The notes under the pieces: model-generated
The model's database searches: none
Told to the model about the DNA's origin: nothing
Seen by the model: only the letters and a program-made list of their open reading frames with translations
Made by a program: the position numbers and the translations under genes
Source of the DNA: a bacterium
GTDB taxonomy: Bacteria; JACRDZ01; JAQUKH01
NCBI GenBank assembly: GCA_028719205.1
Contig: JAQUKH010000006.1
Span: 1-64,000 of the forward strand
Direction: 5' to 3'
DNA length: 64,000 nucleotides
In this document: piece after piece, positions 1 to 64,000 of the stretch
Layout of the letters: the number at the start of each line of letters is the position of its first letter
Numbering within the stretch: the first letter of the stretch is position 1

Positions 1-494
1 AGGGCAGAAATTGTAAACATGATAGAAATACGGCGGTTACGCGTCCAAACATCAAGAATAACCGCGATGTTGAGAGGTAAGGCGATTTCCAATATACCGA
101 CAACGGTATCTCGGGGTAAATTGATTCCCATGTCACCGGCAGCGGCAACGCGATCAAGATTGAATAACTGCAGCCGCGGCATAAGGTTATTAAACAAGAG
201 GCCAAGCTGATTAAGTATATTGAATTTGGAAGGATGAGCCGTAAAATCATTTTGTGTGTCAAAGTAGAAGGCAAACAAAGCCGCGGCGACCAAAAACACC
301 TGTGTTAACCTGGTAAGCAATTGATCCTCGCCTCTAAGCATGACTATGACAATATACAAAAAGATGCCAAAAACGATAAGCATAAATTTAGTCAGGCTGT
401 ATTCCGGGCTGTAAGAAAAGCGGACTCCCGCCATTCCGCTGAGGAAAAACAAGGCCAGCGGTAAAATAAACGGAATTTTAGAGTTGATTCGCAT
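1..494 (-). CDS. Partial multi-TM membrane protein, O-antigen ligase-like (C-terminus outside window)
   Basis: Open minus-strand frame from ATG at 494 (MRINSKIPFILPLALFFLSGMAGVRFSYSPEYSLTKFMLIVFG...) to the window edge without a stop; hydrophobic segments. Missing from the ORF track because it runs off the edge. Confidence 0.6.
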   Translation of the reverse strand, partial: MRINSKIPFILPLALFFLSGMAGVRFSYSPEYSLTKFMLIVFGIFLYIVIVMLRGEDQLLTRLTQVFLVAAALFAFYFDTQNDFTAHPSKFNILNQLGLLFNNLMPRLQLFNLDRVAAAGDMGINLPRDTVVGILEIALPLNIAVILDVWTRNRRISIMFTISA

Positions 495-572
495 GCATCA
501 TTTAACCACATAAAATTTAAAAAGTCAAAAAAATATAGAGGATATCATAATCATTTGTTATACTTAAAGCAA

Positions 573-1355
573 ATGCGTTATAAATATTTTTTTATCTTTA
601 TTTTTATATTTTATCCATTGATCATTTTCGCGGAGGATCTTGCGCCGCGCGTAATTATGCAGAAGGTGGTTGACCAGTTTAAGCCGGAGACGGAGGTTCA
701 GGAAATAGAAATGATTCTGATAGATAAAGACGGCAAACAATGGGTCCGCACAGGCACATTTTACAGCAAAAAGAAAACACAAAAAGATGATATGCATCTT
801 TTTATTTTTCATTCTCCGCCGGATCTGGATAAGAGCGGGGTTCTGACCATTGAAAACACTGCAGGTGAGGATGACCAGTGGATGTATGTTCCCGCGTACC
901 ATACTGTCCGGAGGATCCCTCCTAATAGCCGCGGAAGCCAGTATATGGGTACGGATTTTTATTACGAGGATATAATCAAGCCCCGTCCGGAAGAATACGA
1001 ATACACAATTACAGGGAAAGAAAAAATTAACGGGACAGTTTGTACTATTATAAGTTCCATTCCCATCTCAGGCCGCCTCAAAAAGGAATCGGGTTATGGA
1101 AAGATCATCGCGTGGATTGATGAAAACAAATATGTTATTTTAAAGCAGGAACTTTATAATAAAAATAATGAGTTGATAAAGATCCTGACAAGTTCTGAGC
1201 TTGTGAAATATAAAAATTCATACTATTGGAATAAACGTGAAATGGTAACAGCGGCAACAAACCATAAAACAATCATTGAAAATAAAAAAGTTGTAATTGA
1301 CGGGCCGCTTGATGATGCGATTTTTACTGTAAGGTTCCTGAAGAGGGGAAAATAA
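573..1355 (+). CDS. Outer membrane lipoprotein-sorting protein (LolA-like superfamily)
   Basis: Signal peptide, then APRVIMQKVVDQFKPETEVQEIEMILIDKDGK... DDQWMYVPAYHTVRRIPPNSRGSQYMGTDFYYEDI, typical of the LolA-like family; start placed at the second Met. Confidence 0.8.
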   Translation: MRYKYFFIFIFIFYPLIIFAEDLAPRVIMQKVVDQFKPETEVQEIEMILIDKDGKQWVRTGTFYSKKKTQKDDMHLFIFHSPPDLDKSGVLTIENTAGEDDQWMYVPAYHTVRRIPPNSRGSQYMGTDFYYEDIIKPRPEEYEYTITGKEKINGTVCTIISSIPISGRLKKESGYGKIIAWIDENKYVILKQELYNKNNELIKILTSSELVKYKNSYYWNKREMVTAATNHKTIIENKKVVIDGPLDDAIFTVRFLKRGK

Positions 1356-1389
1356 AATAGTTGCAAGTCACAAGTTAAAATTAAATACT

Positions 1390-2700
1390 ATGGTGAAAAT
1401 ATATTATTTGTCACTCTCATTTCTATTTGTTTGTTCTGTTTGTGTTTCCTATGCCGGAGAGAGTAAAACCAGTGGGAGTATAGATTATAGGTTCGGATAT
1501 TATATGAATGACATGGAGAATGATGGATTTTCCCGTAAATGGCCTGAAATAGATTTCAGGCCTAAATATGAGAATGGTTTTTCTTCAGGCATACATGGCT
1601 ATTTTGAAGGAAAACTCAGGTATAATTTTTCGGATAAAATAAGGAACCGTTATATTTTGAATGAGGGATATTTTGATCTTTACTTGAACGATCTTGATAT
1701 TCGCCTCGGGCGTCAGATCATTTCATGGGGCAGGGCGGATACATTTAAACCGACAGATCAATTTAAGATCTATGACTATACTGATTTTACAAAACAAGAC
1801 GAAGAAGGGATTTTAGCATTAAAGGCTGATTTTTTTTCCCCGGGCTTTGAATTGGAAGGTGTTTTTGTCCCGGAGTTTACTAAAAATTATATTGTTTATT
1901 CTGAGAAAAACAGATGGTTGCCATTAACCCTGCCTTCAAACATCCCATCAAATTTCAAAATCAGAGATGAAGAGGACGCGTCCGGCGAACCTGAACCGGA
2001 TTTATCCTCCCTGCAATACGGGTTTAGATTAAATCATGAAGGCCGGGGATTTGATTATGCCGTGTCTTATTCCGTGACTTACGACCATACGCCGGTTTAT
2101 TTGGACGGCTATCTGAAATCAATTGATACCACAGCGAATGAAGCGGTTTATGCTGTAAAACCGGAATATTCAAGGATCCAGACGATAGGTTTTGACTGGG
2201 CGACATTTTTATCCGAATACGGCCTGCGGGGCGAGATGGCATATACATTAACCAAAGACAGAAAAGGTGAAAAAAAGGATATTGATGATCCTTATTTTGA
2301 GATGGTTTCAGGGATCGACCATACCTTTGAGAGGGTGATAGGGCGGATAAATATTTTTATTCTGGCGGAATATGTGTTAGACAGGGAAATGCCGGTAAGA
2401 GGGGATGAAAATCAGGTTGAGAACGGTTTAAAACATTTTTTGAGGCAGGGGATTATAATAAATTCCGAATTTAAGAAAGATGATACAAAAAAATTGAATG
2501 TTAAATGGATCTATAATCTGGAAAAAAGAGATTATCTCCTTCAACCGGAATTCAAATTTATCCCGCCTCAGAAAAATTCAAGTAGAACCTCAAAAGAAAT
2601 TTATATCAGGGCGGATGTTTTAAGCGGCCGCATTGGGACTTTTTTTGGAACGTTCAGGAAAAACGATAAAGTTGAAGCAGGTATAAAGGTATATTTCTAA
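1390..2700 (+). CDS. Outer membrane beta-barrel protein (DUF1302-like), partner of the LolA-like protein
   Basis: Signal peptide; GRQIISWGRADTFKPTDQF motif; C-terminal aromatic VKVYF. Confidence 0.65.
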   Translation: MVKIYYLSLSFLFVCSVCVSYAGESKTSGSIDYRFGYYMNDMENDGFSRKWPEIDFRPKYENGFSSGIHGYFEGKLRYNFSDKIRNRYILNEGYFDLYLNDLDIRLGRQIISWGRADTFKPTDQFKIYDYTDFTKQDEEGILALKADFFSPGFELEGVFVPEFTKNYIVYSEKNRWLPLTLPSNIPSNFKIRDEEDASGEPEPDLSSLQYGFRLNHEGRGFDYAVSYSVTYDHTPVYLDGYLKSIDTTANEAVYAVKPEYSRIQTIGFDWATFLSEYGLRGEMAYTLTKDRKGEKKDIDDPYFEMVSGIDHTFERVIGRINIFILAEYVLDREMPVRGDENQVENGLKHFLRQGIIINSEFKKDDTKKLNVKWIYNLEKRDYLLQPEFKFIPPQKNSSRTSKEIYIRADVLSGRIGTFFGTFRKNDKVEAGIKVYF

Positions 2701-2730
2701 AAGGTCACAACGTCACCAGTAAAGACTTTA

Positions 2731-3249
2731 TCACTTGTGACCTGGTGACTTTGCAACTGGTGACTTATTTGCGCATTCAGCCACTTCGCCTTTTATTGAA
2801 TAAACTGCGTGGGGAATTGCGGGAAGGATCACCTCAAGGCATTCCTTAACCGCCTTGGGGCTTCCCGGAAGATTAATTATCAGGGTTTTCTTTGCGATGC
2901 CGCAAATTCCTCTTGAAATAATACTGAAAGGGGTATTTTTCAGGTTCTGGATGCGCATTGCCTCGCTGAATCCGGGCAGTGGTTTTTCAATAACTTCAAA
3001 GGTAGCTTCAGGAGTAACGTCCCGTGGCCCAAGCCCCGTTCCTCCGGTAGTAAAGATCAGGTCAAAATTATTTTTAATAAAATTTTTAAGTTCTTTTATA
3101 ATAAGTTTTTTTTCATCAGGAATAATAATAATATTTCCAACGGAATAAATTTTATTATTAAGCGCCTTTTCTATACCCGGCCCGCTTGTGTCTATTCGTT
3201 CCCCGCGGGAACCTTTATCACTTACAGTGATTATGGCAACCTTAATCAT
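2731..3249 (-). CDS. MogA/MoaB family molybdopterin adenylyltransferase-like protein
   Basis: VAIITVSDKGSRGERIDTSGP...FTTGGTGLGPRDVTPEAT; start placed at ATG 3249. Confidence 0.9.
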   Translation of the reverse strand: MIKVAIITVSDKGSRGERIDTSGPGIEKALNNKIYSVGNIIIIPDEKKLIIKELKNFIKNNFDLIFTTGGTGLGPRDVTPEATFEVIEKPLPGFSEAMRIQNLKNTPFSIISRGICGIAKKTLIINLPGSPKAVKECLEVILPAIPHAVYSIKGEVAECANKSPVAKSPGHK

Positions 3250-4288
3250 ATTCAAAAAACACCTTTGCCAGGTCATAAAATTCCGGCGGAACAGTTTTAA
3301 GTTTTCCTAAAACTTCTTTTAAAGGGACGGGAACAATTTTATTATTTTGCAGACCCACCATAAATCCGAATTTATTCTCATGGACAAGGTCAATAGCCGC
3401 AAGCCCGAAACGGGTGGCCAGGATCCTGTCAAAAGCTGTAGGTGATCCGCCGCGCTGGGTATGACCTAAAACAGTTACCCTGGTCTCAAATCCGGTATTT
3501 TTTTCTATTTCTTTACTCAGGATGTCACCTATTCCGCCAAGCCTTTCATGCCCGAAATCATCCTTTTGTTTGGCTGTTGTTGAGAGTTTTCCTATGTTTA
3601 TTTCTTTAGCGCCTTCTGATACAACAACTACGCTGAAATGTTTTCCTTTATTGTGGCGGTTTTTAAGATGCTGACAGACTTTTTCGAGATCAAAAGGCTC
3701 TTCAGGTATCAGAATAAGGTCCGCGCCGCCCGCGATGCCTCCGTAAGTCGCAAGCCAACCCGCGTGCCGGCCCATTACCTCCAAAACCATGATCCTGTGA
3801 TGTGATTCAGCGGTGGTATGAAGACGGTCTATTGCCTCGGTGATAATACTTACCGCGGTATCAAATCCAAAGGTATATTCTGTTCCGAAAAGGTCATTAT
3901 CAATTGTTTTAGGGATACCCACGACATTTATCCCCTCGACAAAAAGTTTTGCCGCCGCGCCGATAGTATCTTCTCCGCCGATCGCGACAATAACATCAAG
4001 CCCGAATTTTTTAATTGTTTTCTTGATATTCTCTATCCCGTTCTCTTTTTTATACGGATTGGTCCGTGAGGTGCCTAAGATCGTTCCGCCCTTGTGAAGG
4101 ATACCGGATATGCTATCCATTGTTAACGGGGATATGTCTCCATTGATCAGTCCCGCCCAGCCGTTTTTTATCCCGAACATTTCGTAATTGTAGAATTTAA
4201 TTCCTTTACGCACGACCGCGCGGATAGCCGCGTTAAGCCCCGGGCAGTCACCGCCGCCGGTAAGAATTCCGATCTTTTTTGTGGACAT
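3242..4288 (-). CDS. pfkA: 6-phosphofructokinase, PPi-type active site
   Basis: KIGILTGGGDCPGLNAAIRAVV, GGEDTIGAA, PKTIDNDL, MVLEVMGRHAGWLA; SD AAGGAGGG upstream of ATG 4288. Confidence 0.93.
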   Translation of the reverse strand: MSTKKIGILTGGGDCPGLNAAIRAVVRKGIKFYNYEMFGIKNGWAGLINGDISPLTMDSISGILHKGGTILGTSRTNPYKKENGIENIKKTIKKFGLDVIVAIGGEDTIGAAAKLFVEGINVVGIPKTIDNDLFGTEYTFGFDTAVSIITEAIDRLHTTAESHHRIMVLEVMGRHAGWLATYGGIAGGADLILIPEEPFDLEKVCQHLKNRHNKGKHFSVVVVSEGAKEINIGKLSTTAKQKDDFGHERLGGIGDILSKEIEKNTGFETRVTVLGHTQRGGSPTAFDRILATRFGLAAIDLVHENKFGFMVGLQNNKIVPVPLKEVLGKLKTVPPEFYDLAKVFFEYD

Positions 4289-4363
4289 ACTTATTCCCTC
4301 CTTGATTTTAATTGTATTAAATATTTTTTCTATTGTCAATAAATTAAGAAAACACGATTTTTC

Positions 4364-4392
4364 TTGACTAAGGAAAAAGCTTATAATATTAT
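4364..4392 (+). promoter_or_regulatory. Sigma70-type promoter TTGACT-17-TATTAT
   Basis: -35 at 4364-4369, -10 at 4387-4392, upstream of the small ORF at 4447. Confidence 0.5.
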
Positions 4393-4446
4393 TATATCGG
4401 TAAATCCCGGATAAATTCTAAATAATTTTTTTAATATGAGAAAAAA

Positions 4447-4650
4447 ATGAAAAAAATAAGTTCGCGAAAAGTAGAAAAAGATATTCTGGCTCTCTTGAAT
4501 GAATTAAACGCTAAAATGGATACACTGGTGCTAAATCAAAAGACATTAGAGAGAAGAGTCGGGTATTTGAAAGGTGAGCTCCTTTTTTCTCTAAGAGAAG
4601 AGATAGTCGGTGAATCAGATATTCATCCGAACTATTATGTGGACAGATAA
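4447..4650 (+). CDS. Small charged protein of unknown function (67 aa)
   Basis: ORF downstream of a plausible promoter; coiled-coil-like composition. Confidence 0.5.
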   Translation: MKKISSRKVEKDILALLNELNAKMDTLVLNQKTLERRVGYLKGELLFSLREEIVGESDIHPNYYVDR

Positions 4651-4735
4651 ACTTGAGTTAAATGGTCTGCCACTTTTTCTCAATGCCACCCGCCTTTAAA
4701 AAATTTATAATAAAAAATAAAAAACATGGTTAATA

Positions 4736-5317
4736 ATGTTTGAAAAAGAGCTTTGGAAGAAATTAATTGACATTTCTCCGCAGGAGATAAGTGTTAACTC
4801 AAGGGCTGTATATGATCCTGTTACGAAACAGATCTGCGTTAATGTATTTAACGAAAAATTTACTGTTGACCTGGAAAAACAAATAATTACAAGTTCCGCT
4901 CAGGGAAAGGTATCGCCTCTCTTACCTTTATTTCTTCTCCATTATTTAGCCTGCTCAAAAGATATCCCGCTTTGTAATACACTGGCTTCTCCGCATCAAT
5001 TGAAAGGCGGAATATTTTTTTTCAGGGGAGCTCATGAACTACCGCTTGATAAGATAGCCGAAAAATTTGGAAATGATCTTGAAAAATTTTTAGAAAAAGG
5101 TAAAAAATTGGGCGGAGAAAAAGTCAAATTCGGCGATGCCGCTGTAAAATTAAATTTACTTCCAAGAATTCCGGTTATTTTTATTATTTGGAAAAAAGAT
5201 GAAGAATTTGAGAGCCAGGTTAATTTAATTCTTGATAAAAGCGTTGAAGAACAGATGAATCTGGATATTTTATTTCTGGGGCTTATTTACGCAATAGGAA
5301 AAATACTGGAGGTTTAA
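4736..5317 (+). CDS. DUF3786 domain protein
   Basis: GGIFFFRGAHELPLDKIAEKFG...GDAAVKLNLLPRIPVIFIIWKKDEEF. Confidence 0.8.
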   Translation: MFEKELWKKLIDISPQEISVNSRAVYDPVTKQICVNVFNEKFTVDLEKQIITSSAQGKVSPLLPLFLLHYLACSKDIPLCNTLASPHQLKGGIFFFRGAHELPLDKIAEKFGNDLEKFLEKGKKLGGEKVKFGDAAVKLNLLPRIPVIFIIWKKDEEFESQVNLILDKSVEEQMNLDILFLGLIYAIGKILEV

Positions 5318-5365
5318 ATTCCAATTTTATAATTTTTGCTTAATATCAAACGATAAACGCAAAAG

Positions 5366-5434
5366 CTATAAAAAAAACGTATAAGTTACAGCAAGAATAA
5401 TAAACACCAAACCTAATACTCCGAACATTGGCAT
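5366..5434 (-). CDS. 22-aa single-TM membrane microprotein MPMFGVLGLVFIILAVTYTFFL
   Basis: ATG at 5434 preceded by AAGGAGGTAATAC; promoter TTGACA-17-GATAAT at 5526-5498; stop at 5366; not in the ORF track. Confidence 0.6.
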   Translation of the reverse strand: MPMFGVLGLVFIILAVTYTFFL

Positions 5435-5497
5435 GTATTACCTCCTTATTTCAATGTTTTTTTGTAACAACCCTCCTATTCAAATGGCCACATAAGT

Positions 5498-5526
5498 ATT
5501 ATCCGATAGAAATTAGTCTTTGTCAA
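5498..5526 (-). promoter_or_regulatory. Near-consensus sigma70 promoter TTGACA-17-GATAAT
   Basis: Read on the minus strand; 17-nt spacer, upstream of the microprotein. Confidence 0.7.
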
Positions 5527-5539
5527 TAAAAACTTATAA

Positions 5540-6994
5540 TTATATAAATTTTTCTATGCGTTTAAGGCAGGTTTCTTTTGTTAAAAGCGGGATTATCTGG
5601 ACAAGTTCCGGGCCATGCAGGTCGCCGGTTAAAGCGGCGCGGACAGGCATATAAAGATCTTTGCCTTTTATACCGGATTCTTTTTGTATTTCTTTTGCCA
5701 ATTTCTGAAAATTTTCAACTGAAATTGTTTCTTCGTTTTTTATCTTTTCACGCCAAAGGTTCAGCGCTTTTCTTGAAAGCTCGGTTTTTAGCAGTTCTTC
5801 CGCTTCTTTTTCCAATGTGCCTGTTTTGTCAAAAAATATTGAACATAATTTTGGTATTTCAGAAATGTGATGTATATGATTTTTTGTAGTTTCAACCACC
5901 TTGCAAAGCCAGGGCCAGTCAACGTCCGGTCTTTCCTTTATCAATCCTTCTTTTATCAGGAACGGCAGGGCCATTTCAGCAATTGTGTTAATATCAAATT
6001 TTAACAAATGCTGGCCGTTTACCCAGTCTAATTTCTGCAGGTCGAAAATGGCAGGGCTTTTTGAAACACGGTCCAGATCAAACTGCTCTATCAATTCTTT
6101 ACGGGAAAGGATCTCTTCAACCTTTCCATCCTTTTCTTTCGGCGACCATCCGAGCATCGCAAGATAATTTAAAAGCCCGTCCGGTAAATATCCATCAGAG
6201 ATATATTCAGTTATCGATGTATGGCTGTCCCGTTTGCTTAATTTAGCGCGGTCTTTTCCGAGGATAAGGGAAAGATGCCCGAAATGAGGCGTTTTAAAAT
6301 CAAGCGCCTGATAGATCATTACCTGCCTGCGGGTATTCGGAAGGTGTTCTTCCCCGCGTAAAACGTGTGATATTTCCATCAGGTGGTCATCGATCACCGC
6401 GGCGTAGTTATAGGTTGGAAGCCCCTGAGAGCGTATGATAATAAAATCTCCGACCATTTCCCCCCGGAGATTAACTTCACCGCGTATCAGATCCTGAATT
6501 ATTATATCTTCACGTGACGCGATAAACCTGATCGACGGTTTACGGTTTTCCTTAATAAATTTATTTTTTTCATTTTCTGAAAGATTTTTGCAGTGGCCGT
6601 CATATTGAGGTACCCTGCCTTCTTTTAAGGCAAGTTCTTTTTTCGCGTTTAATTCTTCATCCGTGCAAAAACAATAATATGCCTTATTTTCTTTAATTAA
6701 TTTCCGGGCGTAATCATTATATATATGCAGCCGCTCAGATTGCCGGTAAGGCGCGTGCGGCCCGCCGATGTCTGGGCCTTCGTCCCAGTTAAGTCCAAGC
6801 CAGGATAAGTCTTCCAATAAAGTTTTCTCCGATTCCTTAGTAGAACGCGCAATATCTGTATCCTCGATACGCAGTATAAAAGTCCCGCCGTGATGCCTTG
6901 CAAAAAGCCAGTTATACAGGCAGGTTCTTACCCCGCCGACATGAAGATTCCCTGTCGGGCTTGGCGCGAATCGGACTCGTATTTTGTTTGACAT
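5540..6994 (-). CDS. gltX: Glutamyl-tRNA synthetase
   Basis: RFAPSPTGNLHVGGVRTCLYNWLFARH...KLSKRDSHTSI. Confidence 0.97.
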   Translation of the reverse strand: MSNKIRVRFAPSPTGNLHVGGVRTCLYNWLFARHHGGTFILRIEDTDIARSTKESEKTLLEDLSWLGLNWDEGPDIGGPHAPYRQSERLHIYNDYARKLIKENKAYYCFCTDEELNAKKELALKEGRVPQYDGHCKNLSENEKNKFIKENRKPSIRFIASREDIIIQDLIRGEVNLRGEMVGDFIIIRSQGLPTYNYAAVIDDHLMEISHVLRGEEHLPNTRRQVMIYQALDFKTPHFGHLSLILGKDRAKLSKRDSHTSITEYISDGYLPDGLLNYLAMLGWSPKEKDGKVEEILSRKELIEQFDLDRVSKSPAIFDLQKLDWVNGQHLLKFDINTIAEMALPFLIKEGLIKERPDVDWPWLCKVVETTKNHIHHISEIPKLCSIFFDKTGTLEKEAEELLKTELSRKALNLWREKIKNEETISVENFQKLAKEIQKESGIKGKDLYMPVRAALTGDLHGPELVQIIPLLTKETCLKRIEKFI

Positions 6995-7053
6995 AGCGAG
7001 AATAATACCACATTTTCAGATAAGTTCAATACATTTTCGTTAGTTTTCATTAG

Positions 7054-7082
7054 TTGACATCTCTTTTTTTTTGGGGTATATT
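7054..7082 (+). promoter_or_regulatory. Promoter TTGACA-17-TATATT ending 6 nt before the ATG (leaderless candidate)
   Basis: -35 7054-7059, -10 7077-7082, ATG 7089. Confidence 0.65.
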
Positions 7083-7088
7083 AATTTT

Positions 7089-9215
7089 ATGAATTTGCAG
7101 AATTTACTGGAAAAGGTTCAGGAAATTAATCCCAACGCGGATCTTACCCTCATAAAACTTTCATATAACATAGCGGAAAAGGTACACCGGGAACAGAAAA
7201 GGGAGTCAGGCGATCCTTATCTTGTTCACCCTCTTCGTGTCGCGGAGATCCTGGCTGACTGGGATATGGATGTTGTTACTGTGTCAGCGGGCATACTTCA
7301 TGATATTTTAGAAGAGTCTTTAATTATACCGGAAGAGATCAGAAGATATATGGGGAATGAAGTTTATCATCTGGTAGAAGGCGTGACTAAAATAAGTAAA
7401 CTGGAACTGCCTTCATTTGAAGAGCGCCAGGTGGAAAACCTGCGCAAAATGCTTCTTGCTATGACCCAGGATATTCGAGTTATTATTATTAAGCTGGCGG
7501 ACCGGCTTGATAATATGAGGACCTTGGAATTTTTGTCTCCCCAAAGGCAAAAAAAGATAGCCCATGAAACCCTTGATATATACGCGCCTATCGCGCACCG
7601 CCTTGGAATGGGAAAAGTAAGAGCGGAGCTGGAAGACCTGAGTTTCATGACCCTGGAACCAAAAAGTTATAATGAGCTGAGTGAGAAGGTAAATGAAAAA
7701 AGGGAAGAAAGAGAAGCTAAGATCAAGGAGATCACAGATATCCTTGAAAAAAAATTAAAAGAAGCAAATATTAAAGCGCGCATAAAAGGCAGGGCAAAAC
7801 ATTATTACAGCATATATCAAAAAATACATAACGAAAACAGGAGTTTTTCTGATATTTATGACCTTACGGCCGTGCGTATTATTACTGAATCGGTTAAAGA
7901 TTGTTACGCGGCATTGGGAATAGTCCACACATTATGGAAACCGGTTCCCGGCAGGTTTAAGGATTTTATCGCGATGCCGAAATCCAATATGTATCAGTCA
8001 CTGCATACTTCTATTTTGGGTAACCGGGGAGAAGCGTTTGAGATACAGATCAGGACTGAGGAAATGCACAGGATTTCAGAATACGGTATCGCGGCTCACT
8101 GGAAATATAAAGAAAAGAAAGGCGTTATCGAAAAAGATGACCAGAAATTTGCGTGGATCAGCCAGCTTCTGGAAATGTCTCCGGATAAAAAAGATCCTAA
8201 TGAACTGATACGAAACCTGAAGATAGATCTTTATCAAAATGAGGTTTTTGTTTTTACTCCAAAGGGTACCGTAAAAAGCCTCCCGCAAGGGTCAAATGTT
8301 ATAGATTTCGCGTACGCGGTCCATACGGATGTCGGACATAATTGTGTCGGCGCGAAGGTGAACGGCAGGATGGTGCCGTTAAAATACAAAATAAAAAACG
8401 GCGACATAATACAGGTTTTAACTATGCCTACCCACCGGCCGAGCCGGGACTGGCTTAAGATCGTTAAGACAGGCAAGGCGAGGACCAAAATACGGCAATG
8501 GTTTAAATCTCAGGATGAAGATGAAAGTACTAATCAGGGTAAAGAAGTTTTGGAACGGGAATTAAAAAAGGAAAATATAAGCCTTGCTAATTTTATAAAG
8601 TCAGGCGACATTTTAAAAGTTACCCAGGAATTTAAACTTAAAAGCATAAATGAGCTTTTTACCAATATAGGTTACGGAGAATTGTCGGTAAGGCAGGTAA
8701 TTAACCGTCTTTTGCCTGACAGGCCTTCTTTAACCGCGAAGGTTGGAGTGCCGGATAAGAAGGCATCAAGCGGGATAATAATTGATGGGATGGATAATTG
8801 TCTGGTCCATTTTGGACGATGTTGCAGCCCGATCCCGGGTGATGCCATAGTTGGTTTTATAACCCGCGGGCGCGGGGTATCAATTCACCGGCAGGATTGC
8901 CCGAATTTATTCAGTTTCAGCCTGGAGCCAGAGAGAAAAGTAAAGATCAAATGGGATACCGCGAAGGTTTCGACTTACGAAGTGAATATAGATGTATTGG
9001 CTTATAACCGTGTCAAATTGCTGGCCGATATTTCTACGGCAATTTCGGAGATGGGTACCGCTATTACTTCCGCTTCCGCGCAGTCGGGCCCGAATAATTT
9101 AGCTAACTCGAGGTTTGTCGTTGAAATAAAAAATCACGAACATCTGAACCAGGTGATAGAAAATATCAAAAAGATCAAAGATGTAATCAAGGTCACAAGG
9201 TCGGAACCGAAATAA
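7089..9215 (+). CDS. rel: RelA/SpoT-type (p)ppGpp synthetase/hydrolase (HD, synthetase, TGS, ACT)
   Basis: YLVHPLRVAEILADW, LHDILEES, RFKDFIAMPKSNMYQSLHTSI, TGS FVFTPKGTVKSLPQGS, ACT domain. Confidence 0.95.
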   Translation: MNLQNLLEKVQEINPNADLTLIKLSYNIAEKVHREQKRESGDPYLVHPLRVAEILADWDMDVVTVSAGILHDILEESLIIPEEIRRYMGNEVYHLVEGVTKISKLELPSFEERQVENLRKMLLAMTQDIRVIIIKLADRLDNMRTLEFLSPQRQKKIAHETLDIYAPIAHRLGMGKVRAELEDLSFMTLEPKSYNELSEKVNEKREEREAKIKEITDILEKKLKEANIKARIKGRAKHYYSIYQKIHNENRSFSDIYDLTAVRIITESVKDCYAALGIVHTLWKPVPGRFKDFIAMPKSNMYQSLHTSILGNRGEAFEIQIRTEEMHRISEYGIAAHWKYKEKKGVIEKDDQKFAWISQLLEMSPDKKDPNELIRNLKIDLYQNEVFVFTPKGTVKSLPQGSNVIDFAYAVHTDVGHNCVGAKVNGRMVPLKYKIKNGDIIQVLTMPTHRPSRDWLKIVKTGKARTKIRQWFKSQDEDESTNQGKEVLERELKKENISLANFIKSGDILKVTQEFKLKSINELFTNIGYGELSVRQVINRLLPDRPSLTAKVGVPDKKASSGIIIDGMDNCLVHFGRCCSPIPGDAIVGFITRGRGVSIHRQDCPNLFSFSLEPERKVKIKWDTAKVSTYEVNIDVLAYNRVKLLADISTAISEMGTAITSASAQSGPNNLANSRFVVEIKNHEHLNQVIENIKKIKDVIKVTRSEPK

Positions 9216-9217
9216 AA

Positions 9218-9246
9218 TTGACAATCGTGTGTTTTTTTAATAAAAT
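9218..9246 (+). promoter_or_regulatory. Promoter TTGACA-17-TAAAAT of the TCA-type cluster
   Basis: -35 9218-9223, -10 9241-9246, upstream of ATG 9295. Confidence 0.65.
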
Positions 9247-9294
9247 AAATAGTTTAGATGAAAATCATATAAATAGTTTTTGAAAGGGAGAAAA

Positions 9295-10551
9295 ATGGGA
9301 AAGACAATTGCTGAAAAGATATTCAGTAAAAAAAGCGGGCAGGACGTTCATGCCAAAGACCTGGTTTTGGCTGATGTTGATTTTTGTATGGGGCAGGATG
9401 GGACCTCAAGCATTATCATTGATTCCTTCCGTGAGATGGGGGCAAAAAAAGTTTTTAATCCTAAGAAGATAGCGCTTGTGATAGATCACAGCAGCCCGAG
9501 CCCGAATTTAGGGGTTTCCGCGATCCATAAAAAAATGCGAGATTTCGCGAATGAGTATGGAATTACGCTTTATGATATCGGGTGCGGGGTTTGTCATCAG
9601 CTGCTTCCTGAAAAAGGCCATGTGGTCCCGGGAGACCTTGTTATAGGCGCGGATTCGCATACCTGCAGTTACGGCGCTATTAATGTTTTTTCCACTGGCA
9701 TGGGTTCGACTGATGTGGCAGTCGGGATTATTTCAGGACAAAATTGGTTCAGGGTACCTGAAACCGTAAAGTTTATTTTTAAAAACCAGTTAAAAAAAGG
9801 TGTTTATTCAAAAGATATGGCACTGTTTATTGCCCGCCATGCCGGCGCGGACGGTTTAACTTATATGGCCGCGGAATATACGGGGTCCGCGATCGATAAA
9901 CTTTCCGTGGAAGCGCGGTTTACGATCTGCAACATGGCGATTGAGATCGGGGCAAAGGCCGGAATAATGGAAGCGGACGCGAAGGCTATTAAATGGGTCC
10001 AAAGCAGGACTAATAAAAAATTCACCCCGGTGAAAGCCGACAAAGACGCGGTTTATGCCGATGTAAGGGAATATGACGCGGCCAAGATCGTTCCGCAGGT
10101 AGCCAAACCGCATGCTGTTGATAATGTTGTTGATGCTGCTGATGTTAAGCATATTGAAATTCAACAGGGTTTGATCGGAACCTGCACTAATGGGAGGCTT
10201 GAGGATCTGGAGATAGCGGTATCAATTTTGAAAGGCAAAAAAATAAAAAAAGGCCTTCGGCTTATTATTGCCCCGGCCTCGGCTGAGGTTTTTATTCAGG
10301 CAATGAAAAAAGGGCTGGTACAGACGTTAATGGAATCCGGAGCGGCTTTTGTTACACCCGGATGCGGGCCTTGTGTCGGTACGCATAACGGGGTGCCGTC
10401 GGATGGTGAGCGGGTTATTTCCACGGCAAACCGCAATTTTAAAGGGCGTATGGGAAATCCGAATTCTGAAATATATCTCGCGTCTCCGGCAACGGTCGCC
10501 GCGTCGATGCTGACAGGGAAAATAACGGATCCGAGAAAATTTATTAAATGA
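9295..10551 (+). CDS. Aconitase/3-isopropylmalate dehydratase family, large subunit
   Basis: VIDHSSPSPN, GADSHTCSYGAINVFSTGMGSTDVA, GTCTNGRLEDLE, GCGPCVGTHNGVPSDGE. Confidence 0.93.
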   Translation: MGKTIAEKIFSKKSGQDVHAKDLVLADVDFCMGQDGTSSIIIDSFREMGAKKVFNPKKIALVIDHSSPSPNLGVSAIHKKMRDFANEYGITLYDIGCGVCHQLLPEKGHVVPGDLVIGADSHTCSYGAINVFSTGMGSTDVAVGIISGQNWFRVPETVKFIFKNQLKKGVYSKDMALFIARHAGADGLTYMAAEYTGSAIDKLSVEARFTICNMAIEIGAKAGIMEADAKAIKWVQSRTNKKFTPVKADKDAVYADVREYDAAKIVPQVAKPHAVDNVVDAADVKHIEIQQGLIGTCTNGRLEDLEIAVSILKGKKIKKGLRLIIAPASAEVFIQAMKKGLVQTLMESGAAFVTPGCGPCVGTHNGVPSDGERVISTANRNFKGRMGNPNSEIYLASPATVAASMLTGKITDPRKFIK

Positions 10552-10556
10552 TCAAT

Positions 10557-10589
10557 GCCCCCTTGATCCCCCTTTAGGGGGAAGGGGGC
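10557..10589. repeat. GC-rich palindrome GCCCCCTTGATCCCCCTTTAGGGGGAAGGGGGC
   Basis: Near-perfect inverted repeat between the two hydratase subunit genes. Confidence 0.9.
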
Positions 10590-10610
10590 GTTTTAATTAC
10601 AGGAGGAATA

Positions 10611-11114
10611 ATGATTGTACAAGGCAAGGCACGCAGATTTAAGCAAGATAACGATATTAACACGGATTATATAATTTCCGGCAGATACAAATTCAAGATC
10701 CAAAATCCGGAGGAATTGGCGCAATATGTTATGGAAGACCTGGACCCGGATTTTAAGAACCGGTATCAAAAAGGAGATTTTATCGTCGCGGGTAAAAATT
10801 TCGGATGCGGTTCATCGAGAGAGCAGGCGCCGCAGGCTATTAAATACGCCAAAATGGGCGCGGTTATAGCAAAATCGTTCGCGAGAATATTTTACCGCAA
10901 CAGTTTCAATATCGGGCTTCTTTTGATCGAATGTGATACGGACCCGATCAAAGAAAATGATGAATTGGTTCTGGACCTCGAAAAAGGCGTTTTGAAAGAT
11001 ATTACGCAAAATATAGATATCATAATTAAACCCCTTCCCGCGGTTATGGCGAAATTACTGGAAGACGGCGGGATCATTAATCATTTCAAGAAACATGGGG
11101 GTTTTAAATTATAA
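10611..11114 (+). CDS. Aconitase/3-isopropylmalate dehydratase family, small subunit
   Basis: DINTDYIISGRYKFK, GKNFGCGSSREQAPQAIK, ARIFYRNSFNIGL; SD AGGAGG. Confidence 0.93.
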   Translation: MIVQGKARRFKQDNDINTDYIISGRYKFKIQNPEELAQYVMEDLDPDFKNRYQKGDFIVAGKNFGCGSSREQAPQAIKYAKMGAVIAKSFARIFYRNSFNIGLLLIECDTDPIKENDELVLDLEKGVLKDITQNIDIIIKPLPAVMAKLLEDGGIINHFKKHGGFKL

Positions 11115-11117
11115 TAA

Positions 11118-11180
11118 TTGTAGGGGCGAACCCGTGTGTTCGCCCAAAAAGAGGGCAGACACATAGGTCTGCTCCTACAA
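11118..11180. repeat. MITE/REP-like palindromic repeat, family TTGTAGGGGCGAACC...
   Basis: TTGTAGGGGC...GCTCCTACAA terminal inverted repeats enclosing two hairpins; second copy at 15868. Confidence 0.75.
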
Positions 11181-11199
11181 AAAATGTTATAGGAGAAAA

Positions 11200-12285
11200 A
11201 TGGTTTATAAAACGGTTACATTAATTCCCGGCGACGGGGTTGGTCCTGAGTTGACAGAATTGACAGTAAAATGTATTGAGGCTACAGGTGTGAAGATAGC
11301 TTGGGAGGTTGTGGATGCCGGAGAAAAGGCTTTAAAATTGGAAGGAACGCCGCTTCCAAAAAAAGTGCTGGATTCCATAAGAAAAAATAAAATAGCTTTA
11401 AAAGGCCCGATTACAACACCGGTCGGGACTGGTTTTCGCAGTGTGAATGTAAGTTTGAGGAGGGAGCTTGACCTGTACTCATGCCTTCGGCCGTGCAGGA
11501 CTTATCCGGGTGTCAGGTCGAGATATGATAAAATTGATCTTGTAATTGTCAGGGAGAACACGGAAGACCTGTACGCGGGAATAGAATTCGAACAGGGAAA
11601 AGAAGCCACGGCGGAAATAATAGACCAGATCGACAAATTGAGCGGCTCAAAGATCAGAAAAGATTCAGGGGTGTCGATAAAACCCATATCCATTTTCTGC
11701 ACTGAACGGATCGTTAAATTCGCGTTTGAATACGCCATAAAGAATAACCGTAAAAAGGTTACCGCGGTACATAAGGCGAATATTATGAAATACAGCGACG
11801 GTTTATTCCTTGCTACCGCGCGAAAAGTGGCGGAAAGATATCCGGATATTAAATTTGAGGACAGGATAGTGGATAATATGTGTATGCAGCTGGTGCAGAA
11901 GCCGGAACTTTATGATGTTCTGGTACTGCCGAATTTGTACGGAGATATCATTTCCGATCTATGCGCCGGGCTTATCGGAGGGTTGGGAATAGCCCCGGGC
12001 GCTAATTTTGGGGATGATATGGTTTTGTTTGAACCGGTGCATGGCAGTGCCCCGAAATATAAAGGATTAAACAAGTCAAATCCAACCGCGATGATCTTAT
12101 CCGGGGTGCTTATGCTGAGATATCTGGGAGAAGAAGCAAAGGCTGATAAATTGGAAAACGCGGTCAGTGAGGTGATCAGAGAGGGTAAGACAGTAACTTA
12201 TGATCTGAAAAACAGCCCCGCGGATCCGGGAGTAGCCGGGTCGAAAGAAATGGCAGCTGCCATTATCAGTAAAATAAAAAAATGA
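11200..12285 (+). CDS. icd: Isocitrate dehydrogenase (isocitrate/isopropylmalate dehydrogenase family)
   Basis: [32 protein letters not shown] (SxNxxLR), [23 protein letters not shown]. Confidence 0.9.
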
Positions 12286-13553
12286 AAAAAACACTGAACG
12301 AAAATATTGATAACGAAATATTGAAAGACGAAAACAGGATAAAAGAAGTTAACAATGAGTTATTTTTTAGAAAAAATAAATTTGAAGCCATACTTTCGAG
12401 TATGGCTGACGGGTTATTTACAATTGATGATAAATTCCGTATAACTTCTTTTAACCGTGCGGCGGAGGAAATAACAGGCTATAAGGAAAAAGAAGTGCTT
12501 GGCAAGCCTTGCAGAGAGATAATTCACGGAGAATTGTGTCATCGTATTTCCTGCGCGCTTAACAGATCCAGAAAAACCGGAAAACCTCATCTTAATGTAA
12601 AGACCTTTATAAAAAGTAAAAAACGCGGCCTTATTTATATCTCGGCCAGTACCTCCGCGTTAAAAGATAAAGACGGGAATTTTATCGGCGGCGTGGAAAC
12701 CTTCCATGATATGACTGAGTTGTATAAGATAGAAGAAGAAAAAAACAGATTGATCATTGAATTGCAAAATATAAATAAAGAGCTGGACCGTTTAAATAAA
12801 ATGAAGTCAGAATTTATTTCCGTAGTATCACATGAATTGAGAACACCGTTAACAGCCATTAAAGGTTATACTGAACTGCTTTTAAGCAGTAAATATGGAA
12901 ATGTTACAAAAGATCAGGGGAAGGTACTGGAAATAGTCGCGAAAAAAGCCAATCAACTGAATAAACTTATTATTCAATTACTGGACCTGTCCAGGATTGA
13001 GCTTGGAAAATTTGAATTGGAAAAAGAACCTTTGATACTGGATAAAATCTTAGAAAGTTCTTTGGAAAATTTTAAAACTATTTTTGAAGAAAAAGAAATA
13101 AAATACAAGGCGAATTTATTGAAAGAGCCTGTTTGGGTGATAGGTAATGAATTAAGATTGATCGAGGTTATGGATAATCTTTTAAGTAACGCGGTGAAAT
13201 TTACCCCGGTTAAAGGCAGGATAGTTATTAATTTCAAAAAATTACAGGGTAAGGTGGAAGTTTCCGTCCAGGATTCAGGGCAGGGTATACCTGAAAATGA
13301 ATTTGAAAATATATTTAACAGTTTTTATCAGATCGATAGTTCTTCCACGCGTAAATATTCCGGCGCGGGCCTTGGGCTTGCTATTGTCAAACATATAATT
13401 GACGGCCATAACGGAAAGATCTGGGTTAAAAGTAAATTAAATAAGGGGAGCACATTCACTTTTACTCTTCCTATAGCTGAAGCAGATAGCGTGCTTAAGA
13501 TAAGAGATATTATCAGGGAAAAAAAGAAAGAATATAAGGAAAATAATAAATGA
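12282..13553 (+). CDS. Soluble PAS-domain sensor histidine kinase
   Basis: PAS ([26 protein letters not shown]), H-box [22 protein letters not shown]-box [12 protein letters not shown]-box [18 protein letters not shown]; no obvious TM segment; ATGA overlaps at both ends. Confidence 0.93.
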
Positions 13554-14482
13554 AGAACGGGGTAAAAATAAGTATAATCGGAGCGGGCCAGGTTGGCTCG
13601 AATACAGCTCTTTTTTGTTTGATGAAAGAGTGCGGGGAAAAGATTGTTTTGCTGGATGTTGTTCCCGGAGTTCCTCAGGGGAAAGCTTTGGATCTGAACC
13701 AGTCCGCCATCGCGTTCGGGTTGCGAGGCCGTGTTTATGGAACGAATAATTATGAGGAAACTGCTGCTTCTGATATTGTTGTTGTTACCGCCGGATTTCC
13801 GCGGAAAGAGGGCATGACCCGTCTGGACCTGCTTAAAAAAAACGCGGAGGTAGTTTCGGGAACAGCGGAAAATATAAAAAAATATTCTCCTGAAAGTATT
13901 GTTATCCTGGTCACCAATCCGCTTGATGTAATGTCTTACCTTTTTTATAAAAAGTCAGGATTTCCCAAAAACAAAGTTATGGGAATGGCAGGGATCCTGG
14001 ATACAGCCCGTTTCGATCATTATCTTGAAAAAGAAACGGATACTTTGTCAGATAAGATCAGTTCAATAGTTTTAGGCGTTCATGGTGAAAATATGGTTCC
14101 CATTATTGAAGAAACAAAGGTGGACGGCAAGGCGTTGACAAAAATTATGCGGCAGGATAAAATTGACCAGGTAACCGCGAGCACGCAGCAGGGAGGCGCT
14201 GAAATAATACGCCATTTAAAGACAAGTGCCGCTGTCGCTCCGGCCGCGAGTGTTGTAAAAATGATCGAGGCAATAATTAATGATAAAAAAGATACCTATC
14301 CGGTTTCAGTTCATCTTAACGGAGAATATGGTTATAATGATATTTTTTTAGGCGTGCCGGTTAAATTGGGAAAAAACGGCGTAGAAAAAATAGTTGAATT
14401 AAAATTATCCGGTGAAAGAAAACAGAAGCTGGATAAAGCCGCGGAAGAGGTGAAAAAGGGTATTGAGGATTTGGGAATCTGA
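13550..14482 (+). CDS. mdh: Malate dehydrogenase (LDH-like family)
   Basis: ISIIGAGQVGSNTALF, VVVTAGFPRKEGMTRLDLL, NPLDVMSYL, VLGVHGENMVP. Confidence 0.95.
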   Translation: MKNGVKISIIGAGQVGSNTALFCLMKECGEKIVLLDVVPGVPQGKALDLNQSAIAFGLRGRVYGTNNYEETAASDIVVVTAGFPRKEGMTRLDLLKKNAEVVSGTAENIKKYSPESIVILVTNPLDVMSYLFYKKSGFPKNKVMGMAGILDTARFDHYLEKETDTLSDKISSIVLGVHGENMVPIIEETKVDGKALTKIMRQDKIDQVTASTQQGGAEIIRHLKTSAAVAPAASVVKMIEAIINDKKDTYPVSVHLNGEYGYNDIFLGVPVKLGKNGVEKIVELKLSGERKQKLDKAAEEVKKGIEDLGI

Positions 14483-14509
14483 TTGTTAATGAATAAGGAG
14501 GAACAAATC

Positions 14510-15034
14510 ATGGGTAAAATTACAGGTAAGAAAATACTTATTGTTATCGCCTCTGACAGGTTCAGGGATGAAGAATATAAACACCCGAGGATAGTTTTAG
14601 AAAAAGAAGGCGCGGAAATTACAGTAGGTTCCTCAAGTCTGAATGTCTCAAATGGGGTAAAAGGTATGGAAAAGGTAAAACCTGATATCCTTTTAAAAGA
14701 TGTATCGACTTCTGATTATGACACGGTTGTCTTTGTGGGCGGCGCGGGCGCGCGGGAATATTTTAATGACCCTGTCGCTCAAAGAATAGCGAAAGAAATG
14801 TTTAATGAAAATAAAATTGTAGGTGCGATCTGTATCGCGCCGGTTATTTTAGCTAACGCGGGACTATTAAAAGGGAAAAAAGCCACAGTATTTTCTTCAG
14901 AGATCGATACGATTAAGGCTAAAGGCGCAAATTATACAGGTAATCCGGTTGAACAGGACGGGAAGATCATTACCGCTATCGGACCTGAGGCGGCATATGA
15001 TTTTGGAAAAAAGATCGTAGAAGCGATAAAATGA
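14510..15034 (+). CDS. DJ-1/PfpI family protein
   Basis: DTVVFVGGAGAREYFND...VGAICIAPVILANAGLLKGKKATVF; SD AAGGAGG. Confidence 0.92.
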   Translation: MGKITGKKILIVIASDRFRDEEYKHPRIVLEKEGAEITVGSSSLNVSNGVKGMEKVKPDILLKDVSTSDYDTVVFVGGAGAREYFNDPVAQRIAKEMFNENKIVGAICIAPVILANAGLLKGKKATVFSSEIDTIKAKGANYTGNPVEQDGKIITAIGPEAAYDFGKKIVEAIK

Positions 15035-15873
15035 GAACAATAAATACAGAACAGATCACAAACGAAGTATCCCGCCTCTGGCAGGACGCGAATTTTTACC
15101 TTGACAAAGATATTATTAATGTAATAAAAAAGAAATTACAGAAAGAAAAAGATCCCAGGGTAAAGGACGCTTTAAGTATAATATTAAATAATGCTGAATT
15201 GGCCCGGAAAGAAAGACGCCCGATATGCCAGGATACAGGGATACCGATAGTTTTTTTAGAGATCGGGCAGGATGTCATGATAAAGGGAGGGGATCTGACA
15301 GACGCTGTTAACCGGGGAATACGTCAGGGTACGGGAAAAGGATCATTGCGGCCATCGGTGGTTAATTGTCCGTTTGACAGGAAAAATACAAATGACAATA
15401 CGCCGGCAGTTATTCATACTGAAATAGTTAAAGGAGATAAATTAAAAATAAGCGTTATGGCAAAAGGGGCAGGGAGCGAAAATTGTTCCCAGACAAAGAT
15501 GCTGCTGCCTACTGACGGTGAAAGAGAGATCGAAAAATTTGTTCTAGAATCAATAAAGTTGGCAAGTTCTAATCCCTGTCCGCCGATAATCGTCGGGTTG
15601 GGTATTGGCGGGACGCTGGAAAAAGCGGTGTATCTTTCAAAAAAAGCACTGCTCGCTCCTTTAAATAAAATAAACCCCGATAAAAAGATCAGGGCGTTGG
15701 AAGAAAATATTATTAAAAAAATAAATAAGCTTAAAATCGGGCCGAACGGGTTTGGCGGCGGAACAACAGTATTAGCTTTGAGGATCGAAAAATTTCCCTG
15801 CCATATCGCAAGCCTGCCCGTGGCGATAAATATCAGCTGCCATGTTCACAGGCACAAAGAAGTTATTTTGTAG
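15031..15873 (+). CDS. Class I fumarate hydratase alpha subunit (no beta subunit adjacent)
   Basis: RKERRPICQDTGIPIVFLEIGQDV, KGAGSENCSQTKML, GPNGFGGGTTVLALRIE; stop codon lies within a dispersed repeat. Confidence 0.9.
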   Translation: MRTINTEQITNEVSRLWQDANFYLDKDIINVIKKKLQKEKDPRVKDALSIILNNAELARKERRPICQDTGIPIVFLEIGQDVMIKGGDLTDAVNRGIRQGTGKGSLRPSVVNCPFDRKNTNDNTPAVIHTEIVKGDKLKISVMAKGAGSENCSQTKMLLPTDGEREIEKFVLESIKLASSNPCPPIIVGLGIGGTLEKAVYLSKKALLAPLNKINPDKKIRALEENIIKKINKLKIGPNGFGGGTTVLALRIEKFPCHIASLPVAINISCHVHRHKEVIL

Positions 15874-15895
15874 GGGCGAACCCATGTGTTCGCCC
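15868..15895. repeat. Second copy of TTGTAGGGGCGAACCC[A/G]TGTGTTCGCCC repeat
   Basis: 27 of 28 nt identical to 11118-11145. Confidence 0.8.
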
Positions 15896-15928
15896 GATTC
15901 ATTTTTATATAAACAGAAAGGAGAAAAT

Positions 15929-16888
15929 ATGGATAGAAATTTAGCATTAGAATTTGTAAGGGTGACAGAGGCGGCAGCGTTAGGGTCCGCGAAATGGATG
16001 GGCCTTGGTAATGAAAAGGCCGCGGATCAGGCCGCGGTAGATTACATGCGCAGGGCTTTTTCAGCGATTAGTTTTGAAGGAACAGTGGTGATCGGGGAAG
16101 GAGAGAGAGATGAAGCTCCGATGCTTTATATCGGAGAAAAGATCGGTAAAGGCGGAGGCCCGAAACTTGATATTGCAATCGATCCTTTGGAGGGGACAAC
16201 ACTGACCGCTCAGGGCAGGGCAAATGCTATATCGGTGGTCGCTGCCGCGCCAAGCGGCCATTTTCTCAACGCGCCTGATACATATATGAAAAAAATTGCC
16301 GTTGGCCCCAATGCCGTGGGAGCCATAGATATTAACGCTTCAGTAAAAGATAATATTAAATCAGTTGCAAAAAAACTGGGACGAGATATAGAAGAGATCA
16401 CGGTAGTTATTCTAGATCGGGAACGCCATGCGGGAATTATTAATGAAGTCAGGGAAGCAGGAGCAAGGATCTGTTTGATCCAGGACGGGGATGTGGCGGC
16501 CGCGGTCGCTACAGCGTTTCCAAGTGATTCAGGGATCGAGATGCTTATAGGTATCGGAGGGGCACCGGAAGGTGTATTGGCCGCAGCGGCATTAAAATGT
16601 TTAGGCGGTGATATGCAGGGGCAGTTGAAACCCAGGAACGAAGAAGAAGTCCAGAGGGCTCACAAGATGGGTATCAAAAATATGGATAAAATATTTACAA
16701 TAAATGAATTAGCCAAAGGTGATGATATTATGTTCGCGGCTACCGGGGTAACTAACGGCTCATTCCTGAAAGGTGTCCGGCTTACGGCAGAGGGAGCAAT
16801 TACCCATTCTATAGTTATGCGTTCTAAAACAGGAACTATTCGTTATATCGAAGCTCATCATAAATTCTCGAGAAAACCGGTCTATTAA
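15929..16888 (+). CDS. glpX: Fructose-1,6-bisphosphatase class II
   Basis: MDRNLALEFVRVTEAAALGSAKWMG, GEGERDEAPMLYIGE, DPLEGTTLTA; start re-placed at ATG 15929 with SD AAGGAG. Confidence 0.95.
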   Translation: MDRNLALEFVRVTEAAALGSAKWMGLGNEKAADQAAVDYMRRAFSAISFEGTVVIGEGERDEAPMLYIGEKIGKGGGPKLDIAIDPLEGTTLTAQGRANAISVVAAAPSGHFLNAPDTYMKKIAVGPNAVGAIDINASVKDNIKSVAKKLGRDIEEITVVILDRERHAGIINEVREAGARICLIQDGDVAAAVATAFPSDSGIEMLIGIGGAPEGVLAAAALKCLGGDMQGQLKPRNEEEVQRAHKMGIKNMDKIFTINELAKGDDIMFAATGVTNGSFLKGVRLTAEGAITHSIVMRSKTGTIRYIEAHHKFSRKPVY

Positions 16889-16974
16889 AAAGCATAATGC
16901 ATGGAGCATAGAGCATGGCGTGTAAGATTGCCTTTAACTCTTTGCTCCATGCGCCATGCACCATGCACTATGCA
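16889..16974. repeat. Imperfect inverted repeat built of GCATGG-type words
   Basis: GCATAATGCATGGAGCATAGAGCATGGCG ... GCTCCATGCGCCATGCACCATGCACTATGC. Confidence 0.8.
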
Positions 16975-17722
16975 AAAATCCTGGCGTTTGTTGCCGCTTG
17001 AAAAAAACAATCCCTATTGGAACATGGCTGTGGATGAGGCTGTCCTTATTTCTCAAAGCAGGGAGAGCCTTGCTCCAACTTTACGTTTTTATACCTGGGA
17101 TCCGCCGAGTGTGTCTTTAGGATATTTTCAGAAGATAACCGAAGAAGACAAAAAAAAATGGAAAAAATTAAAGATCCCTGTCGTACGCAGATTAAGCGGT
17201 GGCAGGGCTGTTTTTCATAATCATGATTTGACTTACAGTTTTATTATCAGAGAGAACCTTAATTTGCTTCCCAAGAATATTAGTGCCTCCTGCAATTTAA
17301 TAGGAGAATGTTTATGCCGGGGGCTAAAATCTTTTGGGATAGATCAAAAATTAACTGAAGTTAACAATACGTTAACATTAAATATTAAAAATAAAAACTG
17401 TTTTAATATTTTTTCCAAGGGTGAAATACTTATTAATAAACGTAAATTGGTCGGGAGCGCTCAGGTCAGGAAAAAAGGCGTTATTTTACAGCATGGGTCA
17501 ATATTAATGAATGATCTGCCTGTCTGGGAAAACACAGATCCATCAAAAATGATAACTCTTAAAGAAATTCTTGGACGGGAAATAAGATCCGAAGAAATTA
17601 TTCCTTTTATAGTTTCCGGATTTGAAAGTGTTTTTAATTCTAAATTTGAGGCCGGCTGTTTAACAGATGAAGAAAAGGTATTAGCAGTAGACTTGGAAAA
17701 CAAATACAAAGAACAACAATAA
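16970..17722 (+). CDS. Lipoate-protein ligase family protein
   Basis: WRLLPLEKNNPYWNMAVDEAVL, RRLSGGRAVFHNHDLTYSFI, KLVGSAQVRKKGVILQHGS. Confidence 0.92.
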   Translation: MQKSWRLLPLEKNNPYWNMAVDEAVLISQSRESLAPTLRFYTWDPPSVSLGYFQKITEEDKKKWKKLKIPVVRRLSGGRAVFHNHDLTYSFIIRENLNLLPKNISASCNLIGECLCRGLKSFGIDQKLTEVNNTLTLNIKNKNCFNIFSKGEILINKRKLVGSAQVRKKGVILQHGSILMNDLPVWENTDPSKMITLKEILGREIRSEEIIPFIVSGFESVFNSKFEAGCLTDEEKVLAVDLENKYKEQQ

Positions 17723-17723
17723 T

Positions 17724-18575
17724 ATGTCTTCTAATAACAAATGGTTCCTAATTCTATCCTCTCTTATGTTTGCCTTGATGACGATGTTTATCAAGGTGGT
17801 TTCAGGCACTATACCGGCAATTGAACTCCTTTTTTTCCGTTTTCTTGGAGGGGTGATAGGATGCCTATTAATAGATAGATCCTGTTATAAATTTAAAGCC
17901 GAAAATTTCAGCCCGATCTTTTTTAGAAGTTTTTACGGCGTAATAGCGACAATCGCGTTTTTTTACGCCCTGGATTATTCATCGATAAGCCGCGTTACGG
18001 TTTTACATCTTACATATCCGCTTTTTGAAGTTATTTTTTCACATTTCTGGATAAAGGAACGTTCGGAAAAATTTATTTATTTTTCCCTGCCAATATCATT
18101 CCTTGGTGTTTATCTTATTACTAATCCTGAATTGGGGATCAATAAAGGTGATGTTTTAAGCCTTTTGTCAGGAATTTTTGCGGGGCTTGCGATCATCGGT
18201 GTCCGTATTTCAAGGAAAGACGATTCAGCCGCGACAGTTTATTTTTATTTCAGCCTTTTTGGTGTGTTAATTACCGGTATTCCGGCTGTTTATAACTGGG
18301 TAACTCCGCCGGTTTCAAGTTTGATCCCTGTTATCCTTGTAGTTTTATTCGGAGGATTAGGACAGGTTGTTATGTCTTATGCCTATAAGTTTTGCAAGGT
18401 AGGTGAAGGAAGCATTATTTCCCTTCTGCATATTGTTTTCAGCAATATCCTGGGTTTCATGTTTTTAAAAGAAATAATTACCATGCGTCTTTTACTGGGA
18501 GAACTGTTAGTTTTTACCTCGATATTTTTGATCTTTCTGAAAAAGAAGGAAGATAAAGAGTTATATTTAGAATAA
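17724..18575 (+). CDS. EamA/DMT-type transporter
   Basis: 10-TM-like pattern, two EamA repeats, conserved internal organisation. Confidence 0.85.
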   Translation: MSSNNKWFLILSSLMFALMTMFIKVVSGTIPAIELLFFRFLGGVIGCLLIDRSCYKFKAENFSPIFFRSFYGVIATIAFFYALDYSSISRVTVLHLTYPLFEVIFSHFWIKERSEKFIYFSLPISFLGVYLITNPELGINKGDVLSLLSGIFAGLAIIGVRISRKDDSAATVYFYFSLFGVLITGIPAVYNWVTPPVSSLIPVILVVLFGGLGQVVMSYAYKFCKVGEGSIISLLHIVFSNILGFMFLKEIITMRLLLGELLVFTSIFLIFLKKKEDKELYLE

Positions 18576-18594
18576 AGTATGGTAAAATAAAAAG

Positions 18595-20136
18595 ATGTTA
18601 TCAATTATTAATAGCTGTGCTGTTTTTGGAATAGAAAGTTATCTGGTCCGGGTTGAGGTGGATATTGCCGGAGGCCTGCCGAGCTATTCTACGGTTGGGT
18701 TGCCGGACGCGGCGGTCAAGGAAAGCAAGGACCGGGTAAAGGCGGCGATAAAGAACTCGGATTTTGAATTCCCGAGCAAAAGGATCACGGTCAACCTCTC
18801 GCCGGCGGATGTGAAAAAAGAGGGGCCTGATTTTGACCTGCCGATTGCTATCGGGATCCTTGTGGCCACGGGCCAGCTAAAATCAGAAAAAATAAAAGAA
18901 TACGCGATCCTCGGAGAACTTTCACTAGACGGCACGGTGCAAAAAATTAACGGTGCTCTGCCTGTCGCTTTGGGAATAAAAAGAGAAGGTTTAAAAGGAA
19001 TAATTTTACCTCATGCCAATTCTGATGAGGCCGGCGTAGTTGAGGGTATTGAAGTTATTCCCGTAAAAGACCTTTTTGAAACTGTTAAATTTCTTGAAGG
19101 CGAAAAAAATATTTCGCCTCACAAGGTTGATCTGAATGAGATATTTGATAACAGCAGAAATTATGAACTGGATTTTTCCGATGTTAAGGGCCAGGAGCAG
19201 GCAAAGAGGGCTTTAGAGGTAGCGGCGGCCGGCGGGCATAATGTTATTATGGTTGGCCCCCCGGGTTCAGGAAAGACCATGCTGGCCCAGCGTTTCCCGA
19301 CGATCCTGCCGGATTTTAGTTTAGATGAGGCTTTGGAAACGACCAAGATTCACAGTGTGGCGGGAATACTGGCCTCCGAAAAAGGGCTGATAGCGGTACG
19401 GCCTTTCCGGTCGCCGCATCATACCATATCAAGTATAGCGCTGACAGGCGGCGGACAGTATCCGAGGCCTGGCGAGGTAAGCCTCGCGCATCACGGGGTG
19501 TTATTTTTGGATGAACTTCCTGAATTTCACCGGAGCGTATTAGAAGTTTTGCGCCAGCCATTAGAGGATGGCGTTGTTACAATTTCCCGCGCGGCGGCTT
19601 CATTGACATATCCCGCGAGGTTTATGCTGACCGCGGCGATGAATCCCTGCCCCTGCGGATATTATGGTGACTCATTCCATGAATGCAGGTGCACGCCAAA
19701 CCAGATCCACAGGTACCGCTCAAAAGTTTCAGGCCCTTTATTGGATAGAATTGATATTCATCTGGATGTTCCCGCGGTGAAATTTAAAGATATATCAAGC
19801 AAAGCTCCTGCTGAGAGTTCAGCGGATATAAAGCTAAGGATAAATAAAGCAAGGAATATCCAGAAAGACCGTTTCAAAAACCACAAGAAAAAGGTTTTCT
19901 GCAACTCCCATATGGGCCATAAAGATATTAAAAAATATTGTGAAATAGATGAGACCTCACTAAACCTTCTCAAAGAAGCCATCCAGAAAATGGGTTTCTC
20001 CGCCCGCGCCTACGACCGCATCCTGAAAGTCTCCCGCACGATCGCGGATCTGGATGGAATAGAGAACATTCGGCAGGATCATATCTTAGAGGCTATTCAA
20101 TATAGGAGTTTGGATAGGGGGGAGAATAAATTTTAG
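18595..20136 (+). CDS. comM: ComM/YifB-family Mg-chelatase-like AAA ATPase
   Basis: [78 protein letters not shown]. Confidence 0.96.
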
Positions 20137-20238
20137 GCTATTGATTTATTCATTAGTTGAATCATTTAGCGGTATAGATTACAATGGTGGCAATGAAATG
20201 AGGAAAAAAGAGAACGAATTGGAAGTAAGGGGGGAAAT

Positions 20239-20853
20239 ATGAAAAAGTCAATAAATTTTGCGGTTTTGATACTGTTTGTTTTTTCATTAGGGGCTAAAAT
20301 AGAAGCAGTGGGAGAAAGTAAAAAGGCAGAGGAAGCCAAAAAATATAGTGCTACACTTTCTCAGGCTTTGATCCAAACAGAAAATTCATCATTTAAACAA
20401 TTTGGCCCCGATGGTAAACCGTATATTCATGGGGATTCAAAATATTGTGGAATAGGAAATATTAGTTTAACACAGAATCCGAATGGTATAGATGTATGGG
20501 TTACTAATGACAAAGGAGAAAAAATTCACATTGTTGCTACAAAAGAAGAAATAGAGAATGATATATATAAAAATATTGAAGGTAGTCTTGCCAAGTTTAA
20601 AGACGCTCTAGAAAATGTGGAATGGACTTATGATCAAAAAAACATAACTATATCAGATGAAGAAAAGGCTGCGATTACGTATAGTGAGTATATTGGAGGA
20701 GCATGCAGCCGATGGAAAATAGATGTACGCCCAGATGAAAGTTATTGGCGTGAAAAAGCTAAAATAGATATAACCAATACCTCAAATACTATATTGGATA
20801 TATTAAATCGTAAATCCAATTACATGAAAAATTATGGAATATTGGATAAATGA
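20239..20853 (+). CDS. Secreted protein of unknown function, cassette gene 1
   Basis: Signal peptide MKKSINFAVLILFVFSLGAKIEA; AGTAAGGGGGG SD-like; no recognised domain. Confidence 0.7.
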   Translation: MKKSINFAVLILFVFSLGAKIEAVGESKKAEEAKKYSATLSQALIQTENSSFKQFGPDGKPYIHGDSKYCGIGNISLTQNPNGIDVWVTNDKGEKIHIVATKEEIENDIYKNIEGSLAKFKDALENVEWTYDQKNITISDEEKAAITYSEYIGGACSRWKIDVRPDESYWREKAKIDITNTSNTILDILNRKSNYMKNYGILDK

Positions 20854-20877
20854 AAATAATTTATTAGGAGAGCAACA

Positions 20878-21957
20878 ATGAAAAATATATTAAGGAATCT
20901 AAAAAAGATTATTAAAAATATTTTTAAAATATTTTCGGGATTAATTCTAATATTATTTTTAGTATCTAATGCAAATGCCCAATTGATTGGGTACACTTTT
21001 AATGATAATGGGAAAATATATGAAATTGATTTCGGATCTTGCAAAATTTTAAGAGAAATGAATGTTGGGAGATCAATGGATGCTGCAAAAATAATCTATG
21101 ATAAAAATAACATTAAAAGTTATATTGTTTTCAATAGTTATGAAATTATAATTGTTAATTTGATAGATTTTAAAATTGAAAAAACAATCAAATCACCGGA
21201 TTTATATAAATTTTCAAGGGCTACTCCTATATTTTTAAATTTAATAAAAAATCAAATATACATTGAAACAAAAAAAATTATAGATGTAAATAAAAAGCAA
21301 GAAGAACATCGACTTCTTTCTTATAACACTAACGATTATTCCTATTCCGAAGTTGATAATAAATTTTTTAGATATTATCAATTTACATCTGACGGAAAAT
21401 ATTTATATCGAATTTGGGACAATAGTGATATTAAAAAAATAGAGAAAAGAAGTACTAGTAATTTCGAATTAATAAATACTTTTCACCTCCCGGAAATTCC
21501 CAAAATTGATGATATTGAAAGTTTCATTTTATCTCCCGATAATAAAAAAATTTATATAAATGGATTTTTAAGGCAGGATTCTTATAAATGCTATGAATTT
21601 GTTTTAGATGCAACAAATGGAAACTTATTAAATTTTTTAACATTTGAGGAACATGTAGCCGCTATTTCTGAAGAAGCTAAGTATTTATATACGACAAAAA
21701 TAGATACTGCAACTTCAAATTTTGTTCTTAAAAAAATAAATACTGATAATTTTTCCCAAGAAGAAATACCTATCGTATCTGACCATATTACTGTTGATAA
21801 CATTTCTATATCGCCCGATGGGTCGGTTTTATTGATAGGCAGCGACAGTGATGTTAAAAATCCTAAAGGATATGTTACAGTAGTAGATCTAAAAGAGAGA
21901 AAAATTAAAGGGCAAATTGAATTAGAGACATTCCCAATTGCAATTTATTTCGAATAA
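20878..21957 (+). CDS. Secreted beta-propeller-like (YVTN-type) protein, cassette gene 2
   Basis: N-terminal hydrophobic segment; repeated SPDNKKIYINGF / SPDGSVLLIGSD blade-like motifs. Confidence 0.65.
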   Translation: MKNILRNLKKIIKNIFKIFSGLILILFLVSNANAQLIGYTFNDNGKIYEIDFGSCKILREMNVGRSMDAAKIIYDKNNIKSYIVFNSYEIIIVNLIDFKIEKTIKSPDLYKFSRATPIFLNLIKNQIYIETKKIIDVNKKQEEHRLLSYNTNDYSYSEVDNKFFRYYQFTSDGKYLYRIWDNSDIKKIEKRSTSNFELINTFHLPEIPKIDDIESFILSPDNKKIYINGFLRQDSYKCYEFVLDATNGNLLNFLTFEEHVAAISEEAKYLYTTKIDTATSNFVLKKINTDNFSQEEIPIVSDHITVDNISISPDGSVLLIGSDSDVKNPKGYVTVVDLKERKIKGQIELETFPIAIYFE

Positions 21958-22102
21958 TGAAATAAAAATAGCCTACTTTTTTGTGAGCCTATCTAGCTTA
22001 AATTGAACCATTTGTTAATAGGGAGCAGTATAAATAAGGACAATTAACCTTCCTCTCAAAACCTTATTGATTAAAAATAATTGCGATTAAAAAGATAAAA
22101 TA

Positions 22103-22287
22103 GATAGAATTGACATTCATTTAGATGTTCCCGCGGTAAAATTTAAGGACATATCAAGTAAAATCCCGGCCGAAAGTTCCGCGGATATAAAGTTAAGGAT
22201 AAATAAAGCAAGGAACGTATTCAGCAGAATCATATTTTAGAAGCTATCCAATATCGGAGTTTAGATAGGGGTGAGAATAAATTTTAA
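22103..22287 (+). pseudogene. Decayed second copy of the comM 3' end
   Basis: 37 codons (95/111 nt identical to 19747-19857) joined by GT to 23 terminal codons homologous to 20068-20136; the 210-nt middle is missing and the frame is broken. Confidence 0.93.
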
Positions 22288-22370
22288 AAATAATTTCTGT
22301 CTCTTTATCTGGGCCAAAAAACTTTTGTGTTCATTCCAGAAATCGGTTTTCGGCAAAATATGGAATTTAT

Positions 22371-22760
22371 CTATGTTTTAAAATTAGAATTTTCCGCGAA
22401 ACGGTCTATGACCTCTTTTACATTATTATCTATTCTTTCAAAAAAAGTGGCTATTCCATAAATCGGATTTTTTTTATATCCAGCATTATATTGCCTGTCT
22501 TCATCTATCCGGCATACCTTACCTAAACAATTAACTGGTTCATTAATAAAAGGCAGTTTAATGTTTAATTCTATTCTTGTATTTACAGGGATTTTTTTAT
22601 TAAAATTAAAACATATCCCGCTTGAGCTCAAATTTTTTATTGTTACCATATGCCACTTGGAAAGATCATCACAGAATGCTATTTCTCCACTAATACGAAA
22701 TCTTACAATAAACAATTTTTGAATTCTCTTAGCTCTTTTAGGTAAAATTAAAGGTTCCAT
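22371..22760 (-). CDS. PilZ-domain protein
   Basis: RFRISGEIAFCDDLSKWHMVTIKNLSSSGICFNFNKKIPVNTRIELNIKLP. Confidence 0.8.
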   Translation of the reverse strand: MEPLILPKRAKRIQKLFIVRFRISGEIAFCDDLSKWHMVTIKNLSSSGICFNFNKKIPVNTRIELNIKLPFINEPVNCLGKVCRIDEDRQYNAGYKKNPIYGIATFFERIDNNVKEVIDRFAENSNFKT

Positions 22761-23033
22761 AGGTATCTATTATAAAACAAAAAAGATAAAAAAAGTGATT
22801 TAATGAAAATTTTATCAAACAATAACGTTTGTGTCAATTGTATCAGCAATATTAAAATGTTTGATTTACCCCTTCAAATCAAAAGCTTATCCAATTTCCT
22901 TTGACTCAGATTCAAGAGTTGTCTCTGATAAATAATTTTCTCACTAAGGGTTTTTTTCTGGTAAAATGTTTTCCGGCGTATAAACAGGAAATTTAATTAT
23001 TTTGGGAATAAAGGGCAAAATGGAAATACAGGT

Positions 23034-23897
23034 ATGATAAATATCACCAAACATAAGAAGGCTGAGGACGACATAAAGGAGTCCGAAGAGATATTTGAAA
23101 GCGTGGTGGATAATATCGGTATTGGTGTATCGCTCATCAGTCCGGCTATGGAGATATTATCCATGAATAAACAAATGAAAAAATGGTTCCCGGATATTGA
23201 TGTTACCAAAAAGCCGGTTTGCTATCGAGCTTTTAATAAACCACCGAAAAAAATTATCTGCCATTATTGCCCAACCCATAAGACCTTAAAAAACGGACAG
23301 GTTTATGAGTCTATTACTGAAACTCCCGCAGGCGGCAAAATTATTAATTATAGAATAATTTCTTCCGCGATTAAAAATAAAGAAGGGAAGATCATTGCGG
23401 CGATAGAGATGGTGGAAGATATTACTAGGCGCAAGGAAGTAGAAGATGCCCTGAAAAAGTCTAAGGAAGAATTGCGTAAACAAAAATTGGTTTTGGAACA
23501 GAAAAATTTAGCCCTGAAAGAAATGCTGGAGCATATTGAGAGAACAAAAATTGATATGAAAGAAAACATAGCAATTAATGTAAATGAAATATTACTGCCA
23601 ATTTTAAAAAAACTGAAAATAAAAGGAGCATCCTCTAAGTATACTAATTTACTCCAATACCATTTAGAAACCTTAGTTTCTTCTTTTGGTTATAAAATTA
23701 CAGAAAAAAACACTAAATTAACAACCCGGGAAATTGAGATCTGCAACATTTTAAAAGGTGGTCTTACAAGTAAAGATGCCTCTGAACTTTTAAATATTTC
23801 TCGCCAGACAATTGAAAAACACCGCAAAAATATAAGAAAAAAGTTAAACATATCTAATGAAAAGGTTAATTTAATTTCTTTTCTGCAAAGACTCTAG
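23034..23897 (+). CDS. PAS-domain LuxR/NarL-type HTH regulator
   Basis: PAS segment plus C-terminal LTTREIEICNILKGGLTSKDASELLNISRQTIEKHRKNIRKKL. Confidence 0.9.
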   Translation: MINITKHKKAEDDIKESEEIFESVVDNIGIGVSLISPAMEILSMNKQMKKWFPDIDVTKKPVCYRAFNKPPKKIICHYCPTHKTLKNGQVYESITETPAGGKIINYRIISSAIKNKEGKIIAAIEMVEDITRRKEVEDALKKSKEELRKQKLVLEQKNLALKEMLEHIERTKIDMKENIAINVNEILLPILKKLKIKGASSKYTNLLQYHLETLVSSFGYKITEKNTKLTTREIEICNILKGGLTSKDASELLNISRQTIEKHRKNIRKKLNISNEKVNLISFLQRL

Positions 23898-23937
23898 CTA
23901 AAAAATATAAAAATCTACCCTAGCCTCTTTATATATT

Positions 23938-23958
23938 ATGGGTATTATCTATACCCAT
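23938..23958. promoter_or_regulatory. Perfect 8+5+8 dyad ATGGGTAT-TATCT-ATACCCAT
   Basis: Between the LuxR-type gene and the CBM48 gene, upstream of a promoter. Confidence 0.6.
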
Positions 23959-23979
23959 TATGTAACCATTAAAACCCTG

Positions 23980-24008
23980 TTGATGTTTCTAAATTAATAA
24001 AATAGAAT
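23980..24008 (+). promoter_or_regulatory. Promoter TTGATG-17-TAGAAT
   Basis: Spacing exact; precedes ATG 24048 with SD AAGGAGGT. Confidence 0.5.
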
Positions 24009-24047
24009 CTTATAGTTATAATTAAAATCATATAAGGAGGTAAGGTT

Positions 24048-24332
24048 ATGGCAAAGAAATTATTCAGCAAAAAGAAAAAAGTTTTATTTCTGCTTAATGC
24101 CCCTGACGCGAAAGAAGTATTATTAACGGGTGATTTTAATTCGTGGAAAGAAGCCGGGCTAAAAATGGAAAAGGGTAATAATGGGGAATGGAGTACAGAA
24201 GTAAATCTTGAACCGGGTAGATATGAGTATAAATTTATTGTTGATGGCCAGTGGTGGACAGATCCTTTAAATACTAGTACCGTTACAAATTCAGTTGGCT
24301 CATTAAATTCATTAAAAGAAGTAATTTCCTGA
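24048..24332 (+). CDS. Stand-alone CBM48/AMPK glycogen-binding-domain protein
   Basis: LNAPDAKEVLLTGDFNSWKEAGLKMEKGNNGEWSTEVNLEPGRYEYKFIVDGQWWTDP. Confidence 0.9.
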   Translation: MAKKLFSKKKKVLFLLNAPDAKEVLLTGDFNSWKEAGLKMEKGNNGEWSTEVNLEPGRYEYKFIVDGQWWTDPLNTSTVTNSVGSLNSLKEVIS

Positions 24333-24341
24333 TTCTCTGTT

Positions 24342-26057
24342 TTATTTTAATTTAAATTTTTTTTCGGTAAAAAGCTTCTGGCAAATATCCACAACATCCG
24401 GATCATAGAGGATGCCTTTATTGGAGGCGATCTCTTTTAATGCTTTCTTTATGCTGTAAGAAGCCCTGTAAGGCCGGTGCGAAGCCATAGCTTCAACAAC
24501 ATCAGCTACTGCTATGATCTTGGCTTCCAGCAGGATGTCTTTGCCCTTAATACCGCCCGGATATCCTGAACCGTTTTCTCTTTCATGATGCTGCAGAATA
24601 ATTTGAGCGATAGGCCAGGGGAAATCTATATTTTTTAATATATTGTAACCGGTCTGAGGGTGTGTTTTAATTATGTTAAATTCCATATCAGTTATTTTGC
24701 CGGGTTTAGTGAGAATTTCAGAGGGAACGGATATTTTTCCTAAATCATGAACACTTCCAGCTATACGAATTCCGTCAATCTGTTTTTCAGAAAGACACAT
24801 TTCTTTGGCTATAGAACGAGCAAGATCAGAAACTCTCCTTTGATGTCCGGCTGTATAAGGATCCCTTGTTTCAACAGTTGATACTATGGCTTGAATAGTT
24901 CCATTTATTGCTTCCCGCAGTCTTCCCAGGGTGCTGATAAGTTGTTCCTCGTCCTTTTTACGCACGATAACCCCGGCTAAAGTGTCAGCAATGGCTTGAA
25001 GAAAATTCTCTTCTTTTTGATTCCGGATATGTCCGTGTATTAAGTGCAAATTCAGCACCCCGAGAACTTTATTGTCGTATATTATCGGGACACAATAATG
25101 CCCGTGAGGAGTTATTGCCTTATACATAACGCTATGGCGTTTGTCAATGCAATTTGAAAATTGTATTTTTCGTGTTAACGCGGCCTGGCCACAAAGGCAT
25201 TTACCTAAAGGGACCTGTGAACACGCTTTTAACATTTGGCTCGGGATATTTCTTCCTGCTTTCATTACCAGGATCTCAGTATTATCTTCAATGAGAAATA
25301 TACAGCCCCGGGGGCTGGAGGAAAAGCAGGGAATTGATAATATAATATCAATAGTATGTTCTAAATATTCATTAAAAACCATATTTGTTTGTGAGAGGTG
25401 TAAAAATTTGTTCAGGATGATCTGGTCATCATAGTTTTGCTGGATTTTCGTTTCTACCTGTTTGTATCCGTCATTCTTGATATATTCCCATTTATCTCCC
25501 TCTTTAATAAGAGTAAACTGGTGCCTGCTTACTATTTTTACAATTTCAGATTGATCACATTTATCAAGGGAATACGCGCAAACGGTTTTTATCTGATGCT
25601 CAGAAATTATCTTGTTTACTTCATCTTCATAATCAACAAAGCTTTTCCAATCTTTTCTCGCAAGCCAGGCCGGATTATTTATTAACCTCATTCCATCATA
25701 ACCTTTGAGTAAGGCTTGATTTAATTTGTTGATCCAGATGTTAGAAATCCTTTGAATATTAAAAAGATCATTCTCAATATACCATTTGTCATGGAAGATT
25801 ATTTCTATTTGTCCTTTTTCAAGGTATTTATCGAAATCAGGTACAGCATTTCTTATCGCTTCTTCACCCTCCTTACAAATAACAGGTTCTGAAGTAAACA
25901 AGATACAGAATTCATTATTTTTCAAACCTGTTTTGAAATATGGCACTAAAACGTCAATTAAATCTTTTTTATTCTGATAAAAATGACATAAATGAGTGCC
26001 CCACGGGATATCACTTATAATATTATTTTCTGTTTTTTTTACGGCTGTTTTTTCCAT
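24342..26057 (-). CDS. MEDS-GAF-HD-GYP domain protein (putative c-di-GMP phosphodiesterase)
   Basis: MEDS: PWGTHLCHFYQNKKDLIDVLVPYFKTGLKNNEFCILF; GAF; VHDLGKISVPSEIL...HHERENGSGYPGGIKG. Confidence 0.9.
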   Translation of the reverse strand: MEKTAVKKTENNIISDIPWGTHLCHFYQNKKDLIDVLVPYFKTGLKNNEFCILFTSEPVICKEGEEAIRNAVPDFDKYLEKGQIEIIFHDKWYIENDLFNIQRISNIWINKLNQALLKGYDGMRLINNPAWLARKDWKSFVDYEDEVNKIISEHQIKTVCAYSLDKCDQSEIVKIVSRHQFTLIKEGDKWEYIKNDGYKQVETKIQQNYDDQIILNKFLHLSQTNMVFNEYLEHTIDIILSIPCFSSSPRGCIFLIEDNTEILVMKAGRNIPSQMLKACSQVPLGKCLCGQAALTRKIQFSNCIDKRHSVMYKAITPHGHYCVPIIYDNKVLGVLNLHLIHGHIRNQKEENFLQAIADTLAGVIVRKKDEEQLISTLGRLREAINGTIQAIVSTVETRDPYTAGHQRRVSDLARSIAKEMCLSEKQIDGIRIAGSVHDLGKISVPSEILTKPGKITDMEFNIIKTHPQTGYNILKNIDFPWPIAQIILQHHERENGSGYPGGIKGKDILLEAKIIAVADVVEAMASHRPYRASYSIKKALKEIASNKGILYDPDVVDICQKLFTEKKFKLK

Positions 26058-26396
26058 TTAATTATCTCCAGATTTTCATTTTATTTTCTAAAATTACTCA
26101 CTGAGATTTTTGTTTCTCTCCAGGAAGAGTACTCATTTATTATATATGTCATAAATAATACACGGTTAATCGATTTATACCTTAAATAGGCTTTCCTGCT
26201 TTTATTTATTTACGATATAGAATCTTTGATATATATGTGTAAATAATGTGGTATGGTTATTTTTATCTTTTTTGCCTTTCAAGGCTTTTTTTCTGTTAAA
26301 ATAACTCCTTAAGTATAATTCCGGAAGGTTCGATAATCTTAGATAAGAGGTTTTATCTTTAAAATAATAGAGTGATTTGAGGTAAAGGGGAGTAAA

Positions 26397-26741
26397 ATGC
26401 AGTTACTGGTTATGGTGCTAAATAGAGAAGAGTATATGGAAGAAGTACTTACAATTTTTGTTGAGGCCGGTGTTTCAGGGGCGACTATTCTTGATTCCGA
26501 AGGTATGGGGAGGGCCGTTTCTTATGATATCCCGATCTTCGCGACCCTGAAAAATATAATGAAAGGGACTCATTTTTATAATAGAACTATTTTTTCGGTT
26601 TTTGAAGATGAAGAACTTTTAGAAAAAACTATTGATATGATACGAAAAACCATTGACCTTGATAAAGAGGGGACAGGTATTCTTTTTACGGTTCCAGTCG
26701 GCAAAGTTTACGGATTGACAAATGAAGAGTTGAAATGGTAA
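26397..26741 (+). CDS. PII-like regulatory protein
   Basis: LVMVLNREEYMEEVLTIFVEAGVSGATILDSEGMGRA; ~110 aa, ferredoxin-like pattern. Confidence 0.55.
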   Translation: MQLLVMVLNREEYMEEVLTIFVEAGVSGATILDSEGMGRAVSYDIPIFATLKNIMKGTHFYNRTIFSVFEDEELLEKTIDMIRKTIDLDKEGTGILFTVPVGKVYGLTNEELKW

Positions 26742-26797
26742 AAGGTTCCAGGTTGTTAAGTTTTAGTTAAATTATACCGATTTTGTTGAGGAAGCTT

Positions 26798-27571
26798 ATG
26801 ATATTAGGTTTTTTTGAATCTATAGGTAAAAATCTTAGTATTTTCGTTAAAGAAATCGGGCGTTTTACAATTTTTTATTTTAAATCCTTATTTCTTGTAG
26901 TAAGCGGGCCTGTTAATTTTAAGCAGACATTTATTCATATGGAACGGATAGGTGTCAGCAGCCTTCCTGTGGTTTTGATCACCGCGGGTTTTAGCGGCAT
27001 GGTTTTGGCTGTACAGACTTTTTACGGTATGAGTTTCATGAATATCTCGCGGTATGTCGGCCCGATTGTCGGTTTGAGTATGACCCGTGAGTTAGGGCCG
27101 GTGCTTACAGGGCTTATTGTTGCCGGGCGTATAAGTTCATCAATGGCCGCTGAACTGGGAACAATGCAGGTTACGGAACAAATTGACGCGTTTTGGACCT
27201 TAGCGGTTAATCCTTACAGATATCTGGTTGTTCCAAGGTTGATCGCATCAATTATTATGCTTCCTTTATTGACAGCTATTGCCGCTGTTACAGGAATTAT
27301 GGGGGGATTAGTTGTTTCAGCCAGTAAATTTAATGTTAATCCCATTCTTTATTATGAAACAACGCGGAATATTCTGGTGCTCAGGGATATTTATAACGGA
27401 TTGATAAAGGCTTTTTTCTTTGGAATGATCATAGCGATCGTTGGATGTTATAAAGGTTTTTCTACGCGGGGCGGCGCGGAAGGTGTTGGTTTATCGACCA
27501 CGGGCGCGGTAGTTTTAGCCTCTATACTTATTTTGGTTTCTGATTACTATTTGACGATTATATTTTTTTAA
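26798..27571 (+). CDS. mlaE: MlaE-family ABC transporter permease
   Basis: MERIGVSSLPVVLITAGFSGMVLAVQTF, LTRELGPVLTGLIVAGRISSSMAAELGTMQVTEQIDA. Confidence 0.94.
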   Translation: MILGFFESIGKNLSIFVKEIGRFTIFYFKSLFLVVSGPVNFKQTFIHMERIGVSSLPVVLITAGFSGMVLAVQTFYGMSFMNISRYVGPIVGLSMTRELGPVLTGLIVAGRISSSMAAELGTMQVTEQIDAFWTLAVNPYRYLVVPRLIASIIMLPLLTAIAAVTGIMGGLVVSASKFNVNPILYYETTRNILVLRDIYNGLIKAFFFGMIIAIVGCYKGFSTRGGAEGVGLSTTGAVVLASILILVSDYYLTIIFF

Positions 27572-27574
27572 TGA

Positions 27575-27594
27575 ATCCCGATTTTAATCGGGAT
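27575..27594 (+). repeat. Hairpin ATCCCGAT-TTTA-ATCGGGAT after mlaE
   Basis: Perfect 8-bp inverted repeat starting 3 nt after the stop codon. Confidence 0.85.
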
Positions 27595-27601
27595 GAATTT
27601 A

Positions 27602-27686
27602 CCCCGATGTAACATCGGGGGTTCAATTCGCACTATCATTTCTGTGCGCACTTCGTGCTTCATAAACGATGTGCTCATTGAAGGAG
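27602..27686 (+). promoter_or_regulatory. Structured leader copy A upstream of mlaD
   Basis: CCCCGATGTAACATCGGGG + TTCAATTCGCACTATCAT ... GATGTGCTCATTGAAGGAG; shared with tatA leader. Confidence 0.75.
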
Positions 27687-27692
27687 AATTTT

Positions 27693-29243
27693 ATGTCTGT
27701 TTCAGCTGAGGCAAAAGTTGGTATTATGATTTTTGTTTCTTTAATTATCCTTGCCAGCATGACTTTTACTGTAAGTAAAATATCTTTGTTTAAAAAGCCG
27801 GGGGATAAAATAAAGATACAATTTGAAGATACTGGCGGGCTTCGTCTTTATGATGATGTCAGGATAGCGGGTGTTATTGTCGGGAAAGTAGTTGATATTT
27901 ATCTGGAAGGGGCAAACGCGATAGTTGTTATCCAGCTAAAACCGGAATTTCATATTCGGAAAGGCGCGAAGGTAATTATTAATTCGGCAGGCCTTCTGGG
28001 AGAGGCGTATATCGGTGTTACGCAGGGGCCCGAGAAAGAACCTTTTCTTACTGAATCAAGCCCGCCGATACTCTCAGAGCCGACTGTACGTGTGGACCAG
28101 GTAATGGCAAGTATGAACCGTTTTATGGACAGGGCGGAAAACGCGATGAATTTTGATGTTCGCCAGGTAATCAAAAATACTGAAGACCTTATCGCAACCA
28201 TGAATCTGCTTGTTAATGAAAATCGCGCGAATATAAAGGAAATTTCCGGTAATATGGGCGCTATTTCTAAAGGGCTTACTGAGACCCAAAAGGAATTTCA
28301 GACAAAATTAGTCTCGATTTTAAGTAATGTCGACCAGTATTCCCAGACACTTTTTCAGAGAACCATCGCGATTTCCGATGAAATGCTTAATATTACAAAA
28401 GATCTGGATAGGGGAGTTAACAAGACCAGCAATGATGTTTCCGCTCTTATCAATAATTTTAACGAAACAAGCACGGAATTTAATAAGATCGTCAAAACAT
28501 TAGCTGAGACTATGAAGAAGATCGATAATATTGCCGCACGAGTGGAAAAGGGAGAAGGTGTTATTGGTAAATTAACTACAAGTAATGAATTGTATGATAA
28601 TTTAAATGGCGTGCTTATTGAGATCAAAGGGATAAGTACCTCGTTGAATCAGGTAGCAGGCCGTATAGAAAGAGGCGAGGGGACAATAGGCAAGCTGACA
28701 AAAGAAGATACGCTTTACAAAAATCTGGACGAAACTATCGCGAGCGTGAGAGACTTGACCGGCAGGGTTAATGAATATAGAACTTATTGGGGTTACAGGA
28801 TGGATTATCGTTTTATAAAACAGGAGGATCAGAAAGACTTCAGCAATACTTTTTCTTTCAGGTTTGATCCGAGACCCGGGAAATATTATTTGCTGGAGTT
28901 AACGGATATCGGCGGCAAAGAAAAGGTTTCCCTTTTGATCGGAGCCGCGGTTAAAGATTGGCTTACTTTGAAAGCCGGAGTGATCCAATCGACCGGCGGT
29001 GTAGGTTTAAATTACTATCCATTTGGCAAAGATTTCAATCTAGGGGTTTCCGCGTTTGATTTTGGAAGGTTGTCTAAACCTCAGGTTAAAGTGGAAGGTT
29101 CTTATCAGTTAACTAAAAATGTCTATTTTAATGTAGGCGCGGAAGACCTTTTATTAGACAAGTCATATTACGCGGGATTAAATGTTTTTATAGAGGATAG
29201 AGATATTAAATATCTTTTAGGGCTTGTGCCGTATGTGAAATAA
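27693..29243 (+). CDS. mlaD: MlaD/MCE-domain protein
   Basis: SAEAKVGIMIFVSLIILASM, FEDTGGLRLYDDVRIAGVIVGKVVDIYLEG, LLGEAYIGVTQG. Confidence 0.92.
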   Translation: MSVSAEAKVGIMIFVSLIILASMTFTVSKISLFKKPGDKIKIQFEDTGGLRLYDDVRIAGVIVGKVVDIYLEGANAIVVIQLKPEFHIRKGAKVIINSAGLLGEAYIGVTQGPEKEPFLTESSPPILSEPTVRVDQVMASMNRFMDRAENAMNFDVRQVIKNTEDLIATMNLLVNENRANIKEISGNMGAISKGLTETQKEFQTKLVSILSNVDQYSQTLFQRTIAISDEMLNITKDLDRGVNKTSNDVSALINNFNETSTEFNKIVKTLAETMKKIDNIAARVEKGEGVIGKLTTSNELYDNLNGVLIEIKGISTSLNQVAGRIERGEGTIGKLTKEDTLYKNLDETIASVRDLTGRVNEYRTYWGYRMDYRFIKQEDQKDFSNTFSFRFDPRPGKYYLLELTDIGGKEKVSLLIGAAVKDWLTLKAGVIQSTGGVGLNYYPFGKDFNLGVSAFDFGRLSKPQVKVEGSYQLTKNVYFNVGAEDLLLDKSYYAGLNVFIEDRDIKYLLGLVPYVK

Positions 29244-29275
29244 GTCACAAGTAAAAGTAACAAGCAAGGAAAATA

Positions 29276-29746
29276 ATGTTATCTAAAAAAATAATATGTA
29301 TATTAATATTTACCATTTTATTTGCCGGCTGCAATTTATTCGGAAGCAGTGTTGATGTGGAGCTTGTTGAAATAAAAATGGGAAAAACATTCAATGACAG
29401 TACAGGGGTAATTGGTGATTTAACTGATACTTTTTACCCCACTGATGAAGAGATAGTTTTGTGGCTTTCATGGAATCGCGTCCAGGGAGAAAATAACGGT
29501 GTTATTGAATGGCATTCGCCTGACGGTAAGCTTTACCAGGAGGATGACTTTAAATTTACCGCGGCTAAAGAGACTTGGGCAACATGGCACAGGCTGCCCA
29601 TCGCGAGAACGGATGCCGCAAGAACACTTGGAGACTGGATAGTATATGTATCGTTAAAAGGTAAATATATGGGAAAAAAGAAATTTACGATTACGAGTAC
29701 CGGAAGTGGGCCGGCAACAATTTCAAGAAAAGGCAACTTCAAATAA
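29276..29746 (+). CDS. Putative lipoprotein, unknown function
   Basis: Lipobox FAGC after hydrophobic N-terminus. Confidence 0.7.
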   Translation: MLSKKIICILIFTILFAGCNLFGSSVDVELVEIKMGKTFNDSTGVIGDLTDTFYPTDEEIVLWLSWNRVQGENNGVIEWHSPDGKLYQEDDFKFTAAKETWATWHRLPIARTDAARTLGDWIVYVSLKGKYMGKKKFTITSTGSGPATISRKGNFK

Positions 29747-29750
29747 TAAT

Positions 29751-30602
29751 ATGTCAGGAACACTTTATCTCGTCAGTACCCCTATTGGAAATCTGGAAGA
29801 TATTACTTTACGAGCGCTCCGAATATTGAAAGAAGTGGATCTGGTCGCCGCTGAGGATACCCGCCATACGATAAAACTTTTAAATCATTATGAAATCTCT
29901 ACGAATTTAACCTCATATTTTGAGCATAATAAAACTGTAAAAGGAAAATATTTAAAGGATTTGCTTCTTGAAGGTAAGAACATCGCGCTGGTCACGGACG
30001 CCGGCACCCCGGGTATTTCAGATCCAGGGGAAATGATAGTAAAAGATTGTATTTCAGCCGGGATAAAGGTAGTTCCGGTTCCCGGGCCGACCGCGCTTAT
30101 CGCGTCTTTAAGTATTTCAGGCCTTTCTACGGATAGTTTTTTGTTCCGGGGATTTCTTCCTAAAAAAACAAAAGGAATAAAAGAGGTTTTGGAAGGCTTA
30201 AAAGAAGAGAGCGCAACACTTATTTTTTACGAATCCCCTCACCGCGTAAAAGAAACGCTTAAAATAATGGCGGAAATATTCGGCAAACGGCAGGCGGTAA
30301 TAGTCCGTGAACTGACCAAATTTTATGAAGAGATAAAAAGAGGGAGTCTGGATGAATTGGCAGAAATTCCTTTTGTTCAGAAGGGAGAATTTTGTATAAT
30401 GGTCGCGGGACGCGATAAAAGTCTGGACCAGAAAAAAGTTCTTACTGATGATGAATTAAAAATAGCAGTGCTGGATTTGCAAAAGGAAAAAGGCTTATCT
30501 TTGAAGGAAGCTGTCCGGGAGATCGCCCATATGAATGGTCTTTCAACGCGGGATGTTTATCAGTTGATGATAAAATCCTCTTTCCACCCCCCAATTTTAT
30601 GA
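29751..30602 (+). CDS. rsmI: 16S rRNA 2'-O-ribose methyltransferase
   Basis: GTLYLVSTPIGNLEDITLRALRILKEVDLVAAEDTRHT, TDAGTPGISDPGE. Confidence 0.96.
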   Translation: MSGTLYLVSTPIGNLEDITLRALRILKEVDLVAAEDTRHTIKLLNHYEISTNLTSYFEHNKTVKGKYLKDLLLEGKNIALVTDAGTPGISDPGEMIVKDCISAGIKVVPVPGPTALIASLSISGLSTDSFLFRGFLPKKTKGIKEVLEGLKEESATLIFYESPHRVKETLKIMAEIFGKRQAVIVRELTKFYEEIKRGSLDELAEIPFVQKGEFCIMVAGRDKSLDQKKVLTDDELKIAVLDLQKEKGLSLKEAVREIAHMNGLSTRDVYQLMIKSSFHPPIL

Positions 30603-31411
30603 AAAAATGTTCGGTCATTACAGCAGTTTATAATTCAAATAAAACTTTACCCAGGTTTTTACTGGCCTTAGGAGGCCAGACCGAACGCGATTTTGAATTG
30701 ATAATATGCGATGACGGTTCCAGTGAAGATTGTCTGCCTTTAATTAATGAATATCAGAAGTATTTTCAGAATAAAATAAAATACGTCAGGCATGAAAGGA
30801 ACGGGATAAGAAAAACTATGACGCTTAACAGGGGTGTTTTAGCGTCGGAAACGGGTTATTTATTGTTTATTGACCCTGATTGCCTCGCGGATGAAGATTG
30901 GGTAAAGATCCATCTGGAAGAGCGCGAAAAAGGCTGTTACTTGATCGGGCGCAGGGTGGGTTACAGGGAACAAATGGCGCCATATATAACTGCTGAATTT
31001 ATAACAAGCAATAAATATTCAAAGGTGAATCTCTTTAATATTTATCACGCGATGGCGGGCCATATCAAGTATATTGAACAATTCCTTAAAATAAAAAATA
31101 CGCTTTTACGGAAAATCCTTCATCATAAGAAAAGCACCTACCTTATGGGTTGCAATTTTTCCTGCTGGAAAGAGGATATGTTTAAAGTGAACGGATGGGA
31201 TAATGATTTTCACGGCTTGGGCAGGGAAGATGTTGAACTGGACGGCAGGTTGAAAAAAAGCGGCCTGAAACCAAAATCCGTAAAATTCCTGACCAGGGTT
31301 TTTCATATCTATCACGCCCAGCGGAAAAACGACGAGTGGGAGGACTATTATAATAAGGCTGCCGGTAATTCGGGTTTCGAGGCGAAAAACGGATTGAGGG
31401 AGATCCTCTAA
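30599..31411 (+). CDS. Family 2 glycosyltransferase
   Basis: SVITAVYNSNKTLPRFLLAL...IICDDGSSEDC, FIDPDCLADEDW. Confidence 0.9.
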   Translation: MKKCSVITAVYNSNKTLPRFLLALGGQTERDFELIICDDGSSEDCLPLINEYQKYFQNKIKYVRHERNGIRKTMTLNRGVLASETGYLLFIDPDCLADEDWVKIHLEEREKGCYLIGRRVGYREQMAPYITAEFITSNKYSKVNLFNIYHAMAGHIKYIEQFLKIKNTLLRKILHHKKSTYLMGCNFSCWKEDMFKVNGWDNDFHGLGREDVELDGRLKKSGLKPKSVKFLTRVFHIYHAQRKNDEWEDYYNKAAGNSGFEAKNGLREIL

Positions 31412-31482
31412 ATATTGCTTGACTCATATTATAAAAAAGAAGAGAATAATACAAATATTTATATAAATAATAAAGGAGACGT

Positions 31483-32298
31483 ATGGAGTTAGGTGTTTCA
31501 AGTATGATTTTTGAATATAATGACCTGATCGACTATCTTCCGATCATGGAAAAAGAGGGGATTTTTAATGTGGAGGTCAGGGGGTATCCGCCGCGGGTGG
31601 ATTACCATAATAAAGATTATATAAAAAGATTAAAAGACGCGCTTGTGGAAAATAATGTTAAGGTTCACTCTTATCATTTGCCGTTCAGTCCCGAAAATGG
31701 ATTTGACATCAGTTTATCCGACAAAGCAAAGGCAGACCACGCGATTGAGGAGTTTAAATTGTCTTTGGATGCAATGTTATATTTAGGCGCGAAAATAGCG
31801 GTTCTTCATCCGGGAGATACGGTGGCCTCATCAGAAGAAAGAGAAGAACGTTACAAACACAGCAGGGAAAATATAGGAAGGATACTGGAATATTGCGAGA
31901 AGAATAAAATAAAGCTCGCGGTAGAAAATATGCCTTCCGGGAAAATGGGTGAGAGGGTTAGTGATATTTATGGTCTCATATCCGGTTTTAATTCGGAATA
32001 TATCGGGATTTGTTTTGATACGAGCCACGCGAATATGACATCCGGGAACGCGCCCGCTGAAATTAAAAAATGCAAAGATAAACTATTTACGATACATGTT
32101 TCCGATAATAACGGTAAAAAGGATCAGCATTATCTTCCTTATAGCGGGAATATTGATTGGCCTTCTTTTTGGAGGGAACTGAACAATTTAAATTACAATA
32201 GCGTTTTTATGATGGAAGTTACAAGGCATTTAGAAAATTCCCGTTTTATGCTTCAAGAGGCTAAAAGGCGGTTCGAAAAGATCATTTCCGGTAAATAA
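31483..32298 (+). CDS. Sugar phosphate isomerase/epimerase (AP endonuclease 2-like TIM barrel)
   Basis: KVHSYHLPFSPENGFDIS, AVLHPGD, LAVENMPSG, IGICFDTSHANM, FTIHVSDNNGKKDQHYLPYSG. Confidence 0.9.
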   Translation: MELGVSSMIFEYNDLIDYLPIMEKEGIFNVEVRGYPPRVDYHNKDYIKRLKDALVENNVKVHSYHLPFSPENGFDISLSDKAKADHAIEEFKLSLDAMLYLGAKIAVLHPGDTVASSEEREERYKHSRENIGRILEYCEKNKIKLAVENMPSGKMGERVSDIYGLISGFNSEYIGICFDTSHANMTSGNAPAEIKKCKDKLFTIHVSDNNGKKDQHYLPYSGNIDWPSFWRELNNLNYNSVFMMEVTRHLENSRFMLQEAKRRFEKIISGK

Positions 32299-32332
32299 AA
32301 AAGGGAGCGAATGATCATGCGCTCCCTTTTTT
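32297..32332. terminator. Bidirectional rho-independent terminator
   Basis: AAAAAAGGGAGCG-AATGATCATG-CGCTCCCTTTTTT between convergent genes. Confidence 0.9.
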
Positions 32333-32345
32333 ATTAAACGATTAT

Positions 32346-32693
32346 TTACTTTTTTGAACCGTAGTCAAACATTATCTCAGCAATATTATGAATTTTATCT
32401 ATGTCTGCGTCCGATTTGTCTTTTAAGAGGTAAACCAGTTTTATCATCTTCTGTTTTTTCTTTTCATCTTTTATTTTATCATCGGGTATATCTAAAAGAG
32501 TTTTTAATGATGCCCCTAAAATTGTTTCAATATTTTCCAGGATCGCAAGCGACGGGCTCCGAAGGCCTCTTTCCAGAAGAGATATGTATTCTGTGGTTAA
32601 ATTCAGGCGTTTCGCGAAATCAGTTTGTGTTAATTTTTGTTTTTCTCTCAGTGACGATATTTTTTCACCGAGTTTTTTAGTTTTTTTATTCAT
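32346..32693 (-). CDS. XRE-family HTH regulator
   Basis: LGEKISSLREKQKLTQTDFAKRLNLTTEYISLLERGLRSPSLAILENI. Confidence 0.92.
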   Translation of the reverse strand: MNKKTKKLGEKISSLREKQKLTQTDFAKRLNLTTEYISLLERGLRSPSLAILENIETILGASLKTLLDIPDDKIKDEKKKQKMIKLVYLLKDKSDADIDKIHNIAEIMFDYGSKK

Positions 32694-32795
32694 GATTATT
32701 CCCTCTCCCTCTTTCTGTAGTTTTAAGTTCCGGCCGCTTTATATTTTAAATATTTTCAGCAAATGTTTCAACAAAAAAATTGTTTAAAAAATCAC

Positions 32796-32824
32796 TTGAC
32801 AGAAAATATCTTATATAATATTAT
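32796..32824 (+). promoter_or_regulatory. Promoter TTGACA-17-TATTAT overlapping a TATAATATTATA palindrome
   Basis: Divergent intergenic region between the XRE gene and the SRPBCC gene. Confidence 0.55.
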
Positions 32825-32877
32825 ATCATTCTTTTTAATTTGCAAGTAAAATATTTTAGGATAGGGGCTATAGAAAT

Positions 32878-33258
32878 ATGATAACTGCGGAAATAATAAT
32901 AAATAAGCCTTTGGATATGGTTTGGAGCTTTTACACAAATCCAAAGAATTGGGGAAAATGGTGGCTGCAGGGGATTAAAAAAGTAATTCCGGGATGGGAA
33001 GAGGACGCCGTTGTTCAATGGGCCGATAATAGTGAATGCAGTGTATGGAGCATAACCCCTAAGAAGATAGTGCAGCTAAACAGCCAATGGATGCGGACAA
33101 CTTTTAAATTCAGCACGGTTAGTGAAAAAACCACGTTACAGGTAAAATTGGACGCGAGGTGGGGGGAAGGTTTTGAAGACAGGGGTGCTGTTGAAAGGGC
33201 CGAGCTTGTAAGCGCGTTGTCAAAACTTAAGAAATGTATAGAAGAAATTGAACCGTGA
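32878..33258 (+). CDS. SRPBCC/START-like domain protein
   Basis: AEIIINKPLDMVWSFYTNPKNWGKWWLQGIKKV. Confidence 0.7.
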   Translation: MITAEIIINKPLDMVWSFYTNPKNWGKWWLQGIKKVIPGWEEDAVVQWADNSECSVWSITPKKIVQLNSQWMRTTFKFSTVSEKTTLQVKLDARWGEGFEDRGAVERAELVSALSKLKKCIEEIEP

Positions 33259-33265
33259 ATCGTCA

Positions 33266-34666
33266 TTAGTTACTATTCACTATTTTTAAACTTCTTTCCT
33301 CTAAAACAAAACATTGATCCGCCTGGCTTATATCCGGTTTTCTGCTTGTTAAAATAATAACAGAAGTTTCTGTTTTCTTTTGGTATTCAATAATTGACGA
33401 TAGAAATATATATTTTTCTTTTACGTCTAATCCTGTTAAAATATCATCTATAATAAGGATCTCGGGAAAAAGGACAAGCGCTGACGCGGCGGCGATCTTT
33501 CTTTTATTTGCCAAAGAGAAGTACAGCATATCCTGTTTTTTGATAAAATTATAATTTAAAGAAAACAGGTCAAAGATCCATTCAATTCTTTTTTCCCTTT
33601 CTTTTTCAGGAATATTAAAATTTATCAGGCCGAAATTTATTTCCTGTTCGATATTTTCTGTTAAAAATTGATTTTCCGGTTCCTGAAAGATCAAACCTAT
33701 TTTTTGATTCAATAATTCTTTATTCATTTTTTTGGAGGAAAAAGACGGGAAATTGATATCTCCCGAAACGGGTTTTATAAGGCCGGCAATAAGTTTAGCC
33801 AGGGTGCTTTTTCCTGAGCCGCAATTACCCTGTATAAAAACAAGTTCCCCTTTGGAGGCTTTTAAATTTACTTTTTCTAAAATACACCTGCTGTCGGTAA
33901 AAAAAGTCTTTTTCGTAGAATATGTCATGTCTTTAATTTCAAGAAGGATAGAGGAGCCGGAACTCTTAACCAGGTACTTCGGCCGTTCCGGCGGGACCTC
34001 CTCAGAATAGGGTTTTGAGGATAGAACTCCCCGGGAACTCAAATAAAATAACTCGTCACAGGCAGGAATAAATGTTCCATTGCTGAAATATATGACGCTC
34101 ATTTCATAAGATCCACGGATCTTTTTTACTATATCCCAGAAATTATTTTCATCTTTTTCATCAAATAGAGAAGTTGGTTCATCAAAAATAATATATTTTG
34201 GTTTTAATGTAAGGAATGACGCGAGAACGGCCAGCTGTTTTTTCCCGCGGGGCAAAGAATAAACAGGAATATAACGGAATTTATCCAGCCCGGTTATCTG
34301 CAGGGATTGGTTGATCCTTTCTGATATTTCTTCTTTTGGTATGCCGAAATTTTCAGGGCCAAAAGCAGCCAGTTCTTCTAATGATGTAGTGAATAGGTTA
34401 TTGTAATCGGAATTTTTGCCGACATAAGCCGGTTTTTGCCGTAAATGCCGGTTATTTTCCGGGCTATTTATATCAATTCCATCGATTAATATTTGCCCCC
34501 CGCCGGGAGCGATTATTCCCGAGAGTATTTTCGCGAATGTCGTTTTCCCTGAACCACTTGGGCCTATTATTGTAATAAATTTATTTTCCGGGATATTCAG
34601 GCTTATTTTATCCAGAATATTGCCGTTTTGACCAAAATTGAAAGATACCTGATTTAGTGTTATCAT
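33266..34666 (-). CDS. Fused double-ATPase ABC protein (ECF/EcfA-like)
   Basis: Two Walker A motifs (GPSGSGKTT, GNCGSGKST), Walker B IIFDEPTS and LIIDDILTGLD. Confidence 0.88.
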   Translation of the reverse strand: MITLNQVSFNFGQNGNILDKISLNIPENKFITIIGPSGSGKTTFAKILSGIIAPGGGQILIDGIDINSPENNRHLRQKPAYVGKNSDYNNLFTTSLEELAAFGPENFGIPKEEISERINQSLQITGLDKFRYIPVYSLPRGKKQLAVLASFLTLKPKYIIFDEPTSLFDEKDENNFWDIVKKIRGSYEMSVIYFSNGTFIPACDELFYLSSRGVLSSKPYSEEVPPERPKYLVKSSGSSILLEIKDMTYSTKKTFFTDSRCILEKVNLKASKGELVFIQGNCGSGKSTLAKLIAGLIKPVSGDINFPSFSSKKMNKELLNQKIGLIFQEPENQFLTENIEQEINFGLINFNIPEKEREKRIEWIFDLFSLNYNFIKKQDMLYFSLANKRKIAAASALVLFPEILIIDDILTGLDVKEKYIFLSSIIEYQKKTETSVIILTSRKPDISQADQCFVLEERSLKIVNSN

Positions 34667-34766
34667 TCTGCCCTGGATTATAACAAATATTAGATTTAAA
34701 ATTTTATATAAATGTGATATAATATCTACTTTGAAATTTATACAGAAAATAGAGGTGTAAAAAGTT

Positions 34767-35627
34767 ATGAAAACAGAGACCAGCCTGACGGAAAAACAAT
34801 TAAAAAAGATAGCCTGCGGTATTCGTAAAAATATAATAAAAATGTTGACTGAGTCAAAAAGCGGCCACTCGGGCGGGTCTCTTTCCGCGGTTGATATTTT
34901 AACGTCGTTATATTTTTATAAAATGAACTATAAGCCGGCTGAACCGAATTGGCCTGAACGGGATAGATTTGTTTTAAGCAAAGGGCACGCGGCGCCCGCG
35001 TTATACGCGGTATTAGCTGAGGCAGGATATTTCCCGACAGAAGAGTTAAAAACCTTGCGTAAATTTGGTACGCGCCTGCAGGGACATCCTGACAGAAGAA
35101 AACTTCCGGGTATAGAGGCGTCAACAGGTTCTTTGGGCCAGGGGATATCTATCGCGTGCGGTATTGCTTTATGCGGTAAACATATTGATAAAAAGAATTA
35201 TCGTGTTTACGCTCTACTTGGAGACGGTGAAAATCAGGAGGGTGAAGTATGGGAGGCGGCAATGTCAGCGGCTCATTATAAGCTCGATAATCTTTGCGCT
35301 GTATTGGATTATAATGGCCTGCAGATAGACGGATTTGTCAAGGATGTAATGAATATTGACCCCATAACTGATAAATGGCGGGCGTTTGGATGGAATGTAA
35401 TAGAGGCGGACGGGCATAATATTAAAGAACTTATTAAAGCGCTTGATGATGCTGAGCAAATAAAAGGCAAACCCAGCATTATCATCGCGAAAACTATAAA
35501 AGGAAAAGGTATATCCTTTATGGAAGGGAAGGTAAAATATCACGGTTTGGCGCCTACCTATGAGGAGTGCGAGAAGGGTTTGTGCGAGCTTGAGGAGTAT
35601 GAGAAAAAAATAAGTGAGGAGGCATAA
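34767..35627 (+). CDS. Transketolase N-terminal subunit
   Basis: SKSGHSGGSLSAVDILTSLYF, LSKGHAAPALYAVLAEAGYF, GDGENQEGEVWEAAM. Confidence 0.95.
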   Translation: MKTETSLTEKQLKKIACGIRKNIIKMLTESKSGHSGGSLSAVDILTSLYFYKMNYKPAEPNWPERDRFVLSKGHAAPALYAVLAEAGYFPTEELKTLRKFGTRLQGHPDRRKLPGIEASTGSLGQGISIACGIALCGKHIDKKNYRVYALLGDGENQEGEVWEAAMSAAHYKLDNLCAVLDYNGLQIDGFVKDVMNIDPITDKWRAFGWNVIEADGHNIKELIKALDDAEQIKGKPSIIIAKTIKGKGISFMEGKVKYHGLAPTYEECEKGLCELEEYEKKISEEA

Positions 35628-36568
35628 TGGAAGCAATAGCGACACGAGAGGCTTGTGGTTTGACTTTGGCTAAACTTGGCCGTGTGAATAAAAATATAAT
35701 TGTTCTGGACGCGGATCTTTCTGAATCGACAAAATCAATAATTTTTGCCAGGGAATTCCCTGAGAGATTTTTTAACTACGGTGTGGCGGAACAGAATATG
35801 ACGGCATCAGCTGTAGGGATCGCGTCATGCGGGAAAGTGGTATTCATAAATACATTCGCGATATTCGCGACCGGCCGTACATGGGATCAGATACGTAACG
35901 GAGTAACTGCCGGCGGTTTTAATGTTAAAATCGTGGGGAGCCATGGAGGCCTTTCCGTGGGCCCTGATGGTTTGTCTCATCAATGTATTGAGGATGTTTC
36001 GCTTATGAGGGCAATTCCTGAAATGGTTGTTATTGTCCCTTCTGACCGTATAGAAACTGAAAAAGTTATTGAGAAAGCGGCTGAATACTATGGTCCGGTT
36101 TACATAAGAACCTCCCGCGCGAAATCACCAAATGTAAATAATGAGGATTATAAATTTGAAATAGGCAAAGGAAATATTTTACAGGATGGAAGCGATGTTA
36201 CGATTATCGCGTGTGGGGTTATGGTTGAGCCGGCGCTGAACGCGGCAAAAGCGCTTATTGAAAAAAAGATCCATGCAAGGGTAATAAATATGGCATGTAT
36301 CAAGCCAATCGATAAAGATATGATAATCAGAGCGGCTAAGGAAACAGGGGCAATAGTTACAGTGGAAGATCATACGGTTATCGGAGGATTAGGAAGCGCT
36401 GTTGCTGAGGTTTTAGGCGAGGAATACCCGGTTCCTTTGAAAAGGATAGGGGTTTTGGACCGGTTTGGAGAATCCGGCGAGCCGAATGAACTTTTTAAGA
36501 AAAATGGAATGACCGCCGAAAATATAGCTGAGGAGGCTAAAAAAATAATATTAAGGAAAAATAGATAA
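35627..36568 (+). CDS. Transketolase C-terminal subunit
   Basis: LDADLSESTKSIIFAREFPERFFNYGVAEQNM, GSHGGLSVGPDGLSHQCIEDVSLMRAIP. Confidence 0.95.
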   Translation: MEAIATREACGLTLAKLGRVNKNIIVLDADLSESTKSIIFAREFPERFFNYGVAEQNMTASAVGIASCGKVVFINTFAIFATGRTWDQIRNGVTAGGFNVKIVGSHGGLSVGPDGLSHQCIEDVSLMRAIPEMVVIVPSDRIETEKVIEKAAEYYGPVYIRTSRAKSPNVNNEDYKFEIGKGNILQDGSDVTIIACGVMVEPALNAAKALIEKKIHARVINMACIKPIDKDMIIRAAKETGAIVTVEDHTVIGGLGSAVAEVLGEEYPVPLKRIGVLDRFGESGEPNELFKKNGMTAENIAEEAKKIILRKNR

Positions 36569-36577
36569 AAAGAATAT

Positions 36578-37240
36578 ATGATCCGTCTTTACCATGTTTG
36601 TAAAAAATATGATTCTTCCGGGGTTGTCTTAAATGATATTAGTTTATCGATAAAACAGGGTGAATGGATTGTTTTAAGGGGCCGTGAAAAAGCAGGAAAA
36701 ACTACGCTCTTTAAACTGCTTTATGGGATGGAAGAGCCTTCAAGCGGAGAAATGATCGTTTGCGGACAAAATATTTGCCGGATAAAAAAAGAGAAATTAT
36801 ATTTTTACAGGCGGCAATTGGGTATTATCCCGCAGGATGGATATTTATTAAATGATAGAGATCTTTACTCTAATATTGATCTGGTTCTCCGGTTTTATGG
36901 TTTTTCCTCAAAGGTAAGAAAAGCGCGCGTTTATGAAGTATTGTCTATAGTCGGCCTTGAAAAGAAAATAGATATTATATCAGCCAAACTTAGTGATTTT
37001 GAGAAAAGAAAGCTGATAATCGCGAGGGCAGTAGTGAATAATCCGCGTATTATTTTGGCCGACAGCCCTGATGCCGGGTTGAATTTATCCGAACAGGAAG
37101 AGATTTATCAGATCTTTAAACGGTTGAAAACACCCGATATGGCTATTTTATTTTCCACAAAAGAAGAAAAGTGCTTATTGCAGGGTTTAAGAGAAGTTGA
37201 ATTGGCTGATGGTATGATCCGGGAAACCAAATTTGTATGA
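36578..37240 (+). CDS. ftsE: FtsE-like ABC ATPase with degenerate catalytic motifs
   Basis: Adjacent to ftsX; GREKAGKTTLFKLLYG; Walker B IILADSP instead of ADEP; LSDFE instead of LSGGE. Confidence 0.8.
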   Translation: MIRLYHVCKKYDSSGVVLNDISLSIKQGEWIVLRGREKAGKTTLFKLLYGMEEPSSGEMIVCGQNICRIKKEKLYFYRRQLGIIPQDGYLLNDRDLYSNIDLVLRFYGFSSKVRKARVYEVLSIVGLEKKIDIISAKLSDFEKRKLIIARAVVNNPRIILADSPDAGLNLSEQEEIYQIFKRLKTPDMAILFSTKEEKCLLQGLREVELADGMIRETKFV

Positions 37241-38025
37241 ATATTTTTTATTTTATTTATGAAGCAATATTAGGAATTTTGAAACGCCCTTTAATATTTA
37301 TTTTGAACTTATTTATTTTTATAATACCGATTTATTTCACGGGCACGTCTTTTTTCCTTTACAGAGAAGGCAGAGTGATTTTAAGCCGGGAAAAAGAAAA
37401 ATGGGGTAATTTTCTGGTTGAAGTTGATAGCGGAGCGGATATCCGGTTTTTAAAAGAGCAGGTAAAAAGTTTAAAAGAAATAAAAGGATTAAAAGATACA
37501 GCGGATACCGGCTCGGGGAAAATAGTTTTTCAGGCGGATCTTAATATTGACCTGAATGATGCCCTGAAGATAGAAGAAACAAAACGAATGATCACTGACC
37601 TGAAAGGAGTAAAATTTGTCAAATATCAGGGTGAAGAGATCGAATATATGGAAAACAGAAATTTATTGTTTGCGGGTATATGTTTATTTTTAGGTATAAT
37701 ATCTTCAATTTTTGTTGTAAAATATATCAGAAGCGCATTAAAAAAAGAGTCTGAATTAAATAAAGAACGGATCAATATCCTGGAATTGGCAGGAGCAACT
37801 CCTTTTTTTATCTATAGCATATTTATGGCAAAAGGCTTACTTGCTGGAGCGGCAAGCATTTTATTAACCCTTTTATTTTTGAGGATAAGTTTGGAAAATA
37901 TATTTATAAGCAGTCATTTACAGTTTTTTATTTACCCATCGACTTTATTTATAGTCGCGGCGGGCAGTTTGTTTTTAATTAATATTGATTACTATATGAC
38001 AATAAAAAAAGAAATTAAAATATAA
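37237..38025 (+). CDS. ftsX: FtsX-like permease
   Basis: 4-TM topology with extracytoplasmic domain; overlap with ftsE; ERINILELAGATPFFI motif. Confidence 0.8.
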   Translation: MNIFYFIYEAILGILKRPLIFILNLFIFIIPIYFTGTSFFLYREGRVILSREKEKWGNFLVEVDSGADIRFLKEQVKSLKEIKGLKDTADTGSGKIVFQADLNIDLNDALKIEETKRMITDLKGVKFVKYQGEEIEYMENRNLLFAGICLFLGIISSIFVVKYIRSALKKESELNKERINILELAGATPFFIYSIFMAKGLLAGAASILLTLLFLRISLENIFISSHLQFFIYPSTLFIVAAGSLFLINIDYYMTIKKEIKI

Positions 38026-38067
38026 ATAGCTAAATTTTTAGCTTATTTAAATGGGGGTATCATTCCA

Positions 38068-39417
38068 ATGAAAAAGAGATTATTTTTTTCAGCTATATTA
38101 ATATGTCTTGTTGTGGGAAGCTTAAATTTTGCTTTTGTCCATGCAACGGCGCCTGCTTCAAAAAATATCTTTCAGGACCTGCGTTTATTTTCAGATGTTC
38201 TTTCCCTTGTTCAGGGTAATTATGTCGAAGAGGTTAAAAGTTCCGATTTGATTTATGGAGCAATCAGAGGAATGATAGGGACTCTTGATCCTTACAGCCA
38301 ATATATGCGCCCGGAGGATTATAAAGAAATGCAGATACATACGAAGGGTAGTTTTGGGGGATTGGGTATTGTGATCGCGGTCAAAGATAATTTACTGACT
38401 ATTGTTTCACCTATAGAAGGAACGCCTGCGTTTCGCGCGGGTTTGCATACTGACGACAGGATCATTAAGATCGACGGGGAACCTACTAAGGATCTTACCT
38501 TAGAACAGGCAGTTAATAAAATGCGGGGGCCGAAGGGTACAAAAGTCTCGATAAGTATTTTACGGGAGGGTGAAGATGAGCTTTTGGAATTTAATCTGAT
38601 CAGGGATATTATTAAAATAAAGAGTATAAAGGCCAAAATGTTTCCGGATGGTATCGGATATATCCGCCTGATGGAATTTAAAGAAAATAGCGGGGAAGAA
38701 ATGGGAAAGGCGATAGAAAAACTAAAAGCCGAGGGTATGAAATCATTAATACTGGATTTGCGGCATAATCCCGGCGGTTTATTAAATGTTTCGGTGCAGG
38801 TTGTGGATTATTTTATTCCAAAAGGAGAGCTTGTTGTTTATACAAAAGGGCGAAACGCGGATCAGACAGTGGAGTTCCGTTCAGACAGGGAACCTATTGA
38901 TAAAAATATTCCTTTAGTGGTTCTCGTCAATAAAGGGAGCGCGAGCGCTTCAGAGATCGTTGCCGGAGCGATCCAGGACCATCATCGCGGAATAATTGTT
39001 GGTGAAAAGACTTTTGGAAAGGCATCGGTTCAGACAATTATTCCACTTTCTGATGATTCAGGGCTGCGTTTAACTACCGCGCACTATTATACACCAAGCG
39101 GAAGAATGATACACGGTGTGGGTATAACACCGGACCTCGTGGTTGAAATTTCTCACGGTACCCAGATGAATATAGCTCAGAACGCGCAGAAAAAAGAGAA
39201 TGAAGATGTTTCTATGGAGCAAAGTAAATGGGAAGAAAAACATGATAGTTTAACGCTTGAGGAGAAACTGGAAAGTTCAGATGAGGATGAGATAAGTGTA
39301 AGAAAGTCAGCTACATGGGAAGATGTTTACGGAGTTGATGGAAAAGAGAATTTTGATATTCAGTTAAAATGGGGTGTGGATGTTTTATTAGCCCAGGAAG
39401 TTTATAAAAGTTTATAG
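38068..39417 (+). CDS. ctpA: S41-family C-terminal processing peptidase
   Basis: GMIGTLDPYSQYMRPEDY, PDZ, LDLRHNPGGLLNVSVQV, VNKGSASASEIVAGAIQDH, GEKTFGKASVQ. Confidence 0.96.
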   Translation: MKKRLFFSAILICLVVGSLNFAFVHATAPASKNIFQDLRLFSDVLSLVQGNYVEEVKSSDLIYGAIRGMIGTLDPYSQYMRPEDYKEMQIHTKGSFGGLGIVIAVKDNLLTIVSPIEGTPAFRAGLHTDDRIIKIDGEPTKDLTLEQAVNKMRGPKGTKVSISILREGEDELLEFNLIRDIIKIKSIKAKMFPDGIGYIRLMEFKENSGEEMGKAIEKLKAEGMKSLILDLRHNPGGLLNVSVQVVDYFIPKGELVVYTKGRNADQTVEFRSDREPIDKNIPLVVLVNKGSASASEIVAGAIQDHHRGIIVGEKTFGKASVQTIIPLSDDSGLRLTTAHYYTPSGRMIHGVGITPDLVVEISHGTQMNIAQNAQKKENEDVSMEQSKWEEKHDSLTLEEKLESSDEDEISVRKSATWEDVYGVDGKENFDIQLKWGVDVLLAQEVYKSL

Positions 39418-39463
39418 AAGTTTATAAAAATCTCTTAGATAAATAGTTTTAATCGCAAACAAA

Positions 39464-39492
39464 GAGCGGGGTAATACCCGCTCTCTTTTGTT
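39464..39492 (+). terminator. Hairpin GAGCGGG-GTAATA-CCCGCTC followed by TCTTTTGTT
   Basis: 7-bp GC stem followed by T-rich tract after ctpA. Confidence 0.75.
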
Positions 39493-39522
39493 GTAGGGGT
39501 TCAAAATTTTGAACCCTTGCAA
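39491..39522. repeat. TTGTAGGGGTTCAAAATTTTGAACCCTTGCAA palindrome
   Basis: Contains perfect 20-nt palindrome GGGTTCAAAATTTTGAACCC (39497-39516); shares TTGTAGGGG edge with repeats at 11118 and 15868. Confidence 0.8.
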
Positions 39523-39539
39523 ATAAAATATGGTGGCAT

Positions 39540-40535
39540 ATGTACATTCTCGGTATTGAAACTTCCTGTGATGAGACCGCCGCGGCGGTTGTAAATGGCA
39601 AAAAAGAATTATTATCAAATGTGGTATTTTCGCAGCTTAAAATACATAAACCATATGGCGGTGTAGTTCCCGAATTTGCAAGCCGTAATCATTTAAAAAA
39701 AATAAATACTGTTATTGGTCAAGCCATTAGAGAAGCCGGTATAAAGTTAAGCGATTTAAACGCGATATCAGTTACTTATAAACCCGGGCTTGTCGGTTCT
39801 CTTTTGATAGGTATCTCAACCGCAAAAGCGTTAGCTTACGCCTTAAATATTCCGCTTATCGGGATAAACCATATTTACGGACATATTTACGCGAATTATG
39901 TTAATGATAATAGAAAAAAATTTCCGGGAATAGCTTTGGTGGTTTCCGGCGGGCATACCAGTTTGTTCCTTTGCAGAGGCCATAATAAGTTTTCTTTATT
40001 AAGCCAGACGAGGGATGATGCCGCGGGTGAGGCGTTTGATAAAGTCTCAAAGAGCATGAATTTAGGTTATCCGGGCGGGCCGTTGATTGAAAAAATGGCA
40101 AAAGCAGGTGATCCCGGCGCGTTTAAATTTCCTTCTGCGCGGTTTAAAAAAGGAAATAAATTGGATTTTAGTTTCAGCGGCTTAAAAACTGCTGTCTGGT
40201 GCACATATAATAAGAATATTAATGTGAAAAATTTTAATTTACATGACCTTGCGGCCGGATTCCAGAAATCGGTCGTTGATACTCTGGTTCGTAATACATT
40301 TGAATCCGCGAACCGGTATAAGATCAAAAGTATTCTATTATCCGGCGGTGTGGCGTCAAATTCTTCTTTGCGTGAGGCAATGCAGGAAAAAGCAAAAAAG
40401 GAAGGCCTGGATCTTTTTTGTCCTCCTAAAGAATTTTGCACGGATAACGGGGCGATGGTCGCGGTCGCGGGGGCGTATAAATTTAAGAAAGGTATGAAAT
40501 TTGAGTTTGGTCTGGAACCAGACGCTGCATTTTAA
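39540..40535 (+). CDS. tsaD: tRNA N6-threonylcarbamoyladenosine synthase TsaD
   Basis: LGIETSCDETAAAVV, GINHIYGHIYANYV, SGGHTSL, CTDNGAMVAVAG. Confidence 0.97.
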   Translation: MYILGIETSCDETAAAVVNGKKELLSNVVFSQLKIHKPYGGVVPEFASRNHLKKINTVIGQAIREAGIKLSDLNAISVTYKPGLVGSLLIGISTAKALAYALNIPLIGINHIYGHIYANYVNDNRKKFPGIALVVSGGHTSLFLCRGHNKFSLLSQTRDDAAGEAFDKVSKSMNLGYPGGPLIEKMAKAGDPGAFKFPSARFKKGNKLDFSFSGLKTAVWCTYNKNINVKNFNLHDLAAGFQKSVVDTLVRNTFESANRYKIKSILLSGGVASNSSLREAMQEKAKKEGLDLFCPPKEFCTDNGAMVAVAGAYKFKKGMKFEFGLEPDAAF

Positions 40536-40554
40536 TTAAAATGGAATTTATAAT

Positions 40555-41538
40555 ATGTTAAAAATAGGTAATCTTGAATTAAAAAATAATGTTATCCTGG
40601 CGCCTATGGCGGGGTACACGGATCTGCCTTTCAGGTTATTGGTAAAAGAAATATCCGGCTGCGGTCTGGTGTGTTCAGAAATGATAAGCAGCGACGGATT
40701 AGTGCGTAAAAATAAAAAAACACAGGACCTGTTAATAAGCTCAAAAGCGGAAAAACCTGTCAGCTGCCAATTGTTTGGAAATAATCCGGATATAATGGCT
40801 GACGCGGGGATGCTTTTAGAAGAAATGTGGGCGGATATTGTTGATCTGAATTTTGGGTGCCCTGAACCCAAAGTTGTCCGTTCGGGAAGCGGCTCGGCTT
40901 TAATGAAAAATCCGGCAATGCTTTTTTCTATTGTTACAAAAGTAAGAAAAAAGATCAAGATCCCGCTGACTGTAAAAATCCGTTCCGGCTGGGATGAGAA
41001 AAATATCAACGCGGTAATGATCGCTAAGGGCTGTGAAGATTGCGGGGCGGACGCGGTTGTGGTCCATCCAAGGACAAGGAGCCAGTTTTTTTGCGGCCAT
41101 TCCGATTGGCAGATAATAAAAGATGTTAAATCAAAAGTGAAAATCCCTGTGATCGGGAGCGGAGATATCAAAAATATTTGTGACGCGAAGGATATGACAG
41201 AAATGAGCGGTTGTGACGGAGTAATGATCGGGAGGGGCGCGATAGGCCGGCCATGGTTTTTGAAGCAGATAATCCATTATTTAGGAACAGGGGAAAAAAT
41301 AGAAGAGCCTTCACTGGATGAGAAAATAAATATCCTGCTTAAGCATATTGAATATTTTTGCTGTTTGAAAAGTAAAGATAAGGCTATATTTGAAATACGT
41401 AAAAGTATTTCTTTTTATTTTAAGGGAATGTTCCACGCGAAATTATGGCGCAAGGAATTAATGGATATGCAAAAAATAAATGATGTTAAGGCGTATTTAG
41501 ATCAGATAAGGGTATATGAAAAGTCTCAGCCTGTTTAA
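40555..41538 (+). CDS. dus: tRNA-dihydrouridine synthase
   Basis: VILAPMAGYTDLPFRLL, DLNFGCPEPKVVRSGSGSALMKNP, VHPRTRSQFFCG, GVMIGRGAIGRPW. Confidence 0.96.
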   Translation: MLKIGNLELKNNVILAPMAGYTDLPFRLLVKEISGCGLVCSEMISSDGLVRKNKKTQDLLISSKAEKPVSCQLFGNNPDIMADAGMLLEEMWADIVDLNFGCPEPKVVRSGSGSALMKNPAMLFSIVTKVRKKIKIPLTVKIRSGWDEKNINAVMIAKGCEDCGADAVVVHPRTRSQFFCGHSDWQIIKDVKSKVKIPVIGSGDIKNICDAKDMTEMSGCDGVMIGRGAIGRPWFLKQIIHYLGTGEKIEEPSLDEKINILLKHIEYFCCLKSKDKAIFEIRKSISFYFKGMFHAKLWRKELMDMQKINDVKAYLDQIRVYEKSQPV

Positions 41539-42394
41539 TTTATTTTTTTTGCTGCTGTATTTATCAGGAACCGCGATAGGTCTGGATGTTGAATTTTACC
41601 GTGAAAAAATTTTCTCGGGAAAGACGCTGGTAGTATTAATAAAAGATAAGGACGAAAAAATAGGTAATGTAAGAGGAAATTTCCTTGGGTCTGAATTCGA
41701 TTTTTATCGTGCTGGAGATGGGAAATATTTTTGCGCGAGGGGTGTTAATATTTATATGAAAAGCGGGAAATATCCTTTTTCTCTGGATGTCCGGTGTAGA
41801 AATGGAGAAGAGGAAAAAAGCGAATATAAAATTATAATCGAAGGCGGAAAGATAGAAAAAAAAGATAAAATTAAAATTGCTGAAGAAAACATAAAAGATG
41901 TTACTAAAGAAAATTCAGATAATGAAAATATTTATATCAGCTTAATAGTCAGGCAGGTTACAACAAATCGCCTGTGGCGGGGAAATTTTATGATGCCTGT
42001 TAAAGGTGTTATTACTTCGCCTTTTTACGGATTCCGTTCAATAAATAACGGCGCGAAATTTTTTCACCAGGGATTGGATCTTGCGTGTCCGGAGGGGACT
42101 GAGGTTAAGGCCTCAAATGACGGAGAGGTGGTTTTGACAGAAAAGTTGATTTCACGGGGGAATACAGTTATAATTAACCATGGGCAGGGGATCTTTAGTG
42201 TATATTATCATTTGTCCAGGATCGAAGTGAAAGAAAAAGATATCTTAAAAAAGGGTGATCTGCTCGGGCTTTCCGGAATGACCGGCATATCTACAGGCCC
42301 GCATCTTCACTGGTCAATTTTTGCTAATGGTGTCGCGGTTGATCCCGCGGATTGGATCGATGGCAGTATTGAAAAGTTTATCTTTGAGGATTAA
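41516..42394 (+). CDS. M23 peptidase (LytM-type)
   Basis: ITSPFYGFRSINNGAKFFHQGLDLACPEGTEVKASNDGEVV...GPHLHWSI. Confidence 0.94.
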   Translation: MKSLSLFNLFFLLLYLSGTAIGLDVEFYREKIFSGKTLVVLIKDKDEKIGNVRGNFLGSEFDFYRAGDGKYFCARGVNIYMKSGKYPFSLDVRCRNGEEEKSEYKIIIEGGKIEKKDKIKIAEENIKDVTKENSDNENIYISLIVRQVTTNRLWRGNFMMPVKGVITSPFYGFRSINNGAKFFHQGLDLACPEGTEVKASNDGEVVLTEKLISRGNTVIINHGQGIFSVYYHLSRIEVKEKDILKKGDLLGLSGMTGISTGPHLHWSIFANGVAVDPADWIDGSIEKFIFED

Positions 42395-42417
42395 TTGACC
42401 TTTTATCGGGAGGCAAA

Positions 42418-42996
42418 ATGTCAGGTAAAAAACAAAATATATTGATAGGAATAACCGGAAGTATCGCGGCTTATAAGATCTGTGAGCTTATAAGGGCATT
42501 AAAGAAAAAAGATGTTTCCGTAAAAGTAATTTTGACAAAAGCAGGCGAGCAGTTTGTTACACCGCTTACTATTTCAACTTTAACTGAAAACAGGGTGTAT
42601 AAGGATCTATTTGTTGATGACGCAGGGGCACACCGTGACATGCCATTACTGGAACATATTAACCTTTCTGATTGGGCTGATGTTTGTGTGATCGCTCCGG
42701 CAAGCGCGAATACAATCGCGAAAATTGCCCATGGTATAGCGGATAATCTTTTAACTTCAACGGTGCTTGCTTTGCCTAAAGAGGTTCCTTTAATTATATG
42801 CCCCGCGATGAATGTAAATATGTGGGAGAATAAAATGGTCCGGAAAAATATGTCGGTTGTTCAGGAAATTGCGGATATTGTCGGCCCTAAAAAAGGCCGG
42901 TTAGCCTGCGGTGTTGAAGGCATGGGCGCGATGGCGGATGTGGAAGATATCTTTGAAGTTATAGTTAAAAAGTTAAGGAGTTTTAATGGAAAATAA
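42418..42996 (+). CDS. Stand-alone phosphopantothenoylcysteine decarboxylase-type flavoprotein
   Basis: GITGSIAAYKICELIRALKK, APASANTIAKIAHGIADNLL, PAMNVNMWENKMVRKN, LACGVEGMG. Confidence 0.92.
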   Translation: MSGKKQNILIGITGSIAAYKICELIRALKKKDVSVKVILTKAGEQFVTPLTISTLTENRVYKDLFVDDAGAHRDMPLLEHINLSDWADVCVIAPASANTIAKIAHGIADNLLTSTVLALPKEVPLIICPAMNVNMWENKMVRKNMSVVQEIADIVGPKKGRLACGVEGMGAMADVEDIFEVIVKKLRSFNGK

Positions 42997-43264
42997 TGGA
43001 CAGCCTGTTTTTAGTACAAAAGAGATAATATACCGGCTTGTAATAAGCGGCCTTTTGCTTTTTATTGCCGTTATTGGTTATATAACGCTTCTTTTGTCAA
43101 AGGAGCTGATATCCTATAAAATTCTAATGGGGATTATTTTAACTTTATGGAGTTTCAGCGGCAATAAAGCTAAAGGAAAAGCTTTAAATTTGTGGGTGAT
43201 GCGTATCGGCGGAATCAGTTTGCTTTTAACAGGTATTGCCAACTATTTTAACTGGATATTATGA
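42986..43264 (+). CDS. Small membrane protein, unknown function
   Basis: Three hydrophobic segments; overlaps neighbouring genes in an operon. Confidence 0.7.
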   Translation: MENNGQPVFSTKEIIYRLVISGLLLFIAVIGYITLLLSKELISYKILMGIILTLWSFSGNKAKGKALNLWVMRIGGISLLLTGIANYFNWIL

Positions 43265-43911
43265 AATTAAAGAAAAAAAACGGTTTTTTTATTACTTTCG
43301 AAGGGCCTGATGGAGGCGGTAAGAGTACGCATATCAAACTATTGGCTGAGTTTTTAAAGAAAAAGGGATATTCAGTTGTTCTGACACGTGAACCCGGCGG
43401 GACTGCGTTAGGCGAGGATATCCGTGACGTGCTTTTGGATCCAAGGATTAAAAATCTGTCTTTATGGAGCGAGCTTTTTTTGTATCTTTCGTGCCGCAGT
43501 CAGATATTGGAAGAGGTGATAAAGCCGGCTTTGAGATCACAAAAAATTGTTCTCTGTGACCGTTTTACTGACGCGACAGTTGCCTATCAGGGTTTTGGAA
43601 GAAAAATAGATATTGATCTGATCAAAAATTTGAACGGACTGCTGGTCGGGGAATTTAAACCGGATCTGACTGTGCTTATTGATATTGAGCCGGAAACAGG
43701 TTTGGAAAGAAGCTGCGTCCGCGGAGGCAAAGTTGACCGTATAGAAAAGGAAAAGATCGCTTTTCATCGGCGGGTTAGAAATGGGTATTTAGATCTTTCC
43801 AAAAAAGAATCAAAACGGTTTTTGGTTGTCGCGGGCGGGGATTCACTTGAAAAAAATAAAGCTATTATCCAAAAAGGGGTTTTGAAAAGGATAAAAGATG
43901 TCCTGGGATAA
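43261..43911 (+). CDS. tmk: Thymidylate kinase
   Basis: FITFEGPDGGGKSTHIKLLAEFL, TREPGGTALGEDIRDVLL, DRFTDATVAYQGFGR. Confidence 0.97.
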   Translation: MKLKKKNGFFITFEGPDGGGKSTHIKLLAEFLKKKGYSVVLTREPGGTALGEDIRDVLLDPRIKNLSLWSELFLYLSCRSQILEEVIKPALRSQKIVLCDRFTDATVAYQGFGRKIDIDLIKNLNGLLVGEFKPDLTVLIDIEPETGLERSCVRGGKVDRIEKEKIAFHRRVRNGYLDLSKKESKRFLVVAGGDSLEKNKAIIQKGVLKRIKDVLG

Positions 43912-44881
43912 TGTAATCGGGCAAAAAAGAGTTATTGAAATATTAAAAAGAACGATCGAAAACGGGCGTATCCCGCAGGCGTATATTTTTACCGGTACCG
44001 ATGGGACCGGTAAACGTCTTGTCGCGAAAGAATTAGCTAAGGCCCTGAATTGTGAAAAGAACACCGGAAACGCTTGTAATATTTGCCTTTCCTGCAATAA
44101 AATAGACAGGGATATACATCCGGATGTAGAGGTTATTTCACCCGCGGGACAAAGTGGCGGGATCAAGATAGAGCAAATCCATGCCATCAGGGAGCGGATT
44201 TTTTTAAAACCGCTGGAGGGAAAATATAAATTTTATATTATTGACCACGCGGAAGGTTTAATAAAACCTCAGGAGGCGTCAGGAAACGCGCTTTTAAAAC
44301 TTTTAGAAGAACCGCCAAATGATACAATTTTTGTTTTGATCCCTACAGAGGGCCAGGCTTTGATACCGACAATTGTATCACGCTGTCAGAAAATAAAATT
44401 TGATTATCTTTCAATTGGCGAGGTTGAAAAGGTTTTACGGGACAAATTTTTTTATAATGAAGAAGACGCGAGGTTATCCGCCGGATTTTCTTTCGGGCGG
44501 GTTGACAGGGCATTATCTTTCAAAGACGAAAAAACAAAAATAGAACGGGAGGAGGTTTTTAAAAATTTAAAAAGCCCTTTTTTAAAGAATCTTTTGACCT
44601 GGGCCAGGGAACTTAGTTCAATGCGGGAAAAGGCAATAGATGTTTTAGATATAATGATATTGTATATGCGCGATATATTGATATATAAAATTACAAACGA
44701 AAAAATGTTTTTAATAAACGCGGATTATTTTAAAGAGATAGAAGCAGAGCAAAAAGACACAGTAGCCGGTATTTTAAAAAAAATAAAATTAATACAAAAA
44801 ACTAAACAATTAATTGAACAAAATATCAATCTTCAGTTAGCCTTGGAGGTTATGTTCATGGAGATAATAGAAAATGAATAA
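43898..44881 (+). CDS. holB: DNA polymerase III subunit delta'
   Basis: NVIGQKRVIEILKRTIENGRIPQAYIFTG, LLKLLEEPPNDTIFVLI. Confidence 0.93.
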   Translation: MSWDNVIGQKRVIEILKRTIENGRIPQAYIFTGTDGTGKRLVAKELAKALNCEKNTGNACNICLSCNKIDRDIHPDVEVISPAGQSGGIKIEQIHAIRERIFLKPLEGKYKFYIIDHAEGLIKPQEASGNALLKLLEEPPNDTIFVLIPTEGQALIPTIVSRCQKIKFDYLSIGEVEKVLRDKFFYNEEDARLSAGFSFGRVDRALSFKDEKTKIEREEVFKNLKSPFLKNLLTWARELSSMREKAIDVLDIMILYMRDILIYKITNEKMFLINADYFKEIEAEQKDTVAGILKKIKLIQKTKQLIEQNINLQLALEVMFMEIIENE

Positions 44882-45674
44882 AATGGTAGGGATAAAATTT
44901 AAAGATGTATGCCAGATATATTATTTTGGTTTAGAAAATATTGAACTTCAGATCGGAGATGATTGTATTGTCCAGACTAAGGATGCCATTGATTTTGGCA
45001 AAGTGGTTACCGAAATAAAGACAGTCTTAGACGCAAGTATGAACGATAAACTTTCAGGAAGAGTCCTTCGCGTGGCAAACGAAAATGATTATAAAAAGAT
45101 CGAAGAAAATAAACAAAAGGAAAAAGAAGCCTATGATGCGTGCCATGTGAAGATCAGGGAACGTAATTTACCGATGAAACTTGTATCGGTGGTATATACC
45201 TTTGACGCCAAAAAAGCGGTTTTTTATTTTACTTCAGAAGGAAGGGTAGATTTCAGGGAATTGGTAAAAGACCTCGCCTATGTTTATAAAATAAGGATCG
45301 AGCTCCGTCAGATCGGCGTCCGGGATGAGGCAAGAATGATCGGAGGGTTCGGTAATTGCGGGCGGGAGGTATGCTGTGCCACATTTTTGGGAGATTTTGA
45401 ACCGGTTTCGATACGAATGGCAAAGACGCAAAACATGATACTGAATCCCCAGAAAATATCGGGGATATGCGGCCGTTTGATGTGCTGTCTTATGTATGAA
45501 TATGAAACCTATAAAGGCCTTTTAAAAGAACTGCCTAAAATGGGAAGCAAGATAACTGTTAAAGAAGGAGCTGGAAGGATAATCGGGATAGATCCTCTCC
45601 GGGGCATCGTCAGGATAAAACTGGAAAATGAAACTGAAATAGAAATGAACGCGCAGGATCTGGTAAAGAAATAG
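44874..45674 (+). CDS. ricT: PSP1-domain protein (RicT/YaaT-like)
   Basis: LRQIGVRDEARMIGGFGNCGREVCCATFL...ICGRLMCCLMYE. Confidence 0.95.
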   Translation: MNKMVGIKFKDVCQIYYFGLENIELQIGDDCIVQTKDAIDFGKVVTEIKTVLDASMNDKLSGRVLRVANENDYKKIEENKQKEKEAYDACHVKIRERNLPMKLVSVVYTFDAKKAVFYFTSEGRVDFRELVKDLAYVYKIRIELRQIGVRDEARMIGGFGNCGREVCCATFLGDFEPVSIRMAKTQNMILNPQKISGICGRLMCCLMYEYETYKGLLKELPKMGSKITVKEGAGRIIGIDPLRGIVRIKLENETEIEMNAQDLVKK

Positions 45675-45676
45675 TT

Positions 45677-47194
45677 ATGCGAAAAAAATATTATTTAACT
45701 ACACCATTATATTATGTAAATGATAAGCCCCATATAGGACATAGTTATACAAATATCGCGGTAGACGCGATGGCCAGGTATCAAAGATCAAAAAGGGAAG
45801 AGGTTTTCTTTTTAACCGGCACCGATGAACACGGCAAGAAAGTTGAGCAGGCGGCCGAGGAGCGCGGTTTTACAGGGCAGGTATTAGCGGATCAGATGGT
45901 TGTAAGATTTCAGGATTTATGGAAAAGACTGAATATTTCTAACAATGAGTTTATCCGTACAACAGAAAAACGCCATAAGATGGCAGTCGGGGCTGTGTTC
46001 AAAAAACTATTGGAAAAAGGAGATATTTATAAGGGCGAATATGAAGGATGGTATTGCACGCCGTGTGAGACTTTTTTAACTGAAACCCAGGCGGAAAATA
46101 ATTTATGCCCGGATTGCAGGCGGCCGCTCGAAAAATTAAAAGAGGAAAGCTATTTTTTCAAAATGTCCGGGTATGAAAAAAAACTTCTGGAACATTTAGA
46201 AAACAATCCGGATTTTATTATTCCACATTCCCGTTATAATGAAGTTGTGAGTTTTGTCAAGGGAGGATTAACTGATCTTAGCATCAGCCGGACAAATTTC
46301 CAGTGGGGGATCCCTGTGCCGGGTGACCCAAAGCATATTATTTATGTATGGTTTGACGCGCTTTTGAATTATATTACGGTCGCGGGATATGGCGTAGAGA
46401 ATAAAAAGCTTGAAGAGTTATGGCCGGCGGACATTCATTTTATGGGGAAGGACATACTTAAATTTCACGCGGTGATCTGGCCCGCGATCCTTTTCGCGCT
46501 TGGCCTCGAATTGCCCAAACATATTGCCGCGCACGGCTGGTGGACAGTCGATAAGAAAAAAATGTCTAAATCCCTGGGTAATGTGGTTGACCCGATAGAA
46601 ATGATCGAAAGATTCGGCGTCGATCAATACCGCTATTTCCTGTTAAGAGAGATCCCCTTCGGATCGGACGGCGATTTCTCGATCGATCTATTAATAAAAA
46701 GAATTAACGGCGACCTCGCGAATGACCTCGGAAATCTTCTGAACCGGACACTGGTAATGATAGAAAAATATAATGAGGGAATGGTACCGGAAAAAGGAAC
46801 TCCTCAAAATGAATTAAAAGTAATGCTTGATGATGTTCTGCCAAAATTCAATAAAGCAATGGAAGGTGTTCAGTTCAGTGAGGCATTGACGGAGATCTGG
46901 AGGCTTGTGCGCCTTGCGAATAAATATATTGACACGCAGGCCCCGTGGAAATTAATAAAGGAAGGGAAAAAAGACGAAGCGTCAGCGGTTCTTTTTGATC
47001 TGGCCGAGGCCTTGAGGATAACAGCGATCCTGATCTATCCTTTTATGCCTGAGTCCTCGGAGAAGATCTTCAGTCAATTAGGTTTAACAGTAAATTCAGA
47101 TAAAATCCTGCTCGAAGAAGCCGTCTGGGGAAAATTCCCTCCAAAGACCAAAACAATCCGCGGTAATCCGATCTTTCCGAGAATTGAAAAGTAA
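45677..47194 (+). CDS. metG: Methionyl-tRNA synthetase
   Basis: TTPLYYVNDKPHIGHSYTNIAVDAMARYQR, TGTDEHGKKVEQ, KKMSKSLGNVVDP. Confidence 0.97.
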   Translation: MRKKYYLTTPLYYVNDKPHIGHSYTNIAVDAMARYQRSKREEVFFLTGTDEHGKKVEQAAEERGFTGQVLADQMVVRFQDLWKRLNISNNEFIRTTEKRHKMAVGAVFKKLLEKGDIYKGEYEGWYCTPCETFLTETQAENNLCPDCRRPLEKLKEESYFFKMSGYEKKLLEHLENNPDFIIPHSRYNEVVSFVKGGLTDLSISRTNFQWGIPVPGDPKHIIYVWFDALLNYITVAGYGVENKKLEELWPADIHFMGKDILKFHAVIWPAILFALGLELPKHIAAHGWWTVDKKKMSKSLGNVVDPIEMIERFGVDQYRYFLLREIPFGSDGDFSIDLLIKRINGDLANDLGNLLNRTLVMIEKYNEGMVPEKGTPQNELKVMLDDVLPKFNKAMEGVQFSEALTEIWRLVRLANKYIDTQAPWKLIKEGKKDEASAVLFDLAEALRITAILIYPFMPESSEKIFSQLGLTVNSDKILLEEAVWGKFPPKTKTIRGNPIFPRIEK

Positions 47195-47295
47195 CGCCAT
47201 TAATTGCTTGATAAAGCTGAAAATTTGGTATATATAAATAACTAAAGTGATCAGTAAAGTTGAGATCCTTCAGGTTTCTAAAAGATGAGGTATTT

Positions 47296-47619
47296 ATGAG
47301 TTTGAAATTGTCGGTAATTTTGATATTTTTTGTTTCGGTTTTATTAACAGCACAGGTAAAAGCCTTTGATCTGGACGCAGGTTTCGGAGCAGGGATATCC
47401 TGTTTTTACGAAAGAAGCGGCGGCAAGGCCCGAAATCTTTACAGATTGGGTGTTCCTTATCTTAAAGAAAAAAATATCAGTTTCGGTTTCAAAGAAGACG
47501 CAGGCGTTGACCTCTGGTTTCTTCCTGAAAAGAAAATTGAAGTTTCATTACTTTCCGCTATTACAATTACAAAAAACACAGATGGACCTTTCATATTCTG
47601 CGGCACTTGGAACTTTTAA
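47296..47619 (+). CDS. Small secreted protein, unknown function
   Basis: Signal peptide MSLKLSVILIFFVSVLLTAQVKA. Confidence 0.6.
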   Translation: MSLKLSVILIFFVSVLLTAQVKAFDLDAGFGAGISCFYERSGGKARNLYRLGVPYLKEKNISFGFKEDAGVDLWFLPEKKIEVSLLSAITITKNTDGPFIFCGTWNF

Positions 47620-47625
47620 AACCTA

Positions 47626-48255
47626 ATGAAAATAAAACACAATATCAAAAATCTGCGAATTTTGCTTCCGGTTTTTATTTTTTGCCTCCTCTCGGGTTGC
47701 TTAAAAGGTTCAACTAAACTTTCTCCTATTGATAAAGACGCCGTAGTACTTGCTTTTGGAGACAGCCTCACATTCGGCACGGGCGCGAAAATAAACGAAA
47801 GTTACCCCGCGGTTTTGGAAGGCCTCATTAACCGCAGAGTTATTAACGCTGGAGTGCCGGGAGAAGTTACACAAAACGGGCTTGAAAGGCTTCCTGCTTT
47901 GCTTGATGAATATCATCCTGCCTTGCTGATCTTATGCCACGGCGGGAATGACCTGCTCAGGAGGATGGATGAAAAACAGGCGATTAATAACATTAAAGCA
48001 ATGATAAATCTTGCTAAAAGCAGGAATATCGATGTGGTCCTTATCGGTGTTCCAGAATTTGGTTTATTTTTATCAAGCGCCGGATTCTATAAAGATATCG
48101 CGGAAGAATTCAATATTCCATATGATGATGAAATACTGCCTGAAATTATAAGAAAACCCGATCTGAAAAGTGACCAGATCCATCCGAATGCGCAAGGCTA
48201 CATAAAAATGGCCGAAACACTGGCGAAATTGCTTAAAAAATACGGGGCAATTTAG
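47626..48255 (+). CDS. SGNH/GDSL-family hydrolase (arylesterase/TesA-like)
   Basis: Lipobox LLSGC; LAFGDSLTFGTGAKINESYP, LCHGGNDLLRR, DQIHPNAQGYIKMAE. Confidence 0.95.
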   Translation: MKIKHNIKNLRILLPVFIFCLLSGCLKGSTKLSPIDKDAVVLAFGDSLTFGTGAKINESYPAVLEGLINRRVINAGVPGEVTQNGLERLPALLDEYHPALLILCHGGNDLLRRMDEKQAINNIKAMINLAKSRNIDVVLIGVPEFGLFLSSAGFYKDIAEEFNIPYDDEILPEIIRKPDLKSDQIHPNAQGYIKMAETLAKLLKKYGAI

Positions 48256-48866
48256 CTGATTATTTTTTTTATTGTTCTTGCCATGATCCTCGCGTTTTCC
48301 AGGTCTTCGAGCGTATTTACGTTAAAGAAACTTTTTCCTTCACGGTCATATTTTTTTAATTCAAGTTCCTGAACATATTTAGTTTTTAAATGAGATGTGA
48401 TATCAAGCACCTTTAGTTTATTGGTGCTTATCTGGTTTTCAATAACAGGAAGGCAGTTTTTTGAATAGAAACCATGGAGAGGCATTAATTGTCCCTGCCA
48501 GCAAGGGATCAAAAGGTTGCAACTTGAAAATTTCGAATAAAGAAAGCTTATAACGTTTTCATTAAGAAAAGGGAGGTCGCAGGAGACAACAAAATTATTT
48601 TTTGTCTCTGAAATACTTAGCCCTGTGAGAATTCCTCCAAGGGGGCCTTTGTCAGGAATGATATCTTTATATATTTTTAAACCTGAAGACCTGAAAAGAA
48701 CCGGATTGTTGGCAATGATGATGATCTCTGAAAACAATTTTTGTAGAACATCAAATTCTCTTTCAAAAATTGTCTTATTAGCGACATCAACAAAGGCTTT
48801 ATTTTGGCCTAAACGGCTTGATTTTCCGCCGGCCAGGAGAATGGCAGTTGTATCGGTTAATTCCAT
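48252..48866 (-). CDS. mobA: Molybdenum cofactor guanylyltransferase
   Basis: AILLAGGKSSRLGQNKAFVDV, DIIPDKGPLGGILTGL, VSCDLPFL. Confidence 0.94.
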   Translation of the reverse strand: MELTDTTAILLAGGKSSRLGQNKAFVDVANKTIFEREFDVLQKLFSEIIIIANNPVLFRSSGLKIYKDIIPDKGPLGGILTGLSISETKNNFVVSCDLPFLNENVISFLYSKFSSCNLLIPCWQGQLMPLHGFYSKNCLPVIENQISTNKLKVLDITSHLKTKYVQELELKKYDREGKSFFNVNTLEDLENARIMARTIKKIIS

Positions 48867-49079
48867 TTATCCTTTTAATTCTTTTTTATCTTCAGTGGTT
48901 TTTGCGCTGTTTTCTTTAGCCTTTTTATCTTCTTCATCTTCACCGTTCATTGCCTTTTTAAAATTATTAACACCTTTTCCAAGGGCTTTTCCAACTTCAG
49001 GCAGTTTTCCAGGCCCAAAAATTATTAACGCGATAACAAGTATAATGATCAATTCGCCAATGCCTAAATTACCGAACAT
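48867..49079 (-). CDS. tatA: Twin-arginine translocase subunit TatA
   Basis: [52 protein letters not shown]; start re-placed at 49079. Confidence 0.93.
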
Positions 49080-49085
49080 GTTTAC

Positions 49086-49160
49086 CTCCTTCAATGAACA
49101 CATCATCCCGGCTTATTTTCGGGATGATAGTGTGAATTGAACCCCGATGTAACATCGGGG
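49086..49160 (-). promoter_or_regulatory. Structured leader copy B upstream of tatA
   Basis: Minus strand: CCCCGATGTTACATCGGGG TTCAATTCACACTATCATCCCG...CGGGATGATGTGTTCATTGAAGGAG; homologous to 27602-27686. Confidence 0.75.
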
Positions 49161-49177
49161 TCAATGTGGACAACAAC

Positions 49178-49612
49178 TTATTTTTTATTATACACCTTTT
49201 CAGGGTCAAAAACTTTGCATTTTTTTATTATCGTAAGTTTATTCCCGTCAACTTTACGATAGAAACAGGTATTATATCCTGTATGGCACGCGGCGCCGCC
49301 TACTTGTTCAATCTTCAGGACTACAGCGTCAATATCACAATCAACAAGGATTTCTTTAACAATTTGTATATTTCCTGATTCTTCACCTTTCATCCACAGT
49401 TTATTGCGTGAACGGCTGTAAAAATGGGCCTTACCAGTTTTTAAAGTTTTATCCCAGGCTTCTTTATTCATAAACGCGAGCATTAATACTTCGTTTGTTT
49501 TATGATCCTGGATAACAGCCGTTATCATTCCGTTTAATTTGCTAAAATCAAGTTCCAGCATTAAATATTTCTCCTTTTTATCCCAAATTTCATTGTTTTG
49601 AATGTCCGTCAT
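49178..49612 (-). CDS. hisI: Phosphoribosyl-AMP cyclohydrolase
   Basis: [69 protein letters not shown]. Confidence 0.95.
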
Positions 49613-49678
49613 GAATAATATAGCATATTTTTGTTTAATTGACTATGTCCATTCAGAATAGTCTCTTTCCCGTTTTCT

Positions 49679-50497
49679 TCATTTTTCATTTGCCGGTGTT
49701 TCAGAAATTTGTTTAGCAATTTCCGTGATATCGCTGGCTGGCAGGATCACCGGCATAAAACCGCCCGCGCCTGAACCTGAAAACATGGAACTCATAATAT
49801 TTGTACTTGATTGGATCGTGCGGAACACAAAGATCCCTATGCATTTACCGTCAAGTGAAAATGCCGGAGTACCTATCCCGGTCGCTCCGGAGACAATATA
49901 AAACAGCCTGGGTTTTTCAATAACAGCTTCAATGCGTCCCAACACTATGGAAGATGTCCATGAGGCAATTTTCCCTAAACGGCTTAAAATGATAATTTGA
50001 TCCAATGGCTGTAATTGTATTGTTTCTTTTATGTTTGCCGATGGTAACGCGGCAACCTTTTCGGCAGGCTGAATAAAAGCCAAGTCCAGGTCTTTATCCC
50101 TTAAAACAATTTTTCCCGGGATCTCCTGTCCGTCATTCAAATGTATTTTAATATCACTGATCTCGCTTTCCCATTTTAATTCAGATGTTTGCATAGAACT
50201 GCTTTCAGATATTTTGTTCATTAACACAGAAGGTTCAGTAGTCATAAGTGAAACAACGGTAAGGCCGGAAGGATCGATCACTGTTCCTATGATCTCAGAG
50301 GGAGTTTCACTATTGCCGAATTCTTTGCCCTGCATGGTCATTTTTTGTTTGATCACCAGTTTTACTATCACTACACTGTTCTCAAATTTAGTTTTTACCT
50401 CCCTTGCCTGTGAAGCTATGTCGTCGGCATATACCCGGGTCTGGAATAAAAAAGCGGTTATAATAAGACCAATCATGATTTTTTTTGCATTGAACAT
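49679..50497 (-). CDS. Trypsin-like fold protein lacking catalytic residues
   Basis: Signal peptide; GTVIDPSGLTVVSLMTTEP (no His), DKDLDLAFIQP, TGIGTPAFSLDGKCIGIF (no Ser). Confidence 0.7.
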   Translation of the reverse strand: MFNAKKIMIGLIITAFLFQTRVYADDIASQAREVKTKFENSVVIVKLVIKQKMTMQGKEFGNSETPSEIIGTVIDPSGLTVVSLMTTEPSVLMNKISESSSMQTSELKWESEISDIKIHLNDGQEIPGKIVLRDKDLDLAFIQPAEKVAALPSANIKETIQLQPLDQIIILSRLGKIASWTSSIVLGRIEAVIEKPRLFYIVSGATGIGTPAFSLDGKCIGIFVFRTIQSSTNIMSSMFSGSGAGGFMPVILPASDITEIAKQISETPANEK

Positions 50498-50506
50498 TTT
50501 TTCTCC

Positions 50507-52573
50507 TTATTTTTTCCCCCAATCCGGTTCAGTTTCAATAAAATTATAGCTGATATCCCTGAGCACCTGAAAAACCACATATTTTGGTTTATCCTGAGAG
50601 ATCTTTTGCATAACATTCTTTAATTCAAAAACATCTTTGATTTTTTCGCCGTTTATAGACACGATCAGATCATTTACCGCCATATAAGAAAGCCTGGCCC
50701 AGCCGCCTTCACTTACGCCTGTTACCAGCACTCCATTCTGTTTTTCTTCCCATTTTTCCTGCACCTGGTCAAAAAATGTTATGTCCCTGGCGGCAAATTC
50801 AAAATTATTGTCCTGGTATTTTTTCATTTCGCGGTCCAGTTTTGGCGATGGAACGAGTTCTACTTCTATTTCTTTTTCTTCTTTTCCCCGCAATATATTT
50901 AATTTCACTATGCTTCCGATCTTATATTGCCTGATTAAATTCTCAAAGGTTTCTACATCCTCGGGTTGATTCGCGGTAACCGGTTCTTTGTCGAGAAATA
51001 CAATAATATCTCCGGTCATTAACCCGGCTTTTTCAGCGCTGCTTTTTGGATAAACCATCGTAACCCGTACACCCGCGTTATATTTATTTAAATCCATAAT
51101 TTTCGCGATATCTTTTGTTACGGCCTGGAATTTCGCCGGAAGCCACGCTTTTCTTGCTTCTCTTCCAGGATCTTCCAGATTTTTTATCCCAAGTTTTACA
51201 ACAGTTACAAATTCTTCGGATTTTCTCTCGAAAGATACTTTTACGGGAACGGGCTCGGTTTTATCTTTTACAATATCGGATGTGATTTTCAGAAGTTCAT
51301 CTATATTTTTTATAGGGGTGTCTCCGATCCCTGTGATAATATCCTGCGATTGAATACCCGGTTTTGCTTCGCCGCATGGCCCGCCTTGTCTTGTATTATT
51401 AACAATAACTCCGTCCCTGCTTTCTCTTTTTAATTCTTTTGCCGTAAGCAGAGAAATGTTATTGGCGGTCATTCCCCATTCTTTTAATTCGTATTTTTTC
51501 AATTGGGCATTCTCTCTTTTTATAGTGGACATACTAAATATATTTTCTTTGCCGTCACGTAAAACAACAGAGTCTATTTTCGATCCGACAGGTAAATTAG
51601 CGATTAATTTATTAAAGGCCGGAAGTTCTTCCACTGAATTAGCCGATACTTCGGCTCCGGCAAGTTTTACCAGAATATCTCCGGGTAATAATCCCGCTTT
51701 TTCAGCTGGAGAATCTTTTATCGTACTGCTTACAAGAAGGCCTTTTTTAACAGACGATGATTTTAAGAGAGGCTGGACGTTTAAACCGATCCAGCTTCTT
51801 TCTATTTCAGATGATTGAATTATTTTTTCCGCCGACTCCCTGGCGATATTTCCCGGGATTGCTCCGCTTAATCCAAAACCTATTTCATTTATCCCGATAA
51901 TTTCCCCGTCAAGATTGACCAGCGGCCCGCCTGAATTTCCGCCGTAGATCGCCGCGTCATGGCCGATCCATTTAATAAGCGTTCCGACATCTTCGCCGTC
52001 CAGGGTAAACCTGTTGAACGGCCAGAAAAGCTGGGGCATGACCATTTCGGTGTTACTGATAATCCCTAAGGTAACAGATTGTGACAATGCCAGGGGGCTT
52101 CCCATCGCGAGGCAGTTATCGCCAACTTTTACTTTTAAAGAATCTCCGAAACTCGCCGTGGGAAATTCTTTCATTTTTTCAGATTTTAATTTAATAACAG
52201 AAATGTCGGTCAGTGCGTCCGTGCCGATAAGTTCCGCCTCTACTTCCTCCCGGTTTGACATTGTGCATACGATGCGTTTTGCCTTACCGGCTACATGATG
52301 GTTTGTAACCGCGAATCCGTTTTTACTGATAATAACGCCGCTTCCGGAGGCTTCGTGTTTTTCCTCCCTTCCATCATCATATTCCACGAAAACGACATGG
52401 ATCCTGACAAGCGCGGGTTTAACCTTCGCGATTGCCTCTGTTATTTTCTCATGCAGTGACCCGGAGATCTCCCTGGAATCAGGCGCGTAATATTTTTTCC
52501 CCGCGCAGGAAAGGCTTGTTAATGTGATAATTATAATAATAACTAATTCTTTTATTTGGGATTTTGAGAGCAT
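50507..52573 (-). CDS. Deg/HtrA-like serine protease with multiple PDZ domains
   Basis: GSGVIISKNGFAVTNHHV, TDISVIKL, GGNSGGPLVNLDGEIIGIN; three or more PDZ-like segments; N-terminal lipobox-like SLSCAG. Confidence 0.93.
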   Translation of the reverse strand: MLSKSQIKELVIIIIITLTSLSCAGKKYYAPDSREISGSLHEKITEAIAKVKPALVRIHVVFVEYDDGREEKHEASGSGVIISKNGFAVTNHHVAGKAKRIVCTMSNREEVEAELIGTDALTDISVIKLKSEKMKEFPTASFGDSLKVKVGDNCLAMGSPLALSQSVTLGIISNTEMVMPQLFWPFNRFTLDGEDVGTLIKWIGHDAAIYGGNSGGPLVNLDGEIIGINEIGFGLSGAIPGNIARESAEKIIQSSEIERSWIGLNVQPLLKSSSVKKGLLVSSTIKDSPAEKAGLLPGDILVKLAGAEVSANSVEELPAFNKLIANLPVGSKIDSVVLRDGKENIFSMSTIKRENAQLKKYELKEWGMTANNISLLTAKELKRESRDGVIVNNTRQGGPCGEAKPGIQSQDIITGIGDTPIKNIDELLKITSDIVKDKTEPVPVKVSFERKSEEFVTVVKLGIKNLEDPGREARKAWLPAKFQAVTKDIAKIMDLNKYNAGVRVTMVYPKSSAEKAGLMTGDIIVFLDKEPVTANQPEDVETFENLIRQYKIGSIVKLNILRGKEEKEIEVELVPSPKLDREMKKYQDNNFEFAARDITFFDQVQEKWEEKQNGVLVTGVSEGGWARLSYMAVNDLIVSINGEKIKDVFELKNVMQKISQDKPKYVVFQVLRDISYNFIETEPDWGKK

Positions 52574-52666
52574 TTGTTGTTTTGTCCTTTTCTTTTATAT
52601 CATTTAAAAATATAATAATGTATTCTATCATTTATTTTCCCTTCGTCAAATGGTTTTATTGAATAG

Positions 52667-53566
52667 TCAATTTTTTTGGGTATCAAGAGCCGCTTTCAAA
52701 CCTTTCGAGAGATCACCCGCCGGACCGGCACCCCAGAAATGCAGGAAAATCATCCTTGGATCTTCCATAAGCATATGGTTATGGATCGATACAATGTTTA
52801 TTTTGGCATTACGCAAAGCCTTCAATACATCTTGGACTTCCTGTTCAAGCATTACAAAATCACCGTCCACAACCGCTTTATCATCGCTGCCCGCGAAAGC
52901 AGCCCAGGTATTCACGCCCATTGTTTCTCCCATTTCATCATCATTCATTTTTGTTGTACGTCCGATTATAACCTTATAAACACCGTTTTTAAACTCTCCC
53001 TTTTGACCGATGATCTCTTCAATTTTCTTCGGGTCAAGCGTGCTTCCGGAAGGATCCAGGGTAGAAAAAGGTTTCTCGCCTTTTCCCCCGGAAGTTTCTG
53101 TTATTTTTTTAAACATTTTTCCTATTGCCCCGGCCAGCTTTTCCGTCGTACTACTTCCGTCGAAATGCATGAACATGACACGTGGTTTATCCCACAGGAA
53201 ATGATTATGCAGGGCCGTTACTTTAAGCCCGTTTTCGAGCATGGTATCCATTACGGGATTGACCTGATCTTCAAGCAGGACGGTGTCTCCCATAACCACG
53301 GCGCTGTCATTAATGATCTTAAAAGCGGCCCAGCTCGCGAGTCCCATCGAAACCGGCAGGTTTACACCTGCTACATTGACCTTTATATCCGAACGGGGGA
53401 AATTTACTTTGTAAACATTTTCTTTTTCCGTAAATTCTCCATGCGCGTTAGTCAGCCTGTCGATCATATCAAAAGTTGATTGTTCGATCTTTGCCCCGGC
53501 GGAAAGCCCGCCCGGCAAAAAAACAAACACAAAAAACATAACGATTAAAACTATATATTTTTTCAT
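52667..53566 (-). CDS. Secreted protein with two DUF1259 repeats
   Basis: Duplicated GVNxWAAF...LHNHFLWDKPRVMFMHF / IHNHMLMEDPRMIFLHF. Confidence 0.85.
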   Translation of the reverse strand: MKKYIVLIVMFFVFVFLPGGLSAGAKIEQSTFDMIDRLTNAHGEFTEKENVYKVNFPRSDIKVNVAGVNLPVSMGLASWAAFKIINDSAVVMGDTVLLEDQVNPVMDTMLENGLKVTALHNHFLWDKPRVMFMHFDGSSTTEKLAGAIGKMFKKITETSGGKGEKPFSTLDPSGSTLDPKKIEEIIGQKGEFKNGVYKVIIGRTTKMNDDEMGETMGVNTWAAFAGSDDKAVVDGDFVMLEQEVQDVLKALRNAKINIVSIHNHMLMEDPRMIFLHFWGAGPAGDLSKGLKAALDTQKN

Positions 53567-53587
53567 ATTGCTCTCCTCTCTTTTTTT

Positions 53588-54310
53588 TCATTCAAATACA
53601 AAAGGCGTCAGAAGTTTTTTTATAAAAGGGGTTTTTGGATATCTCATTATCTCACCAATATTTCCGATCTGTTCGATCTTCCCATCGATTAAAATGGCAA
53701 TGCGTCCAGCTAGGAAGATAGCATCCTCGTGATTATGTGTAACAAGGATCACGGGAATATGAATTTTATTAAAAAGCTCTTTCAATTGTTTCGCGATATC
53801 TGATTTTGTGACCTGATCTATATTTGAAAGAGGTTCGTCCAGGAGAAGCAGGCATGGTTCTATCGCCAGGGCGCGCGCCAATCCGACTCTTTGTTTTTCG
53901 CCTCCCGAAAGTTCCTTTATTCTCTTTTCCTTATAATTTTCGAGTTCTACCAGTTTAAGCATCTCAATGGACTTTTTTTCTCTTTCATTTTTAGGAATGC
54001 CCCTGATCCGTAATCCATAGGAAACATTTTCCATGACATTAAGATGCGTAAAAAGCCCATAATCTTGCGGCAAATATCCGATACAGTGTTCCTCTATGCT
54101 GGTATTTGTTATGTCCCTGTCATTTAAAAATATTCTGCCTTTTCCCGGGGGAATGATACCTAATATAGTAAGCAGGAGTGTGCTTTTCCCGCTTCCGGAA
54201 GGCCCCATTATGATAAGAGTTTCTTTGCCTTCAACATCGAGTGAAAGCCCATTTATTACTATTTTATCAGCGTAACCGGATTCAATATTTTGTATTGATA
54301 GGCCTTTCAT
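53588..54310 (-). CDS. Tungstate/molybdate-type ABC transporter ATP-binding protein
   Basis: GPSGSGKSTLLLTILGIIPPGKGRIFLNDRDIT, LSGGEKQRVGLARALAIEPCLLLLDEPLSNID. Confidence 0.88.
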   Translation of the reverse strand: MKGLSIQNIESGYADKIVINGLSLDVEGKETLIIMGPSGSGKSTLLLTILGIIPPGKGRIFLNDRDITNTSIEEHCIGYLPQDYGLFTHLNVMENVSYGLRIRGIPKNEREKKSIEMLKLVELENYKEKRIKELSGGEKQRVGLARALAIEPCLLLLDEPLSNIDQVTKSDIAKQLKELFNKIHIPVILVTHNHEDAIFLAGRIAILIDGKIEQIGNIGEIMRYPKTPFIKKLLTPFVFE

Positions 54311-54314
54311 TCAA

Positions 54315-55088
54315 TTAATCTCCACTTGTTGTAAAATATTTAAAGGAAACAAGCGCAAGGGTTGAAGCCGTAGTTGCTAGAATTGTCGCGGCCAGAACCT
54401 CAATTGTAAATGTCTTGACTTGTTCACCTATAAATGTAGGTATGATTTCTGTTTTAAACGGGATAACTCCAGCAAAAACAAGGCTTCCGCCGAGTTCTCC
54501 CATTGCTCTCGACCAGCATAAAGAAACACCGGCTGCGATATCCTTTAAAGAAAGAGGCAGATAAATGGTAGTAAATACCTGGAAACGGTTCGCGCCTAAC
54601 GACCGGGCGGTCAGATTGATTCCGCTGTTTCTTATCTCGCGGAAACGCCGGACAGTGAAAGAGACGACGAAGGGACAGGAGATAAAAAATTTGGCAATAA
54701 CAAGAGAGGCAAAAGTAAAGGCAATGTTCACGTGAAAGGGCGAATCAGGGCCGAGCATGAGAAGAAAGATAACGCCCTCGGCTACCGGCGGAAATGTCTG
54801 CGGGACATCAATTGCAAATGCTTCGAACAGGGTTTTTCCTTTAAATTCCCTTGTAGCTAAAATATAAGCAAGAGGGATCCCGAAGATTATGGCCAGGAAC
54901 GTTGTAACAAAAGCTGAAAGAAGGCTTAACCATAAAGCCGAAAGGATGCGGGAATTTCCAAATGCAGGCAGAACTTTTTTAAGAGAACCAAGCGCGGCTA
55001 TATATTGATATAGAAAAGTTGAGATCGAAAAAAACAGAAGTAAGATGGATAAAATGTAAAGTATAATGATCAGGTTTTTTGATCTCAT
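54315..55088 (-). CDS. Tungstate/molybdate-type ABC transporter permease
   Basis: SLLSAFVTTFLAIIFGIPLAYILA...SLGANRFQVFTTIYLPLSLKDIAAGVSLCWSRAMGELGGSLVFAG; start MRSKNL placed at 55088. Confidence 0.85.
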   Translation of the reverse strand: MRSKNLIIILYILSILLLFFSISTFLYQYIAALGSLKKVLPAFGNSRILSALWLSLLSAFVTTFLAIIFGIPLAYILATREFKGKTLFEAFAIDVPQTFPPVAEGVIFLLMLGPDSPFHVNIAFTFASLVIAKFFISCPFVVSFTVRRFREIRNSGINLTARSLGANRFQVFTTIYLPLSLKDIAAGVSLCWSRAMGELGGSLVFAGVIPFKTEIIPTFIGEQVKTFTIEVLAATILATTASTLALVSFKYFTTSGD

Positions 55089-55131
55089 GTATTTCTCCCG
55101 CCTTACACTATTGATTTCTCCCAAACTTTTA

Positions 55132-55257
55132 TTAGAATTTTCCGTTACTGTTTTTCCAATTTTCTTTTTTCGGGATTTCCTCGATGGTATCCCAATGTTC
55201 AACGATCTTTTTATTCTCGATCCTGGTCACTACTTTTTCCTTATTTGATAGATCCAT
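55132..55257 (-). pseudogene. C-terminal remnant of a SnoaL/NTF2-like protein (41 aa)
   Basis: MDLSNKEKVVTRIENKKIVEHWDTIEEIPKKENWKNSNGKF; KIVEHWD typical of SnoaL-like C-termini. Confidence 0.6.
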
Positions 55258-55269
55258 TTTTGCCTCCCG

Positions 55270-55755
55270 CTATTTCTGCTCATATGCCTGTCTCAAAGTT
55301 TTTATGTCAAGTTTTTTCATTTGAAGCATTGCGCCCATAACTCTTTCTGATCTCCTGGCATCTTTATCCCGCAGCATTTTGCTTAAAATAACGGGAACGA
55401 TCTGCCAGGATAAACCATATTTATCTTTGAGCCAGCCGCAGGGCCCTTCATTTCCACCTTCGGATAGCTTCATCCAGAACTCATCTATTTCTTCCTGCGT
55501 TTTGCAGTTTACAATTAACGATATGGCTTCGTTGAATTTGAATACCGGGCCGCCGTTTAACGCGATAAATTCCCGGCCGTCGAGCTTGAAGGTAATGGTC
55601 ATTACCGTTCCCTTTAGCCTTCCCGATGCCTTTGCCCCAGCTTCTCCATAACGGGTAATGTTTTCGATCTTTGAATTTTTAAAAATGGAGGCATAAAAAT
55701 TAACTGCCTCCTCGGCATTATTATCGAACCATAAGTTTGGAGTGATTTTTTGCAT
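55270..55755 (-). CDS. PhnB/VOC-superfamily protein
   Basis: KITPNLWFDNNAEEAVNFYASIFKNSKIENITRYGE...GWLKDKYGLSWQIVP. Confidence 0.93.
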   Translation of the reverse strand: MQKITPNLWFDNNAEEAVNFYASIFKNSKIENITRYGEAGAKASGRLKGTVMTITFKLDGREFIALNGGPVFKFNEAISLIVNCKTQEEIDEFWMKLSEGGNEGPCGWLKDKYGLSWQIVPVILSKMLRDKDARRSERVMGAMLQMKKLDIKTLRQAYEQK

Positions 55756-55917
55756 ATAGTTTCCTTTCAATTATTTTGTTAATTGATTTTCTTTCAATAA
55801 TATACCTTTCCAAAAATATATCCATTGGCTGTTTCCGCTTTTTTTTGATTTTTTTCCATATAATTATGCAGGTTCCATGATATTATTTAATGGATAAACT
55901 TAAGCAGGAGGTGGTGC

Positions 55918-56370
55918 ATGGTAACAAACCCGGAATTGGATAATTCAAAATCGGTATATCATGAACATTGGCATGTTTTTATTATACATTTCCCGATATC
56001 ATTTTTTGTTGCCGCTTTTGGTTTCCAGATCATGCATCTTTTCACCAGGCCGGAATGTTTTGAAGAGGCGACCAATGTGTCTTTGATCGCCGGGACCATT
56101 GTTATGATACCGGCTATATGGAGCGGCTGGCACACCTGGAAAAAAAGCTACAAAGGTGCTCATGTCCCGATATTTCAACGAAAGATCATAATTGCCTTTA
56201 TCATGCTGGGATTAAGCTTTGGCCTGACGATATGGCGTGTGTTCTTTATTGAAGTCTTTGTGCACAGCCTCATTAGTCCGGAGCATTGGGTGTACCTTAT
56301 CGGCAATACACTTCTGATGATGGGGGCTTCCGTGGAGGGATATTACGGGGGGCGTCTCAATCACCGCTAA
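55918..56370 (+). CDS. DUF2231-like membrane protein
   Basis: HWHVFIIHFPISFFVAAFGFQIMHL; 4 TM; AGGAGGTGG SD. Confidence 0.7.
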   Translation: MVTNPELDNSKSVYHEHWHVFIIHFPISFFVAAFGFQIMHLFTRPECFEEATNVSLIAGTIVMIPAIWSGWHTWKKSYKGAHVPIFQRKIIIAFIMLGLSFGLTIWRVFFIEVFVHSLISPEHWVYLIGNTLLMMGASVEGYYGGRLNHR

Positions 56371-56385
56371 AAAGAAAAAATTCTT

Positions 56386-56904
56386 ATGATAAAGGGATAT
56401 TCGGATCTTGTTTTAGAAAGCAGGGGCTGTGACCCGGGAAGTATGGGGTTCAAGGCCAGGTTTAAATTTAATACTGATATTTCCTCATTATTTCCATATA
56501 TTAACGCGGTGGCAGAAAAACCATTATATTTTGATAAGCCGCATTATATTAAATTTACTTTTAATGAATTTCATTACGCGCTCTATCCGGATAATGGTTT
56601 TTTAGCGCTGGTAGAAAATAGGGCGCACGCGATTGAAGCAATAGAAAAGCTGATCGAATTTCTCAATGATATTTATTCCAGAAAAGATTCAATTAAGCCT
56701 GATCATAAGAAATTTAAACATATTCCCGCCCTGGATATTTATAAATTATTATCAAAAAGCAATTGTAAGAAATGCGGGTTCCAGACGTGTATGTCTTTCG
56801 CGGCGGCATTGGGTAAAGGAGAGGCCTCGCTCGATAAATGCCCCGATCTTTGTAATTTAAAAGGTGAAAATGTTATCAAGCTCAGATCAATGTTGTTTGA
56901 ATAA
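56386..56904 (+). CDS. Fe-S cluster domain protein (C-x2-C-x4-C-x16-C)
   Basis: SNCKKCGFQTCMSFAAALGKGEASLDKCPDL. Confidence 0.85.
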   Translation: MIKGYSDLVLESRGCDPGSMGFKARFKFNTDISSLFPYINAVAEKPLYFDKPHYIKFTFNEFHYALYPDNGFLALVENRAHAIEAIEKLIEFLNDIYSRKDSIKPDHKKFKHIPALDIYKLLSKSNCKKCGFQTCMSFAAALGKGEASLDKCPDLCNLKGENVIKLRSMLFE

Positions 56905-56930
56905 CAAAATTCGCTATAAGGAGGAGTATA

Positions 56931-57326
56931 TTGATGAACAACAACACATCATTTTTACTGCTTGGATTTATAGGTATTTTTGCCGGCCTGATAGCGGGTT
57001 TTTTCGGCCTGGGAGGAGGAATTGTCATTGTTCCGGCTTTAGTATATTTAGCCGGGTACTCGCAACATTTGGCAACGGGAACCAGTTTAGCAATCTTACT
57101 TCCGCCAGTAGGCCTTGCGGCAGTTATTGAATATTATCACAAAGGAAATGTTGATCTGCGTGCCGCGGTAATCATTGCCATATTTTTATTTTTTACTGTC
57201 TGGCTGTCATCCCACTTTGCCGGTAGAGTAAATGACTCATATTTAAAATTAATATTTGGAATATTTCTTGTTCTGATCGGTTTGTTTGTAGTGATTGACA
57301 GCATAATAATGATAAAAAAAAGCTGA
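56931..57326 (+). CDS. Half-size TSUP/TauE-SafE permease (131 aa)
   Basis: GLIAGFFGLGGGIVIVPALVYLAGYSQHLATGTSLAI. Confidence 0.88.
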   Translation: MMNNNTSFLLLGFIGIFAGLIAGFFGLGGGIVIVPALVYLAGYSQHLATGTSLAILLPPVGLAAVIEYYHKGNVDLRAAVIIAIFLFFTVWLSSHFAGRVNDSYLKLIFGIFLVLIGLFVVIDSIIMIKKS

Positions 57327-57363
57327 CAAAACACGCTTTAACGAGAGGAGTCAGGAAAAAATC

Positions 57364-58011
57364 ATGGATAACAAAATCGAAGTACTTTTAAGAAAAAATA
57401 AGGAATGGGCAAAATCGGTAAAGACCGGAGATCCTGATTTTTTTACTAAACTGACCAATGTCCAGAATCCGGAGCTTCTCTGGATTGGTTGTTCGGACAG
57501 CCGTGTTCCTGCTAACGAGATAGTCGGATTGTTACCCGGGGAATTGTTTGTCCATAGGAATGTCGCCAATCTTGTTGTGCAAACGGACCTCAATTGTCTT
57601 TCTGTTATCCAATACGCGGTTGATGTGCTTAAGGTGAAAGATATAATTGTCTGCGGCCATTATGGCTGCGGCGGGGTACATTCCGCGTTTGTAAATAATA
57701 AGCTGGGATTAATTGATAATTGGCTCCGTAATATTAAAGATGTAATGGAAAAGTATCAAAAAAAATTGTCAGCCATAAAGGATGAGGAAAAACGCCTTGA
57801 TAGATTATGTGAATTAAATGTGATGGAGCAGGTAATAAATGTTGCCCAGACCACGATATTGGAAGACGCCTGGAACCGGGGGCAGAATGTCGCGGTCCAT
57901 GGTTTGATCTATAGCCTCAAAGACGGAATGCTAAGGGACTTAAATGTCTGCATAAGAAATTTCTCGGATATTACGGAATTTTATAATAATATTAAAAAAG
58001 CAGGAAAATAG
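57364..58011 (+). CDS. Beta-class carbonic anhydrase
   Basis: PELLWIGCSDSRVPANEIVGLLPGELFVHRNVANLV, ICGHYGCGGVHSAF. Confidence 0.96.
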   Translation: MDNKIEVLLRKNKEWAKSVKTGDPDFFTKLTNVQNPELLWIGCSDSRVPANEIVGLLPGELFVHRNVANLVVQTDLNCLSVIQYAVDVLKVKDIIVCGHYGCGGVHSAFVNNKLGLIDNWLRNIKDVMEKYQKKLSAIKDEEKRLDRLCELNVMEQVINVAQTTILEDAWNRGQNVAVHGLIYSLKDGMLRDLNVCIRNFSDITEFYNNIKKAGK

Positions 58012-58089
58012 CAGGTTGATAATTAAATATGGGAACGTTGTTAAAAGAATAAAAGTATTTCCGGGGGGGAGCCTCTCAATTCTCCAAAC

Positions 58090-59664
58090 TCAAATCTTCT
58101 CAATACTCTTCTCCACCGCCTTTATCGCATCCGCCGCCGAACTTGTTATCCCGCCTGTATATCCTGATCCTTCCCCAATCGGATATAAATTTTTAATGTT
58201 TATTGATTCATATGTTTCACTGCGTTTGATTTTTACGGGGCAGGTGGTTCTTGTTTCCACGCCTAACAGGATCGCGTGTTCTGAAACAAATAGAGGGTAA
58301 TCTTCTTTCCATTTATTAAACGCGGCCAGGATCGTTTTGGATACAAAGCCCGGGAAAATTTCGTTCATATTGACGGGGGTGGTTCCGGTTTTACATGAGT
58401 TTTTATTTAAATTAACGGAAAGTTTTCCCTGCATAAAATCTATCAGATTTTGCGCGGGAACCTTCCATTTTCCGCCTGCAAGGTTAAAGGCCTTTTGTTC
58501 TATATCCTTCTGGAACTGGATACCTGCCAGAGGGCCGGTTGCCCCATAATCATTTAAATGGCAGGGGACCACGACCGCGGCGTTTGAAAAGGGCGAGGAC
58601 CTTTTTGAATAACTCATGCCGTTCACGGCCAGGAAACCGTTCTCAGACGAAGCGTTCACTACCTCTCCGCCGGGGCACATGCAGAAGGTGTATGCTCCGC
58701 TTCCTATTTTGCGGTCGGTGTAGTTAAAAGAATAAACGGCGGCGCCTATGCCGGGGAAGTTTTTATATTTATTGCCGTACCTGATCAGATTTATTATTTC
58801 AACGGGGTGTTCAACTCTCATGCCGACAGAGATAGGTTTCTGTTCAATAGCTATACTTTTTTTGTGGAGCATCTCGAACGTGTCGCGCGCGGAATGGCCT
58901 AATGCCAGATAGATCAATGAAGAGCGGTATTCTTTTTCGCCGTTTATTATTACGCCTTCGGCTTTGCCATCCGAGATAAGCAGATCCGTCATTTTTGAGC
59001 TGTAAAATATCTCCCCGCCATTTTGGAGGATATAGTTTCGTATATTAACAACTATTTTGCATAATACATCCGTTCCTAAATGAGGTTTGCTGTGGTACCC
59101 GATCTCTTCGGGCGCGCCGAATTTTATAAAAGTGTCCAGCACCTTGTTTGAATGATAAGAGTTGCTGAGCCTTGAAAAAAGTTTTCCGTCCGAATATGAA
59201 CCGGCTCCGCCTTCACCAAATTGAATATTTGATTCGGGATCTAAAATTCTTTCTTTATTAAACCGCTCGACATCCACGGATCGGCCTTCTATTTTTTTAC
59301 CTCTTTCAAATATCAAAGGTTTGATCCCGCGGTCAATAAATTCGAGGGCGGCGAACATGCCGGCAGGGCCGAAGCCGATTATTATGGGCCTGTCCTTAAC
59401 TTTTTTAAATATTTTAGCCGGTTCTGTTATTTTCTTGTATATGGGGAAGTTCTCTTTATTGTCGAAGCTGTCCGCGACGCGTACAACTATTGAAATTTCG
59501 TAGAAGAATTGTTCTTTATCGTTCAGGTCAAGCGCTTTGCGGAGTATACTTACAAATTGGATCTTGCCGCGGATCTCATTCAGCTTTTGCGAAGCGGCAT
59601 TTATATATTCATCTATCCCGTCTTTTTCAACGGGTATCCGTAAATTATTTATTATTAGGTCCAA
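58090..59664 (-). CDS. NAD(P)/FAD-dependent dehydrogenase
   Basis: PIIIGFGPAGMFAALEFIDRGIKPLIFERG, GEGGAGSYSDGKLFSR, YPIGEGSGYTGGITSSAADA. Confidence 0.93.
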   Translation of the reverse strand: MDLIINNLRIPVEKDGIDEYINAASQKLNEIRGKIQFVSILRKALDLNDKEQFFYEISIVVRVADSFDNKENFPIYKKITEPAKIFKKVKDRPIIIGFGPAGMFAALEFIDRGIKPLIFERGKKIEGRSVDVERFNKERILDPESNIQFGEGGAGSYSDGKLFSRLSNSYHSNKVLDTFIKFGAPEEIGYHSKPHLGTDVLCKIVVNIRNYILQNGGEIFYSSKMTDLLISDGKAEGVIINGEKEYRSSLIYLALGHSARDTFEMLHKKSIAIEQKPISVGMRVEHPVEIINLIRYGNKYKNFPGIGAAVYSFNYTDRKIGSGAYTFCMCPGGEVVNASSENGFLAVNGMSYSKRSSPFSNAAVVVPCHLNDYGATGPLAGIQFQKDIEQKAFNLAGGKWKVPAQNLIDFMQGKLSVNLNKNSCKTGTTPVNMNEIFPGFVSKTILAAFNKWKEDYPLFVSEHAILLGVETRTTCPVKIKRSETYESINIKNLYPIGEGSGYTGGITSSAADAIKAVEKSIEKI

Positions 59665-59675
59665 AATGCCTCTTA

Positions 59676-62600
59676 CTACTCTTCAGGATATTGACTCTTC
59701 AGAAGGTCCAGTGTTTTTTTCGTGTCTGCTACTAGTTCATGATCAGGATAATCTTTGATAAATTTCTCAAGCTCGGCGATCGCTTTGCGCATTTCTCCGA
59801 GTGAAGTATAACATAAGCCTATTTTTAACTGGGCCGAGCCGTTCTTTTTTTTGTCCTGAGTATTAAATTTCAAATATTTTTGATAATATTCCAGGGCTTC
59901 TTTTGATTTATCCTGCGCGTAATAGAGTTCCGCTATTTCAAACGCCGCGCGCGCTTCCTGAGGATAGAAATTTATGATCTTTATAAAATAATTTAAGGCC
60001 TCGTCCTGTTTTTTTACTTCCAGCGAATAATCAGCCAGGAAATTTAAAGCTGTCAGATCTTTTTCCTCCAGCTTTAGAACCTGCTCATATTCCTTTGAAG
60101 CTTCATTTTTTAAAGCATTTTCCTTATATAAATTTGCCAGTGCCAATCGTGTTTTCAGGTCATCAGGCGTGACGGCAAGCTTATCATTATATTTTTTAAT
60201 TAATGACGGAACCATCATTTCTTTATAAAAAATCTTGAAATCAGCTTGTAATTTTGTATCCATATCCATTTCTTTCGGGATCTCGGGAATAACATCGTTC
60301 GCGGTTAAATTATCTTCAGGCGCGTTCACCCTGTATTCTTTCACGTTAAAAATTTCACCTTTTTCTTCCATGACAAGATATTCATTATATTTTTTTACTC
60401 CCTGTTTCCACGCGTCCGTAAAAGATGTGCCTAATAAAGACATGTCAACCGGTATCCAGATAAAATTATCCCTTTCCATATATAAGGTGGTATCGCCTGT
60501 AACTTTTTCCGGCTCTTCAATAGAGGCGCCTGTATTAACAAGCATAATAGTAAAAGATGAATTCCTGATAATGTTAACCGCGATACCTTCTTTTTCAAGG
60601 CAGGCGCTAAGCAAGATCGCGCAATCCAGGTCATTTCCTATCTTGTTTTTTAAGGTTATCCGTGGATATTGCGATCCCTTCGGCTTAATATTAAGATCAA
60701 TTTCTTTGTTTCGCGCGGTGCATGTCACTCCATAAACGCTTATACCGTCGTAAATAATAAATATTTTATACAATTCATTTGTAATATTATATTCATTTTT
60801 CCCGTGGTAAAGTTCCTGAACGCGTTTTGTAAAATCGCCGACCGGCGGGTCAGAAGGAGTTATGTGTTTGACAATATTTTCCTGTTCTTTTTTTATGAAG
60901 GTGTCCAGGTCCGTGAGCGCGTTTTTATATAATAAATTATCTTTCCCCGATCCTGCCGCTTTTTTGAACAATTCACGGGCTTTGTCGAAGGCTCCATAGC
61001 GCATATAAATTATTCCCATATAATAGTAACTTTCAGCGTTGTTCGGATCAATATCAAGGATCGCTTTGTATCCTTCAACAGCTTCTTTATTCATTTCTTT
61101 CTTACTGTATGTGGAAGCAAGAAGCAAGCGGGCTTTTATATTATTTTGCTCCAGTGAAATGGCCTTCTGAAAAGATTGAATAGCGTCATTATATTTTTCC
61201 TGTGTATTTTGCACGATACCAAGCTCAATATACGCGTCTATATTGTTTTCATCTGTTTTTATCACGTCTTTAAAATATTTTTCTGACTGTTTATAGTCTT
61301 TAATTCCGGAATAAAGCCTTCCCAGAGAAAAATTAATGGAAACTATATCTTTAGGATTTTTTGCCAATGCCTTTTGATACGCGTCTATCGCGTCGGGAAT
61401 ACGGTTTTTCTTTTCGTATAATACCGCGAGTTTTAAATACACATCCTGATAATTTGGATTTAGATTTACCACCGCGTTGAATTCATTTAAGGCCTTGTCT
61501 GTATCTGTGTTGAAAAACGCGAGCCCCATGTAATAATGGTAATCCGGATTTTCAGGTTCTAATTTTGTTGCCTCGCTGAATTCACGGATCGCGGCTTCTT
61601 TATCATCATTATAAAAATAAGCTAACCCGAGATTGTATTTGTAAAGCGGATTTTTAGGGCTGATCGTCCCGGCAACTCTGAATTCGGTAACAGCATCTTT
61701 ATAGCTTTTCTGGTTAAGATAAATTAATCCGATAAGAAAAAATATTTCATGATTTTGCGGCTCAAGTTCCGAAGCTTTTCTGAAAGATTTTATAGCCGGG
61801 TCATTTTTCCCCTGCTCGGCATATACTTTTCCAAGATAATAATGGGCATTAAATTCTCCCGGATTATTATCAGAGTAATTTTGTAATTCCTCCGCGGCCT
61901 GGTCATATTTATGCTGTTTATAATACGCGAATCCGAGTTCGTAATGCTTTTTTTGATCGGTTTCGCCAAGCAGAAAGGCATTTTTAAAAGCCGCTATGGC
62001 ATCATTATATAATTCTTTGTTTAAATACGCGGTGCCCAGTTCGGAATATATTATAAAAATATTTTTATCTGTTTTAAGGGCGTCTTCAAATTCAAAAATT
62101 GCTTTGTCATAAGACTTCTGCCTGGACAACGCGGCTCCGAGATAATAATGCGCGGATCCATTTTGGGGCTGCAGTTTTATTGTTTTACTGAATTTGTTTT
62201 CTGCTTCCGGCCATTTACCCTGTTTAAAGTAAATAATACCTAAATAGTAATACGCGTCATAATTATCAGGATAAAGTTCAATTTCTTTCTGTAAATTCAG
62301 GGCGCCTTCCTGGAATTTGTTCTGTTTGAAAAGGTTATATCCTAAGATAAAATGATCCGTGACAGGCGCGCCCGGAGAGCTCTCGATGCCGCTTGGGGTT
62401 ACAGCAGAGACCTTATAATAAGGGGACCGCGTTAAAGTGCTGTCCAGAGGCGCGGAGATAATAAAAAAATTTTCCCGGGTTTTATCAATAAAAGTATAAT
62501 TGCCGGTGAGTTCATCATTTTTATAAATATTATATTCAGATACAAATGATTCAGGATTTTTTTTCCATGTAAGTTTTATTTCTTTTTCATTTCCATAAGA

Positions 62601-64000
62601 AGCCAATTCGCCCGGAGCCTGCGGAGCTTCATGCAGGGCAAAAATCTGGACGCGCTTATTTTCCGTGTCCGCGACGTATATGTAATTTTGATTGTTCAGA
62701 TTTTTTACCGCAAGGCCCTGAGGGGTATTAAATTGCCCCATTCCTTTTCCTTCACTGCCGAATTCCATAATAAATTTAGCAGTATTGTCAATGATCTGTA
62801 CCCGGTTATTTCCTTTATCAAGCACATATATCTTTTTATCCTTATCCGTGCTGAGGCTGACCGGTTTATCAAATTCCACTTTTCCCTTTCCGTTCTTGCC
62901 AAAAGATAATTCATTGTTAAAATTAGCATAATATTTCTGTACGCGGTCATTCCCGGTATCAGCTACATAAATTATTCCATCCTGATCCAAAGCTATATCC
63001 TCAGGGCTATCCAGTTGATTCACCTTATTTCCTGATACCCCGAATTTACTTAAAAATACCCCGTCTTTATTAAATATCTGAACGCAATCATTTTTTTTAT
63101 CGGATACATAAAGTTTTTCACCTTTTTCATCATAAACAAGCCCGGAAGGGCTTAAAAATTCACCTTTTTCTTCTCCTTTGCGGCCAAATCCGAATAAATA
63201 TACTCCTGAAGAATCAAACACCTGGATACGATAATTTTTATTGTCGGATACGGCTATGTTGCCGCCGGGGCTTACTGCCAGGCCTGTCGGGTTTTCAAAT
63301 TTTCCTTTATCTTTTCCTTCCCCGCCAAAAACAAATTTTGATGTTCCGGCGGAATCAAATACCCCTATATTGTTATTTTCAATACTGGATACGTAAATAT
63401 TGCCGTAACTGTCTACTGTTATATCATTTGCCCTGCAGGGTATTTCGCGGATAAATACTACTTCAATAGGCCTCTGGGCGGAAAGTGTGTTATTTGTTTC
63501 ACCATCGGATATGATCTCGTAAACTTCCACGCGGTTATTCTTTTTATCAGCGATATATAATCTATTTTTTTTGTCCATATATATGCTTGAAAGTTCCAGG
63601 AACTGGCCCCGGCCGCTTCCTTTACTTCCAAAAGAATATAAAAAATCGCCCGTATTTGAGAATACATGAATACAGTTGTTTTCTATGTCCGTCGCGTATA
63701 GTATCCCGTTTCCGCTTATCGCGGCGGAAGAAAGCTGCTTGAATTTTTTGCTGTCTTTATCCCCGATCTTTAAAACAAAATATCCCATTAAATTTAATTT
63801 TTGTATACGGTTATTATCCTGGTCAACAACAAAAATATTACGTTCATTATCCACGACTACGCTTGACGGGTAATTGAACTGAGTGGGCAGGTTACCTGAA
63901 ACACCAAAGGACGCAATAAATATCCCCTGGCGGGTGAATACCTGGATACAGTCATTGCCGCTGTCCGCTATATAGATAAAATCATATAGATCTATGGCGA
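59676..64000 (-). CDS. Partial giant NHL-repeat/TPR protein with a cysteine-containing transglutaminase-like segment (N-terminus outside window)
   Basis: Frame open to the window edge (IDLYDFIYIADSGNDCIQVF...); about 8 NHL blades, about 14 TPR units, then GNDLDCAILLSACLEKEGIAVNII, then further TPRs. Confidence 0.88.
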   Translation of the reverse strand, partial: AIDLYDFIYIADSGNDCIQVFTRQGIFIASFGVSGNLPTQFNYPSSVVVDNERNIFVVDQDNNRIQKLNLMGYFVLKIGDKDSKKFKQLSSAAISGNGILYATDIENNCIHVFSNTGDFLYSFGSKGSGRGQFLELSSIYMDKKNRLYIADKKNNRVEVYEIISDGETNNTLSAQRPIEVVFIREIPCRANDITVDSYGNIYVSSIENNNIGVFDSAGTSKFVFGGEGKDKGKFENPTGLAVSPGGNIAVSDNKNYRIQVFDSSGVYLFGFGRKGEEKGEFLSPSGLVYDEKGEKLYVSDKKNDCVQIFNKDGVFLSKFGVSGNKVNQLDSPEDIALDQDGIIYVADTGNDRVQKYYANFNNELSFGKNGKGKVEFDKPVSLSTDKDKKIYVLDKGNNRVQIIDNTAKFIMEFGSEGKGMGQFNTPQGLAVKNLNNQNYIYVADTENKRVQIFALHEAPQAPGELASYGNEKEIKLTWKKNPESFVSEYNIYKNDELTGNYTFIDKTRENFFIISAPLDSTLTRSPYYKVSAVTPSGIESSPGAPVTDHFILGYNLFKQNKFQEGALNLQKEIELYPDNYDAYYYLGIIYFKQGKWPEAENKFSKTIKLQPQNGSAHYYLGAALSRQKSYDKAIFEFEDALKTDKNIFIIYSELGTAYLNKELYNDAIAAFKNAFLLGETDQKKHYELGFAYYKQHKYDQAAEELQNYSDNNPGEFNAHYYLGKVYAEQGKNDPAIKSFRKASELEPQNHEIFFLIGLIYLNQKSYKDAVTEFRVAGTISPKNPLYKYNLGLAYFYNDDKEAAIREFSEATKLEPENPDYHYYMGLAFFNTDTDKALNEFNAVVNLNPNYQDVYLKLAVLYEKKNRIPDAIDAYQKALAKNPKDIVSINFSLGRLYSGIKDYKQSEKYFKDVIKTDENNIDAYIELGIVQNTQEKYNDAIQSFQKAISLEQNNIKARLLLASTYSKKEMNKEAVEGYKAILDIDPNNAESYYYMGIIYMRYGAFDKARELFKKAAGSGKDNLLYKNALTDLDTFIKKEQENIVKHITPSDPPVGDFTKRVQELYHGKNEYNITNELYKIFIIYDGISVYGVTCTARNKEIDLNIKPKGSQYPRITLKNKIGNDLDCAILLSACLEKEGIAVNIIRNSSFTIMLVNTGASIEEPEKVTGDTTLYMERDNFIWIPVDMSLLGTSFTDAWKQGVKKYNEYLVMEEKGEIFNVKEYRVNAPEDNLTANDVIPEIPKEMDMDTKLQADFKIFYKEMMVPSLIKKYNDKLAVTPDDLKTRLALANLYKENALKNEASKEYEQVLKLEEKDLTALNFLADYSLEVKKQDEALNYFIKIINFYPQEARAAFEIAELYYAQDKSKEALEYYQKYLKFNTQDKKKNGSAQLKIGLCYTSLGEMRKAIAELEKFIKDYPDHELVADTKKTLDLLKSQYPEE

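Follow-up and report, generated by a model that had tools for sequence, protein, structure and literature searches.

Why should a bacterial gene that is whole also have a second, decayed copy of its own 3′ end, which lies roughly 2 kb away on the far side of two other genes? The question is posed by comM, the product of which helps to integrate transformed DNA, in a 64,000-nucleotide stretch of a draft bacterial genome (contig JAQUKH010000006.1, positions 1 to 64,000; hereafter, the window). There, comM (18595..20136, + strand) encodes a YifB/Mg-chelatase-like AAA+ ATPase and is an uninterrupted 513-codon open reading frame (ORF) with Mg_chelatase, ChlI, and Mg_chelatase_C matches in Pfam (PF01078, PF13541, and PF13335). 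A remnant of its tail follows on the same strand in two pieces. Piece A (22103..22215; 113 nt, 87% identical to 19744-19856) corresponds to codons 384-421, and piece B (22219..22287; 68 nt, 88% identical to 20068-20135) corresponds to codons 492-513 and the TAA stop. The junction between them, C-GT (22216..22218, + strand), read from the sequence as GGAA-C-GT-ATT in its context, stands for ~210 nt of comM. This layout bears out a sequence-only reading of the same DNA, which had described an intact comM and a two-piece second tail with an internal deletion. A short common GAA(C) beside the junction suggests that microhomology may have been involved in the deletion. The two tails are in direct orientation, 2.15-2.36 kb apart, and no third copy is present in the 2.59-Mb assembly. 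The left end of the remnant is abrupt, with only short chance matches. Over the last 66 nt of comM, the remnant scores 57/66, whereas the best opposite-strand score in 167 comM loci is 34/66, which excludes a chance origin.

The DNA between the two tails (20137-22102) falls in the AT-richest stretch of the window, with a G+C content of 27.8% as compared to a 2-kb-window mean of 38.9% (s.d. 3.2), confirming an AT richness that had been remarked on before. This cassette holds two genes, both on the + strand. ORF1 (20239..20853; 204 aa) has a signal-like N-terminus and is an orphan; no relatives were found in the congener G001 or in 395 other genomes, and its AlphaFold model is uninformative (pLDDT 37). 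ORF2 (20878..21957; 359 aa) is predicted with fair confidence (pLDDT 80, pTM 0.77) to be a secreted, signal-bearing β-propeller, the best PDB match of which, 1l0q, is the YVTN propeller of an archaeal surface-layer protein. No relatives of ORF2 were found in the 395 other genomes; two tandem paralogues (49% and 40%) are located elsewhere in the same genome, on G000:C7. The stretch that contains them (L119:3102-6606, 27-30% G+C) also encodes another secreted propeller-like protein. The putative secreted products of ORF1 and ORF2 probably have a surface or secretion role. A phage, plasmid, or viral source of the cargo finds no support, as ORF1 has no matches among phages and plasmids and ORF2 none among plasmids and viral contigs; comparison with PHROGs returned one weak family only, of unknown function. 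A tRNA is also rejected as the attachment site, as the window has no tRNA genes. No ORF for an element-encoded site-specific recombinase is present in 20137-22102, and a motif search of the window downstream of comM detected none. TnsF, YRec, HTH, and GIY-YIG genes were not seen among the cassette ORFs, and no integrase, transposase, or inverted ends were recognized in this cassette or in the other short comM cassettes described below.

The manner in which the two tails differ is informative about their origin. Among 60 comparable codons, 21 differ, and 18 of these 21 differences are synonymous (stop codon included). The silent excess that had been reported thus stands, although the counts given with it, 19 synonymous among 22, do not. 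Over 59 codons, 17 of 20 differences are silent, as compared to ~24% for random change (P = 1.4e-8 against neutrality). When the changes are polarized with G001 as the outgroup, 6 silent and 0 replacement changes are unique to the remnant, and 4 silent changes to the intact copy. This pattern indicates that the remnant is most plausibly a diverged allele, which had been functional as coding sequence until just before it turned into a remnant and decayed. Had the comM end simply been duplicated in tandem, with genes captured between the copies and decay thereafter, their direct orientation and spacing would be accounted for. However, a dead copy should gain amino acid changes, and the remnant has gained none, which makes this route very improbable. 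Because the two tails diverged as coding sequence, incoming DNA is favored over a recent tandem copy, as the sequence-only reading had argued from purifying selection before the remnant died. Measured against G001, the intact tail has diverged no more than the rest of comM and is not visibly foreign; the 3′ part of comM in the window may be either the native or the incoming copy.

Gene order was compared with that of relatives, a sparse sample in which G001 is the only congener. To the right of the remnant, the window contains a PilZ-domain gene (22371..22760, − strand; PF07238, E = 4.4e-10) and then a PAS/LuxR-type regulator (23034..23897, + strand; Pfam GerE and PAS_9), which is syntenic with G001 and marks the ancestral right flank. 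In G001, the comM product of which is 88% identical in amino acid sequence, the LuxR/PAS gene and a CBM48-like gene come immediately after comM, without ORF1 and ORF2. Because the window counterparts of these two genes stand to the right of the remnant, the remnant lies at the position of the native comM end and, on that basis, is likely to be that end. Intergenic DNA of G001 and the window is too diverged to align significantly and gives no sign of which tail is the native one. The same comparison bears on whether the locus is an assembly chimera of two strains, as might be suspected of an assembly in 68 contigs. A join at a strain switch would not give a second tail that is truncated on its left, internally deleted, and then followed by genes syntenic with G001, and we find a chimera hardly credible.

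A cassette-free relative with the same tandem tail would point away from insertion, as the sequence-only reading had recognized. G001 does carry a comM tail copy, 2.7 kb downstream, but it lies elsewhere, beyond the LuxR, CBM48, and glycosyltransferase genes and before esterase-like, YiiX-like, and AbiEi-like antitoxin genes and a neighbor of the latter. It is identical to G001 comM at 61/66 nt, with a 48-nt exact core. Because the copies in G001 and the window are in different places and each is nearest to its own host's comM, they look, from sequence comparison, like independent events, and an ancestral tail common to G001 and the window genome (G000) is ruled out on the same grounds. Between the CBM48 gene and a conserved operon at window position 26359, where synteny picks up again, is a variable stretch (24342-26057 in the window, L118:11562-17370 in G001), which contains an HD-GYP-like gene in the window and the glycosyltransferase, comM tail, esterase, YiiX-like, and AbiEi-like genes in G001. 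Piece B of the window remnant (22219-22287) and the G001 tail copy (L118:12754-12821) begin at codons 492 and 493, respectively. If these near-equal starts are not due to chance, the window remnant could represent two successive events rather than one deleted tail.

The explanation that we consider probable, without holding it strongly, is that incoming DNA brought a comM 3′ end with it, that comM was restored upon insertion, and that the native tail, once displaced, decayed. DNA carrying a comM 3′ end beside the two cargo genes would insert at comM, and recombination would restore a full gene from the host 5′ part and the incoming 3′ part. The native tail would end up beyond the cargo, as happens with e14 at Escherichia coli icd, and, being untranslated, would subsequently lose the ~210 nt. 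A site-specific recombinase, encoded in cis, or in trans and later lost, may target the last comM codons. The element e14, a 15-kb cryptic prophage with site-specific integration, supplies a replacement 3′ gene end, while the displaced 163-bp native end stays on the far side as a pseudogene fragment (PMC6379469). The window likewise contains, in order, a whole target gene, cargo, and a displaced 3′ end in direct orientation, and its two tails differ mainly by silent changes, as would be expected of the replacement and displaced ends of an e14/icd-type element. In contrast to e14, the insert is only ~2 kb long and carries two genes for secreted proteins, with no integrase seen, and the displaced tail is internally deleted.

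To place this locus in a wider context, 80 comM loci of a species-representative collection and 99 comM regions of diverse genomes, unselected for tail copies, were surveyed. The denominator is the 167 comM loci with at least 1.5 kb downstream, with the window and G001 left out, and a tail copy was defined as a direct copy of the last 66 nt, matching at at least 46/66, within 8 kb downstream. Six of the 167 loci have such copies (L056, L068, L184, L185, L195, and L228), as compared to 4 of 1448 other ORFs in the same loci with a copy of their end (odds ratio 13.5, P = 1.7e-4) and 0 of 294 control ORFs with a conserved C-terminus (P = 0.0021). The strictest conservation filter leaves 49 control genes, none with a copy (P = 0.21), a number that gives no power. 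The comM enrichment rests on six events, and many of the contigs are metagenomic or draft. The left ends of six of nine copies fall within comM codons 481-499 (P = 2.5e-7 under uniformly distributed breakpoints); the copies at L068, in the window, and at L228 start at codons 281, 384, and 432, respectively. A silent excess like that in the window is also seen at L068 (72/80 differing codons silent), L184, L185, and L228, and the L056 copy has no silent bias. At L068, the cargo is a secreted LRR protein. The cargo of L184 reads as PQQ-like repeat proteins, and that of L185 as putative GHKL-type ATPase, methylase, and AAA/DUF4276-like genes. Each of these last two loci has two successive tail copies with cargo between them, the pattern that serial insertion at one site would give. 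A tyrosine-recombinase motif scan of 181 loci detected XerC/D-like proteins only, none in a tail-carrying locus. No empty site or intact element was found; G399, a congener of the L184 genome, has another downstream gene order, common to G397, and offers no clean empty site, and the clades around G018, G332, and G183 comprise 3-4 genomes only. Because scars are far commoner at the comM end than at neighboring genes, this end appears to be in wide use as a docking place for foreign DNA. The earlier suggestion that it is an accessory-cargo site is thereby supported and extended well beyond this lineage.

The survey also speaks to a route that needs no recombinase, namely homology-facilitated illegitimate recombination. 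Here, a transformed linear fragment from a related strain would pair with comM at one end and join by chance microhomology inside or beside comM at the other, bringing the donor comM end together with its downstream genes. The short cassettes, in none of which a mobility gene was recognized, and the left end at codon 384 in the window favor homology-assisted entry. The scatter of left ends among the long copies (codons 281, 384, and 432), the ~13% tail divergence, which fits a congeneric donor, and the paralogues of the cargo family in this genome are consistent with it as well. However, this route predicts like scars at any conserved gene, whereas the excess at comM is more than tenfold, and the last 33 codons hold most of the left ends. 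Enrichment and clustering together favor a specific target, and we rate the recombinase-free route as rather unlikely. The starts in the window, L068, and L228 nevertheless mean that one att site cannot explain all copies.

Insertion of foreign DNA at comM has a real precedent in AbaR/Tn6022-type islands, to which the sequence-only reading had pointed, but not of the same kind, as Tn6022 and Tsy target comM at its Walker B region and leave it split (PMC10293859). In the window, as in these elements, comM is targeted and cargo adjoins a comM 3′ fragment; unlike in them, comM is uninterrupted, with a copy that begins at codon 384. Membership in the Tn6022/AbaR group is ruled out because comM is unsplit at Walker B and Tn7-type transposition genes and TnsF are absent from the cassette ORFs, and membership in Tsy is ruled out because no YRec, HTH, or TnsF genes lie between the comM copies. 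It is conceivable that an element of either type broke comM and that homologous comM DNA from outside then replaced the broken 5′ side, leaving a cargo remnant and the old 3′ piece. The proven targeting of comM by Tn6022 and Tsy (PMC10293859), the L068 copy, which starts at codon 281, just upstream of Walker B, and the occurrence of comM genes split at another site are in keeping with such a history. It is improbable, given that the window remnant and most other copies (codons 481-499) start far from Walker B and that the cassette has none of the TnsF, YRec, HTH, or GIY-YIG genes.

Other breaks in comM were observed in the course of this comparison. In several unrelated genomes, comM is interrupted in or next to the codons that specify its NPCPCG motif (~aa 352), a site that differs from the Walker B target of Tn6022/Tsy. 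Such cuts are found at L247:1100-1150 and L248:2020-2070 (both in G037), at the contig starts L241, L242, L243, and L244, at L245:8734-9231, and at L246:5529-6185. The G037 flanks suggest a 6-bp duplication, TGCCCC, with inverted ends CCCACCGT. In G184, a putative SIR2-HerA pair adjoins the comM 3′ half. In two unrelated genomes (L134:452-1398 and L245:8734-9674), a similar XRE-type HTH gene, with the pattern MPYC...KT-GD-L--KRLDL, abuts a displaced comM 3′ fragment, a placement that would suit one end of an integrating element. In G050, ~15 kb with radical-SAM and ABC-transporter genes separates two comM fragments. In G018 (L136:1-400 with L135:6542-6673) and G029 (L137:7181-7280), a contig ends in or just past the comM tail, which also begins another contig. 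A repeated tail would give this pattern, and so would a population mixed for an insertion.

Beyond the window, we tentatively entertain the possibility that, across many bacterial phyla, the last ~30 codons of comM serve as an attachment region at which DNA integrates time after time while the gene is spared. This DNA would lack a recognizable recombinase, accrete serially, and carry surface, defense, and biosynthetic cargo. Two further systems are among the closest known to the window locus. Dehalococcoides ssrA islands lie serially after one gene, parted by 3′-end copies, and some have no integration module (PMC3146451). They differ in using a tmRNA gene, a 20-bp repeat, and a serine recombinase; the comM repeats are longer and protein-coding. 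In Acidithiobacillus ferrooxidans, iMGE6 is listed as a genomic island at comM with direct repeats; by the same listing, it is unlike the window cassette in that it is 95 kb long and has an integrase and RitABC (PMC10322971).

Within the open-access literature, gene-sparing insertion at the comM 3′ end appears new beside the known targeting of comM, and an earlier report may exist. Two unrelated transposon groups are already proven to target comM; they break the gene and may thereby lower transformation. If our reading is correct, a second mode of insertion leaves comM functional, occurs repeatedly in distant phyla, and builds up stacks of cargo, which raises the question of which recombinase recognizes the comM end. 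An orphan comM tail would then be a simple marker for new genomic islands and for defense and surface genes in uncultured bacteria.

Follow-up and report, generated by a model that had tools for sequence, protein, structure and literature searches.

The hairpin that precedes mlaD and tatA in the DNA analysed here, a stretch of 64,000 nucleotides from a bacterial contig (the window), is probably one member of a family of small, mobile DNA palindromes that spans the phylum, and no dedicated switch for these two genes. We consider it very likely that the family represents a non-autonomous, dispersed palindromic mobile element (REPIN/BOX/MITE-like) that is maintained as a DNA palindrome. The element is dispersed, its arms covary, it occurs in both orientations, it is present or absent at orthologous sites, the SD beside it is native, and repeats flank it at tRNA sites. 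It provides a clean case of a DNA-level palindrome mimicking a regulatory RNA; in an analysis that took no account of antisense copies, of wobble counts and of empty sites, strong covariation combined with SD adjacency would pass for a new riboregulator.

In the initial annotation, the mlaD and tatA leaders were described as two copies of one structured sequence with a compensatory base change. Reading of both leaders confirmed the copies and the change, a G-C pair of the mlaD copy (G27630-C27674) being exchanged for A-T in the tatA copy (Table 1). Each shared motif was found twice in the window against 0.01–0.16 expected, both times at these copies only. The hairpins are strong and real, but the extent first assigned to the element was too small, as the full form consists of three hairpins in a row. 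In the mlaD copy, flanked by mlaE (PF02405) and mlaD (PF02470), the left hairpin is an inverted relative of the right one and extends across the TAA stop codon of mlaE (27569-27571). The tatA copy, flanked by the PRA-CH gene hisI and tatA (PF02416), is devoid of the left hairpin, and the hisI stop codon lies about 17 nt upstream. The stem is interrupted by a 2x2 TC/TC and a bulged T, the proposed long stem is absent from the minimum-energy RNA fold predicted for the mlaD leader, and no U-tract follows the central hairpin in either copy.

Table 1. Features of the mlaD and tatA copies (window positions; CM, covariance model)
Feature	Position	Strand	Sequence or remark
mlaD copy, segments	27602-27620; 27621; 27622-27639; 27668-27686; 27693	+	CCCCGATGTAACATCGGGG; extra G; TTCAATTCGCACTATCAT; GATGTGCTCATTGAAGGAG; ATG
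Left hairpin, mlaD copy	27567-27602	+	TTTAAT-GA-ATCCCGATTTTAATCGGGAT-GA-ATTTAC; opposite-strand R1 match 27567-27621, E 0.005
Central hairpin, mlaD copy	27602-27620	+	CCCCGATGTAACATCGGGG
Right hairpin, mlaD copy	27622-27682	+	TTCAAT-TC-GCAC.TATCAT...GATGTGC-TC-ATTGAA; CM R2, E 2.8e-15
SD of mlaD (GGAG)	27683-27686	+	host sequence, outside stem; ATG at 27693
tatA copy	49160-49085	-	ATG 49079
Central hairpin, tatA copy	49142-49160	-	
Right hairpin, tatA copy	49090-49141	-	A49133-T49098 replaces G-C; CM R2, E 2.7e-11
SD of tatA (GGAGG)	49085-49089	-	GGAGG also in element-free G001 orthologue

The element is roughly 55–350 bp long and, in its complete form, is composed of a left hairpin (nnnAAT-GA-top-GA-ATTnnn), a central hairpin and a right hairpin (nnnAAT-TC-top-TC-ATTnnn). 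The outer hairpins are one motif on opposite strands, and minus and plus model matches are paired 100–170 nt apart. The central part is either a short CCCCGAT..ATCGGGG or a domain of ~100 nt; at mlaD, the congener of the window genome (G001, same genus) carries such a domain, CCCCGCAC...GTGCGGGG, where the window genome (G000, 2.59 Mb) has the central hairpin. Shortened copies without the left hairpin precede tatA and glnB. Hairpin tops are interchanged between copies, and at infC and tsf the two congeners have stem bases in common while tops and central parts are wholly different. A four-way cloverleaf pairing of both ends was considered and rejected, as the right arm prefers its own partner (5.23 of 6 pairs, compared to 3.85 and 3.73 with the other end); this comparison rests on the right arm, the left-arm figure having been selected for and hence left unused.

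Two structural variants were observed besides. In the ~100-nt central domain of G001 (L056, L058, L060, L061 and L064, about 1390-1530), the partner of a 5' arm such as CACCAAA could be either a nearby or a distant TTTGGTG, and domains resembling this one are also present in G064. A second class of hairpin top (L039, L065, L276, L278, L238 and L254) is branched: GnAGAC is followed by a small hairpin and by another one that CTnC closes. This class takes the place of the usual top, orthologous sites included.

The covariance-model search of the genome and its relatives that had been suggested as a check revealed many more copies. Pattern search and a first covariance model (R1) located about 12 elements in the window genome, upstream of tsf, mlaD, glnB, a porB-like gene, infC, a gene for a 148-aa membrane protein, an amino-acid permease gene, tatA, gvpA, lpxI, amt and gyrB (here and below, gene names other than those checked with Pfam were assigned by reading translations). 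The congener has about 10–15 copies, including those before rplT, frr, rpsD, mlaD and lpxI; some are not at gene starts and lie near nif-like genes. A pattern scan of GTDB genome contigs yielded 21 loci in six MAGs, five of them titled Candidatus Omnitrophota, and one isolated, chance-like match. A second model (R2), built from 35 copies of the right hairpin, found 55, 50, 16, 14, 8 and 7 copies in these six MAGs. At E<=1e-6, R2 gave one or more matches in 99 of the 285 genomes from the phylum to which G063 belongs, where counts are lower bounds because the search scores few candidates per genome. Two of the four sampled genomes of the window's own GTDB phylum were positive, and matches in G041 comprised the short central palindrome only. 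The strict pattern gave no match indicating phage or plasmid carriage. Gene targets common to different MAGs were near chance, as estimated by hand, with the exception of mlaD.

These additional copies showed that the stem covariation noticed between the first two is genuine. In the 35 copies of the R2 model, 92.8% of stem cells pair, and 72 two-sided changes were counted compared to 21.5 +/- 4.6 in shuffles. A further 40 genomes supplied 42 distinct copies that took no part in building the model but were found with it and aligned to it, a procedure that favours pairing. Among these copies, 98.0% of stem cells pair; two-sided changes number 107, compared to only 4 one-sided (G-U type) changes. 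Watson-Crick pairing was found in 833 of 893 cells (93%) of copies in sense orientation relative to the neighbouring gene and in 483 of 511 cells (95%) of antisense copies. The near-absence of wobble intermediates and the equal pairing of sense and antisense copies thus point to a constraint that acts on DNA complementarity and not on one RNA strand.

Strong covariation is also what a dedicated cis-regulatory RNA (a thermometer, riboswitch or attenuator) would exhibit, with a regulon including mlaD, tatA, tsf, infC, glnB and gyrB. Such a regulon would agree with the finding that mlaD, lpxI, tsf and infC carry the element in both congeners and mlaD also in three other MAGs, and with the location of 12 of 12 copies in the window genome before genes. 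However, gene sets differ among related genomes, tops are wholly different at orthologous sites, and wobble pairs are nearly absent. The thermometer or attenuator first envisaged is unsupported because the SD lies outside the stem, beginning at or beyond its last 1–3 nt, a search of Rfam matched no family (none above the gathering cut-off), and antisense and stop-codon copies are equally paired. We regard a dedicated regulatory RNA as highly improbable.

The placement of the copies was scored by a strict rule (right end beside an SD that has a start codon, or on a stop codon) with a random-position control. Of 115 copies, 44 have their right end next to an SD with start codon (random 1.1%) and 23 have it on an antisense gene's stop codon (random 1.0%); 48 fit neither rule. 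Placement is precise: in 36 of the 44 SD-adjoining copies, the first base of the SD lies within the final 3 nt of the modelled stem. Left ends repeat both situations, 13 of 48 coinciding with a stop codon upstream and another 13 being placed at an antisense SD. A simple cause of this placement is that tight operons tolerate insertions only between stop codon and SD; it may also come from target choice. The suggestion that the element donates an SD did not hold, because the empty orthologous sites (tatA, porB, nusA, eno and others) still have an SD of their own. All 12 copies identified in the window genome aim the right hairpin at a gene start, a uniform orientation that counts against a mobile element because plain mobility predicts no such bias.

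Dispersion and presence/absence, on the other hand, bore out the proposal of a mobile, MITE-like element common to unrelated genes. The element is non-coding, and occupancy differs at orthologous sites: tatA, porB and amt carry it in the window genome and are free of it in the congener, and G060 and G063 differ in the same way at nusA, adk, rplF, eno, ahcY, recA, argG and others, where just one of the two has the element. A repeated tRNA end is interrupted by five copies, whose direct repeats of 12–26 bp start at the right end of the element; four such repeats of at least 16 bp were seen compared to 0 expected. Several points count against mobility. No linked transposase was found, and a non-exhaustive search showed no autonomous copy or IS with the same ends. 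The central parts of 48 full elements are <300 nt. At non-tRNA sites, the signal of target duplications was weak, with no clear example. A further such point is that five genomes from two lineages have kept the element upstream of mlaD.

The tRNA loci presented some details of their own. At L331, L351 and L352 (about 1400-1600), a partial second tRNA 5' end is split at one D-loop point (TCTATCC^A[A/G]TTGAGC) with an intact tRNA alongside, and at L341 the element splits a tRNA copy at the T-loop.

A mobile palindrome of this kind would insert into intergenic DNA, chiefly into the gap, only a few bases long, from a stop codon to the SD that follows, where it would be harmless, and would be spread by a putative trans-acting enzyme. 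Both arms of each hairpin would stay strictly complementary, even where the stem base enters host stop codons or codons. Tops may be swapped between copies by recombination, template switching or nested insertion, and effects on mRNA would be incidental or recruited later.

The sites upstream of mlaD are equivalent, between mlaE and mlaD in the two congeners and between mlaF and mlaD in G060, G061 and G063. For the latter three, covariation was seen between the left stem base and the last codon and stop of mlaF (TATAAT/ATTATA, TATAGT/ACTA and TGTAAT/ATTACA; L238, L198 and L254). These equivalent sites, the stem base that follows the host, and the common bases with different tops at infC and tsf indicate long retention at some sites together with ongoing correction or exchange within the palindrome. 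It is possible, if clearly the lesser chance, that the element is of mobile origin and that intercistronic copies were recruited as mRNA elements (a stabiliser, processing site or translational insulator). Recruitment would explain the long retention at mlaD, and both the covariation with mlaF and the single orientation in the window genome are consistent with it. However, most sites turn over among related genomes, and template-directed palindrome correction can also yield stem-base covariation. Either a recruited mRNA role or correction at the DNA level would explain the retention and the exchange. A rather unlikely variant is a new type of mobile DNA in which inner arms serve as guides, the stem base being formed with the host site (stop codon, SD or tRNA loop) and the inner arm matching each new site. 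Guiding of this kind would account for a covariation with host codons that is specific to each copy, and for the exact placement. Because stem bases covary with host codons and tops are swapped at conserved sites, the maintenance of such palindromes is directly testable.

Compared to known repeats, the family shares features with several systems. First, BOX elements of Streptococcus pneumoniae are modular small repeats with conserved outer and exchangeable inner parts. The family has a similar modular build with exchangeable inner parts; the host is unrelated, and the sequence is not known to be related. Second, ERIC/NEMIS-type MITEs are, like the family, imperfect palindromes of ~100–200 bp in transcribed gaps. 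No ends are known to be common to the two, and no parent IS was found for the family in a non-exhaustive search. Third, integron attC sites are structure-conserved palindromes with variable tops located in the gap that separates a stop codon from the following gene, as are the elements described here. However, the aligned termini of the family (YNAATTC...TCATTNR) do not contain the attC core GTTRRRY/RYYYAAC, and the neighbours are ordinary operon genes instead of cassettes.

REPINs, which are inverted REP doublets, have been proposed to move by RAYTs (PMC3116915); REPs bear GTAG or CGTC tags, and CGTC REPs are without a dedicated transposase (PMC3733652). Like REPINs and BIMEs, the family consists of short palindromes in inverted pairs, seen here as paired minus/plus matches, that are intergenic, present in many copies and non-autonomous (PMC3116915, PMC3733652). 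Unlike them, it has no linked Y1 transposase, possesses a third (central) hairpin and variable tops, and ends on stop codons and SDs. We find it unlikely that these are REPINs in the strict sense, moved by a RAYT (IS200/IS605-like Y1 transposase). The inverted hairpin doublet with spacer is as in REPINs (PMC3116915), and Y1 transposases are present in G000, G001, G061, G063 and G065. However, none of 18 Y1_Tnp loci had an R2 hairpin nearby, no Y1_Tnp was found in G060 with its 55 copies (MAGs may be incomplete), and the foot carries neither a GTAG nor a CGTC tag.

Judged by title and abstract, the papers returned by a literature search on Omnitrophota and palindromic repeats did not deal with such elements. 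The repeat family, found in a third of the genomes sampled from a large, uncultivated phylum, appears to be undescribed. Its unusual features are the near-exact fit from stop codon to SD, the stem bases covarying with host codons, the swapped tops, and the retention at mlaD in five genomes.

Other repeats were noted along the way. Upstream of tyrS in G060 (L316), another inverted repeat, CCACGTTAGACC...GGTCTAACGTGG, stands directly before the gene, where G063 has an element of the mlaD/tatA type. The window contains a second palindromic repeat, TTGTAGGGGCGAACCC[G/A]TGTGTTCGCCC, at 11118-11145 and 15868-15895 (96% identity between the two). Finally, 113- and 68-nt stretches of a 513-aa ORF (18595-20136) recur ~2.2 kb downstream with 87–88% identity (window 19744-20135 and 22103-22286), representing a partial gene duplication or a remnant.
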